Shown in pieces: positions 1-64,000 of a stretch of 64,000 nucleotides of DNA. The notes under the pieces are model-generated. The model was not told the DNA's origin, did not search any database, and was given only the letters and a program-made list of their open reading frames with translations. The translations under genes were made by a program, and so were the position numbers. Source of the DNA: a bacterium 0.1xD8-71 (GTDB lineage Bacteria > Bacillota > Clostridia > Lachnospirales > Lachnospiraceae); the NCBI GenBank assembly GCA_003612405.1, contig RAYR01000012.1:1-64000 (forward strand), read 5' to 3'. The number at the start of each line of letters is the position of its first letter. Position 1 is the stretch's first letter.

Positions 1-83
1 AGACAGGAGATGTAAAGAAGCAGGTCTGAGGGTTTATAGGTATCCCTTGAACAACCTAAATACATTATACAAGGAGGTGAAAC

Positions 84-422
84 ATGAAAGACAACGCATT
101 CCAGCGGCGGCGTGATATTGAGCGTATGCTGCTGTCGGGGAAAAAGCTGACCACATCGGAAATGATGAAGATGTACGGTGTCGGCAGGAAAGCCATACGC
201 AGGGATTTTGACATCATAGGCGAAGAACTTCCCGTTATTGCAAAACAGGGATATGATGGCGGCTATCTCCTTGCGGACGGTGTGGGGCAGCACCAGAACA
301 CGCTCACGCAGGAACAGTTGGAATGCTTGGAAAAGGTTGCTGTGACCTGTGGTTCAGAGGACAGGAAAATTGTTTTATCTATCATACATGAATTTGGACC
401 GTACTGCGGAAGTTTTACATAG
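84..422 (+). CDS. Small HTH (DeoR/HTH_11-like) regulator of the mobile element
   Basis: A 112-residue protein starting after a strong AAGGAGGTG ribosome site. Residues 8-50 read as a helix-turn-helix of the DeoR/HTH_11 kind, with a recognition helix near GVGRKAIRRDF. A short tail includes an NTLTQEQLE stretch that is closely matched in the next gene, so the two look like tandem paralogs. It is probably a DNA-binding regulator of the integrative element whose replication and integration genes follow. No effector domain is visible, so the ligand and target are unknown. The fold is inferred from pattern only. Confidence 0.7.
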   Translation: MKDNAFQRRRDIERMLLSGKKLTTSEMMKMYGVGRKAIRRDFDIIGEELPVIAKQGYDGGYLLADGVGQHQNTLTQEQLECLEKVAVTCGSEDRKIVLSIIHEFGPYCGSFT

Positions 423-442
423 AAAATGACGGGAGGTGTGGC

Positions 443-772
443 ATGGACACTGCACACCGGAGAATGGAAATCATCAGCATTTTATCCGCCAGAGGGCATA
501 CGACAATGAGGGAGCTTGCATGGGAACTGGATGTTTCAAGGCGCACGATAATGAATGACGTTATCGCACTGTCTTTTGATTATCCTGTTTACACAAAGCC
601 GGGCGAGGGCGGCGGGGTTTTTATCACGGAAAATTACAAGCCTTATGCCAATACCCTCACGCAGACGGAGCTTGAAACACTTTGCAGGCTGTACGGAAAA
701 TCAGAGGGAAAAGAGAAAGAAATACTGTTCCGTATCATTCACAAATATGGTGCGGACAAGCTGAAAATTTAG
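443..772 (+). CDS. Second small HTH regulator, paralog of the upstream gene
   Basis: A 109-residue protein 20 bases downstream of the first HTH gene, with a GGGAGG ribosome site. The N-terminal half has the DeoR/HTH_11 pattern (TTMRELAWELDVSRRTIMND). It is followed by a glycine-rich beta turn and the shared NTLTQTELETL motif. The same organisation and C-terminal motif in both genes point to a duplication. It probably controls element maintenance or transfer genes lying left of the window. No enzymatic residues are apparent. Confidence 0.7.
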   Translation: MDTAHRRMEIISILSARGHTTMRELAWELDVSRRTIMNDVIALSFDYPVYTKPGEGGGVFITENYKPYANTLTQTELETLCRLYGKSEGKEKEILFRIIHKYGADKLKI

Positions 773-900
773 GGCAGATATATTGAAAGCTGTCAACCAA
801 AACTGAATACATAAATCCCGTATATGATCCTGCAATTCTTCCCAACTGTTTGCAGGTGTTTTAAAGGGATTTGGAATAATTTTTCATCAATACAGCGCAA

Positions 901-943
901 GGGCAGTCACAGACTTATGGGAAAAGTCTGGGCTGTCCTTTTT
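901..943 (+). terminator. Rho-independent terminator after the HTH pair
   Basis: GGGCAG (901-906) pairs with CTGTCC (933-938, one G-U), and the inner stem AGACTT (911-916) pairs with AAGTCT (924-929). A five-T run follows at 939-943. It separates the HTH pair from the replisome organizer gene. Confidence 0.75.
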
Positions 944-962
944 GTGCGTTTAAGGAGCATTT

Positions 963-1705
963 ATGGCAAAGAGGTATTACTGGCTGAAACTGAAAGCGGA
1001 CTGGTTTTCAGACAAGCGCATTAAGAAGTTACGCTCCATAGCGGGCGGCGATACGCATACGATTATCTATCTGAAAATGATGCTGCTTTCTCTGAAGGAC
1101 GAGGGGAAACTTTACTTTGAGGGCGTGGAGGACAACTTCGCTTCGGAGATTGCCCTTGCGCTTGACGAGGACGCAGAGAATGTAAAGCTGACACTTGCAT
1201 TTTTACAGCGGCATGGGCTGATAGAGATTGGCGATGATGACGAGTACCAGCTTACGGAAGTGCCGACAATCATCGGTTCGGAAACAGCTTCGGCTATGCG
1301 TGTGAGGGAGCATAGGGAACGGAAAAAAGAGAACAGGCTGTTACAATGTAACACAACTGAAACGGGCTGTAACAATCTGAAACAGATTTGTAGCGTAGAG
1401 AGAAAGAGATAGAGATAGAGAGAGATAAAGAGATAGAGGGAGAGGGAGACACGCCCGCCCCCGCCGCTTATGGGAGATTTTGTAATGTTTTCCTTTCTGA
1501 TGCGGAGATTAACGGTCTTAAATCGGAACTGCCCGACAAGTGGGAATATTATATTGACCGCTTATCTGTACATATCGCTTCAAGCGGGAAACAGTACCGT
1601 AACCATGCAGCTACAATTTACAAATGGGCACAGGAGGACGCTGGCAAAACAACGCCAAAGAAAGGGATGCCTGATTATTCATACAGTGAGGAGGACAGCT
1701 TATGA
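963..1705 (+). pseudogene. Phage replisome organizer (DnaD-like), frameshifted
   Basis: The N-terminal part (963-1412, 149 aa) begins MAKRYYWLKLKADWF and matches the replisome-organizer N-terminal domain found in phages and Tn1549-like elements. It ends at a TAG inside a purine tract. A different frame (open from 1394, stop TGA 1703-1705) encodes the expected C-terminal part, with YGRFCNVFLSDAEI at 1469 and an YKWAQEDAGK motif. Its stop overlaps the dnaC-like start by ATGA, so that is the original frame. Joining the two needs one base added (or two removed) in the GA tract. The gene is therefore broken, or depends on slippage, or the sequence has an error. It would help load the helicase for element replication. 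Confidence 0.8.
1398..1450 (+). repeat. GAGATA/GA-rich simple tract at the frameshift point
   Basis: About 50 bases made almost only of A and G with scattered T, built from GAGATA and GAGA units. In the intact frame it would encode a charged Glu/Ile/Lys linker. Such tracts gain and lose bases by replication slippage, and the reading frame changes exactly here. Confidence 0.75.
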
Positions 1706-2550
1706 ACGGTTTGATCGACACGATTTTACAGATGATGGACACCACGCAGGAGCCGGAGGATTACAGAGGGGAGGACGGTTTACTGTACTGTGGGAAATGC
1801 CATAAACCGAAAGAAGCCTATTTCCCCAAAGGCATGGCTTTGTTCGGGCGTGACCGCCACCCGTCGGAGTGTGACTGCCGCAGGGCAGAACGTGAAAGGC
1901 AGGAGAAAAAGGATGCGGATGAAAAACACAATGCCGAAGTGGAACGCCTGAAACGGGAAGGATTTTCCAACCCTGCCATGCGGCACTGGACTTTTGAAAA
2001 TGACAACGGGAAATGCCCGCAGATGGAAAAAGCATACTCTTATGTGGAACTGTGGGAGCAGATGAAAGCGGAGAACCACGGGCTTGTCCTGTGGGGGAAT
2101 GTCGGATCGGGGAAAAGCTATTTTGCAGGCTGTATCGCCAACGCCCTCATGGAGAAGGAAATACCCGTCTGCATGACGAACTTTGCAACAATACTGAACA
2201 ATCTTTTCTACGGTTCGGAAAACAGAAATGAGTACATTGTAAGGCTCTGCTCCTTTCCCCTGCTCATCCTTGATGATTTCGGCATGGAGAGGGGTACGGA
2301 ATACGGGCTGGAACAGGTATACAACGTGATTGACAGCAGGTATATCAGCAAAAAGCCGCTGATTGCAACGACAAACCTCACGCCGGAGAAGCTAAAGAAC
2401 CCGGAGGACGTTCCCCATGCACGCATTTATGGCAGGCTGCTTGAGATGTGTACGCCTGTCCGCTTTACGGGAGATGATTTCCGCAAAATAGCGGCACAGC
2501 AGAAAATGGAACGGTTAAAGAAACTCATGGAAGGAGGCGAAAGTCAGTGA
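1702..2550 (+). CDS. DnaC-like helicase loader ATPase
   Basis: A 282-residue AAA+ protein of the DnaC/IstB family. The N-terminus has a probable zinc site (CGKC near residue 33, CDC near 54) and a charged linker. The Walker A is GNVGSGKSYFA (about residue 132), the Walker B is LLILDDFG (about 190), and an Asn-Leu-Thr sensor-1-like stretch follows. It probably loads the replicative helicase on element DNA together with the upstream replisome organizer. Its start overlaps the organizer stop by ATGA, and its own stop overlaps the excisionase start by GTGA, so the genes are translationally coupled. Confidence 0.88.
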   Translation: MNGLIDTILQMMDTTQEPEDYRGEDGLLYCGKCHKPKEAYFPKGMALFGRDRHPSECDCRRAERERQEKKDADEKHNAEVERLKREGFSNPAMRHWTFENDNGKCPQMEKAYSYVELWEQMKAENHGLVLWGNVGSGKSYFAGCIANALMEKEIPVCMTNFATILNNLFYGSENRNEYIVRLCSFPLLILDDFGMERGTEYGLEQVYNVIDSRYISKKPLIATTNLTPEKLKNPEDVPHARIYGRLLEMCTPVRFTGDDFRKIAAQQKMERLKKLMEGGESQ

Positions 2551-2741
2551 AGGAAGTTCCTATTTGGGAAAAGAGCAATTTAAGTCTGGAAGAAGCGGCT
2601 GCTTATTCCGGAATTGGTATCAATAAACTACGTGAGATTACCAATGAGAAAAGCTGCCGATTCGTTTTGTGGGTTGGCAATAGGCGGTTGATCAAACGCC
2701 GGCTATTCGATCAGTATATTGAGCAGGAATATTCTATCTGA
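2547..2741 (+). CDS. xis: Excisionase, Tn916 Xis-like
   Basis: A 64-residue winged-helix protein with a GTG start that overlaps the DnaC-like stop by four bases. The pattern SLEEAAAYSGIGINKLRE followed by a basic GNRRLIKRRLF segment is typical of Tn916/Tn1549 Xis. Its length and its place directly before the integrase also match. It is expected to bend the element ends and favour excision over integration. Confidence 0.85.
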   Translation: MKEVPIWEKSNLSLEEAAAYSGIGINKLREITNEKSCRFVLWVGNRRLIKRRLFDQYIEQEYSI

Positions 2742-2860
2742 CAATGGAGATTATCTCATTTCTTGCAGTTTTATGAATCTTATAGTGTAAAATCAGCTTT
2801 GATATGGTACAATGAATGAGTCATATCAAGGCTCTTTCCACTACGGAAAGGAGTTTGAAA

Positions 2861-4066
2861 ATGTCTGAGAAACGAAAAGACAATAAAGGACGAGTCTTAA
2901 AGACAGGAGAGAGCCAGAGAAAAGACCTGATTTATCAGTACCGCTATACGGATGTCCACGGAAAAAGGCAGACTATTTATTCTTCTGATTTGAAAGAACT
3001 GCGGGAAAAGGAAAAGGCAATCCAGAAGCAGCTTGATGATGGGATTGATTATGCCGCCGGAGAAGTTACCGTTATTGCCCTCTTGGAACGCTATATCAGT
3101 TTGAAACAGGGTGTACGCTACAATACCAAAGTCGGATACAATTTTGTGCTGAATCTGATTAAAAAAGAAGATTTCGGCTACCGAAAGATAAGGGATATTA
3201 AGGTGTCGGATGCCCAGCAGTGGATTATGAAGCTGCATAATGACGGTAAAGGATACAGCACGATTACAAGTGTCAGGGGTGTTATAAAGCCAGCTTTTCA
3301 AATGGCATATAATGAGGACATTATCCGCAGGAATCCATTTGATTTTAAGCTGATAGACGTTGTACCAAACGATTCGCAGAAACGTATCGCTATGACAGAG
3401 GAACAGCAGGAACTATGGATGAGTTTTATCCGTGAGGATAAAACCTACTGTAAGTATTATGATGAATTTGTCGTGCTGTTGGGAACAGGAATGCGTGTCA
3501 GTGAATTTTGTGGCTTGACAAAAAATGACCTTGATTTCCAAAATCGAAAAATCCGTGTTGACAAGCAGCTTGTCAGGGAACGGGGCGGAAAATATTATGT
3601 GGAAAAAACAAAAACAGAGTGCGGATGCCGTTTTATCCCGATGACAGAGGAAGTGTATCACAGCTTGAAGAATATCCTTGCCAACCGTCCGAAATTGAAT
3701 ACAGAAGCAATCATAGACGGTTACAGTGGTTTTCTTTTGATTGACAAAGACAATCACCAGAAAGTGGCACTACATATTGAGAACGAGATGCGGTGGGCAA
3801 TGAAAAAGTATAAGAAGTTGTATCCGGATAAACCATTGCCACACATTACGCCCCATGTATTCCGTCATACATTCTGCACCAACATGGCAAATGCAGGAAT
3901 GGACATTAAGACCTTGCAGTATGTAATGGGACATTCTGATGTAGGGGTTACACTGAATGTTTATACTCATGCCAGCTATGACCGTGCGGCGGAGCAGATG
4001 GCAAAGATTTTAGACTTCAAAGAAAAAGAAACAGATATACATGAAAAACGGAGAAAATCAGGTTGA
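2861..4066 (+). CDS. int: Tyrosine integrase, Tn916/Tn1549 type
   Basis: A 401-residue tyrosine recombinase. I chose ATG 2861 (MSEKRKDNKGR) because an AAGGAG site precedes it; a 15-codon upstream extension lacks one. Domains in order are an N-terminal arm-binding region (about 1-60), a SAM-like core-binding domain (about 70-165), and the catalytic domain. The catalytic residues visible are Arg in GTGMRVSEF, the HVFRHTF box, His in MGHSDV, and the nucleophile Tyr in NVYTH. It cuts and rejoins the element ends for integration and excision. The gene looks intact, so the right end may still be active even though the replication gene upstream is broken. Confidence 0.93.
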   Translation: MSEKRKDNKGRVLKTGESQRKDLIYQYRYTDVHGKRQTIYSSDLKELREKEKAIQKQLDDGIDYAAGEVTVIALLERYISLKQGVRYNTKVGYNFVLNLIKKEDFGYRKIRDIKVSDAQQWIMKLHNDGKGYSTITSVRGVIKPAFQMAYNEDIIRRNPFDFKLIDVVPNDSQKRIAMTEEQQELWMSFIREDKTYCKYYDEFVVLLGTGMRVSEFCGLTKNDLDFQNRKIRVDKQLVRERGGKYYVEKTKTECGCRFIPMTEEVYHSLKNILANRPKLNTEAIIDGYSGFLLIDKDNHQKVALHIENEMRWAMKKYKKLYPDKPLPHITPHVFRHTFCTNMANAGMDIKTLQYVMGHSDVGVTLNVYTHASYDRAAEQMAKILDFKEKETDIHEKRRKSG

Positions 4067-4083
4067 GAAAATACATTAATCTG

Positions 4084-4103
4084 CTACACCAATTACTACA
4101 CCA
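4084..4103. repeat. Direct repeats CTACACCA, candidate integrase arm sites
   Basis: Two CTACACCA copies (4084-4091 and 4096-4103) with a 4-base ATTA spacer lie just past the integrase stop. Integrases of this family bind direct repeats near the element end through their N-terminal domain, so these are candidate arm sites. The exact element junction is not resolvable here. It must lie between the integrase stop and the phosphatase start at 4231. Confidence 0.4.
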
Positions 4104-4230
4104 TTTGCCCGTAAATTTGCGTAGATTTATAACGAATTGCACAGATTAAGGGTAAAAAGCCAAAAATGAAAAAAGCGCCAGAAAGCTTGAAAAATCAAGG
4201 CTTGAAGGCTTATGAAGGGATATAAAAGAT

Positions 4231-4698
4231 ATGATAAAAATTTTATTCGTCTGCCACGGCAATATTTGCAGAAGCACAATGGCCCAGAGCGTTTTTGCCC
4301 ACATGGCGGCGAAGCAGGGCCTTTCCGAGCATTTTCATATTGACTCTGCGGCCACCAGCAGAGAGGAGATTGGCAATACGCCTCATTATGGCACCGTAAA
4401 TAAGTTACGTCAGGAAGGAATCCCTTTAATTCCTCACAGAGCGCGCCAGATGACCAGACAGGATTATAAAGAGTTTGATTATCTGATTGGCATGGATGAT
4501 GCCAACATCCGCAATATGGAGCGGATAGCAGGCGGGGATCCCGAGCATAAGATTTATCGTCTTTTGGAGTTTGCGGGAAGCAGCAGAGCGATTGCGGATC
4601 CCTGGTATACAGGTAATTTTGACGTCACCTATGATGATGTGATTGAGGGGTGTGAGGCTTTATTGGAAGCATTGAAAGCAAATATAATGTGGACATAA
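4231..4698 (+). CDS. Low-molecular-weight protein tyrosine phosphatase
   Basis: A 155-residue cytoplasmic phosphatase. The signature CX5R loop is VCHGNICRST near the N-terminus (Cys about 8, Arg about 14), and the general-acid Asp is in the DPWYTGNF motif near residue 120. The length is normal for the family. It removes phosphate from tyrosine, and sometimes arginine, on proteins; the target is unknown. The mobile element lies right upstream, so its native promoter may have been displaced by the insertion and expression may depend on sequence at the element end. Confidence 0.92.
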   Translation: MIKILFVCHGNICRSTMAQSVFAHMAAKQGLSEHFHIDSAATSREEIGNTPHYGTVNKLRQEGIPLIPHRARQMTRQDYKEFDYLIGMDDANIRNMERIAGGDPEHKIYRLLEFAGSSRAIADPWYTGNFDVTYDDVIEGCEALLEALKANIMWT

Positions 4699-4728
4699 AG
4701 AGGTGAAGGTAAGTCAGGGGAAGCCCGA

Positions 4729-5571
4729 TCAACAATCGGACTTCCCCTTTTCCATCCTCTTCTTGTGATGATCCCCCACAAAGGCAACAAAAGCAAGCAC
4801 CAGCAATAGAAAAACAGTCAGCACATCCCACACATCCAGGATTGGCTCGTCTATCAGTCTTGCCAGGATCAGATTGATGATGAACACAAATGGCACCGCG
4901 GCCAGAAGGGAGATGCCAAGGGTCCATAATGGCTTTGTTTTTCCCATCCGGGCAAACAGGGCGGATATCAGCCATAGAAACAGGATGGCGGGAATGGCCA
5001 TGGCCGTGCCGATGGTAAATATGGTGTGGACTTTCAGCAGGAAGCTCAGCAGATATAAATAGGGAATGATGAAAACACTGAGGGCGATCAGGCTGACGGT
5101 AATGCCGCGTTTCCCCAGAAGAATGTTGGGAAAACACAACACCCATGCCAAAGCAATCGAGCTAAGGGGAATGGGTGACCAGGTCAGGTGGCCGGCAATG
5201 GCTATGTCGCAGGTCAGGCATACGACGACTCCAATAAAACATGTCACGGAAAAAAGGATGGCAATGATTCTGTTCTTTGACAGGGTGTTTTCTTCTTTTT
5301 GTTTTAAGGCAAGTAGGTTTTCTTCTGCTTTTTTTTCATAATTTTCATACGGTTCCATTTCAATTTCCTCCCCACTCAACAATTCATTTACGGTAATATC
5401 AAGTATGGCGCATAGTTCCAGCATAATAGAGGAATCGGGCATACTTTTGCCGGTTTCCCATTTGGATACGGCTCTGTCTGTGATATTCAGTTTTTCTGCC
5501 AGCTGTGCCTGTGTCAGTTTCTGTTTTTTGCGGCATCTGGCAATAAAGTTTCCGATTGCTGTCTGATTCAT
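4729..5571 (-). CDS. XRE-family regulator with membrane domain
   Basis: A 280-residue protein with an N-terminal Cro/CI helix-turn-helix (residues 5-60, KLTQAQLAEKLNITDRAVSKWE). A linker follows, then about five hydrophobic segments from residue 95 on. I chose the start at 5571 because AAGGAGG lies 8 bases upstream, whereas an in-frame start 8 codons earlier has no such site. HTH-plus-membrane proteins are common in Clostridia, where they are thought to sense envelope stress or small molecules. The signal and targets here are unknown. The gene converges on the phosphatase gene and diverges from pstS. Confidence 0.8.
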   Translation of the reverse strand: MNQTAIGNFIARCRKKQKLTQAQLAEKLNITDRAVSKWETGKSMPDSSIMLELCAILDITVNELLSGEEIEMEPYENYEKKAEENLLALKQKEENTLSKNRIIAILFSVTCFIGVVVCLTCDIAIAGHLTWSPIPLSSIALAWVLCFPNILLGKRGITVSLIALSVFIIPYLYLLSFLLKVHTIFTIGTAMAIPAILFLWLISALFARMGKTKPLWTLGISLLAAVPFVFIINLILARLIDEPILDVWDVLTVFLLLVLAFVAFVGDHHKKRMEKGKSDC

Positions 5572-5647
5572 TGTGTTTTCCTCCTTGGGATTCATGGTAC
5601 ACCACAGGGTACTTTTTTAACACGAACTGTTGGTTGAGTTTGGTGAA

Positions 5648-5676
5648 ATTATAATCCAACCAGGCAAAAGGGACAA
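5648..5676 (-). promoter_or_regulatory. Promoter of the XRE gene
   Basis: Read on the minus strand: -35 TTGTCC (5671-5676), a 17-base spacer, and -10 TATAAT (5648-5653). The -10 is perfect and the -35 matches 4 of 6. It lies 77 bases before the chosen start. Confidence 0.65.
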
Positions 5677-5776
5677 GTAAAAATCAAAGTTTTGCATAGA
5701 AACAGATTTTTCCATGATATGAACAAGGATAAGTCGGCATAGAGTATAAAGAAGAACCCGCAGTACAGGAACAGGG

Positions 5777-6709
5777 ATGTATCAAAGAAAGTGGAATAAA
5801 AGTACAATGAAAAGAACCGCACTCAAAAGAACCAGACTACATCTCTTAGGCGTTATTTTTGTAATCGGTCTTTTGGCGGGAACGGGCAGTCATCGCGGCT
5901 GGCAGGAGCGGTTAGCAAAATTTTCGTCAACACAGGGGCAGCCTGCGCAATCCTCGCAGGATATTTCCATAAATGGCAAGGTTGTCATGGCAGGATCCAC
6001 CTCCATGGAGTCTTTGGCCAATGCGCTGGCGGAAGGGTTTATGAACCGGTATCCGCAGGTGACGGTGACAGCGGAGTTTACAGGTTCTTCTGCGGGGATT
6101 GAGGCGGTACTTGCAGGCCAGGCGGATATCGGTAATTCTTCCAGGCAGCTTCATCCGGCGGAACAGGCAGCAGGCGTGGTGGAGCATGTGGTGGCAATTG
6201 ATGGCATTGTGATTGTTACGAATATGGAAAATGGGGTTACGGGTCTGACGAGGGAACAGCTTTGTGGAATCTATCAGGGAACCATCAGGAACTGGCAGGA
6301 AGTGGGAGGCAGTAACGAGGCGGTGGTGGTGATCGGCCGGGAAGCGGGCAGCGGTACGAGAGAGGCTTTTGAGGCATATCTGGGGTTGGAGGATGGGTGC
6401 AGTTACGCCAATGAATTAAATTCCACGGGAGCGGTCATGGCCAGGGTATCTTCCACACCGGGAGCTGTCGGTTATGTTTCCTGGGAGGTTCTTGACGATA
6501 CGGTGTCGGTTCTTTCTTTAGAGGGAGTAATACCGACAGAGGAAACCATCCGGGACGGCAGATATGGGTTAAGCAGACCCTATGTGATGGTGACAAAGGG
6601 GGAGATAGAAGCACAGAGCAGGGCCGTGCAGGAGTTCTTTCGGTATCTGGATTCGGAGGAAAGCAGGGCGCTTCTTAAGAAGGCGGGGGTGATTGTGTCT
6701 GAAAGGTAG
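5777..6709 (+). CDS. pstS: Phosphate-binding protein PstS
   Basis: A 310-residue substrate-binding protein of the PstS family, with MAGSTSMESL, TGSSAGIEAVL, and GREAGSGTREAFEAY phosphate-loop motifs. It captures phosphate outside the membrane and hands it to PstCA. The N-terminus has basic residues and a hydrophobic segment ending LLAGTGS. In Firmicutes PstS this spot normally carries a lipobox Cys, but here it is Thr, so lipid anchoring is doubtful. ATG 5777 follows GGAACAGGG; ATG 5807 is an alternative start giving a shorter signal peptide. It heads pstSCAB and overlaps pstC. Confidence 0.9.
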   Translation: MYQRKWNKSTMKRTALKRTRLHLLGVIFVIGLLAGTGSHRGWQERLAKFSSTQGQPAQSSQDISINGKVVMAGSTSMESLANALAEGFMNRYPQVTVTAEFTGSSAGIEAVLAGQADIGNSSRQLHPAEQAAGVVEHVVAIDGIVIVTNMENGVTGLTREQLCGIYQGTIRNWQEVGGSNEAVVVIGREAGSGTREAFEAYLGLEDGCSYANELNSTGAVMARVSSTPGAVGYVSWEVLDDTVSVLSLEGVIPTEETIRDGRYGLSRPYVMVTKGEIEAQSRAVQEFFRYLDSEESRALLKKAGVIVSER

Positions 6710-7631
6710 TGAATCAGAATATCAAAGGAATCGGAGCAGCCATGCCAGGGGAGTGGAAAAGGCGGCGGAAATCCTGTTTGGTCTGTGTGGGATGTCAGCC
6801 ATTCTGGCGGTAGGTTCCATCACGCTGTATATGATTGTCAATGGCATACCAGCCGTCTTGCAGGTGGGATGGAAGGAAATTCTGTTTTCTACGGTCTGGA
6901 TGCCGACGGCAAAGGAGCCTTCTTTCGGGATTTTTTCGGTGATTCTGACTTCCATTGCGGGCACGTTTCTGGCGGTTCTCATTGGGGTTCCGCTAGCCGT
7001 TCTGACGGCGGTATTTTTGTCGGAAGTGGCACCTGCGCATCTGGCGTCCATAGTGCGTCCGGCAGTGGAACTGTTGGCGGGGATTCCGTCAGTCATCTAT
7101 GGGGTGCTGGGGATGATGGTTTTAAATCCTCTGATGTATCGTCTGGAACAGTGGATTTTTGCGGACTCGGAAACGCATCAGTTTACTGGCGGAGCCAATC
7201 TGCTCTCGGCGGCTATTGTGCTGGCGGTGATGATATTGCCCACTGTGATTACCATCAGCGAGGCGGCGATTCGGGCGGTGCCGCCGGAACTGATGGCCTC
7301 GTCTCTGGCGCTGGGAGCATCTTTTGTGCAGACGATTTTCCGGGTGACTCTGCCGGCGGCAAAATCAGGGATTCTCACGGCAGTGGTGCTGGGAATCGGC
7401 AGAGCCATGGGGGAGGCCATGGCAATCAGTCTGGTGTCCGGTAATTCGGTGAATCTGCCACTGCCTTTTATGTCGGTGCGGTTTCTGACCACTGCGATTG
7501 TCAGCGAGATGGGGTATGCGGGGGGACTGCACAGGCAGGTACTGTTTACCATCGGGCTGGTGTTGTTTGGTTTTATCATGGTGATCAATCTGGTGCTGCA
7601 TCGTATCTTAAAGGGGGAAGGGCGGCCATGA
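6693..7631 (+). CDS. pstC: Phosphate ABC permease PstC
   Basis: A 312-residue membrane protein with about six transmembrane helices and the ABC permease coupling loop in the region EAAIRAVPPELMASSLALGAS. It forms the phosphate channel with PstA. The start is uncertain: TTG 6693 follows GGGGGTGA and overlaps the end of pstS, while GTG 6753 is an alternative with poor spacing. Its stop overlaps the pstA start by four bases, consistent with translational coupling. Confidence 0.9.
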   Translation: MCLKGSESEYQRNRSSHARGVEKAAEILFGLCGMSAILAVGSITLYMIVNGIPAVLQVGWKEILFSTVWMPTAKEPSFGIFSVILTSIAGTFLAVLIGVPLAVLTAVFLSEVAPAHLASIVRPAVELLAGIPSVIYGVLGMMVLNPLMYRLEQWIFADSETHQFTGGANLLSAAIVLAVMILPTVITISEAAIRAVPPELMASSLALGASFVQTIFRVTLPAAKSGILTAVVLGIGRAMGEAMAISLVSGNSVNLPLPFMSVRFLTTAIVSEMGYAGGLHRQVLFTIGLVLFGFIMVINLVLHRILKGEGRP

Positions 7632-8470
7632 TGAGAAAGTGGAAGGACGATGTGCTTTTATGTCTGATTTATCTAGCGGCTTTTTTTACGGAGTTTCTCC
7701 TGATCGGGATTCTGGGGTATGTGTTTGTAAAAGGCTTCCCGCAGGTGAGTCTGTCCTTTCTGACCAACGTGACCAGTGTATTGCAGGGGACTGCCGGCAT
7801 AGCAGGTAATTTTGTAAATACGTTGTATATGGTAGTAATGACACTGGCAGTCGCGGTGCCGTTTGGGATCGGTGCGGCCATTTATCTGAATGAGTATGCA
7901 AGACCGGGCAGGGTAGTACGGCTGATAGAATTTACCACGGAGACTTTGGCAGGGATACCATCCATTCTTTTCGGGCTTTTTGGCATGGTGTTTTTTGGCA
8001 CCACATTGGGGCTTGGGTATTCGATACTCACAGGTGCGCTTACGCTTGCACTGATGGTATTGCCGCTGATTACAAAAAACACCCAGGAGGCGTTAAAGGC
8101 GGTGCCGGAGGCTTATCGGAGCGGCGCTTTTGGTATGGGGGCAGGGAAGTGGTATATGATCCGCACGATTCTTCTGCCGGCGGCCATGCCAGGAATTGTT
8201 ACGGGGATTCTTCTTTCAGTGGGGCGTATTCTGGGAGAGTCGGCGGCGCTTCTTTTTACGGCGGGCAGCGGTTATTTCCTGCCCAGATCTTTTGGCGGGT
8301 GGTTTCGTAAGCTGTCAGAGTCAGGCGGCACCCTTACGGTACAGTTATATCTGAGTATGTCCAAAGCGCAGTATTCAGTGGCTTTCGGGATTGCGGCGGT
8401 GTTACTTTGCATGGTACTGGGAATCAATTTCCTGGTCAGGATGCTGGCGAAGAAATGGGATGCGGTATAG
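7628..8470 (+). CDS. pstA: Phosphate ABC permease PstA
   Basis: A 280-residue permease with about six transmembrane helices. The family motif region is TQEALKAVPEAYRSGAFGMG, followed by a GESAALLFTAG segment. It pairs with PstC to make the phosphate pore. It is preceded by GGGGGAAGGGCGG and overlaps pstC by ATGA. The next gene, pstB, starts on the base after its stop. Confidence 0.91.
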   Translation: MMRKWKDDVLLCLIYLAAFFTEFLLIGILGYVFVKGFPQVSLSFLTNVTSVLQGTAGIAGNFVNTLYMVVMTLAVAVPFGIGAAIYLNEYARPGRVVRLIEFTTETLAGIPSILFGLFGMVFFGTTLGLGYSILTGALTLALMVLPLITKNTQEALKAVPEAYRSGAFGMGAGKWYMIRTILLPAAMPGIVTGILLSVGRILGESAALLFTAGSGYFLPRSFGGWFRKLSESGGTLTVQLYLSMSKAQYSVAFGIAAVLLCMVLGINFLVRMLAKKWDAV

Positions 8471-9256
8471 ATGGCAGGGGATAAGGGACAGAGGCGGATG
8501 ACACAGTGTAAGATGATGACGGAAAAATTGAATGTATATTATGGAAAAAGGCATGCCCTGAAGGATGTTGACATCAGGATCCGCAGTCATGCGGTGACGG
8601 CGCTGATCGGCCCTTCCGGATGTGGGAAGTCCACGTTCTTAAAGACCCTGAACCGCATGAATGATCTGGTGGGCAATGTAAGAATCGAAGGGCAGGTGTA
8701 TCTGGACGGGGAAGATATTTACAGTACGCGGATGGACGTTACAAGATTAAGAAAACGGGTGGGGATGGTGTTTCAACAGCCCAATCCTTTTCCTATGACC
8801 ATTTATGACAACATTGCCTATGGGCCCCGGATTCATGGGATAAAGGGGAAGGAGCAGTTAGACGGGATTGTGGAGAGAAGTCTGCGGCAGGCGGCCATCT
8901 GGGAAGAGGTCAGGGAGGGTCTTTACAAATCGGCGCTTGGACTTTCCGGCGGTCAGAAGCAGAGGCTTTGTATCGCCCGTGCCCTGGCTGTGGAGCCGGA
9001 AGTACTTTTGATGGATGAACCCACTTCGGCCCTGGATCCGGTGTCTACCTTAAAGGTGGAGGAACTGATGACTGCTTTCAAGCAGAAGTATACTATCGTC
9101 ATCGTGACCCACAACATGCAGCAGGCGGCCAGGATATCGGATGATACGGTGTTTTTCCTGGAGGGGGAGCTGGTGGAATCTGACACCACGGCCCGTCTGT
9201 TCTCCCATCCTGCCGACAGGAGAACGAGGGCCTATATCAATGGAAGGTTTGGTTAG
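8471..9256 (+). CDS. pstB: Phosphate ABC ATPase PstB
   Basis: A 261-residue ATPase that powers phosphate import. Visible motifs are Walker [10 protein letters not shown] (about residue 50), the Q-loop in [10 protein letters not shown], signature LSGGQKQRL (about 160), and Walker [15 protein letters not shown] second start at ATG 8498, just after AGAGGCGG, would remove nine residues and is possible. The usual downstream phoU is missing: the next gene is on the other strand. A PhoU-like domain is instead fused to the Na/Pi transporter about 1.2 kb on. Confidence 0.95.
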
Positions 9257-9260
9257 GATT

Positions 9261-9689
9261 TCAGGTCAGATCCGCCAGCAGGAAGTTCTCGGTTTTGAGG
9301 GCACAGTAGTGCCGGCCCCTGACAGCGGTAAATTTGAGGATGCAGTAATCAGGATCTGTGACACCCTGTTTATAATACATCACATCCTGGGGGTGCCAGA
9401 GTTCTTCCTTGATCTGGGGATCCTGCAATACTTCCATGGTGCCGGTCAGCATGACAGCCTCATATTTAAAACGGCCTTTGTTATAGAAATAGATGCTGGC
9501 CTTAGGGTTTGCGAGAAACTGTATGGCACGCAGGGAAGAGGTGTTGGTGGAATAATAGAAGCTGTCCCCTTCCATTTTGCCGGGCATGAACATGGCTTTC
9601 ATATTGGGGTATCCATCCTCATCTATTGAGGCAATAAAGGATACTTTCTGTTTCTGGATAAATCCGAATAGCTGTTCTCTGGTTTTCAT
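9261..9689 (-). CDS. Pyridoxamine-phosphate-oxidase-like flavin-binding protein
   Basis: A 142-residue protein of the split-barrel, flavin-binding PNPOx-like family (general stress protein 26 type). The pattern runs VSFIASIDEDGYPNMKAMF at the N-terminus and then a FYYSTNTSSLRA segment. Members bind FMN or F420/heme and often reduce small molecules; the substrate here is not predictable. Its start overlaps the stop of the upstream MarR gene by ATGA, so the two are cotranscribed, and MarR probably controls it. Confidence 0.8.
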   Translation of the reverse strand: MKTREQLFGFIQKQKVSFIASIDEDGYPNMKAMFMPGKMEGDSFYYSTNTSSLRAIQFLANPKASIYFYNKGRFKYEAVMLTGTMEVLQDPQIKEELWHPQDVMYYKQGVTDPDYCILKFTAVRGRHYCALKTENFLLADLT

Positions 9690-10147
9690 GTGTGATCCTC
9701 CTTTGGTTTTTTATAGGTTTGTTCTTCTTTGGTCAATGTCTTTAAGATTCTTGCAAGAAAGCTTTCAAAAGTCATTTGTTCTTCCGGGGTAAATCCCTGG
9801 TAGAACAGGGTGTTCATCTGCTGGGAAACAGTCTCGTATTTCGTTTGCAGGGACTTGGCGTAGGCGGTGAGGGAGATGATGGTCTGACGGCGGTTCCGGG
9901 GATTGGTCTGTCTTGTAAGGATACCTTTATGCACCATACCGTCCACCACTACGGAGACAGTGTTTTTGGCCAGGGAAGTCCGGACGCTGATTTCACCGAT
10001 GGTAAGAGGGTTGTCCTTCCAGAGGACAAAAAGAATCCGTCCCTGTCCGCCGCTGATTTCAATGCCGTTTTCTGCAAGCAGGCGTTCAAAAATCCGTTCC
10101 TGAAGCTGTTTGATCTGTGTGATATAGAAGCCGCCTTTTGTTTCCAT
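9686..10147 (-). CDS. MarR-family transcriptional regulator
   Basis: A 153-residue winged-helix regulator. The HTH lies at about residues 50-75 (TIGEISVRTSLAKNTVSVVVDGM), followed by the wing RQTNPRNRRQT, with flanking dimerization helices. It forms a two-gene operon with the PNPOx-like gene. A strong 13-base inverted repeat upstream (10234-10278) fits an autoregulatory operator. The inducer is unknown; MarR proteins commonly answer to phenolics or oxidants. Confidence 0.88.
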   Translation of the reverse strand: METKGGFYITQIKQLQERIFERLLAENGIEISGGQGRILFVLWKDNPLTIGEISVRTSLAKNTVSVVVDGMVHKGILTRQTNPRNRRQTIISLTAYAKSLQTKYETVSQQMNTLFYQGFTPEEQMTFESFLARILKTLTKEEQTYKKPKEDHT

Positions 10148-10233
10148 GTTGTGCCCTCTTTTCCATAGTCCGTACAGAGTGATACTGTCTTGCTGTCATG
10201 CATTTCATAGGCAATGGATAGTCTGTTGTTATA

Positions 10234-10278
10234 TTATAATAGTTCTGAACAGAATTGTTCTATATAGAACTATTATAA
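10234..10278 (-). promoter_or_regulatory. Inverted-repeat operator at the MarR promoter
   Basis: TTATAATAGTTCT (10234-10246) and AGAACTATTATAA (10266-10278) are perfect 13-base inverted repeats. Between them sits a smaller imperfect palindrome with GAACA and TGTTC ends. The left arm carries a TATAAT-like -10 on the minus strand, so protein bound here would block the MarR gene. This is the expected form of a MarR operator. Confidence 0.65.
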
Positions 10279-10314
10279 ATGTAACACCAAATAATTTATT
10301 TGGCAAGACCTGAT

Positions 10315-10342
10315 TTTACATAAATTTTACTTCTATTTTACA
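10315..10342 (+). promoter_or_regulatory. Pho-box-like triple repeat upstream of the Na/Pi transporter
   Basis: TTTACA (10315-10320), TTTACT (10326-10331) and TTTACA (10337-10342) recur with an exact 11-base period. Gram-positive PhoP sites are TT(A/T/C)ACA repeats with about 5-base spacers, so this fits well. A CTGATATCAG palindrome follows at 10348-10357. The array sits 80-108 bases before the transporter start and predicts induction under phosphate limitation. Confidence 0.65.
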
Positions 10343-10422
10343 AAACCCTGATATCAGCAGGGATAAATCCATGATAACTTCAAATCATAATACTAAGGTG
10401 ATATGTGGAAAAGGAGGTTATC

Positions 10423-12195
10423 ATGGATTTTTTCAGCGTACTGACGATGGTGGGCGGACTCGCGCTTTTCTTATACGGCATGCATGTGTTGGGAGAAGGT
10501 CTTTCCAAGGCAAGCGGCGGAAGGATGGAACAGATTCTGGAACGGCTGACTTCCGGCAGGCTGCGGGCAGTGTTTCTGGGTGCCGCCGTCACGGCAGTGA
10601 TCCAGTCGTCTTCCGCAACGACAGTGATGGTGGTGGGATTTGTCAATTCCGGCATCATGAAACTGTCCAGTGCCATTGGCATCATCATGGGTGCCAATAT
10701 CGGTACTACCGTTACCTCATGGCTGTTAAGTCTGAGTGGTATTGACAACGGGAATTTCTGGGTACAGCTTTTGAAACCTTCTTCTTTTTCGCCGGTTCTG
10801 GCCATTGCAGGGGTGATGACTTTATTATTTTCCAGGAAGGACGGCAGGCGGAACATAGCTACTATTCTGATAGGATTTGCGGTATTGATGTTTGGCATGG
10901 ATACCATGTCCGGGGCGGTAAAACCGCTTGCCGATGTGCCGGAGTTTGCCAATCTTTTGTTAGTCTTCAGGAATCCTTTTCTGGGGATTTTAGCAGGTGC
11001 GGTGCTGACGGCTATCCTTCAGTCTTCTTCGGCCTCGGTGGGTATTTTACAGGCTTTGTGTGCTACGGGTGCGGTTTCTTATGGGACGGCTGTGCCGATT
11101 ATCTTAGGACAGAATATCGGTACCTGTGTGACGGCGCTGTTATCTTCCGTAGGAACCTCCAAGAACGCAAGGCGGGCGGCAATTGTACACTTGTATTTTA
11201 ATCTGATTGGTACGGCAGCGTTTATGGCAGTATTTTATGGGCTGCATCAAACGATTGGTTTTTCTTTCATCAATCAGGCGGCACAGCCCTATGGGATTGC
11301 GATTGCGCACAGTGTCTTTAATATCTTTGCCACCTGTCTGCTCCTGCCTTTCTCAGATGTGCTGGAGAAGCTGGCCTACCTTACCATCAAGGAAGATGCC
11401 GCAGAACATGCCATAATGCGGTATGTGGAGGAAGATATCAGGACATTGGACAGTCGTTTTATGAACAATCCGGCTTTGGCCATGGAACAGTGCCGGAAGG
11501 TGACGGCACATATGGCGGATACGGCCAGGGAGGCCTGTGGGCGGGCTGTCGGGCTTTTGTACCATTATACGGAGGAAGAGGTGGAGAGAGTCCGGCAGAT
11601 GGAAGAAGATGTGGACCGCTATGAGGATGTGCTGGGCACCTATCTGCTTCGGCTAAGCGGCCGGGAACTGGCGGAGCGGGACAGCCGGACACTCACCTTG
11701 TATCTGCACAGCATCGGGGATCTGGAGCGGATTTCAGACCATGCAGTGAGCATTGCCCAGGCATACCGGGAAATGGCGGATAAGAAGATGGCCTTTTCCA
11801 ATAAGGCCCAGGAAGAACTTGCCGTGTTTACCCGGGCAGTGGAACGGATCCTGACATTGTCCCTGGATGTTTTTGTCAGGGAGGACGGCGCTTTTGTCTA
11901 TGAGGTGGAAGCCTTGCAGTCTTTGGTGGACAGGCTGGCGGCAGAAGTCAGGAAACGGCATATTAAACGGCTCAGAAAGGGAAAGTGCACGATAGAACTG
12001 GGATTCCTTCTGTCCGATATTGTGACGGCCTACGAGCGGATTACGGCGCATTGTGTCCATATTGCGGTGCGTATGGTACAGGTGCAGGAGGATTCTCTGG
12101 AAATGCACGGATACAGCGATGAACTGGAAGAGCAGGACAGGGAGAGAATCCGATTGCTGTATGAGGGGCTGGTGCAGGAATTTCTGCTGCCTTAG
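10423..12195 (+). CDS. Na/Pi cotransporter with C-terminal PhoU-like domain
   Basis: A 590-residue protein. The start is ATG 10423, since AAGGAGG lies 5 bases upstream; a GTG six codons earlier is less likely. The first 330 residues hold about eight or nine transmembrane segments with the duplicated QSSSA motif of the NptA/SLC34 family (AVIQSSSATTVM and AILQSSSASVGI). From about residue 340 the chain is soluble and helical, with PhoU-like repeats. It imports phosphate with sodium. The fused PhoU domain could couple transport to signalling, and no separate phoU was found in the window. Confidence 0.9.
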   Translation: MDFFSVLTMVGGLALFLYGMHVLGEGLSKASGGRMEQILERLTSGRLRAVFLGAAVTAVIQSSSATTVMVVGFVNSGIMKLSSAIGIIMGANIGTTVTSWLLSLSGIDNGNFWVQLLKPSSFSPVLAIAGVMTLLFSRKDGRRNIATILIGFAVLMFGMDTMSGAVKPLADVPEFANLLLVFRNPFLGILAGAVLTAILQSSSASVGILQALCATGAVSYGTAVPIILGQNIGTCVTALLSSVGTSKNARRAAIVHLYFNLIGTAAFMAVFYGLHQTIGFSFINQAAQPYGIAIAHSVFNIFATCLLLPFSDVLEKLAYLTIKEDAAEHAIMRYVEEDIRTLDSRFMNNPALAMEQCRKVTAHMADTAREACGRAVGLLYHYTEEEVERVRQMEEDVDRYEDVLGTYLLRLSGRELAERDSRTLTLYLHSIGDLERISDHAVSIAQAYREMADKKMAFSNKAQEELAVFTRAVERILTLSLDVFVREDGAFVYEVEALQSLVDRLAAEVRKRHIKRLRKGKCTIELGFLLSDIVTAYERITAHCVHIAVRMVQVQEDSLEMHGYSDELEEQDRERIRLLYEGLVQEFLLP

Positions 12196-12245
12196 AGGCG
12201 GTGAAACGGATGTTTATAAAGCGGGGGACTTCTTATCCGGGCGGC

Positions 12246-12274
12246 TTGTTTTTTTGGAAAAACAGCGCTATGAT
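12246..12274 (+). promoter_or_regulatory. Promoter before the NifX-like gene
   Basis: -35 TTGTTT (12246-12251), a 17-base spacer, -10 TATGAT (12269-12274). Each box matches 4 or 5 of 6 and the spacing is ideal. Confidence 0.55.
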
Positions 12275-12309
12275 ATAGAAAGTATTTTGGAAAGGAGCAT
12301 TTGTATATC

Positions 12310-12717
12310 ATGAAGATTGCAGTTACTTATGAAGATGGCAATGTATTTCCCCATTTTGGACGCACACAGCAGTTTAAGGTTTATGAGATTGAGGCGGGAA
12401 AGGTTACGGATGCGCAGGTGATGAGTACAGACGGAAACGGTCACGGTGCTTTGGCAGGGCTGCTTTCCGGGTGGGGTGTGACGAAGCTGATCTGCGGCGG
12501 CATCGGTGCAGGGGCACAGACTGCTCTGATGGAGGCGGGGATTCAGTTCTACGGCGGTGTGGCCGGCAATGCGGACGAGGCGGTGGAGGCCCTGCTTTCG
12601 GGAACACTTTCCTATAATCCCGAGGTGCATTGTGATCATCATGGACATGATCATCAGGGAGGAGATCATCTTTGCGGTCATGACAGGCATGGCTGTCCCG
12701 GCAGCGAAAAGTTCTGA
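12310..12717 (+). CDS. NifX/NifB-type metal-cluster-binding protein with His-rich tail
   Basis: A 135-residue protein of the dinitrogenase iron-molybdenum cofactor (NifX/NafY/NifB C-terminal) family. Visible features are MKIAVTYEDGNVFPHFGRTQQF, the GVTKLICGGIGAGAQ stretch, and an acidic-to-histidine tail with many His and three Cys (HCDHHGHDHQ and on). Nitrogenase genes are not nearby. Stand-alone members in Clostridia are thought to bind or chaperone metal clusters, and the tail suggests metal binding. ATG 12310 was chosen; TTG 12301 is closer to the AAAGGAG site, so the start is uncertain. Confidence 0.8.
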   Translation: MKIAVTYEDGNVFPHFGRTQQFKVYEIEAGKVTDAQVMSTDGNGHGALAGLLSGWGVTKLICGGIGAGAQTALMEAGIQFYGGVAGNADEAVEALLSGTLSYNPEVHCDHHGHDHQGGDHLCGHDRHGCPGSEKF

Positions 12718-12775
12718 TCACTGACAGCAGGCCGGGATGATACATAGGAGCAAGAGACAGAGAGGCTTATGATGG

Positions 12776-13459
12776 ATGGGTATGATTTATATTGTGGAGG
12801 ACGATCAGAATATCAGTGAGATTGAGAGCTTTTCCCTGCGAAACAGTGGCTATGAGACGGCGGTATTCGAGACGGCCAAGGATTTCTATACAGCGCTGAA
12901 AGGGCAGCTGCCAAGTCTGATTCTGTTGGATGTGATGCTGCCGGACGAGGACGGTCTTCGTATTGTGGAGAAACTGAGAAAAGATCCCCTGACGCAGGCA
13001 ATTCCTGTTATTATGGTGACAGCCAAAAGCACGGAGATGGATAAGGTGAAGGGGCTGGATCTGGGTGCGGATGACTACCTGACGAAGCCTTTTGGTGTGA
13101 TGGAACTGATTTCCCGGGTGAAAGCCCTGCTTCGCAGAAGCGGAAAGGACAGGGAGGACAGGCGCCTGGTTATTGGAAAGCTGCTTTTGGATGATGAGAG
13201 GCATGCGGTGTATGTGGAGGACAGGCAGTGTGAGCTTACCCATAAGGAGTATGAACTTTTGAAGATGCTTATGTTCCGGGCAGGTATTGTGACAGGCAGG
13301 GAGGAAATTCTTGCGCAGGTGTGGGGCACGGATTTTCAGGGGGAATCCAGAACGCTGGATATGCATATCAAGACGCTCAGACAGAAGCTGGGCGAGTCCG
13401 GAGGCATGATCAGAACAGTCCGAAATGTAGGGTATATTCTGGATCAGACGGCACAATAA
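12776..13459 (+). CDS. OmpR/PhoB-family response regulator
   Basis: A 227-residue regulator with a receiver domain (residues 1-120; phosphoacceptor Asp in LILLDVMLPDEDG, Lys in DYLTKPF) and an OmpR winged-helix DNA-binding domain (about 130-225, ending TVRNVGYIL). It forms a pair with the kinase 33 bases downstream. The location among phosphate transport genes and the Pho-box-like repeat upstream of the Na/Pi transporter suggest a PhoB/PhoP role, but this is inferred from context. ATG 12776 fits the AGAGAGG site best; ATG 12782 is two codons later. Confidence 0.9.
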   Translation: MGMIYIVEDDQNISEIESFSLRNSGYETAVFETAKDFYTALKGQLPSLILLDVMLPDEDGLRIVEKLRKDPLTQAIPVIMVTAKSTEMDKVKGLDLGADDYLTKPFGVMELISRVKALLRRSGKDREDRRLVIGKLLLDDERHAVYVEDRQCELTHKEYELLKMLMFRAGIVTGREEILAQVWGTDFQGESRTLDMHIKTLRQKLGESGGMIRTVRNVGYILDQTAQ

Positions 13460-13492
13460 AGAATCCGGTTTGGCCTTAAGGGAAGGAGCTTT

Positions 13493-14812
13493 GTGAAGAG
13501 AAAGATCAACAGACAACTGATAGGAATTTCTTTTGTGGCAGTCGTTATTACTTTGCTTCTGATGACGGCTGCTTTTTATCGTATTTTCAAGGCACAGGTA
13601 ATGGATGATCTGCAAATTTATGCCCGTGTGATTTCCGGGAGTGATATTCTGGACAGGGTATGGCAGGAGGCATCCGGTGATGCTTCCCTTCTGGTACGCA
13701 CCACGGTGATCGCACCGGATGGAAAAGTACTCTATGATTCCAATGCCAATCCGGGACAGATGGATAATCATCTGGAACGGCCGGAGATACGGGAGGCTTT
13801 TGAATACGGACAAGGACAGTCCATCCGGCAGTCTGCGACGATGAAGAAGAGCACTTTTTATTATACGCTGCGGCTGGAGGATGGTAACGTGCTTCGGGTG
13901 TCCAGGGAAGCCCACAGTATCTGGAGTATTCTGTACCGTTCCATGCCGGTGCTGGTGATTGCGCTCTGTGCGCTTTTGCTCCTGTGCATGGGGTTGTCCC
14001 ATTATCTGACAAAGTCCCTTGTGAAGCCCATTGAGCATATGGTGGCAGATATCAGTCATATTGAGGAAGATAAAGTGTATGAAGAGCTTCTGCCATTTGC
14101 CAGAACCATCCGCAGTCAGCATGAGGAGATACTTGGAAATGCCAGTATGCGTCAGGAATTTACGGCCAATGTATCCCATGAGCTGAAGACGCCGCTGGCG
14201 GCAATCTCCGGGTATTCGGAACTGATTGAAAATGGTATGGCATCGGGGGAAGATGTGGTGCGCTTTGCGGCCGGAATCCGGCAGAGTGCCGGCAGACTGC
14301 TGACTCTGATCAATGATACCATCAGGCTTTCGGAGCTGGATGCTTCCACCGGCGAGGTTATCTTTGAGGAGATTGATCTGTATGAGATGGCGAAGGACAG
14401 TGTGGAGATGCTGCAGATTCGGGCCGAGGAGAGAGACGTCAGCCTGGCTTTGGAAGGGAGCAGTTGCCGTATCCTTGGGGACAGGCAGATGATCGAGGAG
14501 CTGATTTATAATCTCTGTGACAACGCCATGAGTTACAATGTGGCGAAAGGAAGGGTTTTGGTCAGCGTGAAAGCAGATGATACAACAGTGGTGTTATCCG
14601 TGGAAGATACGGGAATCGGGATTCCGAAGGAGCATCAGGAACGGATATTTGAGCGTTTCTACCGGGTGGATAAGAGCCGTTCCAAATCCACCGGGGGCAC
14701 GGGGCTTGGACTTGCCATTGTCAAGCATATTGTGGCAGTGCACCAGGCTGAGATATTACTGATCAGTGAAGAAAACCGAGGCACGAAAGTAACAATCACT
14801 TTTGCGATTTGA
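13493..14812 (+). CDS. PhoR-like sensor histidine kinase
   Basis: A 439-residue membrane kinase with a GTG start four bases after GGAAGGAG. It has a first transmembrane segment (about 8-28), an extracytoplasmic sensor region (about 29-148), and a second segment (about 150-172). Next come the HisKA box FTANVSHELKTPLAA (phospho-His about 228) and a HATPase domain with NLCDNAM (N box), DTGIGIP (G1) and GGTGLGLAIVKH (G2). It phosphorylates the adjacent OmpR-type regulator. The phosphate-gene neighbourhood suggests it is PhoR; the sequence does not show the signal directly. Confidence 0.9.
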   Translation: MKRKINRQLIGISFVAVVITLLLMTAAFYRIFKAQVMDDLQIYARVISGSDILDRVWQEASGDASLLVRTTVIAPDGKVLYDSNANPGQMDNHLERPEIREAFEYGQGQSIRQSATMKKSTFYYTLRLEDGNVLRVSREAHSIWSILYRSMPVLVIALCALLLLCMGLSHYLTKSLVKPIEHMVADISHIEEDKVYEELLPFARTIRSQHEEILGNASMRQEFTANVSHELKTPLAAISGYSELIENGMASGEDVVRFAAGIRQSAGRLLTLINDTIRLSELDASTGEVIFEEIDLYEMAKDSVEMLQIRAEERDVSLALEGSSCRILGDRQMIEELIYNLCDNAMSYNVAKGRVLVSVKADDTTVVLSVEDTGIGIPKEHQERIFERFYRVDKSRSKSTGGTGLGLAIVKHIVAVHQAEILLISEENRGTKVTITFAI

Positions 14813-14864
14813 CTGTTGGTCACAAAGGGGGTGATTTTGGTTGTAAACATTTTTCTCATGTGGT

Positions 14865-14891
14865 TAAGAAAAGTATGGATTGTTCCGATAA
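14865..14891 (+). promoter_or_regulatory. Sigma-D (sigma-28)-like promoter for the coiled-coil gene
   Basis: TAAG (14865-14868), a 15-base spacer, then TCCGATAA (14884-14891). The flagellar sigma-D consensus is TAAA, 15 bases, GCCGATAA. The -10 matches 7 of 8 and the -35 core 3 of 4. The predicted transcript starts about 75-80 bases before the ATG at 14976 and contains a GGATAGA/TCTATCC hairpin. Confidence 0.6.
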
Positions 14892-14975
14892 AATAGATAA
14901 CAGTTGACAGAAAGCGGATAGAACGGATTCTATCCGGAATCGTATAGATTGCAGGAGACAGGGAGGTTATCGGCA

Positions 14976-16019
14976 ATGCAGGTCAGGATCAATACAAACG
15001 ACAATCAGATCACGGGCCCGGGCGTACAGATACAGAACAAAGAAAATGTGCGTGACGGACATAAATCATCCAAGGTAAAAAGAGCAAATACAATCTTTGC
15101 AGGCGACCTGCCTATGAATAAGGATTCGATTATGCTGCGGAAACAGCAGGCGCAGAAGAAAGCCATGAAGATGATTCAGGATGCCTGGAGCGGTGACCGC
15201 AAAACGCATCAGAGCATAGTGGAAATGCAGGAGCTGGCGCAGCAGCAGAGAGACGAAGCGGTCATGAACCATGAAAAGGTGGCGGAGTGCGAGGCAAGGA
15301 AAGAAAACCTCCGGGAAGGTTACGGTGTGGAGCCGGACTCTCAGGAACAGAAAGACTTAGAATTATTAGTACGGGCCCATTTTCCTTCCGAGGGCGGTTT
15401 TACCGAGGAGGAAGAGCAGAGACTGAAGGAATTAGAGGGGCAGCCCCTTACGGAGTATCAGCAGAGATGTCTGGAAATCCAATGGGAAGAGGCTATCTTT
15501 AAAGGTCGTGCGGGGGCGGCGGAAGCGGGCGCACGGGCGTACGAACAGTCCGCCAGCAACATGAAGAATGAGCAGTTGAAGTTCCATAAGATGAAGGATG
15601 CACAGAACAATGCCGAGAAGCTGATGGAAGAGACTGGCAAGGAAATTGTGGGCATGCTCTGGGACGAGGCCAAGGATCACGTGGACGAGACTTACGAGGA
15701 GAAGAGAGAGGAAGAGAAGGAAAAGGCCGAGGAGAAGGAAGAGCAGGAAGAAAAAGTAGAGGATATCCGGGAAGAGAAGGAAATCATAGAGGAAAGAATC
15801 GAAACCATAAAGGAAGACAGCCACGAGGCGGAAGAGACCCGCAAGGAACAGGAACGGGAGGCCAGGGAAGAGGCGGAACTGTTAAAGACCATGGCGGATG
15901 CCGGTATGGATGTGGCCGGAGCCGGTGCCGGGGTGCAGGCGGAGATCAAAGATATGCTGCATAAGATGAAACTGATCGAAGCAGATATCAAGGGCATTAA
16001 GGTAGATGAGGAAATATAA
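14976..16019 (+). CDS. Glu-rich coiled-coil protein of unknown function, sigma-D-like promoter
   Basis: A 347-residue soluble protein that I do not recognise. ATG 14976 is chosen for the GGGAGG nine bases before it. There is no signal peptide and no strong hydrophobic segment. Residues 1-50 are polar and low complexity. About 55-135 and 190-310 are strongly helical, the latter being a long Glu/Lys/Arg coiled coil with many EE pairs. The C-terminus has a short GAGAGVQAEI stretch and a final amphipathic helix. The sigma-D-like promoter suggests a late flagellar or motility role, perhaps scaffold or chaperone. Function is otherwise unknown. Confidence 0.75.
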   Translation: MQVRINTNDNQITGPGVQIQNKENVRDGHKSSKVKRANTIFAGDLPMNKDSIMLRKQQAQKKAMKMIQDAWSGDRKTHQSIVEMQELAQQQRDEAVMNHEKVAECEARKENLREGYGVEPDSQEQKDLELLVRAHFPSEGGFTEEEEQRLKELEGQPLTEYQQRCLEIQWEEAIFKGRAGAAEAGARAYEQSASNMKNEQLKFHKMKDAQNNAEKLMEETGKEIVGMLWDEAKDHVDETYEEKREEEKEKAEEKEEQEEKVEDIREEKEIIEERIETIKEDSHEAEETRKEQEREAREEAELLKTMADAGMDVAGAGAGVQAEIKDMLHKMKLIEADIKGIKVDEEI

Positions 16020-16064
16020 CTCATAGAGAAAATCATGCAATTCATAAGAGACCATGAAAGATAA

Positions 16065-16135
16065 AGGGCATGTTCTGTGGAGGAAGGCTGGTACGCACTT
16101 CGGGCCGCAGGGCGTGTTTCTTTTTGGGTAAAATT
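16065..16135 (+). terminator. Probable terminator after the coiled-coil gene
   Basis: GGGCATG and CTGTGG on the left pair, with G-U pairs, to CCGCAG and CGTGT on the right, followed by a TTTCTTTTT run. The loop is long, so the call is moderate. Confidence 0.45.
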
Positions 16136-16255
16136 GATGACAAAAAACGTAAGTTTCGTGACATAATAAAGAAGAATCCGAGGATTTATGCCGATACAAA
16201 CAAAGAGTCAATAACAGAAACAGCAGGAACAAGTGAATAAGGAGTAAGGGGAACC

Positions 16256-16951
16256 ATGAGAATTGCGATTTGCGATGACGAGGCGAGAGGGAGAGAACGG
16301 ATTCAAACCTTACTCGAAAAAGAGTTTGACCAGGTACAGACCAGGGAATTTGCTTCAGGGACGAAGCTGCTTGCGGCTGTGCGGGAAGGATATCAGCCGG
16401 ATATTTTATTGCTGGATATAGCAATGGAAGGTATGAACGGCATGGAGACAGCAAGACAGATCAAGGCGTTGTCGGATGTCATCCTGATTTTTGTGACGGG
16501 CGTTAAGGAACAGGTTTTTCAGGCTTTTGATGTGGGAGCGTTTCATTATCTGGTAAAGCCGGTGGAGGAAGAGCGGCTCAAAGAAGTCTTAAACCGGGCC
16601 ATACAGGAAGTGCATAAGCGTCAGAGTACGCCGAAATTTCTGTTGGTGAAGACGGGCGGAGCCCACAGGAGAATCCCGGTAGAGGATATTCTGTATGTGG
16701 AGAACAACGGCAGGAAGGTGGTTGTCCATACCAGAACGGAGAAGCTGGAATATTATGAACGGATGAACCATCTGGAAGAAGTGCTGGGGGAGGGCTTTTA
16801 CCGGTGCCACAGGGGGTATCTTGTTGCGCTTGGCACCATAAGCGGATATGATAATACCAGTATTACAGTGAGTAACGGAGATAAGATTTATCTGGCAAAG
16901 CAGAAGTATTCAGAATTTGTGAAGCTCTACTGCCGCTTTTTGAAGGAGTAG
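16256..16951 (+). CDS. LytTR response regulator (AgrA/LytR-like)
   Basis: A 231-residue regulator with a receiver domain (phosphoacceptor Asp in ILLLDIAMEGMNGM, Lys in YLVKPVEEERL). A LytTR DNA-binding domain follows from about residue 130, with the motif FYRCHRGYLV. The start has an AAGGGGAACC site. It is followed 11 bases on by a GHKL kinase gene, forming an AgrA/AgrC-type pair. No agrB or agrD peptide gene is seen nearby, so the signal is unknown. LytTR regulators often control peptides, virulence or surface traits; here the flanking sigma-D-type genes hint at motility or surface control. Confidence 0.9.
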   Translation: MRIAICDDEARGRERIQTLLEKEFDQVQTREFASGTKLLAAVREGYQPDILLLDIAMEGMNGMETARQIKALSDVILIFVTGVKEQVFQAFDVGAFHYLVKPVEEERLKEVLNRAIQEVHKRQSTPKFLLVKTGGAHRRIPVEDILYVENNGRKVVVHTRTEKLEYYERMNHLEEVLGEGFYRCHRGYLVALGTISGYDNTSITVSNGDKIYLAKQKYSEFVKLYCRFLKE

Positions 16952-16962
16952 CGCGGGAAGGA

Positions 16963-18432
16963 ATGTATATGATATGGCAGGCGCTGGATCTGGTGGAGCA
17001 TGTCTGTAAAGCGGGGCTGCTGTTATATCTGCTGCATAATGTGATCATGGTGAAGGACAAGTATAAGAAGGCAGGCGCCTTTTGCTTGTTCTTACAGGTG
17101 TTTGTCATAAATTTCTGGCTTTCCAATTCCAGGTGGCTGGATGAGAAGCTCTATGGGGAAAGCAGAAACAGCAGTTACAGTATCATTAAGCAGGCAATCG
17201 GTTTTTGCATCTGTTTTCTGGCGCTGGATTTCCTTTATCAGGGCAGGCGGCTTGCGAAGCTGTATCTGCTTTTTGTGTTTTATACGGTGCAGGAGACGGC
17301 CCGGTTTGCCATTCACAGTGTCTGGCTTTTGTTTGTCATGGGATATCTGGACAGGCTGGGGGAACAGATTATGGCAGGGGATATGGAGCTGGAAGTCTAT
17401 TATCGTCTGTTGGAAAGATTACAGATTGCGGGATGGGTTCTTTTTACCGGCGGCTATCTGGGTATTATGTATCTGACGCTTTGGATTTACCGGAAATATT
17501 TAAAAGAGCCGGTGACCCAGACCACAAGCCAGGGGTTTTTGTTTCTGATGCTGGCGCCGATTATCGGCGTTGCTTTGGATGTGACACTGCGGATTATCTT
17601 CTACAGGCAGGAAGGAGTGGAGATAGAGTCTCTTTATGAAAGACATAACAGCATGTATGCGATGGTGCCGGTTATTTCGGTGCTGTGTCTTGTGTCTGTG
17701 GTCTACAGCAGGAAGATATACAGTGAGTTGATAGAGGCGGAACGGGAGAAACAGAACCTGGTATTTTATAAACAGCAGCTTGCGGATATGACAGATCATG
17801 TGAGGGAGATGGAACAGCTCTATGACGGCATCAGAGGGATGCGTCATGATGTCCATAATTATGTGGCCGACATGGAGCAGCTTCTACAGATCAAAGAAGA
17901 GCACGGCATGCTGCATGATGCGGTCAGACAGGAGGCCGGAAAATATCTTGCGGGGATGCAGAACGCGGTAGACGATATCTTCTTACAGTTCAGTACAGGA
18001 AATCCTGTGACGGATGTGATCTTGAACCGCAAAGCCCAGATATGCCGGCAGGAAGGGATTGACTTTACGGGAGATTTTCTCTATCCGGCAGGATTCGGGA
18101 TTGAGGCATTTGACCTGGGGATTCTGCTCAATAACGCGCTGGATAATGCCATCGAAGCCTGTCTTAAGGTGCAGGAAAACAGACGTTATATCAATCTTAA
18201 GAGTTATGCGAAAGGACGGATGTTTTTCCTTGTGGCGGAGAATGGATATGACGGAAAGGCACTCCGGGAAGAGGGCGGTGTGTGCCATACCACCAAGGAT
18301 GAGACGCAGCTGCATGGGATTGGGATGAAGAATATGAGAAGCTGTGTGGAACGTTATTATGGCACCATGGAGTATGAGGCGGACAAAGAGACTTTTGTGC
18401 TGACGTTGATGCTGCAATCCATGGAATTATAG
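16963..18432 (+). CDS. GHKL sensor kinase (AgrC-like), partner of the LytTR regulator
   Basis: A 489-residue membrane kinase. The first 250 residues hold about six hydrophobic segments, as in peptide-sensing kinases. Then comes a coiled linker, the dimerization and phospho-His box GMRHDVHNYVADMEQL (His about 293), the N box LLNNALDNAIEA, and a HIGMKN-like G region (LHGIGMKNMRS). The length is somewhat greater than AgrC. It probably senses an extracellular peptide or lipid signal, but no peptide gene is present in the interval. Confidence 0.88.
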   Translation: MYMIWQALDLVEHVCKAGLLLYLLHNVIMVKDKYKKAGAFCLFLQVFVINFWLSNSRWLDEKLYGESRNSSYSIIKQAIGFCICFLALDFLYQGRRLAKLYLLFVFYTVQETARFAIHSVWLLFVMGYLDRLGEQIMAGDMELEVYYRLLERLQIAGWVLFTGGYLGIMYLTLWIYRKYLKEPVTQTTSQGFLFLMLAPIIGVALDVTLRIIFYRQEGVEIESLYERHNSMYAMVPVISVLCLVSVVYSRKIYSELIEAEREKQNLVFYKQQLADMTDHVREMEQLYDGIRGMRHDVHNYVADMEQLLQIKEEHGMLHDAVRQEAGKYLAGMQNAVDDIFLQFSTGNPVTDVILNRKAQICRQEGIDFTGDFLYPAGFGIEAFDLGILLNNALDNAIEACLKVQENRRYINLKSYAKGRMFFLVAENGYDGKALREEGGVCHTTKDETQLHGIGMKNMRSCVERYYGTMEYEADKETFVLTLMLQSMEL

Positions 18433-18470
18433 ACTTGATGACCAAAAGAGAACGGTTTGTGACAAGAGGG

Positions 18471-18497
18471 TTAAGTTCCCAAAAGCCGGGACGATAT
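18471..18497 (+). promoter_or_regulatory. Sigma-D (sigma-28)-like promoter for the FliD-like gene
   Basis: TTAAGTTC (18471-18478), an 11-base spacer, then GACGATAT (18490-18497). Against TAAAGTTT, 11 bases, GCCGATAA, each box matches 6 of 8 and the spacing is exact. It lies 33-59 bases before the ATG. This is the better of the two sigma-D candidates by -35 match. Confidence 0.65.
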
Positions 18498-18529
18498 AGA
18501 AGATAACAGAGCAAAAAGGGGGAAGCTAT

Positions 18530-19249
18530 ATGAGAATTACTCGCAATTACAGAAACGGACTGATGAGTGCCAGGAAAGCCAATGAGAACACCTCATTGTT
18601 TCGTAAGGCTTTAAGCCGCAACAACAGCAGCAGAAACAGCGGCAGGGCTGCGGCAATCCTGAACAGCATAAATAAAACATCTGGTCCGGGCAAACCTTAT
18701 TTCTCCACCGACACGAAGACAGAGAAATTTTATTATGACATGAAATATCATGCCGGCCAGGTGGAAGAATATGCGGAAGCCTTGACGGATGGTGAGAAAA
18801 ATTCCATTTATGATAAGGCAAAAGAAAGCGGCAGTACCGAAGAGATTCAGGCGAAGATCACAGGGTTTGTGAATCAATATAATAAGATGATCGATGATCT
18901 GTCGGAATCGGGCAGCAAATCAGACAGTCTCTTGAAGATGCAGATGGACAGCACTGTCAGAATTTACGCGGCGCAGCTGGCATCCACCGGTGTAACCAAG
19001 AGGTCGGACGGCACGCTGGTGCTTGACGAGAAGAAACTGGCGGCGGCAGATCTGGATACTTTGAAGAAAGTATGGGGCGGCAAAGACAGTTTTGCCAATC
19101 AGGCGGCACGCAAGGCGGATGCGGTAAAAGCTTCGGCACAGCAGAATATGAAAGCGCAGGCCAGCAGCAATTATACCAATCCCTTTGACAGGGCGAACCT
19201 GTATGCAAATTATGGCAGTAAGGGCAATTATTTTAACTTTTTCCGATAG
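18530..19249 (+). CDS. FliD C-terminal-like protein of unknown function
   Basis: A 239-residue protein without a signal peptide, with an N-terminal Arg/Asn/Ser-rich part and a helical middle. The region ITGFVNQYNKMIDDL and, 40 residues on, LASTGVTKRSDGTLVLDEKKL closely resembles the C-terminal domain of the flagellar cap FliD, where a TxxDGTLxLDxxKL turn is typical. It lacks the rest of FliD, so it is not the cap itself. Together with the sigma-D-like promoter this suggests a secreted or filament-associated flagellar component. A strong AAAGGGGGAAGC site precedes the ATG. Confidence 0.65.
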   Translation: MRITRNYRNGLMSARKANENTSLFRKALSRNNSSRNSGRAAAILNSINKTSGPGKPYFSTDTKTEKFYYDMKYHAGQVEEYAEALTDGEKNSIYDKAKESGSTEEIQAKITGFVNQYNKMIDDLSESGSKSDSLLKMQMDSTVRIYAAQLASTGVTKRSDGTLVLDEKKLAAADLDTLKKVWGGKDSFANQAARKADAVKASAQQNMKAQASSNYTNPFDRANLYANYGSKGNYFNFFR

Positions 19250-19325
19250 AAGCCTTTTCGGACAATGTCCCATGCCGGGCAAGTGATATTCCTTTTGGGC
19301 ATACCACAGGATAGAGAAAGGGTAT

Positions 19326-19354
19326 TTGCTTTTAGGCTGGTTTTTCCTTATAAT
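19326..19354 (+). promoter_or_regulatory. Promoter of the first aldo/keto reductase
   Basis: -35 TTGCTT (19326-19331), a 17-base spacer, -10 TATAAT (19349-19354). The -10 is perfect and lies 29 bases before the ATG. Confidence 0.7.
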
Positions 19355-19382
19355 TTATAGAAACAAGAGGAGGGATCAGCTT

Positions 19383-20513
19383 ATGGTATACAGAAACTTT
19401 CAGGATTTGCAATTGTCTGCACTGGGACTTGGCTCCATGCGTCTGCCGGTGATTGATCAGGATGACGCAAAGGTGGATGAAGCGGCAGTCAAAGAAATGG
19501 TCGCTTATGCCATGGAGCATGGTATTAATTATTATGACACCGCATGGGGATATCATGGGGGTAACTCAGAGACGGTGATGGGCAAAGTGCTCTCGGACTA
19601 TCCACGGGAGCAGTTCTATCTGGCCACGAAATTTCCCGGGTATGATTTGAATAATATGCCGAAAGCAGCGGAAATTTTCGAGGAACAGCTGAAGAAATGC
19701 CGTGTAGAATATTTTGATTTCTATCTGTTCCACAATGTCTGTGAAATGAATATTGACGCCTATCTGGATGAGCAGTATGGCATTTATGAGTATCTGATGA
19801 AACAGAAAAAGAATGGCCGTATCCGGCATCTGGGATTTTCCGCTCATGGAAGCTGTGAGGTGATGCGGCGGTTCTTAGAGGCCTATGGCAAAGATATGGA
19901 ATTTTGTCAGCTGCAGATTAATTATGTGGACTGGACATTCCAGGATGCCAGGGCGAAGGTGGAACTTCTGAAAGAATATGATATTCCGGTGTGGGTGATG
20001 GAGCCTCTCCGCGGCGGGAAACTTGCCGGTCTGCCGGAAGCGGATATGGCAAAACTTGCGGCTTGCAGGCCGACAGAGAAAGTACCGGCCTGGTCGTTTC
20101 GTTTTTTGCAGTCACTGCCGGATGTGAAGGTGGTACTCTCCGGTATGTCCAATATGGAACAGCTGAAAGAGAACATAGAGACTTTTGAGACGGAAGCACC
20201 GTTAACAGAAGAGGAGATGCAGACACTTCTTGCCGTGGCGGCCGGGATGCTGGATGGATCGCTTCCCTGCACGGCCTGTCGTTACTGTACCGCACATTGT
20301 CCCCAGGGCTTGGATATTCCTATGTTGCTTGGACTCTACAATGAGCATCGTTTCACAGGCGGCGGATTCATTGCCCCCATGGCTTTGATGGCAGTGCCCG
20401 GGGAGAAACAGCCTGCGGCCTGCATCGGCTGTAAGAGCTGTGAGAAAGTATGTCCTCAGCAGATCAAGATTTCCGAGGCGATGGCAGACTTTGGGAAATT
20501 ATTACAAGGATAA
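19383..20513 (+). CDS. Aldo/keto reductase with C-terminal 4Fe-4S domain
   Basis: A 376-residue protein starting at ATG 19383 after GAGGAGGG. The N-terminal TIM-barrel AKR domain shows the catalytic set: Asp and Tyr in YYDTAWGYHGG, Lys in LATKFPG, His in FYLFHN. From about residue 290 come two Cys clusters, CTACRYCTAHCP and CIGCKSCEKVCP, each fit for a 4Fe-4S cluster. It is likely a ferredoxin-coupled reductase of a carbonyl or quinone. It converges with a paralog that ends on the next base. Confidence 0.9.
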   Translation: MVYRNFQDLQLSALGLGSMRLPVIDQDDAKVDEAAVKEMVAYAMEHGINYYDTAWGYHGGNSETVMGKVLSDYPREQFYLATKFPGYDLNNMPKAAEIFEEQLKKCRVEYFDFYLFHNVCEMNIDAYLDEQYGIYEYLMKQKKNGRIRHLGFSAHGSCEVMRRFLEAYGKDMEFCQLQINYVDWTFQDARAKVELLKEYDIPVWVMEPLRGGKLAGLPEADMAKLAACRPTEKVPAWSFRFLQSLPDVKVVLSGMSNMEQLKENIETFETEAPLTEEEMQTLLAVAAGMLDGSLPCTACRYCTAHCPQGLDIPMLLGLYNEHRFTGGGFIAPMALMAVPGEKQPAACIGCKSCEKVCPQQIKISEAMADFGKLLQG

Positions 20514-21695
20514 TCATTTTATCTTTGCCAGTTTTTTGAGAATCCGCAGTGCTGTGCGTGCATAGAAAGGCTGAAGTTCCTTTCTGGCATTTTGCAGTTC
20601 CCTGCGGATTTCAATATGCTGCGGACAGTGTTGTTCACAGGCGCCGCACTGGATACATTTGCTTACATCCGAAGAATCTTTCCGCAGGGAAGTGACCTGG
20701 ATATATTCCAGAATGGTACCGAACCGCCCGTCCATCCGTGCCTTGTTGTAACAGCGGAAAGCCGTGGGAATATCCACACCGTGGGGGCAGGGCATACAGT
20801 AACCGCATCCCGTACAGCCTACGCGGAGATTCTGGTTTATGCTGGCTTTGATTGTTTCAATCAGTTCATGATCTGCCTCGGTAAATGCATGGGCCCGCGC
20901 CTCAGAGGCCGTCTTTGTATTTTCTGCAACCATCTCCTGAGAGTTCATGCCGGACAGGACACAGGTCACTTCCGGCTGATCCCACAACCAGCGAAAAGCC
21001 CATTCGGCGGGAGAACGTCTGACCGGATAGTTATGGATTGCCTCCCTGGCGGAATCCGGCAGAAGGTCTACCAGCTTGCCGCCCCGCAGCGGTTCCATGA
21101 TGATGACGGGGATCTGTTTTTCGGCGGCATAGAGAAGACCCTCTCTGCCAGCCTGGGTGTGCTCGTCCAGATAGTTGTATTGAATCTGGCAGAAGTCCCA
21201 GTCATAGGCATCAATCAGTTCTTTAAAGGTTTTCGTATCTCCATGGAAAGAGAACCCGATGTTGCGGATTTCACCCGTGCTTTTCTTTTGGGCAATCCAT
21301 TCTTCAATTCCGATGCTTTTTAAGCGATTCCAGACATTCAAATCAAAGAGCATGTGCATGAGATAAAAATCCACATGATCTGTCCGCAGACGTCTTAGCT
21401 GTTCTTGGAATAATTTTTCCACAGAAGAAGTGTTTTTTAGTAAATAGTAGGGAAGCTTGGTGGCGATGTTTACCTTGTCCCGACAGTGGCTGCGCGCAAG
21501 GATAGTACCGAGAGCCTCTTCGCTGCCATTGTAGATATAAGCGGTATCAAAGTAATTGACGCCGTTTTCAATCGCCAGCAGGACTTCTTTTTCGGCTTTA
21601 TCAATGTCGATTCTGCCGCCGGAACTGCTAAAGCGCATACAGCCATATCCGAGAATGGATATCTGAGTGCCGTCTTGCATTTTCCTGTATTGCAT
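20514..21695 (-). CDS. Second aldo/keto reductase with 4Fe-4S domain
   Basis: A 393-residue paralog of the convergent gene. The start is ATG 21695, six bases after CGGGAGG. AKR residues are visible as NYFDTAYIYNGSEE, IATKLPYY and DFYLMHML. The C-terminal domain has CTGCGYCMPCPHGVDIP and CIQCGACEQHCPQHIEI. The same architecture as its neighbour suggests an old duplication or paired roles. Its stop abuts the stop of the other gene directly, with no terminator space between, so transcripts must overlap. Confidence 0.9.
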   Translation of the reverse strand: MQYRKMQDGTQISILGYGCMRFSSSGGRIDIDKAEKEVLLAIENGVNYFDTAYIYNGSEEALGTILARSHCRDKVNIATKLPYYLLKNTSSVEKLFQEQLRRLRTDHVDFYLMHMLFDLNVWNRLKSIGIEEWIAQKKSTGEIRNIGFSFHGDTKTFKELIDAYDWDFCQIQYNYLDEHTQAGREGLLYAAEKQIPVIIMEPLRGGKLVDLLPDSAREAIHNYPVRRSPAEWAFRWLWDQPEVTCVLSGMNSQEMVAENTKTASEARAHAFTEADHELIETIKASINQNLRVGCTGCGYCMPCPHGVDIPTAFRCYNKARMDGRFGTILEYIQVTSLRKDSSDVSKCIQCGACEQHCPQHIEIRRELQNARKELQPFYARTALRILKKLAKIK

Positions 21696-21778
21696 AGATG
21701 CCTCCCGGGCCATGGCCCTGATTATTGTATTGGGACGACTGTGTAAGTATGGTACAGGCCGTCATGATGCATTGTTTT

Positions 21779-21808
21779 ATTATATAGTATGAAAGGAATG
21801 TAAGGCAA
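21779..21808 (-). promoter_or_regulatory. Promoter of the minus-strand aldo/keto reductase
   Basis: On the minus strand: -35 TTGCCT (21803-21808), an 18-base spacer, -10 TATAAT (21779-21784). It lies 84 bases before the start at 21695. Confidence 0.6.
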
Positions 21809-22066
21809 GGAATAATTGTCGGAGTGCGAAAAATATGTGAAGTTATTAAAAAACCATAAACTTCTGTGTTCCTTCTTTACAGCCTCATAATCATATGCTA
21901 CAGTTATCGTACAATATCCGGGAATCTGTATATTCTGATCACAAATCTGAAATCATCTCAGACGGCGTTTCGCCACAGAATCCTACGATATGCAACCAAT
22001 CATTATAGTAAGAAGCAGGGAATGTTCGGGACGATTACAGGACCATGCTTCGGAACGGAGGAAAGT
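21809..22066. other. Leader between divergent genes, no gene seen
   Basis: Together with the promoter just left, this forms the 371-base gap between the minus-strand reductase (21695) and the secreted protein (22067). A GGCG-TTT-CGCC mini-hairpin lies near 21963-21973. An open frame extends the downstream gene leftward, but it has no ribosome site and unlikely composition. I see no convincing plus-strand promoter. Confidence 0.5.
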
Positions 22067-23185
22067 ATGAACAAAAAATGGATGGCACTGGCAGTGGCGT
22101 CAGCAGCAGTTTTTGGCACCTGTATGGTGGCAGCGGCGGATGGGAAGGTTCCTGTGGCCACCAGGGATCTGCTTCATTCTTCGGGCAGAATCGTCTATGA
22201 AGAAGCGGATAACAGGGTGGTGCTGGATACCCAGGATCTTTATGAGATTGCAGACAGGCTGGATCTGTTTAAGACGGCCGTCTCCAATCAACTGGCTTCC
22301 ATGCATACGTATCTGACCAGAGGGGATGGACTGGCGATGCAGACGGATAATACGCTGAAAGTGACGCATGTAAATCCGCCGGAGGAATATAGGGTGGATC
22401 CTCTGACAGTGGATTTCGGTACTCTTATAGAGGGCGTGGCTGCCAGCCAGTCGGTTCCGGCCGAACCGGCGGCCTATGGTTATGAGACGGGCATTACTCT
22501 GTATCGGACGGCAGAAGGCAGTCTGACCACAGAAGGGGATGAGGAAGGATGTGAAGCGGTAGTAATTCAGCCGGCTACAGCGGATAATCTGTCAGCCGGA
22601 ACGGCCGCCTGGGTGGACGGACATCTGCTTCTTGGAACCGGGGCAGACAGTCAGAGCTATTATGAGAAGGGGCATGGGCAGACCAGTGAAACGATCACCA
22701 ATATTATCAGTCTGTTGTATAGCGGCGTCAATGAGACCAGGGAGTATGCCGTGACAGGGAAGGATGGCGGCAGTCTTTCGGTGAGTATTGACAGCAAGGT
22801 GGACGCAGGACCAAACAGGATCAAGATCAGTTCCGAACAGATACCGGTATGGAATCTGGAGGGAGAGGAGAAAAGACTGCTGACCAAAATGCAGTTCCGG
22901 GTAGATTCTGAGATAGGAGGCGGCCGGGATGATGACGGGGCCACCGTGGGGACGGCATCTATCGAGTATGTGGTTTATGACCAGAACGGACAGGCCGTCG
23001 GTTCCGGTTACGGAGATGCAACCAGTCCGCTTGTCATAGATGCCATGGCCCTGCCGATTACCACACAGTATATTTATGTGGAAGCGGCCGGGAATGTATC
23101 CGTCTATACCAGCGGCCATGGACATGATCACGGCACCGCCTATATTACCTTTCATAATATACAGGCAACGTATCTGATTAACTGA
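22067..23185 (+). CDS. Secreted protein of unknown function
   Basis: A 372-residue protein with a signal peptide (MNKKWMALAVASAAVFGTCMV, probable cleavage after AAA near residue 23). ATG 22067 is chosen for the CGGAGGAAAG site; an upstream in-frame extension of 67 codons is rejected. The mature part starts with a helical stretch holding VLDTQDLYEIADRLDLF, then becomes beta-rich and Gly/Thr/Asp-rich. A His-rich GHGHDHG motif lies near the C-terminus. No cell-wall anchor (LPXTG) or lipobox is present. I do not recognise the family. Confidence 0.7.
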   Translation: MNKKWMALAVASAAVFGTCMVAAADGKVPVATRDLLHSSGRIVYEEADNRVVLDTQDLYEIADRLDLFKTAVSNQLASMHTYLTRGDGLAMQTDNTLKVTHVNPPEEYRVDPLTVDFGTLIEGVAASQSVPAEPAAYGYETGITLYRTAEGSLTTEGDEEGCEAVVIQPATADNLSAGTAAWVDGHLLLGTGADSQSYYEKGHGQTSETITNIISLLYSGVNETREYAVTGKDGGSLSVSIDSKVDAGPNRIKISSEQIPVWNLEGEEKRLLTKMQFRVDSEIGGGRDDDGATVGTASIEYVVYDQNGQAVGSGYGDATSPLVIDAMALPITTQYIYVEAAGNVSVYTSGHGHDHGTAYITFHNIQATYLIN

Positions 23186-23302
23186 TGAAATTATGGAAAC
23201 CCTCTGTACAAATCCGTCAAAAAATACTAAAATCTTTGGAGAAGGGATATATACGATTACAATCTGATCAGTCAACAGGTGAAAGAGGAGAGTGTACGCA
23301 GA

Positions 23303-23536
23303 ATGAAAAGTTATATGCTTGATTTAAATTCCATCGACAAGGTGAAGGGGTTTGTATCAGCGATTGAGGGGTTTGACGGGTATTTTGATCTGGCTTCCGG
23401 CAGATATGTGATTGATGCGAAGTCGATCATGGGCATTTTTTCCATGGATCTGTCTAAGAAGGTGGAGTTCAGAATCCTGGAGACAGATGCCAAAGTGGCG
23501 GAAGTGGAGGAAGCAATTGTTCCTTATCTGGCGTAA
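23303..23536 (+). CDS. HPr-like protein lacking the active-site His
   Basis: A 77-residue protein whose second half, DAKSIMGIFSMDLSKKVEFRI, closely matches the HPr fold core around the regulatory Ser (KSIMG). The N-terminal GIHARPA active loop of true HPr is absent; residues 8-30 read IDKVKGFVSAIEGFDGYFDL instead, with no His. So it cannot carry sugar phosphate like HPr. It may be a regulator bound by HPr partners or HPr kinase, since the equivalent Ser is kept. Such HPr-like proteins occur in Clostridia. The ribosome site is somewhat far (12 bases), so the start is tentative. Confidence 0.75.
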   Translation: MKSYMLDLNSIDKVKGFVSAIEGFDGYFDLASGRYVIDAKSIMGIFSMDLSKKVEFRILETDAKVAEVEEAIVPYLA

Positions 23537-23579
23537 GTGCAGTGCATTACAGTGATGAATAGGAACTTAAAACATGAGA

Positions 23580-23619
23580 CTGCCAGTGCGGGGCATATCC
23601 TCTGCATCGGCAGTTTTTC
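23580..23619 (+). terminator. Terminator between the HPr-like gene and sbcD
   Basis: ACTGCC (23580-23585) pairs with GGCAGT (23610-23615), followed by TTTTT; an internal GC-rich segment fills the loop. It ends the HPr-like transcript just before sbcD. Confidence 0.65.
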
Positions 23620-23639
23620 TCTGAAAGGGGTAATATTCT

Positions 23640-24782
23640 ATGAGACTGCTGCATCTGGCAGATCTGCATCTGGGAAAAAGGGTGAATGAGTTTTCTATGT
23701 TACAGGATCAGGAATATATTCTGGAACAGATCCTGACGATTGCCTGTACAAAAAGGGTGGATGGTGTTCTGGTGGCAGGGGATGTCTTTGACAAACCGGT
23801 GCCTTCTGTGGAGGCAGTTTCCCTGCTGGATGATTTCCTGACAAAACTGGCGGGGTATCATATGCCGGTATACCTGATCAGCGGCAACCATGATTCGGCC
23901 AGGCGGCTTTCCTTCGCTGCTCAGTTGATAGAAAAAAGTTATATTTATGTGGCGGGAGAGTATCTTGGGGAAGTGAAAAAAGTATGTGTGCAAGATGACT
24001 TTGGCCCGGTGGATATTTATCTTCTTCCTTTCATAAAGCCGGCCCAGGTGCGGGCTGTGTGGAAGGAGGAGGCGCAAGGGATAGAGACCTTCCAGGATGC
24101 GGTCTCTTTCGTGCTGCAAAAGACGCCTCTGGAGAAGACCCACAGGAACATTCTGGTAGCGCATCAGTTCGTGGCAGGTGCATCTGTCTGTGATTCGGAA
24201 GAACGGTCGGTGGGAGGTATGGAACAGATTGCCGTTTCCTGTTTTGAAGGGTTTGATTATGTGGCGCTGGGACATCTGCATGGCCCCCAGCAGGCAGGCC
24301 GTGAGACTTTCCGTTATGCGGGCACACCGTTGAAATATTCTTTTTCGGAGATTTCTCATCATAAGAGTGTCACCCTGGTAGAACTGCGGCAGAAGGGTGA
24401 GGTTCATATGGAATTGTATCCGCTTATCCCCCTTCATGAGATGCGGCAGATCCGGGGCAGTTATGAAGAGATTACGAGACGGACCAGTTATGAAAATACA
24501 GATACAGAGGATTATATGCGGATTATTCTGACGGATGAGGAGGATATCTTTGACGCGGTTGGTAAACTGCGGGCAATTTATCCTAATCTGATGCGTCTGG
24601 AGTATGATAATACGAGAACCAGGAATCATCTGACAGAACAGGCAGCAGTGCAGGCGGAGGAGAAAGGGCCGGCGGAATTGGTGGACGAACTGTTCAGGAT
24701 GCAGAACAATAAGCCCATGAGTGCAGAACAAAGTGCCTATATGGAGAATCTGATCAGGCAGGTATGGGAGGAGAGAGTATGA
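23640..24782 (+). CDS. sbcD: SbcD nuclease subunit
   Basis: A 380-residue Mre11-type nuclease. Metal-binding phosphoesterase motifs are in order: DLHLGKRV, GDVFDKP, GNHDSA, and the GHLHGP box. With SbcC it cuts hairpins and DNA ends, limiting long palindromes. A TAGGGGTAATATT-like leader precedes the start. Its stop overlaps the sbcC start by ATGA, so the subunits are coupled. The window contains several sizable palindromes that such an enzyme could act on. Confidence 0.95.
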   Translation: MRLLHLADLHLGKRVNEFSMLQDQEYILEQILTIACTKRVDGVLVAGDVFDKPVPSVEAVSLLDDFLTKLAGYHMPVYLISGNHDSARRLSFAAQLIEKSYIYVAGEYLGEVKKVCVQDDFGPVDIYLLPFIKPAQVRAVWKEEAQGIETFQDAVSFVLQKTPLEKTHRNILVAHQFVAGASVCDSEERSVGGMEQIAVSCFEGFDYVALGHLHGPQQAGRETFRYAGTPLKYSFSEISHHKSVTLVELRQKGEVHMELYPLIPLHEMRQIRGSYEEITRRTSYENTDTEDYMRIILTDEEDIFDAVGKLRAIYPNLMRLEYDNTRTRNHLTEQAAVQAEEKGPAELVDELFRMQNNKPMSAEQSAYMENLIRQVWEERV

Positions 24783-27577
24783 GACCGCTTTCGTTGACGT
24801 TGTCGGCATTTGGACCTTATGCAGGGGTGACAGAGATTCCTTTTGATAAGCTTGGCGGACAGGGGATTTATCTGATTACGGGGGATACCGGGGCAGGTAA
24901 GACCTATCTGTTTGATGCCATTGTGTTTGCCCTCTATGGAGAGGCCAGCGGCAGCGTCAGGGAGGCAGCCATGTTCCGCTCCAAATATGCCAGGGATGAG
25001 GATGTTACTTATGTCCGTCTGCGCTTCCTGTTACGAGGGGAAGTCTATCTGGTTGAACGGAAACCGGAATACCTGCGGCCTTCCAGGAGGGGTGAAGGAA
25101 TGACGATGAGCCGGCCGGAGGCAGAACTTACCTATCCGGACGGGCATATCGTGACCAGAACCAGAGAGGTGACGGCTGCGGTGACGGAGCTTCTGGGGGT
25201 TGACAGAAAGCAGTTTACACAGATAGCTATGATTGCCCAGGGAGACTTTCTGCGTCTGCTCTTTGCAAAGACGGAGGAGAGAAGCCAGATTTTCCGGGAG
25301 CTCTTTCATACCAGGGCTTATGGCACGTTACAGGATATCTTAAAGAAAGAGGCCGCGCAGTTACAGGCGCAGTGTGAGGAGGACAACAGGAGCATCGGGC
25401 AGTACAGGGACGGGATTCTGTGGGAGCCGGATCAGGAGCCGGGTGAGGAAGAGATCCGGATGACAGAAGACCTGTTACAGGTACTTGCACAGACAATTCG
25501 GCAACAGAAGATAAAGCTGGACACACTGGACAGGGAAATTTCGGACTTTGACCGGGCTATAGAGGCGGATAACCAGGTCATAGGAAGAGCAGAGACGCAG
25601 AAGAAGCTGAGAAAAGAACTGGAGAACGCCCAGGAAGAGATCCGGTGTGGGGAGCCTTTGCTTGTGTCCTTACAGGAAACCCTGGGCGGGCTGGAAGGGC
25701 AGAGGCAGCAGATGGAGGAACTGCGCAGAAATATGCAGCGGGAGGAAGAAGGTCTGTCTGTTTACGAGGAACTGGAAAATCTGCGCAGAGAGCAGGCAAA
25801 GGGAAGTCAGGCATTACAGGAAAAAGAAAATGATCTGACACAGCAAACCAGACAGAGAATCCAGATGCAGGAAAAGCTGACTGCTGAGAAGGAACAGATA
25901 GAAGCATTGCCGGATACGGCCGCCGAAGCAGTGCTGGAAGAACAGAAACTGGAAAAAATGATATTGCGGGAGAAGGGATTGAGAGACCTGGCGGCCCAGG
26001 TGCAGGAGGCTTTTGGGCTGTATGAGCAGTTGGAGAAAGCACAGCGGGGATATCAGGAAGCCGTCAGAGAATATGAAATCTGTAAAGAGCGTTATGAACA
26101 GTTGCAGAAACGTTATCTGGATGAACAGGCAGGGGTGCTGGCACAGACCTTGTCAGATGGGCAGCCCTGTCCTGTCTGTGGAGCTACAAAGCATCCAAGC
26201 CCCGCGCAGATGACGCAGGAATCTCCGGACAGGGTACAGGTGGAGCAGGCGAAGAAAGCCTGGGATGCCTTGAATGAGAGAAGACAGCAGGAGAGTGAAA
26301 AGGCCGGGCGGGCACGGGCGGCAGCAGAGAATATGCTGACGATGATTCACAAAGGTCTGGAAACGGAACAGATTGTGTTTTCCAATCCGCAGCTACAGTC
26401 ACCGGCGATAGAAAAAGCCCGGTCTTTCCTGGAAAGGGCCGGGGAGAAGCTGGAAGAGTGTCTTTTGAACCAGAAGATGGAAAATGACAAACAACGCGGG
26501 ACGGTATCGGTGTTGCAGGAGAGAAAGGAGAAGCTGGAAAATCTGTGTAAAGAAGTGCCCCGTCTGGAGAAACGGATGCAGGCGGCGGAAGAAAAGAGTA
26601 GGGAAACGGAGAAACATATTGCCGAACTTGTGGTGATACAGCAGACATTGTCTGATAAAATTCAGGAAAAGACAGATACGCTGACTTATGAAGGGAAACA
26701 GCAGGCAATGGAGCAGATTGCTTTACAGAAGAACACGCTGGAGGTTTACGATCAGAATCTTCAGGCGGCGCACAATGCTTACAGGGAGCAGGAGAAACAG
26801 TACCAGAACGCCCTGCAAAAGCAGGAAACACTCCTGTCACAGCTTACGGGCCAGGAAGAAGAGAACAGACTGGAAGAGGTGATGGAAAGACAGCAGGAAC
26901 TTGTGCGGCAAAGACAGGAACGGCAGCAGGCGAAAGAGCAGACAGCCCATCGGTATGAGACGGATAAAAATGTCAAGACTTCCATAGAGAAACGCAGCCA
27001 TGCCCTGCGGGAGACGGAACATCGATGGGCCATGGTGAAGGAACTGTCCGGCACCATGAATGGTAACCTTGCGGGAAAAGATAAGATTATGCTGGAAACT
27101 TATGTGCAGACCCGTTATTTTGACCGTATCCTGCAACGAGCCAATACCAGATTCATGATCATGTCCTGTGGACAGTATGAATTGAAGCGTGCCAGTCAGG
27201 CACAGAACCAGAGAAGCCAGAGCGGGCTGGATCTGGATGTGACGGATCATTATAACGGAACCGTGCGCAGTGTGAGGACACTTTCCGGTGGAGAAGCATT
27301 TCTTGCGTCCCTGTCTCTTGCCCTGGGACTTGCGGATGAAGTGCAGTCCACAGCAGGAGGAATTTCTCTGGATACCATGTTTGTGGATGAAGGCTTCGGT
27401 TCCCTGGATGAGAGTGCCCTGGAACAGGCCATACAGGCGCTTTTATCTCTGGCGGAGGGAAACAGGCTGGTGGGTATTATTTCTCATGTGGGAGAATTGA
27501 AAGAGCGGATTGGCAGGAAAATTCTGGTGACCAAGAGTCCGGCGGCAGGAAGCAGGGCAGAGCTTTTGACAGAATAG
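24779..27577 (+). CDS. sbcC: SbcC ATPase subunit
   Basis: A 932-residue Rad50-type protein; ATG 24779 overlaps the sbcD stop. It has an N-terminal Walker A (GDTGAGKTYLFDAI), a long coiled coil, a zinc hook CPVC near residue 462, a return coil, and a C-terminal signature LSGGEAFLASLSL with Walker B-like MFVDEGFGSLDE. The length is in the family range. It tethers and unwinds ends for SbcD cutting during repair. Confidence 0.95.
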   Translation: MRPLSLTLSAFGPYAGVTEIPFDKLGGQGIYLITGDTGAGKTYLFDAIVFALYGEASGSVREAAMFRSKYARDEDVTYVRLRFLLRGEVYLVERKPEYLRPSRRGEGMTMSRPEAELTYPDGHIVTRTREVTAAVTELLGVDRKQFTQIAMIAQGDFLRLLFAKTEERSQIFRELFHTRAYGTLQDILKKEAAQLQAQCEEDNRSIGQYRDGILWEPDQEPGEEEIRMTEDLLQVLAQTIRQQKIKLDTLDREISDFDRAIEADNQVIGRAETQKKLRKELENAQEEIRCGEPLLVSLQETLGGLEGQRQQMEELRRNMQREEEGLSVYEELENLRREQAKGSQALQEKENDLTQQTRQRIQMQEKLTAEKEQIEALPDTAAEAVLEEQKLEKMILREKGLRDLAAQVQEAFGLYEQLEKAQRGYQEAVREYEICKERYEQLQKRYLDEQAGVLAQTLSDGQPCPVCGATKHPSPAQMTQESPDRVQVEQAKKAWDALNERRQQESEKAGRARAAAENMLTMIHKGLETEQIVFSNPQLQSPAIEKARSFLERAGEKLEECLLNQKMENDKQRGTVSVLQERKEKLENLCKEVPRLEKRMQAAEEKSRETEKHIAELVVIQQTLSDKIQEKTDTLTYEGKQQAMEQIALQKNTLEVYDQNLQAAHNAYREQEKQYQNALQKQETLLSQLTGQEEENRLEEVMERQQELVRQRQERQQAKEQTAHRYETDKNVKTSIEKRSHALRETEHRWAMVKELSGTMNGNLAGKDKIMLETYVQTRYFDRILQRANTRFMIMSCGQYELKRASQAQNQRSQSGLDLDVTDHYNGTVRSVRTLSGGEAFLASLSLALGLADEVQSTAGGISLDTMFVDEGFGSLDESALEQAIQALLSLAEGNRLVGIISHVGELKERIGRKILVTKSPAAGSRAELLTE

Positions 27578-27606
27578 ACAGAATGATGAGAAAGTTTATC
27601 ATAAGT

Positions 27607-27635
27607 TTGCCTCATGAGGGGTTTTGTGCTAATAT
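27607..27635 (+). promoter_or_regulatory. Promoter of the SufC/SufB-like pair
   Basis: -35 TTGCCT (27607-27612), a 17-base spacer, -10 TAATAT (27630-27635) preceded by an extended TG. Initiation would be about 60 bases before the SufC-like start. Confidence 0.6.
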
Positions 27636-27700
27636 GAACTATTAAGGGATAATCGGTAAAGAGATATCCTGGCCGCAGATGCGGCAGAATGAGAGGAAAT

Positions 27701-28423
27701 ATGCTTGAATTGAAACATATATCTTTCCAGACAGAAGATACAGGGAAAGAAGTAGAAATTTTAAGAGATATCAATCTGGTGATCAAAGACCGGTTTGTGG
27801 CGGTCACAGGGCCCAATGGCAGCGGGAAGTCCACCCTGGCCAAAATTGTGGCCGGTATATTGACACCGACAGAGGGACAGATCCTGTTGGACGGGGTGGA
27901 TATCACCGATAAATCCATTACGGAACGGGCTAATCTGGGAGTTGGATTTGCCTTTCAACAGCCAGTGCGGTTTAAGGGAATCACTGTGAAAGATATGCTT
28001 TCCATTGCCGCAGGAAAAGACACGGCGATGGCGGAAATCTGCGCCATGTTATCAGAGGTCGGTTTATGTGCAAGAGATTATGTAAACCGGGAGATCAATG
28101 CCAGCCTTTCCGGAGGGGAACTGAAACGTATTGAGATTGCCATGATTATGGCACGAAAGACCAAACTGTCTATCTTTGATGAGCCCGAAGCGGGGATTGA
28201 CCTGTGGAGTTTTCAGAATCTGATCCGGGTCTTTGAGAAGATGTATGAAGAGACGAAAGGAACCATTTTGATCATATCCCATCAGGAGAGAATATTGAAC
28301 ATAGCGGACCAGATCGTACTTTTAGCGGACGGCCGTGTGAAGAAGGTGGGAACCAGGGAAGAACTGATGCCGGAGTTGTTGGGGGTCGGGAAGCCCTGTA
28401 AGACATTGACTGACAAACTGTAG
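27701..28423 (+). CDS. sufC: SufC-like ATPase of a minimal SUF system
   Basis: A 240-residue ABC-type ATPase without membrane partners. Motifs are Walker A GPNGSGKSTLAK, signature LSGGELKRIEIAM, and Walker B SIFDEPEAGIDLW. The Q-loop region GFAFQQPVRFKG is typical of SufC. ATG 27701 is preferred, with AGAGG just before it. It would drive assembly on the SufB-like scaffold encoded next. The window has only SufC and SufB, as in the SMS (SUF-like minimal system, SmsCB). Confidence 0.88.
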   Translation: MLELKHISFQTEDTGKEVEILRDINLVIKDRFVAVTGPNGSGKSTLAKIVAGILTPTEGQILLDGVDITDKSITERANLGVGFAFQQPVRFKGITVKDMLSIAAGKDTAMAEICAMLSEVGLCARDYVNREINASLSGGELKRIEIAMIMARKTKLSIFDEPEAGIDLWSFQNLIRVFEKMYEETKGTILIISHQERILNIADQIVLLADGRVKKVGTREELMPELLGVGKPCKTLTDKL

Positions 28424-28441
28424 AAATGAAGGTGATATATC

Positions 28442-29359
28442 ATGGATGCAATACAACAAAACTTGTTGGAACAGGTGGCAGGTCTGCATGAGGTTCCTGC
28501 CGGGGCCTATAATATCCGTGCCAATGGACAGATGGCAGCGCGGAATACCACGGCCAACATAGATATCATAAGTAAGGAAGATAAGTCCGGCATTGATATC
28601 AGGATCAAACCGGGTACTCGGTCGGAGAGTGTGCATATTCCGGTGGTCTTAAGTCAGAGCGGCCTAAAGGAAAGTGTCTACAATGACTTCTTCGTGGGAG
28701 AGGACTGTGATATTACGATCATAGCAGGGTGCGGAATCCACAATGGCGGGTCAGAGGCGTCGGAACATTCCGGGATTCACCGGTTCTTTGTGGACAAAAA
28801 TGCCAAAGTCCGGTATGTGGAAAAGCATTATGGTACCGGCGACGGCAACGGGGAGCGGATCATGAACCCCACCACCGAGATTCATCTTGCCAAAGGCGCT
28901 TCTCTGGAAATGGAGACGGTACAGATCAAAGGCATTGACTCTACGAAACGAGTGACTACGGCGACCGTGGAAGAAGGCGCTTCCCTGGTGATTCATGAGA
29001 AAATCATGACCCATGGAAAGCAGTATGCAGAAACGGATTTTGTAGTGGATATGAAAGGGCCGGAATCCAGTGTCAATCTGGTGTCCAGATCGGTGGCCAA
29101 AGAACATTCCAGACAGCTCTTTAAAAGCCGTATTATTGGTAACAGCAACTGTCAGGGACACAGTGAGTGTGATGCCATCATCATGGATGATGCCAGTGTT
29201 AGTGCCATTCCGGAACTGACGGCCAATGATATAGATGCAAACCTGATTCACGAGGCGGCAATCGGTAAGATTGCGGGAGAACAACTGATTAAGCTCATGA
29301 CCCTCGGACTCACAGAGAAAGAGGCGGAGGAGCAGATAGTAAACGGATTTTTGAAATGA
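28442..29359 (+). CDS. sufB: SufB/SufD-like scaffold of a minimal SUF system
   Basis: A 305-residue beta-helix protein of the SufB/SufD family, shorter than full SufB. The core segments EHSGIHRFFVDKNAKVRY and VSRSVAKEHSRQLFKSRI match the family. The Cys in CQGHSECDAI and the conserved Glu/His lie in the expected C-terminal region. It would hold the nascent Fe-S cluster with SufC. No SufD, SufS or SufU is seen here, which fits SmsCB. Its stop overlaps the cardiolipin synthase start by ATGA. Confidence 0.85.
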   Translation: MDAIQQNLLEQVAGLHEVPAGAYNIRANGQMAARNTTANIDIISKEDKSGIDIRIKPGTRSESVHIPVVLSQSGLKESVYNDFFVGEDCDITIIAGCGIHNGGSEASEHSGIHRFFVDKNAKVRYVEKHYGTGDGNGERIMNPTTEIHLAKGASLEMETVQIKGIDSTKRVTTATVEEGASLVIHEKIMTHGKQYAETDFVVDMKGPESSVNLVSRSVAKEHSRQLFKSRIIGNSNCQGHSECDAIIMDDASVSAIPELTANDIDANLIHEAAIGKIAGEQLIKLMTLGLTEKEAEEQIVNGFLK

Positions 29360-30888
29360 GAAAATTTTTACAACGAGCATTAAACCGGGTAGTGATTACA
29401 GCTATTATAGTACTGTTGCAGGTAGGATTTTTCCTGCTGGAAATCCTGCGATGGGGAAACTATTATGTGGGCATCGCCTTTGTGCTGCGCCTGCTTAGTT
29501 TCTGTGCAGTGGTCTATATTATCTGGCGTCCCAACAATCCTGCGGTTAAGCTGGCATGGGTGGTGCCGATTCTGACATTCCCGCTCTTTGGCGGAGTGAT
29601 GTATCTGTTCTTTGGTCATGTTATCGTGCCAAGAAAGCTCAGGGACAGTATGGAGCGGACAAACGCGCTGGTACAGAAGAATCTGGTGCAGGACGAAGAA
29701 GTACAAAAGGAGCTGGCACAGACGGATCAGGCGGTGGCGAACCAGAGCGGGTATCTGTTGTCTTACGCGGGGACGCCTGTCTGGAATCATACGGCTTCTA
29801 CCTATTTCCCGGAGGGACTTCCTTATTGGGAGACGCTGCTTGCAGATCTGGAAAAGGCGCAGCATTTTATCTTTCTGGAATATTTTATTCTGGCAGAAGG
29901 TACGATGTGGAACGCCGTTCTGGAAATCCTTCAGCGCAAAGCCAAAGAAGGCGTTGAAGTACGGCTGATTTATGATGATGTGGGGAGTGTTTTCCTGTTA
30001 CCCAAGAAATATCATGAGACCATTGAGAAAAAGGGAATTAAGTGTGTGGCGTTTAACAGACTGGTACCCTTTATGTCTCTGGTGCTGAATAACAGGGATC
30101 ACAGAAAGATTGTGGTGATTGACGGTAAAGTGGGCTATACCGGCGGTATCAATATGTCGGATGAGTATATTAATTACAGACATCCTTATGGGGAACACTG
30201 GAAGGATTCAGGCATCAGGATTGAGGGAGAGGCTGTCTGGAATTTCACGGTGATGTTTTTGCAGATGTGGAATATGTCCCGTTACACAGAGGAAGACTAT
30301 GGAAGATACCGGTATCATTTTAAGGAACCTCTTATGGCGAAAGGGTATGTGCAGCCATATATGGACACGCCCTTTGACGAGGAGATCGTGGGAGAGAACG
30401 TTTATTTGAACATGATTGGCAATGCCAGAAAATATGTATATATTTATACACCCTATCTGGTTACGGACAATGAGATGATCACAGCCCTTAAGCTGGCTTC
30501 CAAACGCGGTGTGGATGTGCGGATTGTGACGCCGGGTGTGCCGGACAAGAAATTTGTTTACTGGCTGACCCAGTCCAATTATCAGAATCTGATTGAGGCC
30601 GGTGTGGGTATTTATCAGTATACACCGGGATTTATTCATTCCAAATGTGTACTGTGTGATGATGAACTGGCAACAGTGGGTACCATTAATTTTGATTACA
30701 GAAGTTTTTACCATCATTTTGAATGTGGTGTATTTTTATATCAGGCGGATGCCATCAGAACGTTGAAGAAGGATATGGAGGAGACTTTTGCGGTTTCGGA
30801 GAAGATCACTTTGGAATGGTGCAGGGATAAGTTTGTGAAGATCAATATTGTCGGCCCCATATTAAAATTGTTTTCACCACTGTTATAG
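29356..30888 (+). CDS. cls: Cardiolipin synthase
   Basis: A 510-residue membrane phospholipase-D-type transferase. Two or three N-terminal transmembrane segments are followed by the two HKD motifs: HRKIVVIDG near residue 250 and HSKCVLCDD near 428. It joins two phosphatidylglycerols to cardiolipin. Its start overlaps the SufB-like stop, so it is in the same transcript. The next gene is a PlsC-like acyltransferase, giving a small membrane-lipid cluster. Confidence 0.93.
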   Translation: MRKFLQRALNRVVITAIIVLLQVGFFLLEILRWGNYYVGIAFVLRLLSFCAVVYIIWRPNNPAVKLAWVVPILTFPLFGGVMYLFFGHVIVPRKLRDSMERTNALVQKNLVQDEEVQKELAQTDQAVANQSGYLLSYAGTPVWNHTASTYFPEGLPYWETLLADLEKAQHFIFLEYFILAEGTMWNAVLEILQRKAKEGVEVRLIYDDVGSVFLLPKKYHETIEKKGIKCVAFNRLVPFMSLVLNNRDHRKIVVIDGKVGYTGGINMSDEYINYRHPYGEHWKDSGIRIEGEAVWNFTVMFLQMWNMSRYTEEDYGRYRYHFKEPLMAKGYVQPYMDTPFDEEIVGENVYLNMIGNARKYVYIYTPYLVTDNEMITALKLASKRGVDVRIVTPGVPDKKFVYWLTQSNYQNLIEAGVGIYQYTPGFIHSKCVLCDDELATVGTINFDYRSFYHHFECGVFLYQADAIRTLKKDMEETFAVSEKITLEWCRDKFVKINIVGPILKLFSPLL

Positions 30889-30911
30889 AGGGAGAAGGGA
30901 GCAAGGTAAAT

Positions 30912-31628
30912 ATGATACGTTTTGTGAAGGTTATTGTATGGAATCTGCCAAGGATCTATATGATACCCAGAATGGCATATATGGCAAAACATGCAAACCG
31001 TTACGGAGAAGAAGAGTGCTATGATTATGCCCAGCTTGCCATCAGGCGTATGATGCGGGCAGGACACATCACCACGAAGAAATACGGTACGGAGAATCTG
31101 CCTGCGGAAGGTGGGTATATTATCTGTCCCAACCATCAGGGGAAATATGATGCCCTGGGAATTATGATTTCTCATGCAAAACCCTGTTCTGTGGTTATAG
31201 ATGATGCAAAATCTCATGGAATTCTGGTCAAACAGTTTATTGACCTGGTACATGGCAAGCGGCTGGTTAAGAATGATGTGAAACAGTCTGTCAGGATCAT
31301 CAAAGAACTTGCGGAAGAGACAAAGAAGGGACGTAAATTTATTATTTTCCCGGAGGGAGGGTACTTTCACAATCACAATACTGTGGGAGAGTTTAAGCCA
31401 GGATGCTTTAAGAGCGCCATGAAGGCGAGGGTGCCGATCGTGCCGGTGGCATTGATTGATTCCTATAAAGTGTTTGAGGAGTGGACCTTGCGAAAAGTGG
31501 AGACCCAGGTGCATTTCTTACAGGCAATCTCCTATGATGAGTACAGAGGCATGAATACAGTGGAGATTGCCGAGATGGTAAAGAACAGGATTGTAAACAG
31601 AATCACAGAAGTGTTGAATCCCGCATAG
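30912..31628 (+). CDS. 1-acylglycerol-3-phosphate acyltransferase (PlsC-like)
   Basis: A 238-residue acyltransferase. The catalytic HX4D motif appears as NHQGKYD (about residue 77), and the FPEG substrate motif is in FIIFPEGGYF. It likely makes phosphatidic acid from lysophosphatidate. It follows cardiolipin synthase by 23 bases with an AGGGAG ribosome site. Its stop lies inside a hairpin shared with the convergent tmcAL gene. Confidence 0.87.
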   Translation: MIRFVKVIVWNLPRIYMIPRMAYMAKHANRYGEEECYDYAQLAIRRMMRAGHITTKKYGTENLPAEGGYIICPNHQGKYDALGIMISHAKPCSVVIDDAKSHGILVKQFIDLVHGKRLVKNDVKQSVRIIKELAEETKKGRKFIIFPEGGYFHNHNTVGEFKPGCFKSAMKARVPIVPVALIDSYKVFEEWTLRKVETQVHFLQAISYDEYRGMNTVEIAEMVKNRIVNRITEVLNPA

Positions 31629-31637
31629 ACGGGATTC
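31616..31637. terminator. Hairpin at the convergent end of the acyltransferase and tmcAL genes
   Basis: GAATCCCG (31616-31623) pairs with CGGGATTC (31630-31637), an 8-base stem with loop CATAGA. It includes the acyltransferase stop codon and abuts the tmcAL stop. The T tract is weak, so it may act as an RNA-stabilizing or partial terminator for both strands. Confidence 0.5.
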
Positions 31638-32884
31638 TATACTTTGATGATAGCCTCTTTATATTCGTTGATCTCAGATATTGTATTCTGATCGGCAAAC
31701 TTATAACGGACAATACTCTGGTATACATGGCTTGCGTAGATATCTTTTTCCAGCATATGCATGCCTGTAGGCGTCAGAAGGTTCCCGGCGTCAGCCAGTT
31801 TGGAGAGCAGGGGAACGGCAGTCTTTTGCTTGATGGCGGACAGAAGCGGTCCGGCACTTTCCCGAAAGCCCAGCATACGTGCATAGAAGATCTGGTCCTT
31901 TGCCAGATAGCAGGCTAAGTCTTCCCGGTAGATTTCCAGCAGAATGTGGAGCAGACTGCGGGAGATGCGGGTATATGTACGGTTTTTGGACTTTAACAGA
32001 TCGCAGAAAGAGGGGAAATCCTGATATTGTGGCAGCAGTTTGATGATACGGTCCGATAATTCCCTGTCGATATCCGGATAGCAGGTAAATTCTCCGGATG
32101 GTTCCGAGAGAAGACGGTAGTGCATCAGCAAAGACAGATCATCAGCAAAGACAGGGTAAGTCTTTAAGTACTGTTCCTTCATCAGTGGATGTGCGGCAGC
32201 AGGCATCTGGTTTAAGATACTGCCTGGCGTGTCGGAGCATTTGAGCGCTTCCCTGAGCGCACGGGCAGAACAAAAGTCCGCATACATACTTTCGTCATGA
32301 TAGGCTGCGCCGGTGCGGCGGATGGTACATGGACGGACAGCACTTTCCCGTTTCAGGAGCGCTTTGCAGTATTCAATGCCAAGAATATTGTTAGGATTTG
32401 ATAATATATTTGTATGAGCCGTCAGGTGAGGCGCAGAAGCTTCAATGGCGGCATTTCTTGCCTGTGGGTAGGAATGGCCGTCGCGCAGGCATTGGTCAAG
32501 TGTCTGTTTGAAGACTTCATCTTCGTGAAGAAGAAGCCGGGCAAAAGTCGTGAGCAGTTCCACATCCCCACATTCACTTCCAAAACACAGATTATCCACA
32601 ACACCCAGTTTGTCAAGAAGCGTTACGGCGCCGCCGGCAAAGTATTCGGCACTGCCAAGTGCATAGTAGGCAGGCAGTTCCAGTACCAGATCTGCACCGT
32701 TCATGAGGGCAATCCGGGTACGGAGATATTTATCCATCATGGCCGGTGCGCCGCGCTGTACAAAATCGCCGCTCATAACGACAATACAATAGTCTGCCCC
32801 AGTGAGCTCTTTTGCCTTCCTGATATGATAGGCGTGTCCGTTGTGAAACGGATTATATTCCGCAATAATACCTACAGTTTTCAT
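31637..32884 (-). CDS. tmcAL: tRNA(Met) cytidine acetate ligase TmcAL
   Basis: A 415-residue nucleotidyltransferase-like protein; start ATG 32884 follows AAAGGA about 11 bases upstream. The N-terminus GIIAEYNPFHNGHAYHI is the HXGH nucleotide-binding motif. The VVMSGDFVQRGAPAM and PAYYALGSAEYFA motifs are typical of the family (YlbM). It activates acetate with ATP to make N4-acetylcytidine at the elongator tRNA(Met) wobble base. It lies next to pta and ackA, which handle acetyl-phosphate and acetate, an apt though unproven link. Confidence 0.92.
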   Translation of the reverse strand: MKTVGIIAEYNPFHNGHAYHIRKAKELTGADYCIVVMSGDFVQRGAPAMMDKYLRTRIALMNGADLVLELPAYYALGSAEYFAGGAVTLLDKLGVVDNLCFGSECGDVELLTTFARLLLHEDEVFKQTLDQCLRDGHSYPQARNAAIEASAPHLTAHTNILSNPNNILGIEYCKALLKRESAVRPCTIRRTGAAYHDESMYADFCSARALREALKCSDTPGSILNQMPAAAHPLMKEQYLKTYPVFADDLSLLMHYRLLSEPSGEFTCYPDIDRELSDRIIKLLPQYQDFPSFCDLLKSKNRTYTRISRSLLHILLEIYREDLACYLAKDQIFYARMLGFRESAGPLLSAIKQKTAVPLLSKLADAGNLLTPTGMHMLEKDIYASHVYQSIVRYKFADQNTISEINEYKEAIIKV

Positions 32885-32917
32885 GATGATCGTATCCTTT
32901 CCCCTTAACACGATAGA

Positions 32918-32935
32918 TAGACTGTAAACAGTCTA
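32918..32935. promoter_or_regulatory. Perfect palindrome between divergent tmcAL and pta
   Basis: TAGACTGT (32918-32925), centre AA, ACAGTCTA (32928-32935) is a perfect 8-base inverted repeat. It lies 34 bases before the tmcAL start on its upstream side, and another ACAGTC half-site occurs near 32973. It looks like a dimer-binding operator; the protein is unknown. Confidence 0.5.
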
Positions 32936-32989
32936 ACATAAAATGGTAAATTTGTATTGTTTTTTTATGCAAACAGTCAAGAAAATCCC

Positions 32990-33018
32990 TTGTGCCGAGC
33001 CCTGTAATTTTGTATGAT
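32990..33018 (+). promoter_or_regulatory. Promoter of pta
   Basis: -35 TTGTGC (32990-32995), a 17-base spacer, -10 TATGAT (33013-33018). The transcript leader holds a small AAGCC/GGCTT hairpin. Confidence 0.6.
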
Positions 33019-33074
33019 AAAGGAGTGAAGAAAAGCCTGGGGGGCTTATCGGATAGAAAAAGGAGGATAAAACT

Positions 33075-34076
33075 ATGTCTTATATTGATCTGATGAAAGA
33101 GAAGGCCAGAAGTGACAGAAAGACAATCGTGCTTCCGGAGACCAATGATAAACGGACACTGATTGCGGCAGCCAATATTCTGAAAGAAGGGATTGCCAAT
33201 ATTATTATGGTGGGGAATGAAGAGAAGATCATGGATGGTGCCGGCTGGCTGGAGGTGGAACTGGACGGCGTGCAGATCATTGATCCGGAGAAAACGGAGA
33301 AGCTGGATGAATACGTGGATCTGTTGTTTGAGACCAGAAAAAATAAAGGGATGACACCGGAGAAGGCCAGAGAGATCCTGTTGAAAGATTATCTGACCTT
33401 TGGTGTGGTGATGGTGAAAGCGAATGATGCGGACGGTATGGTGGCCGGGGCCTGCCATGCCACAGCAGATACGCTCCGTCCCGCTTTGCAGATTTTAAAG
33501 ACAGCGCCCGGCGTGAAATTAGTGTCAGGTTTCTTTATTCTCGATGTGCCCGATTGTGAACTGGGGGAAAACGGGACTTTTCTCTTTGCAGACTGCGGTC
33601 TGAACCAGGATCCTACCGCAGAAGAGCTGGCGGCCATCGCAGATACTTCCGCCAAGAGCTTTAAGAGCCTGGTGGGAGCGAAACCGATCATTGCCATGCT
33701 GTCACATTCCACCAAGGGCAGTGCAAAACATCCCCTGGTAGATAAGATGGTGGAGGCAACCAGAATTGCCCATGAGCAGTATCCGCATCTGTGCATTGAC
33801 GGAGAATTACAGTCTGATGCGGCCCTGGTGCCCCAGGTGGCCAAATCCAAGGCACCCGGAAGTGAAGTGGCAGGCAAAGCCAACGTATTGATTTTCCCCA
33901 ACCTCGACTGCGGCAATATCGGTTATAAACTGGTACAAAGATTAGGCAAGGCGGAGGCTTACGGCCCCATGCTCCAGGGAATCTCCAAACCCGTAAACGA
34001 CCTTTCCCGCGGATGCTCCTGGCAGGACATCGTAGGCGTAGTAGCCCTCACTGCAGTCCAGGCACAACTTGCGTGA
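33075..34076 (+). CDS. pta: Phosphate acetyltransferase
   Basis: A 333-residue enzyme converting acetyl-CoA and phosphate to acetyl-phosphate. The length is right for the short Pta class. Conserved stretches include IVLPETNDKRTL at the N-terminus, AGACHATADTLRPALQI, and LIFPNLDCGNIGYKL near the C-terminus. An AAGGAGG site precedes ATG 33075. ackA follows after a highly structured 189-base gap. Together they yield ATP and acetate from pyruvate fermentation. Confidence 0.96.
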   Translation: MSYIDLMKEKARSDRKTIVLPETNDKRTLIAAANILKEGIANIIMVGNEEKIMDGAGWLEVELDGVQIIDPEKTEKLDEYVDLLFETRKNKGMTPEKAREILLKDYLTFGVVMVKANDADGMVAGACHATADTLRPALQILKTAPGVKLVSGFFILDVPDCELGENGTFLFADCGLNQDPTAEELAAIADTSAKSFKSLVGAKPIIAMLSHSTKGSAKHPLVDKMVEATRIAHEQYPHLCIDGELQSDAALVPQVAKSKAPGSEVAGKANVLIFPNLDCGNIGYKLVQRLGKAEAYGPMLQGISKPVNDLSRGCSWQDIVGVVALTAVQAQLA

Positions 34077-34231
34077 TAAGCTGCCACGCATGGACATCCG
34101 GGAAGGTACGGACCGTGTTTACACGGATCCGGGACTTCTCGGATGTCCATGAAGTGGTGCAACACGACCGAGTGAACGAAGTTCACGAGGGCTGTGGCAG
34201 TTTATCACAAGTGCTGTGGCAGTTTATCACA
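34073..34231 (+). other. Structured palindromic element between pta and ackA
   Basis: The outer arm GTGATAAGCTGCCAC (34073-34087, starting in the pta stop region) pairs over 15 bases with GTGGCAGTTTATCAC at 34194-34208, and equally with a second copy at 34216-34230. The second copy belongs to a 19-base direct repeat (34191-34209 and 34213-34231). Inside, CATGGACATCCGGGAAG (34089-34105) pairs 17 bases with 34135-34151, capped by CCGTG/CACGG. A GTGAAC-GAA-GTTCAC hairpin lies at 34172-34186. The fold may control ackA relative to pta, or may be a mobile repeat. Function unknown. Confidence 0.75.
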
Positions 34232-34265
34232 GATATAATATATAAAGAAAGAAGGTAAAAACATC

Positions 34266-35462
34266 ATGAACATATTAGTCATCAACTGTGGCAGCTCCTC
34301 TTTAAAGTTCCAGCTTATCGATGCACAGACAGAACAGCTGATTGCCAAAGGTCTCTGTGAACGCATCGGGATCGAGGGCAGCCAGCTTGTCTATCAGCCC
34401 GCCGGCGGAGCGAAAGAGGAGACCGTAACCCCCATGCCTGACCATACCAAGGCGATTGAACTGGTTCTGGGAGCGCTTACCAACGAAAAGACCGGTGTGG
34501 TGAAGTCCTTGCAGGAGATTGGCGCGGTGGGCCATCGTATCGTGCATGGCGGAGAGAAATTTGCGGCATCGACAGTGATTACAGATGAGGTGCTTGCGGC
34601 AATCGAAGCCTGCAATGATCTGGCACCTTTACATAATCCGGCCAATCTGATCGGTATTGCCGCCTGTCAGAAACTGATGCCGCAAACGCCTATGGTGGGT
34701 GTGTTTGATACTGCCTTTCATCAGACCATGCCAAAGGAAGCATATCTGTATGGGCTTCCCTATGAATATTATGAGAAGTACCAGGTGAGAAGATATGGGT
34801 TCCATGGCACCAGCCATTCCTATGTGTCCAAACGGGCGGCGGAACTTCTGGGCAGAAAGTATGAAGATATGAAAATTATCGTCTGTCATCTGGGTAACGG
34901 TGCCAGTATCTCGGCGGTAGAAAACGGTAAATGTGTAGATACATCCATGGGTCTGACACCTTTGGAAGGATTGATTATGGGAACCCGCAGCGGGGATATT
35001 GATCCTGCCATCATAGAATACATTGCTCATAAAGAAAATAAAAACATTGATGAGGTGATGACGGTACTCAACAAGAAATCCGGCGTGCTGGGTCTGTCCG
35101 ATAATCTTTCCTCGGATTTCAGGGATCTGGAAAAGGCTTATATTGCCGGAGAGGACAGAGGACTTCGCACCATCAGAACCTTTGCCTACCGTGTGGCCAA
35201 GTATATTGGTGCCTATACGGCTGTCATGAACGGAGTGGATGCTATCTGCTTTACGGCCGGTGTGGGAGAGAACAGTCCTCTGGTCAGAAACCTTGCCTGT
35301 GAGCGTCTGGGGTATCTTGGTATTGCCCTGGATAAGGAGAAGAATGATAAGCGCGGGGAGGAACTGGAGGTCAGTACACCGGATTCCAAAGTGAAGGTGA
35401 TGGTGATTCCTACCAATGAAGAACTGGCGATTGCGCGGGAGACATTTGCACTGGTAAAATAG
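34266..35462 (+). CDS. ackA: Acetate kinase
   Basis: A 398-residue kinase making ATP and acetate from acetyl-phosphate. Visible motifs are NCGSSSLKFQL, GHRIVHGGEKF, VFDTAFHQTMP, RYGFHGTSHSYV and HLGNGASISA. The length is normal. A GAAAGAAGG site precedes the start. It is downstream of pta and separated from it by the palindromic element. Confidence 0.97.
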   Translation: MNILVINCGSSSLKFQLIDAQTEQLIAKGLCERIGIEGSQLVYQPAGGAKEETVTPMPDHTKAIELVLGALTNEKTGVVKSLQEIGAVGHRIVHGGEKFAASTVITDEVLAAIEACNDLAPLHNPANLIGIAACQKLMPQTPMVGVFDTAFHQTMPKEAYLYGLPYEYYEKYQVRRYGFHGTSHSYVSKRAAELLGRKYEDMKIIVCHLGNGASISAVENGKCVDTSMGLTPLEGLIMGTRSGDIDPAIIEYIAHKENKNIDEVMTVLNKKSGVLGLSDNLSSDFRDLEKAYIAGEDRGLRTIRTFAYRVAKYIGAYTAVMNGVDAICFTAGVGENSPLVRNLACERLGYLGIALDKEKNDKRGEELEVSTPDSKVKVMVIPTNEELAIARETFALVK

Positions 35463-35479
35463 TGTGGGAGGAAAGATGA

Positions 35480-36343
35480 ATGAGTATCTATAGATCACAG
35501 TTGAGTAAATCTCTGGTTATCAATCTGTATAATGCACAAATTGCAAAATTGGATATTCCTTATAAAGATATTTTTGTGGAGACCAGTTTTGGACGGACCC
35601 ATGTGGTAGAGATTGGTAATCTGGAAGGAAAACCGCTTCTGATATTCCATGGCGGCAACAGCACCACCGCCTATAATCTGCTGGCGTGCAGGTTCCTGCT
35701 TGAGCAGTTCCATATCTATGCAGTGGATATCATCGGACATCCGGGAAAGAGCGCGGAGAATACCCTGATGCCATTTGGTTATCATTACGGAAGATGGGCA
35801 GGAGAAGTAATCTCGGCTCTGGGGTATGAGAAGATCTGCTGTCTGGGTGGTTCTTTTGGCGGCGGCGTACTGACTAAGCTGATGTGTATCGCACCTTCCA
35901 AGGTGGAGCGGGCGGTTCTTCTGGTGCCGGCCGGTATTGACAATGCGTTTCCCACAGACACGGCCAGAATGATGGTGCCTCTGACCAAATACTATCTGAC
36001 CAAGGATGAAAAATATGTGAAAGAAACAGCAATGTATATGGCCTTGTCTGAAAAATTTCTTTCAAAAGATCTGATGGCTGTGATTAAAAATACATTGGAT
36101 CATGTAAAGATTCATCCCATTATGCCTTCTAATGTGGAGCCGGAGCGCCTGCATAAATGCAAAGCGCCCACCCTCGTGATGGCATCGGAGTATGACTGTC
36201 TCTTCCCGGCAAGGAAGGTATTGCCCAAGGCTAAAAAAGTACTCCCGAACTGTAAAATACATATGTTAAAGGGAAGGGGACATATCCATCTTCTTCATAA
36301 GAAGGAAAAACAGATCATTATGGATTTCCTGATGGAGGAATAG
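35480..36343 (+). CDS. Alpha/beta-fold hydrolase
   Basis: A 287-residue hydrolase starting 17 bases after ackA. The oxyanion HGG (LLIFHGGNSTT) and nucleophile elbow LGGSFGGG (Ser about 118) are visible. An acidic residue in ASEYDCLF and the late His in GRGHIHLLH complete the triad. The substrate is unknown; the family includes esterases and acyl-transfer enzymes. Close spacing to ackA suggests cotranscription. A strong terminator follows. Confidence 0.85.
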   Translation: MSIYRSQLSKSLVINLYNAQIAKLDIPYKDIFVETSFGRTHVVEIGNLEGKPLLIFHGGNSTTAYNLLACRFLLEQFHIYAVDIIGHPGKSAENTLMPFGYHYGRWAGEVISALGYEKICCLGGSFGGGVLTKLMCIAPSKVERAVLLVPAGIDNAFPTDTARMMVPLTKYYLTKDEKYVKETAMYMALSEKFLSKDLMAVIKNTLDHVKIHPIMPSNVEPERLHKCKAPTLVMASEYDCLFPARKVLPKAKKVLPNCKIHMLKGRGHIHLLHKKEKQIIMDFLMEE

Positions 36344-36355
36344 AGAGAAACCACG

Positions 36356-36390
36356 ACAGCCGCCGACATGCAATCGGCGGCTGTATTCTG
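36356..36390 (+). terminator. Rho-independent terminator of the ackA transcript
   Basis: ACAGCCGCCGA (36356-36366) pairs perfectly with TCGGCGGCTGT (36374-36384), loop CATGCAA, followed by a T-rich tail. Confidence 0.8.
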
Positions 36391-36584
36391 TTAAATATAA
36401 GGATGTCTCGCAAAGCCTGGCATCCGGTGTTTGGGGAACCATATCTGCATGTTACCCGCGCATATTTACTTCTTACCCCATTTCCTATTGTAAACAAATC
36501 TTATGCACGCTACCATGTGCCTATATGAAAAAGCCAAGACCCTGTATATCTGGGACATAGGCTTATTATACGAGGAGGCGGCAT

Positions 36585-37553
36585 ATGGAAACGGCAGTCA
36601 GAGTGGAGCATCTTGTCAAACATTTCAACCATATTAAAGCGGTGGATGATATCAGTTTCCGCATCGAAAAAGGGGAGCTTTTCGGATTCCTGGGAGTCAA
36701 TGGAGCGGGGAAGTCCACTACTATTAACATACTGTGTACATTGTTTCCACAGACGGCAGGGACAGTAGAAATCTGCGGATGCCGTCTGGGGAAGGAGAAT
36801 GAGGAAATCCGCAGGAAAATCGGTATGGTCAGACAGAATAACTGTCTGGACGACGATCTGAGTGTGAAAGAAAATCTGCTGGTCAGGGGCAGTCTGTATG
36901 AGCGGGACAGGATAAAACTGCATAAGAAGCTTGCAGATGTCTGCGAAATGATGGGATTGCAGGATGTCTATGGCAGGCGGTACGCCAGATTATCCGGAGG
37001 ACAGAAGAGACGATGTGAGATTGCAGGGGCTCTCTTGCATGTGCCGGAGATTCTGTTTCTGGATGAACCCACCACGGGTCTGGATCCTGCCACACGCAAG
37101 GATGTGTGGGAAAGTGTGGAGAAACTGAGACAGGAACTGAAAATGACAGTATTTTTGACTACCCACTATATGGAAGAGGCCGCCAGGGCATCTACTGTTG
37201 TTATATTAGACGGCGGTCACATCAAGGAACAGGGGACACCTTTTTATCTGAAAGAACTTTATGCAAAGGATAAGCTTAAGCTGATTCCGGCGGCAGGAAG
37301 GGAAGCGGATTTGTGGGAAGTGCTCAGGAAAGAGAACCTGTCCTGTCAAAAGAAGGAGGAATACATTGTGCTTACACTCACAAACAGTATGCAGGCTGTG
37401 CCTTTGCTGGAGAGATATGGGACTTTGCTGGCAGGATTTGAGATGGTGCAGGGGACTATGGATGATGTGTTCTTGCAGATGACAGGCAGGAAACCGGAGG
37501 AAGGATTTTGCGGGAGGGGAGAAGACTATGGCAACGATGGGAATACTGATTAA
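36585..37553 (+). CDS. ABC-2-type exporter ATP-binding protein
   Basis: A 322-residue ATPase. Walker A GVNGAGKSTTI, signature LSGGQKRRCE, and Walker B ILFLDEPTTGLDP are visible, with the DrrA-like C-terminal extension from about residue 225. It powers export with the permease encoded next, whose start overlaps its end. A GAGGAGGCGG site precedes the ATG, and a hairpin with AAGCC/GGCTT arms lies in the leader. Such pairs often confer resistance to peptides or drugs; the substrate is unknown. Confidence 0.9.
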   Translation: METAVRVEHLVKHFNHIKAVDDISFRIEKGELFGFLGVNGAGKSTTINILCTLFPQTAGTVEICGCRLGKENEEIRRKIGMVRQNNCLDDDLSVKENLLVRGSLYERDRIKLHKKLADVCEMMGLQDVYGRRYARLSGGQKRRCEIAGALLHVPEILFLDEPTTGLDPATRKDVWESVEKLRQELKMTVFLTTHYMEEAARASTVVILDGGHIKEQGTPFYLKELYAKDKLKLIPAAGREADLWEVLRKENLSCQKKEEYIVLTLTNSMQAVPLLERYGTLLAGFEMVQGTMDDVFLQMTGRKPEEGFCGRGEDYGNDGNTD

Positions 37554-38436
37554 AAGAAATATAAAGATTTTTATGCGGGATAAGGCGGCAGTGTTTTTTT
37601 CAGTGTTATCCATGCTGATTACACTTTTATTGATGGTATTATTTCTTGGCCGAATGAACAGTGATACGATTGTGAACCTGCTATTAGAATATGGCGGGGA
37701 GAGGAACAGTGTCACAGACCGGGTCAATGCAGACCATCTTGTTCAGGTGTGGACATTGGCCGGTATTTTGTTAGTCAACTGTGTGACCGTGCCCATGTCC
37801 GTGATGGGGAATCTGATTCAGGATGAGGAGACGGGCCGGCTGGCATCCTTTTATGTGGCGCCGGTGAGCAGAGTAAAGGTTACTCTGGGATATATTTTCA
37901 GTTCCTGGTTTATAGGGGCTGGCATGAGTCTGTTTACATTGTTACTCGGGAATGTGCTGTTTATGCTGGATAGTGCTGGCCTGACAGGTCGGACATGTGT
38001 GATGCTTGCAGTTATGATTTTGGTGAATAGTTTTCTCTATGCATCACTGGCTTACCTGCTTTCCCTTTTTGTGCACAGTCAGAGCGCCTGGAGCGCCATG
38101 CTTTCGGTGATTGGAACGCTGGTGGGGTTTCTGGGAGCGCTTTATCTGCCCATGGAAATGCTGCCGGAAAAGGTGGGAATGGTGCTCAAGGCACTTCCGG
38201 TACTGCATGGGGCGTCCATGATGCGCAGGGTAGGTGTGCAGGAGGCGCTTGCAGATACATTTGCGGGGGTTCCGGCAGAACTGACAGAAGGATACAGCAG
38301 GGGCATGGGAATTACTGTTTCCGTGAATGGAAAGATACTTTCTGTTTCCATACAGGTGATTTTTGTGATATTTTTAAGTATAGTGATTACGATAGCCGCT
38401 TCCCTGATCAGTAAAAAGCGTTCCTCTGGGAAATGA
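37528..38436 (+). CDS. ABC-2-type permease
   Basis: A 302-residue permease with about six transmembrane segments and the ABC-2 arrangement (a first TM near residue 20, a large loop, then five TMs from about 85 on). Its start lies inside the ATPase gene in another frame, a coupling typical of such exporters. It forms the membrane pore of the export pair. A LytTR gene follows 81 bases on, possibly its regulator. Confidence 0.88.
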   Translation: MATMGILIKRNIKIFMRDKAAVFFSVLSMLITLLLMVLFLGRMNSDTIVNLLLEYGGERNSVTDRVNADHLVQVWTLAGILLVNCVTVPMSVMGNLIQDEETGRLASFYVAPVSRVKVTLGYIFSSWFIGAGMSLFTLLLGNVLFMLDSAGLTGRTCVMLAVMILVNSFLYASLAYLLSLFVHSQSAWSAMLSVIGTLVGFLGALYLPMEMLPEKVGMVLKALPVLHGASMMRRVGVQEALADTFAGVPAELTEGYSRGMGITVSVNGKILSVSIQVIFVIFLSIVITIAASLISKKRSSGK

Positions 38437-38517
38437 AAGGTTGACTGAATAAGTCAAATAATACGAACTTTCGGGGAAAGCGGACAGACAGGATGTTTGA
38501 CGGAATGGAAGGAAATT

Positions 38518-38955
38518 ATGAAGATATCAATACAGGACATTGCGCCCGGAGAAGAGGAAGAAATCATTATAAAGTGCAGGGATTTGGATGAGGCGCTTCT
38601 TAAGGTGATTCATGAACTAAAGACAAGGCGTGGGAAATTCACAGTCACGGATAATGATAAGATCCGGCAGATTGATGCAGGAGATATCTATTATTTTGAG
38701 GCTGTGGACAATAAAGTATTCCTTTATCTGGAGCGGGATGTATTCGAGGTCAGATATAAGCTCTACGAGATTGAGGCAGAGTATGAGAATACGGATTTCT
38801 TCCGGGCATCCAAGTCTGTGATCATCAATCTGGCCAAAGTCAGGCAGTTCGCCCCGGACTTTGGCGGCCGGTTTGAGGCGCAGATGATGAACGGGGAGAA
38901 ACTGATGATTTCCAGACAGTATGTGCCGGGACTCAAAAAAAGACTTGGTATATGA
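38518..38955 (+). CDS. LytTR DNA-binding regulator
   Basis: A 145-residue protein consisting mainly of a LytTR domain (about residues 45-145) with the motif DIYYFEAVDNKVFLYL and the FFRASKSVIINLAKV recognition stretch. It lacks a receiver domain. ATG 38518 follows GGAAGGAAATT. It is followed by a DUF3021 membrane protein, a known stable pairing in Firmicutes, in which the membrane protein probably controls the LytTR partner. They may regulate the upstream ABC exporter. Confidence 0.88.
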   Translation: MKISIQDIAPGEEEEIIIKCRDLDEALLKVIHELKTRRGKFTVTDNDKIRQIDAGDIYYFEAVDNKVFLYLERDVFEVRYKLYEIEAEYENTDFFRASKSVIINLAKVRQFAPDFGGRFEAQMMNGEKLMISRQYVPGLKKRLGI

Positions 38956-39039
38956 TAGGCAAAGAGTAAGAGACGGAAATTCAGATAGGTGAAAAGATAG
39001 AAGATATGCGCCAAAAACGGCGCGGGAAAGAGGTTCGTA

Positions 39040-39498
39040 ATGACACAAAACCTGCAAAAAAAAATCAGGGGATTTATTCTGACATATTGCATGACAACCA
39101 CAGCCACTCTCTTTGTGTGTGCGGTATATATCAATATCTTCTGGCGTGGTGTACTGTTGAATCCTGATATCCTGTGGGAGATCCTGTTGCTCTGTTTTGT
39201 GTGCAGTCTGTGTAATTTCATGCATCCTTTTCGGGAGACTGACCGGAAAAGGATAGTACTTAATATAGTGACGCGCTATCTCTACATTAATCTGGTAGTA
39301 TTGGGCGGCGGACATATCTTTCACTGGCTTGATATTAAAAATGTTCTGATGCTGGCAGTTATGATGTTGGAAATTCTGTTTGTGTTTATTTTGGTATCCG
39401 CTGTGATATGGATCCTGCACAAGAAAGCTTCCGAGAGACTGAATCAAAAGTTGCAGGAGTATCAGCGGACAGGAAGACATGATAACGAAGCTTTATGA
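39040..39498 (+). CDS. DUF3021 membrane protein, partner of the LytTR gene
   Basis: A 152-residue protein with four predicted transmembrane segments (about residues 12-30, 42-60, 75-93 and 100-124) and a charged coiled C-terminus. The layout matches DUF3021. It sits 84 bases after the LytTR gene, behind a GGGAAAGAGG leader. In this pairing it is thought to hold or sense for the LytTR protein. Function is otherwise undefined. Confidence 0.8.
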   Translation: MTQNLQKKIRGFILTYCMTTTATLFVCAVYINIFWRGVLLNPDILWEILLLCFVCSLCNFMHPFRETDRKRIVLNIVTRYLYINLVVLGGGHIFHWLDIKNVLMLAVMMLEILFVFILVSAVIWILHKKASERLNQKLQEYQRTGRHDNEAL

Positions 39499-39527
39499 CG
39501 GGTGCCCCATGCCGGCAAAATTCCCGG

Positions 39528-39556
39528 TTGACAAACCACCACTGCCTATGTATAAT
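39528..39556 (+). promoter_or_regulatory. Perfect sigma-A promoter of yceD-rpmF
   Basis: TTGACA (39528-39533), a 17-base spacer, TATAAT (39551-39556): both boxes match the consensus exactly. It drives yceD and rpmF. Confidence 0.85.
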
Positions 39557-39582
39557 TGTTTGAGTATGGATAGGAGTCTACT

Positions 39583-40107
39583 ATGTTCGTGAACTTAACT
39601 GATGTGTTGACAAACGAAGGCAAGGTACTTCCGATGCAGGTAGAGGCAGGAATCACGCAGATTCCTGTGGGCGGGGAAAGTTACCGGGTGCTTAAGAGTA
39701 CGCCGGTGGATTTTGTGTTTACCAACACTGGAAAGGGCAGAGCGCGGATTGAGGGTGAGGCGGTGTTTACATTTGCATTAAACTGTGACAGATGCCTGCA
39801 ACCCGTGGAGAAGGAGATTGCGCTTACCTTTAACAGGGAAGTTACGGCGCCGGATGTGAGTGCTGACAGGTCTGTGGAAGAAGAACAGGATTTTATGGAC
39901 GGTTATCAGCTGCACGTGGAAGACTTACTAAACAGTGAGATAGTGACAAGCTGGCCTATGAAGATTCTGTGTAAGCCGGATTGTAAGGGGATCTGCCCCA
40001 AATGCGGCAGGGATCTGAATACGGGGATGTGTGAGTGTGATACATTCGTTCCCGATCCCAGGATGGCGGCGATCAAAGATATCTTTGAAGCGGATAAGGA
40101 GGTGTGA
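39583..40107 (+). CDS. yceD: YceD family (DUF177) protein
   Basis: A 174-residue protein with the DUF177 pattern: a central CDRCLQPV metal-like motif (about residue 68) and a C-terminal CPKCGRDLNTGMCECD motif. It is cotranscribed with rpmF, which follows after two bases. This linkage is conserved, and the protein is linked to 23S rRNA or ribosome biogenesis. Its molecular role is not visible in the sequence. Confidence 0.9.
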   Translation: MFVNLTDVLTNEGKVLPMQVEAGITQIPVGGESYRVLKSTPVDFVFTNTGKGRARIEGEAVFTFALNCDRCLQPVEKEIALTFNREVTAPDVSADRSVEEEQDFMDGYQLHVEDLLNSEIVTSWPMKILCKPDCKGICPKCGRDLNTGMCECDTFVPDPRMAAIKDIFEADKEV

Positions 40108-40109
40108 CG

Positions 40110-40289
40110 ATGTCTATTTGTCCTAAGAACAAATCTTCTAAAGGTAGAAGAGATAAGAGAAGAGCAAACTGGAAGATGACTGCTCCTACATTGGTGAAAT
40201 GTAGCAAATGCGGCGCTTTGATGGTGCCCCACAGAGTATGTAAGAAGTGTGGAACATACAACAAAAAAGAAATCATTGCAGTTGATTAA
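40110..40289 (+). CDS. rpmF: 50S ribosomal protein L32
   Basis: A 59-residue protein, MSICPKNKSSKGRRDKRR at the start, with two zinc-finger Cys pairs (CSKCG and CKKCG). ATG 40110 is chosen, with AAGGAGG seven bases before it; the frame could start two codons earlier. It belongs to the large subunit. A strong terminator follows. Confidence 0.95.
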   Translation: MSICPKNKSSKGRRDKRRANWKMTAPTLVKCSKCGALMVPHRVCKKCGTYNKKEIIAVD

Positions 40290-40297
40290 TTGTGATT

Positions 40298-40332
40298 AAA
40301 AAGAGACGGAATGATCAGTTCCGTCTCTTTTA
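40298..40332 (+). terminator. Rho-independent terminator of yceD-rpmF
   Basis: AAGAGACGGAA (40301-40311) pairs with TTCCGTCTCTT (40319-40329), an 11-base stem, then a T-rich tail. Confidence 0.85.
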
Positions 40333-40342
40333 CTATATGAAA

Positions 40343-40475
40343 ATATTTACTTAGGAAGCGAAAAAACATCCCATATCTGGAATGTCTTTCTACCAAAACC
40401 CTATGGTGGACGACATTACAGCCGCCTTACATCCTCATGCACCGTATAAGGGAAATTACTTGGTAAAGTAAATAT
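40343..40475. mobile_element. MITE-like 133-base element with 10-base terminal inverted repeats
   Basis: ATATTTACTT (40343-40352) and AAGTAAATAT (40466-40475) are perfect inverted ends. The interior is clearly richer in G and C than the surrounding AT-rich gap and has no open frame. It shows several small stems, such as TTACTT/AAGTAA near the right end. This is the form of a non-autonomous miniature element or a structured RNA cassette. No target-site duplication is clear. The call rests on form only. Confidence 0.4.
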
Positions 40476-40872
40476 AATATACCATAAATAATGTTGTCAA
40501 GTATGCTATATATTATTCATCCAATAGTAGTTTTGTGTCGTGGTGTGTTGAAAAATCGAAAAAACGTCCGCCACATAAATTGGTTTGTAGTAATTTAATA
40601 TTTTGAATACTGGTTCTGTCATGTTTTTCTATGTTTCTGTAAAACGTGTTAGATATAAAATTAATTAATTGTATGAGCGCGTGATTTCAGATTCATCTAT
40701 AAAAGCTGTTAAGAATGTTTTCTCTGTGTTCATCTTTGCACTCCGTTTTAAAAATATTTTTTCACATTCTACCAATTATTAACAATATAACACAAAAACA
40801 GATATATTACTATTAAAATATTCGTTTCAATAATTTGATTTTCTGACGCTTTTCGAGGTTTCTCGAAGAGCC
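40476..40872. other. AT-rich intergenic stretch without genes
   Basis: Part of the 739-base gap between rpmF and plsX. It is very AT-rich with stops in all frames. CTTTTCGAG and CTCGAAGAG (near 40849-40870) form a 9-base hairpin with one wobble, followed by a T-run. Nothing else is recognised. Its composition differs from flanking genes, so it may be foreign or a bound, curved region. Confidence 0.5.
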
Positions 40873-40901
40873 TTGATTTTTATGTGCATATTTAGTATAT
40901 T
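40873..40901 (+). promoter_or_regulatory. Promoter of plsX-acpP
   Basis: -35 TTGATT (40873-40878), a 17-base spacer, -10 TATATT (40896-40901), at the end of an AT-rich upstream region that could act as an UP element. Confidence 0.6.
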
Positions 40902-40956
40902 AATATAGATATCCTTAGTGAATAAATCATACTACAGGAAATTACATAATTATATC

Positions 40957-41002
40957 CGAGGATGCGAAGCAGTCCTCGAAAAGTTAATTTGCGAAGCAAA
41001 TT
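40957..41002 (+). other. Two GCGAAGC mini-hairpins in the plsX leader
   Basis: CGAGGA (40957-40962) and TCCTCG (40973-40978) enclose TGCGAAGCAG, giving a nine-pair stem with one bulged G and a GAA loop. A second hairpin has AATTTGC (40986-40992), loop GAA, and GCAAATT (40996-41002). GCGAAGC is known as an unusually stable mini-hairpin in DNA. They precede the plsX start by 27-72 bases and may affect mRNA stability or translation. Confidence 0.7.
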
Positions 41003-41028
41003 TACTTTATGGAAACGGAAGGAAACAT

Positions 41029-42060
41029 ATGAGTGAATGGGTGAAAGTGGCAGTGGATGCCATGGGCGGTGACAATGCGCCGGCAGAGACAGTAAAGGGT
41101 GCCGTGGAAGCGGTCAACGAGAGCAGCAAGGTCAAGGTGTATCTGGTAGGTCTTAAGGATGTGCTGGAGAAAGAACTGGCAGGATATACATATCCCGCAG
41201 AACAGATTGAAGTGGTACATGCGTCTGAAATCATAGAGACGGCTGAACCGCCGGTGATGGCAATCCGTAAGAAGAAGGATTCATCTTTGGTAAAGGCGCT
41301 TAATCTGGTCAAGGACGGGACCTGTGATGCCTATGTATCTGCGGGAAGTACAGGGGCGACCCTGGTGGGCGGACAGGTTATTGTAGGACGTATCAAGGGC
41401 GTGGAGAGACCGCCGCTTGCACCGCTGATTCCTACGGCAACAGGCTGTTCTTTACTGATTGACTGCGGAGCCAATGTGGATGCAAGAGCTTCTCATCTGG
41501 TGCAGTTTGCCAAGATGGGCTCTGTTTATATGGAATATGTGATGGGCGTTAAAAACCCGAAAGTCGGCATTGTGAATATTGGTGCCGAGGAGGAGAAGGG
41601 CAATGCCCTTGTGAAAGAGACCTTCCCGTTGTTAAAGAACTGTCCAGATATTAATTTTATTGGCAGTGTGGAGGCAAGGGATATTCCGGCAGGAGCGGCG
41701 GATGTGGTAGTCTGTGAAGCTTTTGTAGGCAATGTGATCTTAAAGACTTACGAGGGTGTGGGGCTGACTCTGATTCAGAAAGTGAAGGAGGGAATGATGA
41801 CGTCCCTGCGGAGCAAAATCGGAGCGCTGCTCGTCAAACCTGCACTTAAGACGACATTGAAGGCTTTTGACCTGGAGCAGTATGGCGGAGCGCCTATGTT
41901 GGGGTTAAAAGGGCTGGTAGTAAAAACCCATGGAAGTTCCAAGGCCAATGAAATCAAAAATTCGATTTTACAGTGTATTACCTTTACAGAACAGAAGATC
42001 AGCGATAAAATCCGGGAGAAAATTGCAACCGAAGAGGTTGTGACAGAACCGAAGAATTAG
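41029..42060 (+). CDS. plsX: Phosphate acyltransferase PlsX
   Basis: A 343-residue enzyme making acyl-phosphate from acyl-ACP. The start is ATG 41029 (MSEWVKVAVDAMGGDNAPAE), with GGAAGGAAAC before it; an upstream extension of 37 codons contains hairpin sequence and is rejected. The family motifs AVDAMGGDNAP and SAGSTGATLVGG are visible. It is followed by acpP, whose product is its substrate carrier. Confidence 0.95.
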   Translation: MSEWVKVAVDAMGGDNAPAETVKGAVEAVNESSKVKVYLVGLKDVLEKELAGYTYPAEQIEVVHASEIIETAEPPVMAIRKKKDSSLVKALNLVKDGTCDAYVSAGSTGATLVGGQVIVGRIKGVERPPLAPLIPTATGCSLLIDCGANVDARASHLVQFAKMGSVYMEYVMGVKNPKVGIVNIGAEEEKGNALVKETFPLLKNCPDINFIGSVEARDIPAGAADVVVCEAFVGNVILKTYEGVGLTLIQKVKEGMMTSLRSKIGALLVKPALKTTLKAFDLEQYGGAPMLGLKGLVVKTHGSSKANEIKNSILQCITFTEQKISDKIREKIATEEVVTEPKN

Positions 42061-42093
42061 ACGATAGAGAAAAGCGAAAGGTTGGCTATAGCT

Positions 42094-42324
42094 ATGGAAT
42101 TAGAGAAATTACAGGAAGTGATAGCAAATGTCCTGAGCGTTGATCCCAATGAGATAACGCTTGAGACTACCTTTTTGGAGGATCTTGGCGCTGATTCCCT
42201 GGACGTTTATCAGATTATCATGGGAATCGAGGAGGTTTTTCATATTGAGATACCTGCCGAGAAAGTGGAACGTATCACCACCGTTGGAGAGGCGGTTGAA
42301 CTGATCAAGAACAGTAGGGAGTAA
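42094..42324 (+). CDS. acpP: Acyl carrier protein
   Basis: A 76-residue carrier with the phosphopantetheine Ser in LGADSLDVYQ (Ser about 37). It carries fatty-acyl chains in the cytoplasm. ATG 42094 is used; TTG 42082 four codons upstream is too close to the AAAGG site. It lies 33 bases after plsX, and a terminator-like hairpin follows. Confidence 0.93.
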   Translation: MELEKLQEVIANVLSVDPNEITLETTFLEDLGADSLDVYQIIMGIEEVFHIEIPAEKVERITTVGEAVELIKNSRE

Positions 42325-42331
42325 ACGAAAG

Positions 42332-42356
42332 CCCTTTCTGAAAAGAAGGGGTTTTT
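42332..42356 (+). terminator. Terminator between acpP and rnc
   Basis: CCCTTTCT (42332-42339), loop GAAA, AGAAGGGG (42344-42351), then five T. rnc starts 16 bases beyond, so it may attenuate rather than fully stop transcription. Confidence 0.7.
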
Positions 42357-42372
42357 CCATGCGGAGGATTGT

Positions 42373-43074
42373 ATGTTAGAAGAGCGGCTTACAGAACTTG
42401 AGGAAAAAATACAGTATCGGTTTCATAACAGGCGGCTCTTAAGGCAGGCCCTCACCCATAGTTCTTATGCCAACGAACAGCGGATTAACAGGTTCGCTGA
42501 TTACGAGCGGTTGGAATTTCTGGGCGATGCGGTGTTAGAACTGGTGAGCAGTGATTTTTTGTTTCGGGAAGAGAAGGATATGGCGGAAGGGCAGCTGACC
42601 CGTCGGCGTTCGTCTATTGTCTGTGAACCGGCACTTGCCTTTTGCGCCAGGGACATTGCCCTGGAGGAATATATTCTTCTTGGCAAGGGGGAAGAGGCTA
42701 CGGGCGGAAGACGCAGGGATTCAATTGTATCCGATGTGATGGAGGCAGTTATCGGTGCAATATATTTAGACAGCGGCATCGAGGAAGCGTCTGGGTTTAT
42801 TCATCGGTTTATTTTATCTGATCTGGAACACAAGCAGCTTTTTTATGATGCCAAGACGATTTTACAGGAAATGATACAGCAGGAAGGGAAAGAGACTCTG
42901 CACTATGAACTTCTGAAAGAGGAAGGACCGGAACATGCGAAGACTTTTCTGGTGGAAGTCATGCTGGGTGATCAGAAACTGGGAAGCGGAAGCGGTCATT
43001 CCAAGAAGGCGGCAGAACAGCAGGCGGCTTATCAGGCACTTCTTTACAGGCGGCAGGAAAATCCCGCAAAGTAA
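42373..43074 (+). CDS. rnc: Ribonuclease III
   Basis: A 233-residue dsRNA nuclease. The catalytic signature is YERLEFLGDAVLELV (about residue 45), the second acidic site is SDVMEAVIGAIYLD (about 120), and a dsRNA-binding domain occupies about 158-228. It processes rRNA and structured mRNAs. It forms the conserved rnc-smc-ftsY cluster. Confidence 0.95.
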   Translation: MLEERLTELEEKIQYRFHNRRLLRQALTHSSYANEQRINRFADYERLEFLGDAVLELVSSDFLFREEKDMAEGQLTRRRSSIVCEPALAFCARDIALEEYILLGKGEEATGGRRRDSIVSDVMEAVIGAIYLDSGIEEASGFIHRFILSDLEHKQLFYDAKTILQEMIQQEGKETLHYELLKEEGPEHAKTFLVEVMLGDQKLGSGSGHSKKAAEQQAAYQALLYRRQENPAK

Positions 43075-43124
43075 GATGTGTGCAGACAACAGCGATGAGC
43101 GGTTTATAATATTGTGAGGTACAT

Positions 43125-46100
43125 ATGTATTTAAAGAGTATTGAGGTGCATGGGTTCAAGTCCTTTGCAAATAAGATTACGTTCAAGTTTCACAACGGTA
43201 TAACGGGTATAGTTGGGCCGAATGGTTCAGGTAAGAGTAATGTGGCGGATGCCGTCAGGTGGGTGCTGGGTGAGCAGCGGATTAAGCAGCTCCGCGGGGC
43301 TTCCATGCAGGATGTAATCTTTTCCGGTACGGAGATGAGAAAACCTCTGGGGTATGCTTATGTGGCAATTACCCTGGATAATTCGGATCATCAGCTGGCG
43401 ATTGACTATGATGAGGTCACGGTATCCAGAAGGTTATACCGTTCCGGTGAGAGTGAATATATGCTGAATGGTACGGCCTGCCGGCTGAAGGATGTCAATG
43501 AGTTGTTTTATGATACCGGTATCGGTAAAGAAGGCTATTCCATTATTGGTCAGGGCCAGATTGATAAGATTTTAAGCGGCAAGCCGGAAGAACGCAGGGA
43601 GCTTTTTGATGAAGCGGCGGGAATCGTAAAGTTTAAGCGCAGGAAATACGCAGCTCAGAAGAAGCTGGAGGATGAGAAACAGAATCTGGTGCGTGTGAAT
43701 GATATTCTGGCAGAGCTTGAAAAACAGACAGGGCCATTGGAGAAACAGGCGGAGAAAGCCAGGGTTTATCTTCGTAAGAGAGAAGAATTAAAGACACTGG
43801 ATGTGAATGTGTTTTTGCTGGAAAATGTACGTGTCCGGGAGCAGCTTGTGGAGGTGGAGGGAAAGCTCCGGATTGCCTCAGGAGATTTGCAGGAGACCAC
43901 CGATAAGTATGAATCCATCAAGGAGGAGTATGAGCGTATACAGGGACGGATAGAACAGTTGGATCAGGAGATTGAGGCAGCCAGGGCATCGCTTACGGAT
44001 ACCGGTGTCATGCGTTCCAAATTAGAGGGTGAGATTAATGTCCTAAAAGAGCAGATTCATTCCGCAGAGGGTAATGAAGAACATTTGCAGAGCCGAATCC
44101 GCAACATCAGTGAGCAGCTTTCCGAGAGGGACAAAGAGCGTGATACGATCCTTGCGGATAAGAAGGACATAGACGATAAGCTGTCTGCGTTGGAGGAAGA
44201 GAGGGCACAGGCCAGGGAACTTCTGGAAAAAACCCAGCGGGAGATCGAAGAACTCAATAATAATATCGAAAGTGGCAAGAATACTATTATTGATGCCCTG
44301 AACAACCGTGCCACCATCAAGTCCAAGCTGGGACGTTTTGATACCATGCTGGAGCAGGTCAAGATAAGAAAGGCAGAGCTGAATTCCAGACTGCTGCGGG
44401 CCAAATCCGATGAGGCGGAACAGACTGAGACCATTAAGAAACTGGAAGAAGAATTTGAGACCATTACCAACAGGATTAAAGAGCTGACAGAGCAGCAGGA
44501 ACTGATGGATGAGCGGCTTTCCGGCGTCCGGGAGGAACTGGCGGGCAAGGATCAGAAACTGCGGGATACACAGATTCTGTACCATCAGCAGAAGTCCAAG
44601 CTGGAGGCATTATCCAATCTGACAGAGAGATATGAGGGATATGGCGGCAGCGTGAAAGCTGTTATGGAGCAGAAAGACAGCGAGAAAGGCATTATCGGCG
44701 TGGTGGCGGACATTATTAAAGTGGACGCTAAGTATGAGACAGCCATTGAGACAGCCCTGGGCGGCAATATCCAGAATATTGTGACAGAGGATGAGGAGAC
44801 GGCCAAGCGTATGATCGGTTTCTTAAAGAAAGCGAAAGCAGGCCGGGCTACTTTTCTGCCGCTTACCAGTATTACCCATCCGCAGGAGTTTAAGAATCCT
44901 GAGGCCCTGAAAGAAAAGGGCGTGGTAGGCATGGCAGATGCCCTGGTGAAGATTGATAAAAAGTACCAGAATGTGGCGAAGGCCATGCTTGGCCGTATCA
45001 TGGTAGTGGACCATGTGGACAATGCGGTGAAAATAGCCAGAAAGTTTGATTACGGAATCAGAATGGTGACACTGGAGGGAGAACTCCTGGTACCCGGCGG
45101 TGCCATCAGCGGCGGCGCGTTTAAGAACAATTCCAATCTTCTGGGAAGACGCCGGGAGATGGAGGAACTGGAAAAGAAAGTCAAACAGTATCTGGCGGAT
45201 ATAGATACGATTCTGAATGATATTGAGGAGATTAAGAAAAACCGCAATAGGATGCGTCTGGAACTGGAAGACATCAAGGGACAGATTCAGCGCAAATTTA
45301 TCGAGCAGAATACCGCCAGAATGAATGTGATGCAGGCGGAGGAGAAAAAGAACGAGACAACGGAAGGATTTGATGAACTAAAGACTGAGGAGCAGGATAT
45401 TGAGACCCAGATTAAGGAGATTCAGGAAGGCAAGGATGAGGCTGCCGCAGAACTGGAGGCGTCCGAGAGTCTGGAGAAAAATGTGGAAGTGCAGATTGCC
45501 GGCTTTCAGGCGCAGCTTGAGACAAAGCGGGCGGAGGAGTCCACACAGGCATCCAAGGTTTCCGAGTGGGATGTGGAAGTGGAAAAGATGCGCCAGAGTG
45601 CAGATTTCCAACGCCAGAATTTAGAGCGTGTGGAGGGAGAGAGAGCCCGCTACACGGCTGAGTTAAACGAGGTGAAAGAAGGACTCCACCTGGGTAAGGA
45701 AGAAGTGGAGCGCAAGAAAGAAAGTATCCTGGAAATCGAGAAGACCATAGCGGCTTCCCATACCGCCCAGAGTGATGCGGAACAGAAACTCAAAGAGGAT
45801 ATCCAGATGAAGGAAGAACTCTCCGGCAGGCAGAAGAATTTCTTCACATCCAGGGAAGAACTTTCCGAGCGTATGACTTCACTTGATAAAGAAGTGTACC
45901 GTCTGGGCAGCCAGAAGGAGAGGATGGAAGAATCGATTGAGGCCCAGATTAATTATATGTGGGATGAATATGAGATTACCTTATCTGATGCGGAGTCTTT
46001 AAAGAATGACGAGATGAATGATCTGCCGGCTATGAAGAGGAGTATCAGCGGGTTAAAGGACGAAATCCGCAAACTGGGTGATGTGAATGTGAACGCCATC

Positions 46101-46685
46101 GAAGATTACAGAAATCTGATGGAACGCTATACGTTCCTAAAGACACAGCACGATGATTTGATAGAGGCTGAAAAGACACTGCTTGGCATTATTGAAGAAC
46201 TGGACACTTCCATGCGGAAACAGTTTAATGAGAAGTTTGCACAGATCAACAGGGAGTTTGACAAAGTATTCAAGGAACTTTTCGGCGGCGGCAAGGGAAC
46301 TTTGGAACTGCTGGAGGATGAGGATGTACTGGAGGCAGGCATCCGTGTAATCGCGCAGCCGCCGGGGAAAAAGCTTGTGAATATGATGCAGATGTCCGGT
46401 GGAGAAAAGTCGCTGACGGCAATCTGTCTGTTGTTTGCCATTCAGAACTTAAAGCCCTCTCCATTCTGTCTTCTGGACGAGATTGAGGCAGCACTGGATG
46501 AAAGTAATGTAACCAGATTTGCCAAGTATCTGCATAAGCTGACGAAGAATACGCAGTTTATTGTAATTACGCACAGACGGGGCACCATGGAAAAGGCCGA
46601 CAGACTGTATGGAATTACCATGCAGGAGAAGGGTATTTCTACCCTGGTAAGTGTAAATTTAATAGATAAGGAATTGGATGACTGA
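43125..46685 (+). CDS. smc: Chromosome partition protein SMC
   Basis: A 1186-residue SMC ATPase. It has Walker A GPNGSGKSNVADAVRWVLG (about residue 32), long coiled coils, a hinge at about 518-670, and a C-terminal signature MSGGEKSLTAICLLFA with Walker B PFCLLDEIEAALDE. With ScpA/B it organises the chromosome. It overlaps ftsY by eight bases. Confidence 0.97.
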   Translation: MYLKSIEVHGFKSFANKITFKFHNGITGIVGPNGSGKSNVADAVRWVLGEQRIKQLRGASMQDVIFSGTEMRKPLGYAYVAITLDNSDHQLAIDYDEVTVSRRLYRSGESEYMLNGTACRLKDVNELFYDTGIGKEGYSIIGQGQIDKILSGKPEERRELFDEAAGIVKFKRRKYAAQKKLEDEKQNLVRVNDILAELEKQTGPLEKQAEKARVYLRKREELKTLDVNVFLLENVRVREQLVEVEGKLRIASGDLQETTDKYESIKEEYERIQGRIEQLDQEIEAARASLTDTGVMRSKLEGEINVLKEQIHSAEGNEEHLQSRIRNISEQLSERDKERDTILADKKDIDDKLSALEEERAQARELLEKTQREIEELNNNIESGKNTIIDALNNRATIKSKLGRFDTMLEQVKIRKAELNSRLLRAKSDEAEQTETIKKLEEEFETITNRIKELTEQQELMDERLSGVREELAGKDQKLRDTQILYHQQKSKLEALSNLTERYEGYGGSVKAVMEQKDSEKGIIGVVADIIKVDAKYETAIETALGGNIQNIVTEDEETAKRMIGFLKKAKAGRATFLPLTSITHPQEFKNPEALKEKGVVGMADALVKIDKKYQNVAKAMLGRIMVVDHVDNAVKIARKFDYGIRMVTLEGELLVPGGAISGGAFKNNSNLLGRRREMEELEKKVKQYLADIDTILNDIEEIKKNRNRMRLELEDIKGQIQRKFIEQNTARMNVMQAEEKKNETTEGFDELKTEEQDIETQIKEIQEGKDEAAAELEASESLEKNVEVQIAGFQAQLETKRAEESTQASKVSEWDVEVEKMRQSADFQRQNLERVEGERARYTAELNEVKEGLHLGKEEVERKKESILEIEKTIAASHTAQSDAEQKLKEDIQMKEELSGRQKNFFTSREELSERMTSLDKEVYRLGSQKERMEESIEAQINYMWDEYEITLSDAESLKNDEMNDLPAMKRSISGLKDEIRKLGDVNVNAIEDYRNLMERYTFLKTQHDDLIEAEKTLLGIIEELDTSMRKQFNEKFAQINREFDKVFKELFGGGKGTLELLEDEDVLEAGIRVIAQPPGKKLVNMMQMSGGEKSLTAICLLFAIQNLKPSPFCLLDEIEAALDESNVTRFAKYLHKLTKNTQFIVITHRRGTMEKADRLYGITMQEKGISTLVSVNLIDKELDD

Positions 46686-47646
46686 TATGGGGGAAGAAAA
46701 GAAAGGTTTTTTTAGCAGACTGCGGGAAGGACTCACCAAGACGAGAAATAATATCGTACATGGAATTGACTCTGTTTTCAGCGGTTTCTCCACGATTGAT
46801 GATGACTTCTATGAAGAACTGGAAGAAATCCTGATCATGGGTGATATCGGGGTCGCTGCCACAGAGGCAATCTTAGAGCGGTTAAAAGAGCAGGTCAAAG
46901 AAAATCATATCAAAGAACCTGCCGCCTGTAAGGAATATCTGATCCATAACATCAAGGAACAGATGCAGGTGGAAGAGACAGCCTATGATTTTGAAATCAG
47001 ACAGTCAGTGGTACTGGTAATCGGTGTCAACGGTGTGGGCAAGACTACCACAGTGGGTAAGCTTGCGGGCAAGCTGAAGGGCCAGGGCAGGAAAGTGTTG
47101 ATTGCTGCGGCAGATACGTTTCGTGCTGCGGCAGGAGAACAGCTTGGCGAGTGGGCGAACCGCGCCGGGGTGGATATCATTGGCGGCAGGGAAGGTGCCG
47201 ATCCGGCCAGTGTGATCTATGATGCGGTGAGTGCCGCAAAAGCGCGGAAAGCGGATGTATTGCTGTGCGATACGGCGGGACGGCTTCACAATAAGAAGAA
47301 TCTGATGGAAGAGTTAAAGAAGATTGACCGCATTATCACAAAAGAATTTCCGGATGCCCACAGGGAAAATCTGGTGGTATTGGATGGTACCACAGGCCAG
47401 AACGCCTTACAGCAGGCCAGGGAGTTCAAGGAAGCGGCAGATCTTACAGGAATCATCTTAACCAAACTTGACGGTACGGCCAAGGGCGGTATTGCGGTGG
47501 CAATCCAGTCAGAATTACAGATTCCGGTGAAGTATATCGGTGTGGGAGAGACCATCGAGGACTTGCAGAAATTCGATGCCGATCAGTTTGTGGATGCCCT
47601 GTTTGATATGAGAACATCTGAGGAAACAGAGACAGAAGAAGATTAG
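46678..47646 (+). CDS. ftsY: Signal recognition particle receptor FtsY
   Basis: A 322-residue GTPase with the short acidic N-region of Gram-positive FtsY. Motifs are G1 GVNGVGKTTTVGK, G3 LLCDTAGRLHN, G4 TKLDGTAKGG, and the I-box between. It docks the SRP at the membrane. ATG 46678 is inside the smc end; ATG 46687 is possible. Its partner Ffh is about 6.6 kb downstream. Confidence 0.96.
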   Translation: MTDMGEEKKGFFSRLREGLTKTRNNIVHGIDSVFSGFSTIDDDFYEELEEILIMGDIGVAATEAILERLKEQVKENHIKEPAACKEYLIHNIKEQMQVEETAYDFEIRQSVVLVIGVNGVGKTTTVGKLAGKLKGQGRKVLIAAADTFRAAAGEQLGEWANRAGVDIIGGREGADPASVIYDAVSAAKARKADVLLCDTAGRLHNKKNLMEELKKIDRIITKEFPDAHRENLVVLDGTTGQNALQQAREFKEAADLTGIILTKLDGTAKGGIAVAIQSELQIPVKYIGVGETIEDLQKFDADQFVDALFDMRTSEETETEED

Positions 47647-47702
47647 GCTATAGCGGCAAATGGATGACAGCCAGACTGTCAGGTAGAAAGAGGGAAGGAT
47701 GT

Positions 47703-48926
47703 ATGGGAACGAAAGAATTGTCATTGGATAAGTTTGAGGAAGCATATGAGATTGTCAAGGAAGTGGCTTCGGAGACGAAGTTAATCTACAGCGATTATTT
47801 CAGTGCCCAGACCGGCAGTAAGATTTATCTGAAACCGGAAAACATGCAGCTTACAGGAGCTTATAAGTTGCGGGGTGCGTATTATAAGATAAGCACCCTC
47901 ACGAAAGAAGAACGGGAGAAGGGTTTGATCACGGCCTCCGCCGGTAACCATGCCCAGGGTGTTGCCTATGCGGCCAAGTGCTATGGTGTGAAGGCAGTAA
48001 TCGTGATGCCCACAACCACACCCCTGATTAAGGTGAACCGTACCAAGAGTTATGGGGCGGAGGTTGTCCTGTACGGGGATGTGTATGACGAAGCCTGTGC
48101 GTATGCCTATGAACTGGCCAATGAGCATGGCTATACCTTTGTGCATCCTTTTGATGACTTGGATGTTGCCACAGGACAGGGAACCATTGCCATGGAAATT
48201 ATCAAGGAACTGCCCCTGGTAGATTATATTCTGGTACCCATTGGCGGCGGCGGACTTGCTACCGGCGTATCCACGCTGGCGAAGCTGTTAAATCCGAAGA
48301 TCAAGGTGATCGGCGTGGAGCCGGCGGGGGCCAATTGTATGGAGGAATCCATTAAGGCCGGCAAGGTGTTGACATTAGACAAGGTGAATACCATAGCAGA
48401 TGGTACGGCGGTTAAGACGCCGGGAGAAAATATTTTTCCTTATGTGAGTAAGAATCTGGATGGTATCATCACAGTAGAAGACGAGGAACTGGTGGTTGCG
48501 TTCTTAGATATGGTGGAGAACCATAAGATGGTGGTGGAAAACTCAGGTCTTCTCACAGTGGCGGCGTTAAAGCATCTGGATGTGAAGAATAAGAAGATCG
48601 TTTCTATCTTAAGCGGCGGCAACATGGATGTGATCACCATGTCATCCGTGGTACAACAGGGATTGGTACTGCGGGACAGAATCTTTACGGTATCTGTGCT
48701 TCTGCCTGATAAACCGGGAGAATTAAGCAGAGTATCCGATGTGATAGCGAAAGAAAGCGGCAATGTTATCAAGCTGGAACACAACCAGTTCGTGTCCATT
48801 AACCGCAATGCGGCAGTGGAGCTTCGGATTACCCTGGAAGCTTACGGGACACAGCATAAGAACCAGATTATAGATGCGCTTCACGAGCATGGCTACCAGC
48901 CCAAACTTGTCCGGGCAAGTATTTAG
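47703..48926 (+). CDS. ilvA: Threonine ammonia-lyase
   Basis: A 407-residue PLP enzyme that deaminates threonine to 2-oxobutanoate. The PLP Lys is in GAYKLRGAYYK, the phosphate-binding GGGGLATG lies near residue 190, and a C-terminal ACT domain (about 330-405, with VLLPDKPGELSRVSD) is present. The short form with one ACT domain is the tdcB-like or biodegradative-type architecture. A terminator follows. Confidence 0.9.
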   Translation: MGTKELSLDKFEEAYEIVKEVASETKLIYSDYFSAQTGSKIYLKPENMQLTGAYKLRGAYYKISTLTKEEREKGLITASAGNHAQGVAYAAKCYGVKAVIVMPTTTPLIKVNRTKSYGAEVVLYGDVYDEACAYAYELANEHGYTFVHPFDDLDVATGQGTIAMEIIKELPLVDYILVPIGGGGLATGVSTLAKLLNPKIKVIGVEPAGANCMEESIKAGKVLTLDKVNTIADGTAVKTPGENIFPYVSKNLDGIITVEDEELVVAFLDMVENHKMVVENSGLLTVAALKHLDVKNKKIVSILSGGNMDVITMSSVVQQGLVLRDRIFTVSVLLPDKPGELSRVSDVIAKESGNVIKLEHNQFVSINRNAAVELRITLEAYGTQHKNQIIDALHEHGYQPKLVRASI

Positions 48927-48981
48927 GCAGGTACATGCTGTGGTCTGATAAGTCCACTGTTCATAATTTTCATAAAGAAAC

Positions 48982-49020
48982 ATTAAAATCCGTATATTCA
49001 TATGCGGATTTTAATATAAT
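48982..49020 (+). terminator. Terminator of the threonine ammonia-lyase gene
   Basis: ATTAAAATCCG (48982-48992) and CGGATTTTAAT (49005-49015), an 11-base perfect stem with an AT-rich tail. Confidence 0.65.
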
Positions 49021-49076
49021 AAATAAGAATACGTTCCTGTGGAGATGCTATAGGAAAAAGAGAGGCGGCATGATGC

Positions 49077-49976
49077 ATGGAGCAAGGAAATTACAGGAAA
49101 TTTGAAAAAAAATCAAAAAAAAGCAAGACAGAATGGCTAAAGAAATATATTATTATATCAGTGGCAGCCTTTGTGTATGCGGCGGGAGTCAGTCTCTTTA
49201 CGGATCCGAATGACATGGCGCCAGGCGGCGTGACCGGTATTTCCATTATTTTGAGCAGGATTTTGCCCGTGAGTACTGGTACCCTGATTATGGTGATCAA
49301 TATACCGATTCTTATTTTTGGCATATGGAAATTTGGCCTGGGACTGACCGTATCTTCCATCTATGCGACAGCATTGATTTCGATGTTTACGAATTTTCTG
49401 GCACCTTTTGGAGCAGCTACAGATGATATTCTGCTGGCGGCGCTTTCCGGCGGCGTACTGATTGCGGTTTCAGTAGGACTTATCTTCCGGGTGGGGGCCA
49501 CGACCGGCGGTGTGGATATTATTATCAAGGCGCTGAGACTGCGGTTTCCTCATCTGAAGACGGGGAAGATCTTCTTTATTATGGATGCCATGGTGGTTAC
49601 TTTGTCCGGTATTGTTTTCAGGGATATCAATGCCGCTTTATATGCGGCCATCTCGGCCACCTGCACTTCTTTGGTGATGGATCTGGTCCTTTACGGCAGG
49701 GATGAGGCCAAACTGATTTATATTATCAGCAGCAAGTCTGAGCAGATTGCCAGGAGACTTCTGGAGGATCTGGATATTGGTGTGACATATATAAACGGGC
49801 AGGGCGCATATAGTGGAGATAACAAGAAAGTAATCATGTGTGTGGTCAAAAAGGCGGTCTCTCCGCAGGCGGAGGAGATAGTCAAAGAGGAAGATGCCAA
49901 TTCCTTCATGATCATCACCAGTGCTACGGAAGTGTTCGGAGAGGGGTACAAAAGCTACTTTAGTGAACGAATCTAA
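49077..49976 (+). CDS. YitT family membrane protein
   Basis: A 299-residue protein of the YitT (DUF161/DUF2179) family: about five transmembrane segments in residues 20-205, then a soluble C-terminal DUF2179 domain with IYIISSKSEQIARRLLEDL. A GAGAGGCGG leader precedes it. The role is unknown; a transport or regulatory role is often suggested. It lies just upstream of a lysozyme gene. Confidence 0.87.
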   Translation: MEQGNYRKFEKKSKKSKTEWLKKYIIISVAAFVYAAGVSLFTDPNDMAPGGVTGISIILSRILPVSTGTLIMVINIPILIFGIWKFGLGLTVSSIYATALISMFTNFLAPFGAATDDILLAALSGGVLIAVSVGLIFRVGATTGGVDIIIKALRLRFPHLKTGKIFFIMDAMVVTLSGIVFRDINAALYAAISATCTSLVMDLVLYGRDEAKLIYIISSKSEQIARRLLEDLDIGVTYINGQGAYSGDNKKVIMCVVKKAVSPQAEEIVKEEDANSFMIITSATEVFGEGYKSYFSERI

Positions 49977-49988
49977 AAAGGAGAGTCT

Positions 49989-51110
49989 ATGCGGGAAAAT
50001 AATCTACAGGGCAAGAGACGAAGAAAAAAACACAAGAGAAGTGAGAATGGTATTCTGGCAGGATCGATTATCCTGTGTATTGTTACACTGGCATCCATTA
50101 CCATCTGTCTTGTGATGGTGTTTCAGAATCGTGCGGCCCAGCTTCAGAATGTGGAGGTTATGAGCGAACTGGAAACAGTCAGACAGGAAGTGGAAATGTC
50201 CTATACACAGGCCGAGGTGGATCAGATGATCCAGGAGGCGGTGGACCAGACAAAGGATGAGACCAGTGAGGAAGTAAGTGTCGCGTTTTTAAGCAAACTC
50301 AAGGAAATGATGGAGGCAGGAGACGGGGCCACAGAAATGCTGCGATTTTTCTTCCCGGAGGAAATCGTAGTAGCAGATGCCGGACGATATTACTTTTTCC
50401 CAATACAGGAAAATCTCAGGAAACATACATATGATCCGCTGGGATTCCAGATGGATGGGGATCAGATCATGCATTATTATGAAAACGGGGAGCGGGTGTC
50501 CCACAAGGGGATAGATGTATCCAAATACCAGGAGTCCATCAACTGGAAGAAGGTTGCGGACGATGAGGTGGAGTATGCCTTTATCCGTCTGGGGATCCGT
50601 GGCTATACAGAGGGAGAAATTCTGGTGGATGACACTTTCCAGGAGAATATGGAAGGGGCCCTGGATAATGATATTGATGTGGGCGTTTACTTTTTCACCC
50701 AGGCTACCAGCGAGGCGGAAGCAGAAGAGGAAGCCGCGTTTGTGATAGATTCCATAGAGGGGTATGATGTCAGTTATCCTGTGGTTATTGACATAGAGTC
50801 CGTATCCAACAGAAAGGCAAGGACGAATGAACTGACAAAGGAAGAGCGGACCAAATATTGTATCACGTTCTGTGAAAAGATTAAGGAAGCCGGCTATACG
50901 CCGATGATTTACGGCAATTTAAAGACCTTTATGCTGATGCTGGATATGGAACAACTGGAGGATTATGATAAATGGTTTGCCTATTATGATGAGCAGATGT
51001 ATTTCCCCTATGAATTCAAGATATGGCAGTATACCAATACAGGAAAGGTATCCGGAATCGATGGGGAAGTGGATTTGAATATCAGTTTTGAGGAACTGGC
51101 CAATGAATGA
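49989..51110 (+). CDS. GH25 lysozyme (muramidase), membrane-anchored
   Basis: A 373-residue protein. A short basic N-terminus, one transmembrane segment (about residues 24-46), and a coiled linker precede the GH25 domain (about 170-370). Its motifs are GIDVSKYQESINWKKV, the catalytic VVIDIES, and YTPMIYGN. It cleaves the glycan of peptidoglycan, probably held at the membrane outer face. It is translationally linked to the AraC gene, whose start lies before its stop. Confidence 0.92.
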   Translation: MRENNLQGKRRRKKHKRSENGILAGSIILCIVTLASITICLVMVFQNRAAQLQNVEVMSELETVRQEVEMSYTQAEVDQMIQEAVDQTKDETSEEVSVAFLSKLKEMMEAGDGATEMLRFFFPEEIVVADAGRYYFFPIQENLRKHTYDPLGFQMDGDQIMHYYENGERVSHKGIDVSKYQESINWKKVADDEVEYAFIRLGIRGYTEGEILVDDTFQENMEGALDNDIDVGVYFFTQATSEAEAEEEAAFVIDSIEGYDVSYPVVIDIESVSNRKARTNELTKEERTKYCITFCEKIKEAGYTPMIYGNLKTFMLMLDMEQLEDYDKWFAYYDEQMYFPYEFKIWQYTNTGKVSGIDGEVDLNISFEELANE

Positions 51111-51954
51111 AAAGGGACTGGAACAATATGAGAAGGCAGGATATCTGACAGAACCGTTCAGGGTTTTTCATATCAGAGACCGCAGGGAGCTGGAATTTGC
51201 CTTCCATTATCATGAGTTTTATAAAATCATCTATTTTGTGGAGGGAAAAGTAGATTACCAGATAGAAGGAAAAACATACTGCCTCAAACCTCATGATTTT
51301 GTGCTGGTAGGAGCCAATGTGATTCACAGGGCCCAGATAGATAAGTCCGTTCCTTATGAAAGATATATCATATATCTGTCGGAAGAATTCTTAAGTCAGA
51401 AGAGCACATCGGGGGACAGCCTGAAGAGATGCTTTGAGGAGGCCCAGAAAAATCAGAACCGGGTGCTTCATTTTACACCGGAAAGCTATGAGGCTCTGGT
51501 GGGGTGTCTGCTTAAGATACGACAGATTGAAAAAAAGAAAGATACCAGTTATCAGGATCTTCTTTTGAGAGCAGCTTTTCTGGAGTTCCTGGTTCTTTTT
51601 AACCAAAATGTGCTGTGTCAGCCCAAAGCCTTTATTGAGACTGCGGTGTATCATGAGAAGGTGGTGGATGTGATCGCCTATATACAGGAGCATCTGAAAG
51701 AGGAGATTCCGGTAGATCTGCTGGCGGAGAAGTTTTATATCAGCAAGTATTACCTGATGCGGCAGTTTAAGCAGGCTACCGGTTATTCCATTCATCAGTA
51801 TCTGAATGAAAAGCGCATCCAGGCGGCTAGGCAAATGATTCTTTCCGGTATGCCTGCGTCAAGGGCCTGTTATGAATGTGGATTCAGGGATTATTCTACT
51901 TTTGCCAGACGTTTCAAGGAAATAGTGGGGACAGCACCTTCTAAAATATGCTGA
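51103..51954 (+). CDS. AraC-family regulator with cupin domain
   Basis: A 283-residue regulator. The N-terminal cupin (about 25-110) shows FHYHEFYKIIYFVEG and CLKPHDFVLVGANVIHR, a metal or sugar pocket pattern. The AraC HTH pair occupies about 185-283 with KYYLMRQFKQATGYS and CGFRDYSTFARRFKE. Its start overlaps the lysozyme stop. The inducer is unknown. Confidence 0.9.
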   Translation: MNEKGLEQYEKAGYLTEPFRVFHIRDRRELEFAFHYHEFYKIIYFVEGKVDYQIEGKTYCLKPHDFVLVGANVIHRAQIDKSVPYERYIIYLSEEFLSQKSTSGDSLKRCFEEAQKNQNRVLHFTPESYEALVGCLLKIRQIEKKKDTSYQDLLLRAAFLEFLVLFNQNVLCQPKAFIETAVYHEKVVDVIAYIQEHLKEEIPVDLLAEKFYISKYYLMRQFKQATGYSIHQYLNEKRIQAARQMILSGMPASRACYECGFRDYSTFARRFKEIVGTAPSKIC

Positions 51955-52073
51955 GGATGGGAGAAGGGGATGTCCGGGTGCGGTATCTGTGAAGATTAGG
52001 TTGTCCGGGTGCAGGGATTCATGATATACTGGATTAACGATTTATATAATATGCGAAAGGCGGGGTTACAGAC

Positions 52074-52742
52074 ATGAAATACGAGTTTGAAGGTACGGTG
52101 GAATTTCGGGAGAATGAGAACACCATAGCCGTACCCTTTAATGTGTGGGAAGTGTGTGAGAAGGTGGGAGATGCGCCGGTAAGAGTCTGTTTTGATGACG
52201 TATGCTTTATCTGCGATCTTGTGCCGAGGGGGCAGGGATACTATGATATTCCGGTCAGCCAGGATACCCTCTCCAAGGTGGAACTTGGCAAGAAATATCT
52301 GATTTCCATTGAGATTGTCGGAAATGTGGTGAGTGTAGGAGGCGACAGCCCTTACAGTGTGGAAAATCCGATTCGCAGGATTGACGGCGTGGATCTGGTA
52401 ACACAGCCCTGGGACGGTCTCTGCGGACAGTCCTGTATTGCGATGATAGCAGGGACTACTCTGGATGAGGCCTGTGACATCATGAAGTGCAGAGAGTGGC
52501 AGGCCAATATGAGCAAAATGATAGCAACGCTGGAGTATCTGGGGATTCGTCATGCGGACAAGATTGTCTATACGCTTGGCAAAATCGTAGAACTTCCCGG
52601 ATGTTGTATCATTATGGAGCGCATGGGACGATACAGTCATTATCTGGTGGGATATGAGGGAAAATATTACGATCCCAATCTGGGTGTGCTGAAAGAGTTT
52701 GATATGACCAAAGTGGTAGGATATCTGGAGATTATTGCGTAA
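52074..52742 (+). CDS. DUF1905-like domain fused to a C39-like cysteine peptidase
   Basis: A 222-residue protein. Residues 1-92 follow the DUF1905 small-barrel pattern (FEGTVEF, TIAVPFNVWE, LVPRGQGYYDIPVS). Residues 105-222 resemble a C39/papain-like peptidase: catalytic Cys in WDGLCGQSCIAMIAG, His in GRYSHYLVGY, and Asp in YYDPNLGV. The combination is unusual. There is no signal peptide, so it is cytoplasmic. Possible roles are deamidation, peptide cleavage, or a toxin-like activity. It stands alone between the AraC gene and the ffh operon. Confidence 0.75.
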   Translation: MKYEFEGTVEFRENENTIAVPFNVWEVCEKVGDAPVRVCFDDVCFICDLVPRGQGYYDIPVSQDTLSKVELGKKYLISIEIVGNVVSVGGDSPYSVENPIRRIDGVDLVTQPWDGLCGQSCIAMIAGTTLDEACDIMKCREWQANMSKMIATLEYLGIRHADKIVYTLGKIVELPGCCIIMERMGRYSHYLVGYEGKYYDPNLGVLKEFDMTKVVGYLEIIA

Positions 52743-52773
52743 CAAAAGACATGGTGGTTAGAATGTGGATGAT

Positions 52774-52806
52774 AAAAGCTGTCTTCCCGGCGGGAGGACA
52801 GCTTTT
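52774..52806. terminator. Bidirectional terminator before the ffh operon
   Basis: AAAAGCTGTC (52774-52783) and GACAGCTTTT (52797-52806) with a CCCG/CGGG core. A and T runs on both sides allow function in either direction. Confidence 0.8.
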
Positions 52807-52848
52807 ATGGTTAGAATTGAAAATCCGCAGATATTACATCAGATTCAT

Positions 52849-52878
52849 GTTGTGTCAAGAAAAAATACTTGACACAAC
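52849..52878. promoter_or_regulatory. Inverted repeat overlapping the -35 of the ffh operon
   Basis: GTTGTGTCAAG (52849-52859) and CTTGACACAAC (52868-52878) are perfect 11-base arms. The right arm contains the operon -35 TTGACA. A protein bound here would block or recruit polymerase; its identity is unknown. Confidence 0.65.
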
Positions 52879-52897
52879 AACAACCCTATAGTAAAAT
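52869..52897 (+). promoter_or_regulatory. Promoter of the ylxM-ffh operon
   Basis: -35 TTGACA (52869-52874), a 17-base spacer, -10 TAAAAT (52892-52897). The -35 is perfect and the -10 matches 5 of 6. It lies 51 bases before the ylxM-like start. Confidence 0.8.
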
Positions 52898-52947
52898 GCA
52901 TAAGTCGGCAATCATAGGAAAAGCAAACGGCTGACAGAGGCTTACTC

Positions 52948-53301
52948 ATGGAGAAGATCGTAGAACAGGGATTATTATATGATTTCTATGGAGAACTGCT
53001 GACAAAACACCAGCAGGAGATTTATGAGAGTGTCGTGTACGACAATCTTTCACTGGGAGAGATTGCTGAGGCGGAAGGCGTCAGCAGACAGGCGGTACAT
53101 GATATTGTGAGGCGTTGTGACAGGACTCTGCAGGGATATGAGGAAAAGCTGGGGTTAGTTGCCCGGTTTATGAGTATCAAGGATAAGATATCACAGATTA
53201 GTGAACTCTCAGCGCAATATGAAGAAGGCGATTCTAAAGACTGGAGTTCTTATGGCGCCCGGATCAGGGAATTGTCCGAAAAGATTATGCAGGAGCTGTA
53301 A
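52948..53301 (+). CDS. ylxM: YlxM-like HTH protein of the SRP operon
   Basis: A 117-residue protein with a sigma-70-region-4-like HTH at about residues 35-70 (LSLGEIAEAEGVSRQAVHDIV). YlxM is conserved next to ffh in Firmicutes and is thought to modulate the SRP. The C-terminal half is helical. It is followed 23 bases on by ffh. Confidence 0.9.
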   Translation: MEKIVEQGLLYDFYGELLTKHQQEIYESVVYDNLSLGEIAEAEGVSRQAVHDIVRRCDRTLQGYEEKLGLVARFMSIKDKISQISELSAQYEEGDSKDWSSYGARIRELSEKIMQEL

Positions 53302-53324
53302 ACCGGAAGAAAGGCGTGGGCCAT

Positions 53325-54692
53325 ATGGCATTTGAAAGTCTGACCGATAAACTGCAAAATGTGTTTAAGAATTTGAGGAGTAAAGGCCGGCTGACAGAGG
53401 CGGACGTAAAGACTGCCCTGAAAGAAGTCAAGATGGCACTTTTAGAGGCTGATGTTAACTTCAAAGTGGTCAAACAATTCGTGAAGTCTGTGGAGGAACG
53501 TGCTGTCGGCGCAGATGTGCTGAACGGTCTGAATCCGGGGCAGATGGTCATCAAGATCGTCAACGAAGAGATGGTATCCTTGATGGGATCGGAAACCACA
53601 GAGATTGCCATGCAGCCTGGTAAGGCCATTACCGTGATTATGATGTGCGGTCTGCAGGGTGCAGGTAAGACTACCACCACAGCAAAGATTGCCGGTAAGC
53701 TTAAGTTAAAGGGAAAGAAATCTTTGTTGGTGGCCTGTGATGTCTACAGGCCGGCAGCCATTAAACAGCTACAGATAAACGGTGAGAAACAGCAGGTGGA
53801 GGTTTTCTCCATGGGAGAGAATCATAAACCGGTCAATATCGCCAGGGCAGCCATAGAGCATGCACAGAAGAATGGTCACAATGTAGTGATCTTAGATACC
53901 GCAGGACGGCTTCATATTGATGAGGAGATGATGGCGGAACTACAGGAGATCAAAGAGAATGTGGATGTGCATCAGACCCTTCTGGTAGTGGATGCCATGA
54001 CCGGACAGGATGCGGTCAATGTGGCAAAGGATTTTGATGAGAAGGTGGGCATAGACGGTGTGATTCTATCCAAGATGGATGGCGATTCCAGAGGCGGTGC
54101 CGCACTCTCCATTAAGGCAGTAACAGGAAAGCCGATTCTTTATATCGGTATGGGTGAGAAACTTTCCGATTTAGAGCAGTTCTATCCGGACCGGATGGCA
54201 AACCGGATTCTGGGTATGGGCGATGTGCTGACTCTGATTGAGAAAGCGCAGCAGAACCTTGATATAGACGAAGAGAAGGAAAGACAGATGGCGGCCCGCA
54301 TGAAGAAGGGCAAGTTCGATTTTGAGGACTATCTGGAAAGTATGAAACAGATGCGCAATATGGGCGGTCTTTCCAGTATTCTGGGGATGATGCCCGGCAT
54401 GGGGAAGCAGATGGCGGATATCGAGTCGGCAGTGGATGAGAAGCAGCTGGCACGTATGGAGGCGATTGTTCTTAGTATGACGCCCGCGGAGAGGCAGAAC
54501 CCTAAATTATTAAATCCCAGCAGAAAACACCGCATTGCGGTGGGCGCCGGTGTGGATATTGCGCTGGTGAACAGATTTATCAAACAGTTTGAACAGTCCC
54601 AGAAGATGATGAAACAGATTCCCGGCATGATGGGCGGTAAGAAAGGCCGCGGCATGTTCGGCGGTATGGGTGGTATGAAATTCCCGTTTTAG
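53325..54692 (+). CDS. ffh: Signal recognition particle protein Ffh
   Basis: A 455-residue GTPase, ATG 53325; GTG 53316 is three codons earlier. It has an N domain, G1 GLQGAGKTTTTAK, DTAGRLHID, SKMDGDSRGGAALS, and a Met-rich M domain from about 300 with a GMFGGMGGM tail. It binds signal peptides and the 4.5S RNA. The receptor is the upstream FtsY. Confidence 0.96.
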   Translation: MAFESLTDKLQNVFKNLRSKGRLTEADVKTALKEVKMALLEADVNFKVVKQFVKSVEERAVGADVLNGLNPGQMVIKIVNEEMVSLMGSETTEIAMQPGKAITVIMMCGLQGAGKTTTTAKIAGKLKLKGKKSLLVACDVYRPAAIKQLQINGEKQQVEVFSMGENHKPVNIARAAIEHAQKNGHNVVILDTAGRLHIDEEMMAELQEIKENVDVHQTLLVVDAMTGQDAVNVAKDFDEKVGIDGVILSKMDGDSRGGAALSIKAVTGKPILYIGMGEKLSDLEQFYPDRMANRILGMGDVLTLIEKAQQNLDIDEEKERQMAARMKKGKFDFEDYLESMKQMRNMGGLSSILGMMPGMGKQMADIESAVDEKQLARMEAIVLSMTPAERQNPKLLNPSRKHRIAVGAGVDIALVNRFIKQFEQSQKMMKQIPGMMGGKKGRGMFGGMGGMKFPF

Positions 54693-54735
54693 GGTTTCAA
54701 TCATAAACAATTAATTTTACAATGGAGGCAGAAAA

Positions 54736-54981
54736 ATGGCAGTTAAAATCAGATTAAGAAGAATGGGTCAGAAGAAGCATCCTTTTTACAGGATCGTAGT
54801 TGCAGATTCCAGATCCCCCAGAGATGGCAGATGTATTGCAGAGATCGGGACTTATGATCCCAACACAGATCCCAGCACCTATAAGGTGAATGAGGAGGAG
54901 GCCAAGAAATGGTTAGCCAATGGCGCACAGCCTACAGAGATTGTCAGCAGAATCTTCAAGACGGTAGGAGTGACGAAATAG
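54736..54981 (+). CDS. rpsP: 30S ribosomal protein S16
   Basis: An 81-residue protein beginning [20 protein letters not shown], the S16 signature. It follows ffh by 43 bases with an ATGGAGG site. It is part of the small subunit and sits in the conserved rpsP-khpA-rimM-trmD-rplS order. Confidence 0.97.
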
Positions 54982-55002
54982 TTTGGCTTTTGGAGGTGAA
55001 CC

Positions 55003-55230
55003 ATGAAAGAATTAGTGGAAGTGATCGCAAAAGCTCTCGTCGAAAACCCGGATGAAGTAGTCGTGACACAGAAGGAAGATGGTAAGAATCTTACCATTGA
55101 ACTTCATGTTGCAGCCTCTGATATGGGAAAAGTAATCGGTAAACAGGGCCGTATTGCCAAGGCAATCCGCTCTGTCGTTAAGGCGGCATCGTCGAAAGAC
55201 AACAGGAGAGTGGATGTAGAAATCATCTGA
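55003..55230 (+). CDS. khpA: KH-domain RNA-binding protein KhpA
   Basis: A 75-residue KH protein with the GXXG loop in VIGKQGRIAKAIRSVV. It binds RNA, often with KhpB, in cell-envelope and division control. A TTGGAGG site precedes it. Confidence 0.93.
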   Translation: MKELVEVIAKALVENPDEVVVTQKEDGKNLTIELHVAASDMGKVIGKQGRIAKAIRSVVKAASSKDNRRVDVEII

Positions 55231-55236
55231 CAGTTT

Positions 55237-55262
55237 AGCCCCATGGAATTATCTGTGGGGCT
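55237..55262 (+). other. Hairpin between khpA and rimM
   Basis: AGCCCCA (55237-55243) pairs with TGGGGCT (55256-55262). It has a weak T tail, so it may attenuate or process the transcript rather than end it. Confidence 0.45.
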
Positions 55263-55332
55263 GATCTTATCATAGGGTAATTATGGCAGGCTGCATTATG
55301 GCGGCGGATTATCAGGAGCATTGAGGGTATTT

Positions 55333-55839
55333 ATGAACAACGAATTACAGGTGGGTGTCATCACGCAGACACATGGAATCCGGGGAGAAGTCAAGGTATA
55401 TCCCACGACGGATGATGCGGCCCGTTTTAAGAAACTGAAGGAAGTGATTCTGGATACAGGGCGGGAACATCTTACGCTTAAGATAGAGAACGTGAAGTTT
55501 TTTAAGCAGTTTGTAATCCTCAAATTTCAGGGATATGACTCTATCAACGATGTAGAGAAATATAAAAGATCTAGACTTCTGGTACCGAGAGAGCAGGCAG
55601 TGAAATTAAAGAAAGATGAATATTTTGTGACTGATATGATAGGACTTCAGGTGGTGACGGATGAAGAGGAGGCCTTTGGAGAATTGAAGGATGTGCTCTC
55701 AACCGGTGCCAATGATGTCTATGTGGTGGTACGCGCAGACGGGACAGAAGTTCTGCTTCCGGCCATCAAAGAATGTATTCTTAAGGTGGATATGGAACAG
55801 CGGATTATGAGAGTGCATATTATGGATGGGCTGTTGTGA
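55333..55839 (+). CDS. rimM: 16S rRNA maturation factor RimM
   Basis: A 168-residue protein with the N-terminal RimM barrel (TQTHGIRGEVKVYP) and the C-terminal PRC barrel (YFVTDMIGLQVVTD). It helps 30S head assembly. The start ATG 55333 is preferred over a TTG four codons upstream. Confidence 0.95.
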   Translation: MNNELQVGVITQTHGIRGEVKVYPTTDDAARFKKLKEVILDTGREHLTLKIENVKFFKQFVILKFQGYDSINDVEKYKRSRLLVPREQAVKLKKDEYFVTDMIGLQVVTDEEEAFGELKDVLSTGANDVYVVVRADGTEVLLPAIKECILKVDMEQRIMRVHIMDGLL

Positions 55840-55872
55840 TATGACGCAGGCGTGAGTGGATAAAGGAGAGGT

Positions 55873-56625
55873 ATGGTAAATTTCCATATTATGACATTGT
55901 TTCCCGACATGGTTCTTGCGGGACTTCATACAAGTATTCTGGGCCGGGCGGCAGACAAAGGTTATATTTCGATAGAAGCAGTCGATATCAGAGATTATAC
56001 ACAGGATAAACACGGTAAGGTAGATGACTATACTTACGGCGGCGGCGCAGGGATGCTGATGCAGGCTCAGCCCGTATATGATGCATACCAGGCTGTTGCG
56101 GGACGGATTCCGCAGGGAAAAAAGAAGCGGGTAATCTATGTATCGCCCCAGGGAAAGACATTTCATCAGACCATGGCCCAAGAGCTGGCCATGGAGGAAG
56201 AACTGATCTTTCTGTGCGGTCATTACGAAGGGGTGGATGAGAGAGTACTGGAAGAAATTGTGACGGATGAGATATCCCTGGGAGATTATGTGCTCACAGG
56301 GGGAGAACTGGCGGCCATGGTGATGGTGGATGCCATTGCACGGCTGGTCCCGGGAGTGCTTCACAATGATGAATCGGCGGTGACAGAATCTTTCGGCAAT
56401 GGTCTTTTGGAATATCCGCAGTATTCCAGACCGGAAATATGGCACGATAAGAGGGTGCCTGCCGTGCTTTTGTCCGGGGATCACGCGAAAGTGGATGCCT
56501 GGCGTCTGGAACAGTCTCTTATACGGACGCAAAAGAGACGGCCGGATCTGTACGAGCGGTATCAGGAACTGCATCCCCCTGTGGAAAAGAAAAAACGATC
56601 CCAAAAGGGAGCAAAAGAGGACTGA
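55873..56625 (+). CDS. trmD: tRNA (guanine-N1)-methyltransferase TrmD
   Basis: A 250-residue SPOUT enzyme that methylates G37 of tRNAs. The knot motifs are GGGAGMLMQAQP, FLCGHYEGVDERV and DYVLTGGELAAMVM. The length is normal. It has a strong AAGGAGAGG site. Confidence 0.96.
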   Translation: MVNFHIMTLFPDMVLAGLHTSILGRAADKGYISIEAVDIRDYTQDKHGKVDDYTYGGGAGMLMQAQPVYDAYQAVAGRIPQGKKKRVIYVSPQGKTFHQTMAQELAMEEELIFLCGHYEGVDERVLEEIVTDEISLGDYVLTGGELAAMVMVDAIARLVPGVLHNDESAVTESFGNGLLEYPQYSRPEIWHDKRVPAVLLSGDHAKVDAWRLEQSLIRTQKRRPDLYERYQELHPPVEKKKRSQKGAKED

Positions 56626-56657
56626 AAGATAAAAGAAAAGCTAAAAACCGCTTGCAT

Positions 56658-56686
56658 TTGACAGTACAATATGGTAAGTTAATAAT
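56658..56686 (+). promoter_or_regulatory. Internal promoter before rplS
   Basis: -35 TTGACA (56658-56663), a 17-base spacer, -10 AATAAT (56681-56686), 70 bases before the rplS start. It would let L19 be made independently of trmD. Confidence 0.65.
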
Positions 56687-56755
56687 GTTGTAAAAAGAGA
56701 TGGTCCTCTGTTACAGATTGTATTAAGAACATCTAAGTCTTTTAGGAGGAAAATT

Positions 56756-57103
56756 ATGAACGAAATCATCAGAGAAATTGAAGCAGCTCAGTTAAAAGAA
56801 AATGTCAGTGACTTTAACGTAGGCGACACTGTAAAGGTGTATGGTAAGATCAAAGAGGGTAATCGTGAGAGAATCCAGATTTTTGAGGGAACCGTGTTAA
56901 AGATTCAGGGCGGCGGCAACAGAACCACATTTACGGTGAGAAAAATATCCAATGGCGTCGGCGTTGAGAAGACATGGCCTATGCACTCTCCGAATGTGGA
57001 AAAGGTTGAGGTTGTCAGAAGAGGTAAAGTAAGGCGTGCTAAACTGAATTACCTGAGAAACCGTGTCGGTAAGAAGGCTAAAGTGAAAGAACTGGTTAAA
57101 TAA
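56756..57103 (+). CDS. rplS: 50S ribosomal protein L19
   Basis: A 115-residue protein of the L19 family, with the conserved [20 protein letters not shown] and [15 protein letters not shown] stretches. An AGGAGG site precedes ATG. It lies at the subunit interface. A terminator follows. Confidence 0.97.
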
Positions 57104-57120
57104 GCAAACGTGATGATGGG

Positions 57121-57156
57121 CAGATACCTTGGAGCGATTCGGGGTATCTGTTTTTT
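57121..57156 (+). terminator. Terminator after rplS
   Basis: CAGATACC (57121-57128) and GGTATCTG (57143-57150), then six T. lepB starts 16 bases later, so read-through is likely for the downstream genes. Confidence 0.75.
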
Positions 57157-57171
57157 GAAAGGGAAAGGGTC

Positions 57172-57756
57172 ATGGCAAGAAGGAAGGGCTTGACTTTTTA
57201 TCAGAAGAAGAAACGACTGAATCCCAGGATTATCAAAGATATCCTGGAAGTGTTTGTGGGCGGTGTGGTTGCCGTCTTTTTGGCCTTTGTCATTATCTTT
57301 TCCGTGGGGATGCGTACCAGCGTGATTGGGGATTCCATGGAACCGGTTCTGTATAACGGACAGGAGATTTTGATGAACCGGATTATTTACAGGCTTTCCA
57401 CACCGAAGCGGGGAGATGTGATTGTTTTTCTGCCAAACGGCAACCAGAATTCACATTTCTATGTGAAGCGTGTGGTGGGACTGCCGGGGGAGACGATTCA
57501 GATCCGTGAAGGAAGAGTGTACATAGACGGGCTTTTGTTGTATGAGGATGATTCCTTTGATGAGATGATTGATCCCGGAATTGCCCGCAATGAGCTGCTT
57601 CTTGCGCAGGATGAGTTTTTTGTGCTTGGAGACAACCGGAACAGCAGTGAGGACAGCCGCTCCGGTAATATCGGTGCGGTCAGGAAGGATAATATTGTTG
57701 GGAAGGCATGGTTCCACATGGCCACTGAGGATGTATCCATGGGCTTAATTGAGTAG
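57172..57756 (+). CDS. lepB: Type I signal peptidase (first copy)
   Basis: A 194-residue membrane peptidase with one transmembrane segment (about residues 25-45). The catalytic Ser is in GDSMEPVL and the Lys in VKRVVGLPGETI; GDNRNSSEDSRSG is the conserved C-terminal box. It removes signal peptides outside the membrane. A second copy lies beyond rbgA. Confidence 0.95.
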   Translation: MARRKGLTFYQKKKRLNPRIIKDILEVFVGGVVAVFLAFVIIFSVGMRTSVIGDSMEPVLYNGQEILMNRIIYRLSTPKRGDVIVFLPNGNQNSHFYVKRVVGLPGETIQIREGRVYIDGLLLYEDDSFDEMIDPGIARNELLLAQDEFFVLGDNRNSSEDSRSGNIGAVRKDNIVGKAWFHMATEDVSMGLIE

Positions 57757-57780
57757 ATATCCAAGAGAGGAGCAAAGTAC

Positions 57781-58632
57781 ATGAACTATCAGTGGTATCC
57801 GGGTCATATGACCAAAGCAAAGCGTATGATGCAGGAAAATATCAGTCTGATTGATCTGGTCATTGAGCTGGTGGATGCAAGAGCGCCGCTTTCCAGCAGG
57901 AATCCGGATATTGATGAGCTGGGAAAGCACAAATCCCGTCTGATACTTTTGAATAAATCAGATCTTGCTGATCCTGGATTGAACCAGCGTTGGATGAGCT
58001 TTTTTAAGGAAAAAGGCTTTTATGTCCTGGAAGTCAATGCGAAGACGGGACAGGGGCTGAAAGCGATTCAGGGCATGGTGCGGGAGGCCTGTAAGGAGAA
58101 GATAGAACGGGACAGGAAGCGCGGCATTAAGAACCGGCCTGTGAGGGCTATTGTAGTGGGGATCCCCAATGTGGGCAAATCAACTTTTATCAATTCTTTT
58201 GCAGGAAAAGCCTGCACGAAGACAGGCAATAAGCCGGGCGTGACCAAAGGGAAACAGTGGATCAGGCTGAATAAGGAACTGGAACTTCTGGATACGCCGG
58301 GAATTCTCTGGCCTAAGTTTGAGAGCGAGGAAGTGGGCCGGAAGCTGGCCATGATCGGTTCCATGAACGATGAGATATTACAGATGACAGAACTTGCGGA
58401 GGCCCTGGTCACTTATCTGTTGTCCCATTACAGGAGAGCGCTTTTGGACCGCTATCAGATAGAAGAGGACGGACAAAGCTATACGGCCCAGGAAGTGATG
58501 GAAGCAGTCTGTGAAAACCGTAAGTGTTATAAAAAGGGACAGGAACCTGATTATGAGAAGGCGGCCGCTCTGGTGATAGATGATTTCAGGAGCGGGAGAA
58601 TCGGCCAAATTACATTGGAAGAACCGGTGTGA
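57781..58632 (+). CDS. rbgA: Ribosome biogenesis GTPase RbgA (YlqF)
   Basis: A 283-residue circularly permuted GTPase: G4 LNKSDLAD comes before G1 GIPNVGKSTFIN, and G3 is in LDTPGILWP. It matures the 50S subunit. A GAGAGGAGC site precedes ATG 57781. It lies between two lepB genes, as in other Firmicutes. Confidence 0.96.
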   Translation: MNYQWYPGHMTKAKRMMQENISLIDLVIELVDARAPLSSRNPDIDELGKHKSRLILLNKSDLADPGLNQRWMSFFKEKGFYVLEVNAKTGQGLKAIQGMVREACKEKIERDRKRGIKNRPVRAIVVGIPNVGKSTFINSFAGKACTKTGNKPGVTKGKQWIRLNKELELLDTPGILWPKFESEEVGRKLAMIGSMNDEILQMTELAEALVTYLLSHYRRALLDRYQIEEDGQSYTAQEVMEAVCENRKCYKKGQEPDYEKAAALVIDDFRSGRIGQITLEEPV

Positions 58633-58685
58633 CGCGGATGGATGTCCATGGCGTATGAAAAGACAGTGTGGTGGAGGATAGAATC

Positions 58686-59225
58686 ATGAAAAAAGTGTTG
58701 AGAGAGATATTGAGCACAAGCCTGTATTTGCTGGGTGTATTATGTGCCGTCTATCTGGTGATTCACTTTGTGGGGCAAAGGACACAGGTACAGGGAGATT
58801 CCATGGAACCGAAACTCAGCACGGAGGATAATCTGATCGTGGATAAGATCAGTTATCGTTTCCATGATCCGGAGCGGTTTGATATTATCGTTTTTCCTTT
58901 CCAGTATGAGAAAGATACTTTCTATATCAAGCGTATTATCGGTCTGCCAGGGGAGACTGTGCAGATTGATGAAGAAGGCAATATCATGATTGACGGAGAG
59001 ATACTGGAGGAATCTTATGGGAAAGAAGTGATTTTGAATCCCGGCAGAGCATATGAGCAGGTGGAGCTGGGCGAAGATGAATATTTTGTCATGGGTGATA
59101 ACAGAAATAACAGCACTGACAGCAGAGATCCGTATGTGGGAAATATCAAAAGAAAAGATATCATAGGCAGGGCATGGCTGCGGATATGGCCGTTAGATAA
59201 GTTTGGATTGATTAAGCACCGCTAG
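58686..59225 (+). CDS. lepB: Type I signal peptidase (second copy)
   Basis: A 179-residue peptidase. ATG 58686 follows GGAGG by eight bases; an upstream GTG extension is rejected. One transmembrane segment (about 10-30), GDSMEPKLS (Ser), YIKRIIGLPGET (Lys), and GDNRNNSTDSRDP are visible. It is a paralog of the other copy with the same active site but a different substrate-loop region, so the two may share or split clients. Confidence 0.93.
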   Translation: MKKVLREILSTSLYLLGVLCAVYLVIHFVGQRTQVQGDSMEPKLSTEDNLIVDKISYRFHDPERFDIIVFPFQYEKDTFYIKRIIGLPGETVQIDEEGNIMIDGEILEESYGKEVILNPGRAYEQVELGEDEYFVMGDNRNNSTDSRDPYVGNIKRKDIIGRAWLRIWPLDKFGLIKHR

Positions 59226-59264
59226 CAGACTCAGATTATGCCAGAGAATAAGAGAGGTGGCAGG

Positions 59265-60029
59265 ATGGCAGAAGATATCAGGACAATCAGACAAAAATTA
59301 CAGGCAGCAACGATGGAAGAGCTGCCTGTTTTGTTTCTGCAATACGAAAATGATCCGCGCATGGGTGTGCAGAAGGAAATAGAGAGAGCCAGGCGCCGGA
59401 AGATGGATTATGATAAAGAGCTGGCGCGGACGGAAGCATTGCAGGAATATGAGCGGGAATACAGCGCTTATGCCCATATCTGCGGTATTGATGAAGTGGG
59501 GAGAGGTCCGCTGGCAGGTCCGGTGGTGGCCGGCGCGGTGATTCTGCCAAAAGATTGTGACATTTTATATATCAATGATTCCAAGAAACTGTCCGAAAAA
59601 AAGAGAGAGGAACTCTATGAGATCATCATGGAGAAAGCCGTGGCGGTGGGGCTTGGATACAGTACTCCAAAGCGGATTGATGAGATCAATATTTTGCAGG
59701 CTACCTATGAGGCCATGAGAGAGGCCATCGGACAGCTTGGCGTGGTGCCGGATCTTCTTTTAAACGATGCGGTGACGATTCCTCAGGTTTCCATCAGGCA
59801 GGTGCCTATCATCAAGGGAGATGCCAAAAGCATTTCTATCGGGGCAGCCAGTATTGTGGCCAAGGTCACAAGGGACCGTCTTATGACAGAGTATGATCAG
59901 GTGTATCCGGTCTATGGATTTGCTGCAAATAAGGGATATGGTGCGCAGGCGCATATCGATGCGCTTAAGAAATACGGTCCCTGTCCCATTCATCGTAAAA
60001 CATTTATTACACATTTTTGTGAGGTATGA
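59265..60029 (+). CDS. rnhB: Ribonuclease HII
   Basis: A 254-residue RNase H-fold enzyme with an N-terminal helical extension of about 70 residues. The catalytic region starts CGIDEVGRGPLAGPVVAGAV, with the second acidic site in LLLNDAVT and a conserved SIGAASIVAKVTRD. ATG 59265 follows AGAGGTGG. It removes RNA from DNA. Its stop overlaps the FliK-like start by ATGA. Confidence 0.95.
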   Translation: MAEDIRTIRQKLQAATMEELPVLFLQYENDPRMGVQKEIERARRRKMDYDKELARTEALQEYEREYSAYAHICGIDEVGRGPLAGPVVAGAVILPKDCDILYINDSKKLSEKKREELYEIIMEKAVAVGLGYSTPKRIDEINILQATYEAMREAIGQLGVVPDLLLNDAVTIPQVSIRQVPIIKGDAKSISIGAASIVAKVTRDRLMTEYDQVYPVYGFAANKGYGAQAHIDALKKYGPCPIHRKTFITHFCEV

Positions 60030-61813
60030 ATTTGAATCTGGGAAATATTTTCAAGAAAGACAATCGAACAATCCGGACAAACGATACGGCCAGGGCGCCG
60101 GAATCCATGAGCAAGGGGGAACGTCTCTACCGTTTGCAGAATGAGATACGCAACATGAAGCCGGGGCAGACATTGCAGGGCACAGTGGTGAACAGAAATG
60201 GAAATTCGGTGCAGATTGAACTGGCCCAGGACTTCAACATCAATGCCAGAATTGACCAGAGCGTGAGTCTGGCATTGGGGCAGATGATGAGTTTTGAGAT
60301 TAAGGCGAACAATGGGTCGCTTTTGTCGTTGGCGCCTCTGTATACCAACACTGCCAATACGGCTACCATACTGCGGGCGCTGGCGGCGGCGGGATTGCCG
60401 GAAACGGCGGCCAACATCGAGATGGTGGCAACGATGATGGAGGAAGGGATGCCCATTGATAAGGAATCCATCTTAAGCATGAGCAGACAGCTTCTGGATT
60501 TTCCCGGTCAGAATCCTGCATCGATCATACAGATGACGAAGTTGGGTCTGCCAGTCACGGAGGCAAATATAGAGCAGTTTGAGCATTATATGAACGCAAA
60601 CCATCAGATACTGGGCAGTGTGGAGACCATTATGGATGAACTGCCGCAGGTCTTTACGGAGTTGATGGCTGCCGGTAAGGAAGGGCAGGCCTATACCTTT
60701 TATGAGGCAGTGCTGAATATCTTTACGGGCAATGAGACAGAGGGCAGTGTTATCTTACAGGAGAACCTGCCTGCCCAGCCGGAGGAAGGACAGCCGGCGG
60801 GTCAGGAGACTGTCTCTTTGACGCAGGAACAGACCACGAAACAGGAAACGACGCAGCCGGGGACACAGCAGGCGGCAGAACAGCCGGCAGGACAGATCCG
60901 GGATGCTGTACAGACAATGCAGCAACAGGCTGACGATACGCTGTTGCATATGACAGATACGGCAGGCGGGGAAGGCGGCAGGCCGGTTGTCCTGACAGAC
61001 AGACAATGGAACAGCCTGGCGGATATGTTAAGAAATCTGGGGGTGGAGGAAGAGACTGCCGGGCAGATCCAGAAAGGGCAGATTCCGCCCAAAGAAGTAC
61101 TGAATCTGATTCGGGAATTTCTGCCCAGGGCCATGCATGATCCGGATGTGGGCAGGATTATGGAAAGACTTCTCGGCGGTAAGGAGTTTCAGAATCTTTT
61201 AAAGGCAGAGATTGGCAAACAGTGGTTGATAGAGCCAAGAGAAGTGGCGGATCCCAAACAGGTGGAACAGCTTTACGAGAGAGTCAGGGAACAGACTATG
61301 CGGATGCACCAGGCTCTTGCAGCCGCAGAGAAGGGGGAGACTCCCCTTGCCAGAAGCGTGCAGAACTTACAGAACAATGTGGATTTTATGAATCAGATGA
61401 ATCATATGTACACCTATGTACAGCTCCCGCTTAAGATGCTGGGTAATAATGCCCATGGGGATCTGTATGTCTATACCAATAAGAAGAATCTGGCAGCTAA
61501 GGACGGCAATGTAAGTGCGCTTCTGCATTTGGATATGGAACATCTGGGGCCTCTGGATGTGTATGTGACCATGCAGAACCAGAAAGTCAGCACCAATTTT
61601 ACCGTACAGGATGAGAGTATTTTGGATTTGATTGAAGAGCATATCGGGCTTTTACATGACCGTCTTGCCAAACGGGGTTATGATTTCAAGGCCCATATGC
61701 AGATTAAAGAGGCGGAAGAAGAGGGAGAGCAGGAGTCTATTATGAGAACCATTCTCCATCAGCAGAAGAATATTTCTGTTTTGAGCAGGACGTCTTTTGA
61801 TATGCGCGCATAG
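60026..61813 (+). CDS. FliK-like (YlqG-type) protein
   Basis: A 595-residue protein with a polar N-terminus, a Gln/Thr/Pro-rich middle (about 245-295) and a C-terminal domain (about 490-590) like the FliK hook-length-control domain. The LHLDMEHLGPLDVYVTMQ pattern there matches its beta-rich core. It occupies the position of B. subtilis ylqG, after rnhB. An N-terminal NEIRNMKPGQTLQGTV segment is typical of this subset. It may act in export-gate switching with the FlhB-like gene next to it. It overlaps rnhB by four bases. Confidence 0.75.
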   Translation: MNLNLGNIFKKDNRTIRTNDTARAPESMSKGERLYRLQNEIRNMKPGQTLQGTVVNRNGNSVQIELAQDFNINARIDQSVSLALGQMMSFEIKANNGSLLSLAPLYTNTANTATILRALAAAGLPETAANIEMVATMMEEGMPIDKESILSMSRQLLDFPGQNPASIIQMTKLGLPVTEANIEQFEHYMNANHQILGSVETIMDELPQVFTELMAAGKEGQAYTFYEAVLNIFTGNETEGSVILQENLPAQPEEGQPAGQETVSLTQEQTTKQETTQPGTQQAAEQPAGQIRDAVQTMQQQADDTLLHMTDTAGGEGGRPVVLTDRQWNSLADMLRNLGVEEETAGQIQKGQIPPKEVLNLIREFLPRAMHDPDVGRIMERLLGGKEFQNLLKAEIGKQWLIEPREVADPKQVEQLYERVREQTMRMHQALAAAEKGETPLARSVQNLQNNVDFMNQMNHMYTYVQLPLKMLGNNAHGDLYVYTNKKNLAAKDGNVSALLHLDMEHLGPLDVYVTMQNQKVSTNFTVQDESILDLIEEHIGLLHDRLAKRGYDFKAHMQIKEAEEEGEQESIMRTILHQQKNISVLSRTSFDMRA

Positions 61814-61815
61814 TA

Positions 61816-61910
61816 GTACAAGAAGAAGTTCTAATGCTCACAGCAATGGCTGTTTTGCAAAGAACTTCTATGTCTTATACAAGAGAATTCCCAAAGGGCG
61901 GGAATTCTCT
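61816..61910 (+). other. Hairpins between the FliK-like and FlhB-like genes
   Basis: GTACAAGA plus AGAAGTTCT (61816-61832) pair with AGAACTTCT (61861-61869) and TCTTATAC (61873-61880), capped by ACAGC/GCTGT (61840-61853). A second hairpin, GAGAATTCCC / GGGAATTCTC (61884-61910), has a perfect 10-base stem. No T tract follows, so these look like attenuation or processing structures. Confidence 0.65.
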
Positions 61911-61956
61911 GCGGGTACTTGAAGGAATATGATATGCTGGAGGAAAGGAGCAGGGG

Positions 61957-62256
61957 ATGGCTTTACAGGATAAGAAACAAGAGAAACCGAAACAGGCGAT
62001 TGCCCTGGAATATGACCCTGAGGAGGCGGCGCCGCGGGTGATAGCCTCCGGTAAAGGCGCTTTGGCAGAACGTATTATAGAACGGGCCAAGGAAGCAGAT
62101 GTGCCGGTGCACCGGGATGACAAACTGGCGGATACATTGTCACGGTTGGAAATCGGTGATATGATTCCGCCGGAATTGTATGAAGTCGTAGCGGAAATCC
62201 TGGTCTTTGTGGATTCCATGGATAAGATCAGGGCCAAGATTGCGAAAGGGCAGTAA
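61957..62256 (+). CDS. FlhB C-terminal-like protein (YlqH-type)
   Basis: A 99-residue protein equal to the cytoplasmic, post-cleavage part of FlhB/YscU: AIALEYDPEEAAPRVIASGKG, then the ERAKEADVPVHRD segment and a terminal PPELYEVVAEI. It lacks the membrane part and the NPTH autocleavage site, starting just past it. It matches B. subtilis ylqH in position and size. It might act as a mobile FlhB-C and pair with the FliK-like gene before it. An AAGGAGC site precedes it. Confidence 0.85.
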   Translation: MALQDKKQEKPKQAIALEYDPEEAAPRVIASGKGALAERIIERAKEADVPVHRDDKLADTLSRLEIGDMIPPELYEVVAEILVFVDSMDKIRAKIAKGQ

Positions 62257-62258
62257 GC

Positions 62259-62618
62259 ATGAATACGAGAGAAAAAGGGGCACAGAAGGAACAACAGGTC
62301 TGTGCCTGTTTACTGTCTGCCGGGGTAAAGATTCTGGAAAGGAACTTTCGTGCCAGGCAGGGAGAGATTGATATCATTGGCCGCGACGGAGAATATCTGG
62401 TGTTCTTTGAAGTGAAATACAGGTCAGGAACAGGGTGCGGCAATGCGGCGGAGGCTGTGCGATATGCCAAACAGAGGAAAATCTGTCAGGTGGCGGATTA
62501 TTACAGACTGCGTCATCACTGTGCGGAAGATACGCCTATCCGTTTTGATGTGGTGGCTGTTGATGGAGAGAAGGTCAGATGGATTAAAAATGCCTTTGAT
62601 TATGTGGCAAGATGCTGA
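62259..62618 (+). CDS. yraN: YraN family (UPF0102) nuclease-like protein
   Basis: A 119-residue protein with a PD-(D/E)XK-like core: the Glu in ARQGEIDIIGRDG and the E-x-K in VFFEVKYRSG. It is probably a nuclease of the Holliday-junction-resolvase fold; the exact role is unknown. It starts two bases after the FlhB-like stop. Confidence 0.9.
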   Translation: MNTREKGAQKEQQVCACLLSAGVKILERNFRARQGEIDIIGRDGEYLVFFEVKYRSGTGCGNAAEAVRYAKQRKICQVADYYRLRHHCAEDTPIRFDVVAVDGEKVRWIKNAFDYVARC

Positions 62619-62685
62619 GAGCCGGCATATGCCGGAGGTTTTCAGAGAAAGACTGTGAAACGGCAGAACAGGGAAGGATGATTTT

Positions 62686-63534
62686 ATGGAAATATACAGA
62701 CATCAGAATGACAGGAAAATGAAACAGAACCGAGTGGGAGAGCTGGAGTATCTGACCTTTCCGATCCTGGAAGAGACAGGCATGGTCAGACACTTGTTTT
62801 CTACCAGACTGGGCGGTGTCAGTGAGGGAATCTATGCTTCCATGAACTTAAGTTATACCAGGGGAGACAGGAAGGATGCAGTGGATGAGAATTACCGGCG
62901 TATTGCAGGGGTTCTGGGATGTGCTCCGGAAGATATTGTCTGTTCCGACCAGACGCACACCACCAATCTGAAGGCAGTGGGCAGAGAGGATGGCGGCAAG
63001 GGGATTACCAGACCTCGTAATTATAAGGATGTGGATGGTCTGCTGACGGACGAACCGGGTATCATACTTGCTACTTTTTATGCAGACTGTGTTCCCTTAT
63101 ATTTTGTGGATACAAAGCGCCGGGCCATTGCGCTGGCACATTCCGGATGGCGGGGCACTGTAGCCCGCATGGGGCAGTGTGTGGTGGAGAAGATGAGAGA
63201 GGTTTTTGGTACGGATCCGGCGGATATTGTTGCGGCCGTGGGTCCGTCCATCTGTCAGGACTGCTATGAGGTCAGTGAGGATGTGGCGGAGGCGTTTTGC
63301 AGGGAATTTGGAAAGCAGGATCAGGAACAGGAGATTCTTGTTGCCAGGGGCGGCGGGAAGTACCAGCTCGACCTGTGGCGTGCCAATGAGATTGTGCTGA
63401 CAGAGGCAGGTATTCTGCCATCCCGGATACAGGTGACAGATATTTGTACCTGCCACAACAGCGACTATCTTTTTTCCCACCGGGCCAGTCAGGGTAAGCG
63501 TGGAAACCTGGGAGCTTTCCTGGGACTTTTGTAG
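62686..63534 (+). CDS. pgeF: PgeF/YfiH laccase-domain protein
   Basis: A 282-residue protein of the laccase-domain family. Metal or substrate residues appear in CSDQTHTTNL, YADCVPLYFVD and ALAHSGWRGTVARM, with the C-terminal CTCHNSDYLFSHRA. Members act as purine nucleoside phosphorylases or peptidoglycan-editing factors. A GGGAAGGATG site precedes it. Confidence 0.92.
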   Translation: MEIYRHQNDRKMKQNRVGELEYLTFPILEETGMVRHLFSTRLGGVSEGIYASMNLSYTRGDRKDAVDENYRRIAGVLGCAPEDIVCSDQTHTTNLKAVGREDGGKGITRPRNYKDVDGLLTDEPGIILATFYADCVPLYFVDTKRRAIALAHSGWRGTVARMGQCVVEKMREVFGTDPADIVAAVGPSICQDCYEVSEDVAEAFCREFGKQDQEQEILVARGGGKYQLDLWRANEIVLTEAGILPSRIQVTDICTCHNSDYLFSHRASQGKRGNLGAFLGLL

Positions 63535-63573
63535 TGAAATTAAGAAACAATTAAAAATTTTCCCATCTATTCC

Positions 63574-63602
63574 TTTATGTTTATATGTTTGAATGTTACT
63601 AT
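63574..63602 (+). promoter_or_regulatory. Possible promoter of the terminal regulator gene
   Basis: A TTTATG -35 (63574-63579), a 17-base spacer, and TACTAT -10 (63597-63602) with an extended TG. The -35 is weak. Confidence 0.35.
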
Positions 63603-63629
63603 ACGAAAGCACAAGAGAGGTGAAAACAC

Positions 63630-64000
63630 ATGGCGAATATTCTGGTATGCGATGACGACAAAGAGATTGTGGATGCGATTGAAATCTATCTGTTACAGGA
63701 GGGTTATACGATTTTTAAGGCTTACGATGGACAGCAGGCGATCAAAATACTGAAAGAGCAGCAGATTCATCTGCTTCTCATTGACATTATGATGCCGAAG
63801 CTTGACGGTATTCATGCTACTTTAAAGATCAGGGAGTATTCCAGTATTCCTATCATTTTCCTATCTGCCAAGTCAGAGGACAGCGACAAGATTCTAGGGC
63901 TTAACATCGGCGCCGATGATTATATCACGAAGCCCTTTAATCCGCTGGAACTGGTGGCCAGAGTGAAGTCCAACCTGCGCAGATATACCACCCTTGGAAA
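63630..64000 (+). CDS. OmpR-family response regulator, cut by the window edge
   Basis: Partial: the first 123 codons, receiver domain almost complete. The phosphoacceptor Asp is in LLLIDIMMPKLDG and the Lys in YITKPFNPLELV, with VCDDDKEIVDA at the N-terminus. An AGAGAGGTG site precedes ATG 63630. The DNA-binding domain and any kinase lie beyond the end. Confidence 0.9.
   Translation, partial: MANILVCDDDKEIVDAIEIYLLQEGYTIFKAYDGQQAIKILKEQQIHLLLIDIMMPKLDGIHATLKIREYSSIPIIFLSAKSEDSDKILGLNIGADDYITKPFNPLELVARVKSNLRRYTTLG

Follow-up and report, generated by a model that had tools for sequence, protein, structure and literature searches.

Three TTTACA/T hexamers, set one behind the other upstream of a Na/Pi transporter gene, raise the question whether this locus carries a Pho box and, if so, which regulator binds it. 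The sequence analyzed here, referred to as the window, is the complete stretch of 64,000 nucleotides from the Lachnospiraceae bacterium 0.1xD8-71. In its part on the subject, PMC4415409 describes the PHO box as a pair of 11-nucleotide direct repeats, occupied head to tail, with a consensus that depends on the species. A preliminary description of the window had likened the hexamers to PhoP-type repeats, had noted a PhoB/PhoR-like pair nearby and, seeing no comparable array before pstS, had suggested that the two uptake systems may differ in control.

The repeat array and the genes around it

The array TTTACATAAATTTTACTTCTATTTTACA (10315-10342, + strand) consists of TTTACA, TTTACT and TTTACA starting at 10315, 10326 and 10337, i.e., of direct repeats in one orientation at exact 11-base steps, as initially described. 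Its exact pattern matches once in the 4.1-Mb genome to which the window belongs; the pattern read backwards, which served as control, has no match there. Allowing up to three mismatches, two overlapping matches, one of them exact, were found in the window, while shuffled windows gave a mean of 0.16 (sd 0.42, largest 2). Over the whole genome such imperfect arrays were not enriched, with 69 matches versus 98 for the backward control. Weak arrays thus carry no meaning; what sets the exact array apart is where it lies and how well it is conserved. Two-unit arrays occurred 65 times (control 60) and did not define a regulon. In a profile search based on 26 arrays, the window's included, the array site was recovered at an E-value of 4e-8, followed by a next-best match at 0.12. 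The reading frames beside five of the next-best matches had no clear phosphate role; one such match, on contig C19, lies directly behind the kinase of a second pst operon. Across the genome, one strong array site was found, plus a weak pair before pstS of this second operon.

The gene downstream of the array is indeed of the NptA type, its product exceeding the cut-offs of PF02690, TIGR00704 and, for the PhoU domain, PF01895. The proposed PhoB/PhoR-like pair was likewise recovered, downstream of the transporter gene (Table 1). For the response regulator (RR), the best of 90 matched NCBIfam models was TIGR02154 (PhoB) with 221.8 bits, below the curated cut-off of 296.2. The histidine kinase (HK) scored best with NF046044 (PnpS; 241.4 bits, below the cut-off of 400) and reached 213.3 bits with TIGR02966 (PhoR), below the cut-off of 334.2. 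Positions 10235-10277, which separate the MarR-family gene from the array, include a perfect 12-base inverted repeat, TATAATAGTTCT ... AGAACTATTATA, likely to be a MarR operator.

Table 1 Features of the window around the array.
Feature	Position	Strand	Support
pstSCAB operon, no recognisable array before pstS	5777..9256	+	
PNPOx-type oxidoreductase gene, at the place of phoU in many relatives	9261..9689	-	PF01243; gene orders
MarR-family regulator gene, adjoining the PNPOx-type gene	9686..10147	-	PF01047; gene orders
Array unit 1, TTTACA	10315..10320	+	Hexamer bases 2-5 identical in 20/20 NaPi-first rows
Array unit 2, TTTACT	10326..10331	+	TTTAC in 20/20 NaPi-first and 7/7 RR-first rows
Array unit 3, TTTACA	10337..10342	+	TTTACA in 20/20 NaPi-first and 7/7 RR-first rows
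Slot 4, CTGATA, degenerate fourth unit and/or -35 region	10348..10353	+	Kept as nTGATA/nTGGTA
Conserved block GGATAAATCCATGATAACTTCAAATCATA	10361..10389	+	Mean information 1.67-1.78 bits vs 0.22 upstream of array
Candidate -10 box GATAAA	10362-10367	+	Inside block 10361-10389; offset profile of -10 matches
Candidate -10 box GATAAC (GATAAT in most relatives)	10373-10378	+	11 bases from GATAAA box
NptA-type Na/Pi transporter (NaPi), C-terminal PhoU domain	10423..12195	+	PF02690 6.9e-65, PF01895 1.1e-26
Small NifX-like protein (dinitrogenase iron-molybdenum cofactor domain)	12310..12717	+	PF02579 1.8e-17
OmpR/PhoB-type response regulator (RR), proposed array ligand	12776..13459	+	PF00072, PF00486
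Histidine kinase (HK) of the pair	13493..14812	+	HisKA, HATPase_c

Conservation of the array at the operon start

Among 77 genomes of the genus, the exact array pattern was found 22 times in 19 genomes, and 18 of these matches lie directly before the transporter or the RR gene; of the other four, G020 contributes two, which overlap, and G041 and G045 one apiece. Since the backward control gave 20 matches, the evidence resides in the place of the matches and not in their count, and raw array counts, in the genome as in the genus, were dropped as an argument. In G020, four TTTACT units at 11-base steps (L003/L020; contig C16, 9346-9384) lie beside a transporter paralogue, on the other strand.

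The array precedes 20 of 21 transporter orthologues (at least 66% identity) with scores of 17 or 18 out of 18; that of G045 is cut by the contig end. The orthologue of G056 has no array, and within 14 kb around that gene we found no pst gene and only distant relatives of the regulator and the kinase. No array was found upstream of an unlinked transporter paralogue in the window's own genome (contig C35). Seven genomes carry a kinase orthologue (64-69% identity) and lack a close transporter orthologue. In all seven, the array sits directly between phoU and the RR gene, scoring 18 in G065, G066 and G072, 17 in G067, G068 and G069 and 16 in G064. This placement shows that the array tracks the start of the regulator operon independently of the transporter. 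Retained upstream of orthologues of phosphate or regulator genes, with an 11-base period on one strand and no counterpart at the unlinked paralogue, the array bears out the suggested likeness to PhoP-type repeats.

The closest relative, G006, whose transporter is 93% identical, and G076 both keep the array at a locus from which the RR-HK pair is missing. Searching for the kinase gave no match in G006 at an E-value of 1e-60 or better and only a distant match in G076. Retention of the array without the pair in these two genomes counts against the linked RR as its sole ligand. At the G006 locus (L105, 8251-8413), the pair is cleanly lost, with array, transporter and NifX-like gene retained.

A wider survey covered 80 named loci, mostly from Lachnospiraceae, a score of at least 11 of 12 being taken as an array pair. 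Pairs with a period of 11 on the coding strand were present at 56 loci, compared with 0-12 loci for other periods and 5 for the other strand. Anchored on these 56 loci, a further unit was found at offset 33 in 35 and the slot at offset 22 matched in 11, indicating slots 1, 2 and 4 as the usual set in the wider family, versus slots 1, 2 and 3 for the lineage of the window. At 33 of the 35 loci with the offset-33 unit, a -10-like box (at least four matches) starts at offset 48. With the unit relaxed to TTWACW, 58 loci had an array and 22 had none; an RR gene lies downstream in 46 of the former and 11 of the latter. At nine of these 11 array-less RR loci, a co-directional pstB or phoU lies 29-130 bases before the gene, and a separate promoter may therefore be missing; the corresponding gaps at array-bearing loci measure 119-461 bases. 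No RR gene was found within 4.5 kb downstream at 23 of the 80 loci, some of which stop at a contig end, and 12 of the 23 still carry an array.

Promoter anatomy and the pst operons

In the 20 rows in which the transporter gene follows the array (NaPi-first), TTTAC is invariant in units 2 and 3 and varies in unit 1 only at the first base. The hexamer columns hold 1.7-2.0 bits of information each, versus 0.22 bits per column over the 40 bases upstream. A fourth slot, absent from the preliminary description, is conserved as well: its second base is T in 19 of 20 rows, its third G and its fifth T in all 20, mostly reading nTGATA or nTGGTA. Boxes resembling a -10 element are kept at a fixed distance from the array, and the window offers two candidates; the downstream one, if used, would place slot 4 near the -35 region. 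In the seven RR-first promoters, the best -10-like match is at offset 60-62.

Downstream of slot 4, a block of 29 bases is nearly fixed over the 20 NaPi-first rows; the seven RR-first rows do not show this. Its core occurs once in the window's own genome, and its 21 matches in the genus are spread over 20 of the 77 genomes, with 16 of the 21 at the nptA promoter by coordinates; the block was therefore rejected as a regulon-wide operator. The right arm of an inverted repeat within the block, ATGAT/ATCAT, is not kept among relatives. The block holds GATAA repeats 11 bases apart and seems conserved beyond a promoter's needs.

Over 1.08 kb upstream of pstS (5777), the best three-unit score on the coding strand was 13 of 18, in agreement with the earlier failure to see a comparable array there. 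G006, G058 and G044, members of the window's lineage for which the whole locus was examined, have no array before pstS either. The proposed difference between the two uptake systems thus holds, as far as the array is concerned, within the window's lineage. It does not extend to several relatives: five loci from less closely related members of the genus (L108, L109, L110, L113 and L279) do have an array before pstS, and TGATA occupies slot 4 in five arrays. To judge from these sequences, the absence of a pstS array is lineage-specific and points to a change inside the genus. Two uptake systems whose operators are of one type in relatives have parted ways in a single lineage. In G000, G044 and G058, the PNPOx and MarR genes occupy the place held by phoU in many relatives; G006 has the PNPOx gene at this place and gave no MarR match. 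Before pstS, the stretch AACACGAACTGTTGGTTGAGTT (5619-5640) is retained in all four genomes aligned from the window's lineage; it might serve some other kind of pst control.

The second pst operon, pstSCAB-phoU-RR-HK, is located on contig C19 (L102, 6056-12382), with a resolvase-like gene close by (3708-5393). Its pstS promoter contains the weak pair TTTACA-n5-TTGACA, 103 bases before the start. The RR encoded there has a PhoB score of 227.5 bits and shares 48% identity with that of the window.

Proposed regulator and comparison with known systems

We consider it very probable that the array is a Pho-box-type operator of the linked OmpR/PhoB-type RR and drives nptA (with its PhoU fusion), the nifX-like gene, RR and HK under autoregulation; from its sequence features we strongly infer that the name Pho box applies. 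The linked RR is favored as ligand because arrays stand before the RR gene where the transporter is absent, and because its recognition helix varies hardly more than the array: ESRTLDMHIK[TS]LRQKL is kept in the window's RR and at the first 16 loci listed. In a deep RR clade with the helix ETRTVDVH[IV]R, TTAACW units were found in 10 of 15 arrays and outside this clade in 0 of 23; by helix type, they occur in 0 of 19 K-type and 10 of 19 R-type arrays. Helix-operator covariation was nevertheless rejected as an independent test, since the tree shows one deep clade and hence a single comparison, and the p-value was not used.

In the proposed mechanism, the phosphorylated RR, itself a product of the operon, would bind the three TTTACW units head to tail and probably also, weakly, slot 4 near the expected -35 region. 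Bound RR would then recruit RNA polymerase to one of the two -10 boxes just downstream, switching on the operon in a positive autoregulatory loop. Scarcity of phosphate is the presumed signal, which would lead to induction of Na+-driven phosphate uptake, and the PhoU domain fused to the transporter may report this uptake back to the kinase. Such a transporter-kinase loop is plausible here, since the NptA part of PMC13170248 reports that in S. aureus the PhoU domain of NptA modulates PhoPR; nptA expression is described there as PhoPR-dependent. Counted against the linked RR are the scores of RR and HK below the curated PhoB, PnpS and PhoR cut-offs, the similar score of the second PhoB-like RR on C19, the 22 of 80 loci without an array and the 12 of 23 loci with an array and no RR. 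A farther-reaching version is tentative and, in our estimate, rather unlikely: in the window's lineage, the linked pair would have shrunk to a private, nearly one-site regulon, in which the PhoU-fused transporter senses and reports phosphate in place of the free PhoU of relatives and drives only its own operon, while pstSCAB, having lost its array, would have escaped to other control with the MarR/oxidoreductase pair inserted between.

Among the alternatives, binding mainly by the PhoB-like RR of the C19 operon appears improbable. It would account for the arrays that lack a linked pair in G006 and G076, the latter having a C19-like kinase match, and the two regulators are alike in PhoB score, in overall sequence and in recognition helix (ETRTVDMHIRTLRVKL). 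However, G006 retains the array with no kinase match at 1e-60 or better, the C19-like kinase is absent at this threshold from most array-bearing genomes, the C19 pstS promoter itself offers only TTTACA-n5-TTGACA, and arrays precede the linked RR where the transporter is missing. An OmpR-type operator answering to a signal other than phosphate, e.g., Na+, pH or, given the NifX-like gene in the operon of the window's lineage, a metal, would fit the sub-threshold RR and HK scores; yet the linked genes are pstSCAB, phoU and a Na/Pi transporter carrying a PhoU domain, arrays also precede pstS in several relatives, and PhoB is the best model for the RR, which makes this reading highly improbable. 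That the array represents chance AT-rich repeats or a functionless relic, already disfavored, we regard as next to negligible: imperfect arrays are indeed no commoner than the control and exact ones in the genus hardly so, but 18 of the 22 exact matches fall at one locus, the TTTAC columns are nearly constant over 20 orthologues beside a 0.22-bit flank, and neither other periods nor the other strand are enriched.

The proposed operator shares with the PHO box of the PhoB/PhoP regulons of E. coli and B. subtilis its 11-base direct repeats before phosphate genes and the regulator pair. In B. subtilis, the units are TTAACA-like with spacers of about 5 bases. The window differs from these PHO boxes in its unit TTTACW, its four slots and, within its lineage, TGATA in slot 4, and the wider family in its degenerate slot 3. 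PhoP of Clostridium acetobutylicum has reportedly been studied; our literature search, directed at Pho boxes of clostridia or Lachnospiraceae and at the B. subtilis consensus, returned nothing on point. The array supplies a concrete candidate Pho-box consensus for Lachnospiraceae, common gut bacteria for which this search found no described phosphate operator.

As in the account of S. aureus NptA given in that part of PMC13170248, a transporter fused to a PhoU domain would be tied in its expression to a PhoPR-type pair; in the window, nptA directly precedes the genes of this pair, is read in their direction and probably forms an operon with them. For Streptococcus pneumoniae, the portion of PMC4913102 concerned with PnpR/PnpS places this pair upstream of pst1 and describes two pst systems in the genome. 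The window's genome resembles it in having a regulator pair beside a pst operon and two pst systems, and PnpS is the best model for the window's HK; in contrast, the window's pair lies downstream of pst and the NptA gene, and its kinase scores below the PnpS cut-off. Set beside these systems, the array is a well-preserved case of a switch of known type, with some rewiring particular to the lineage.
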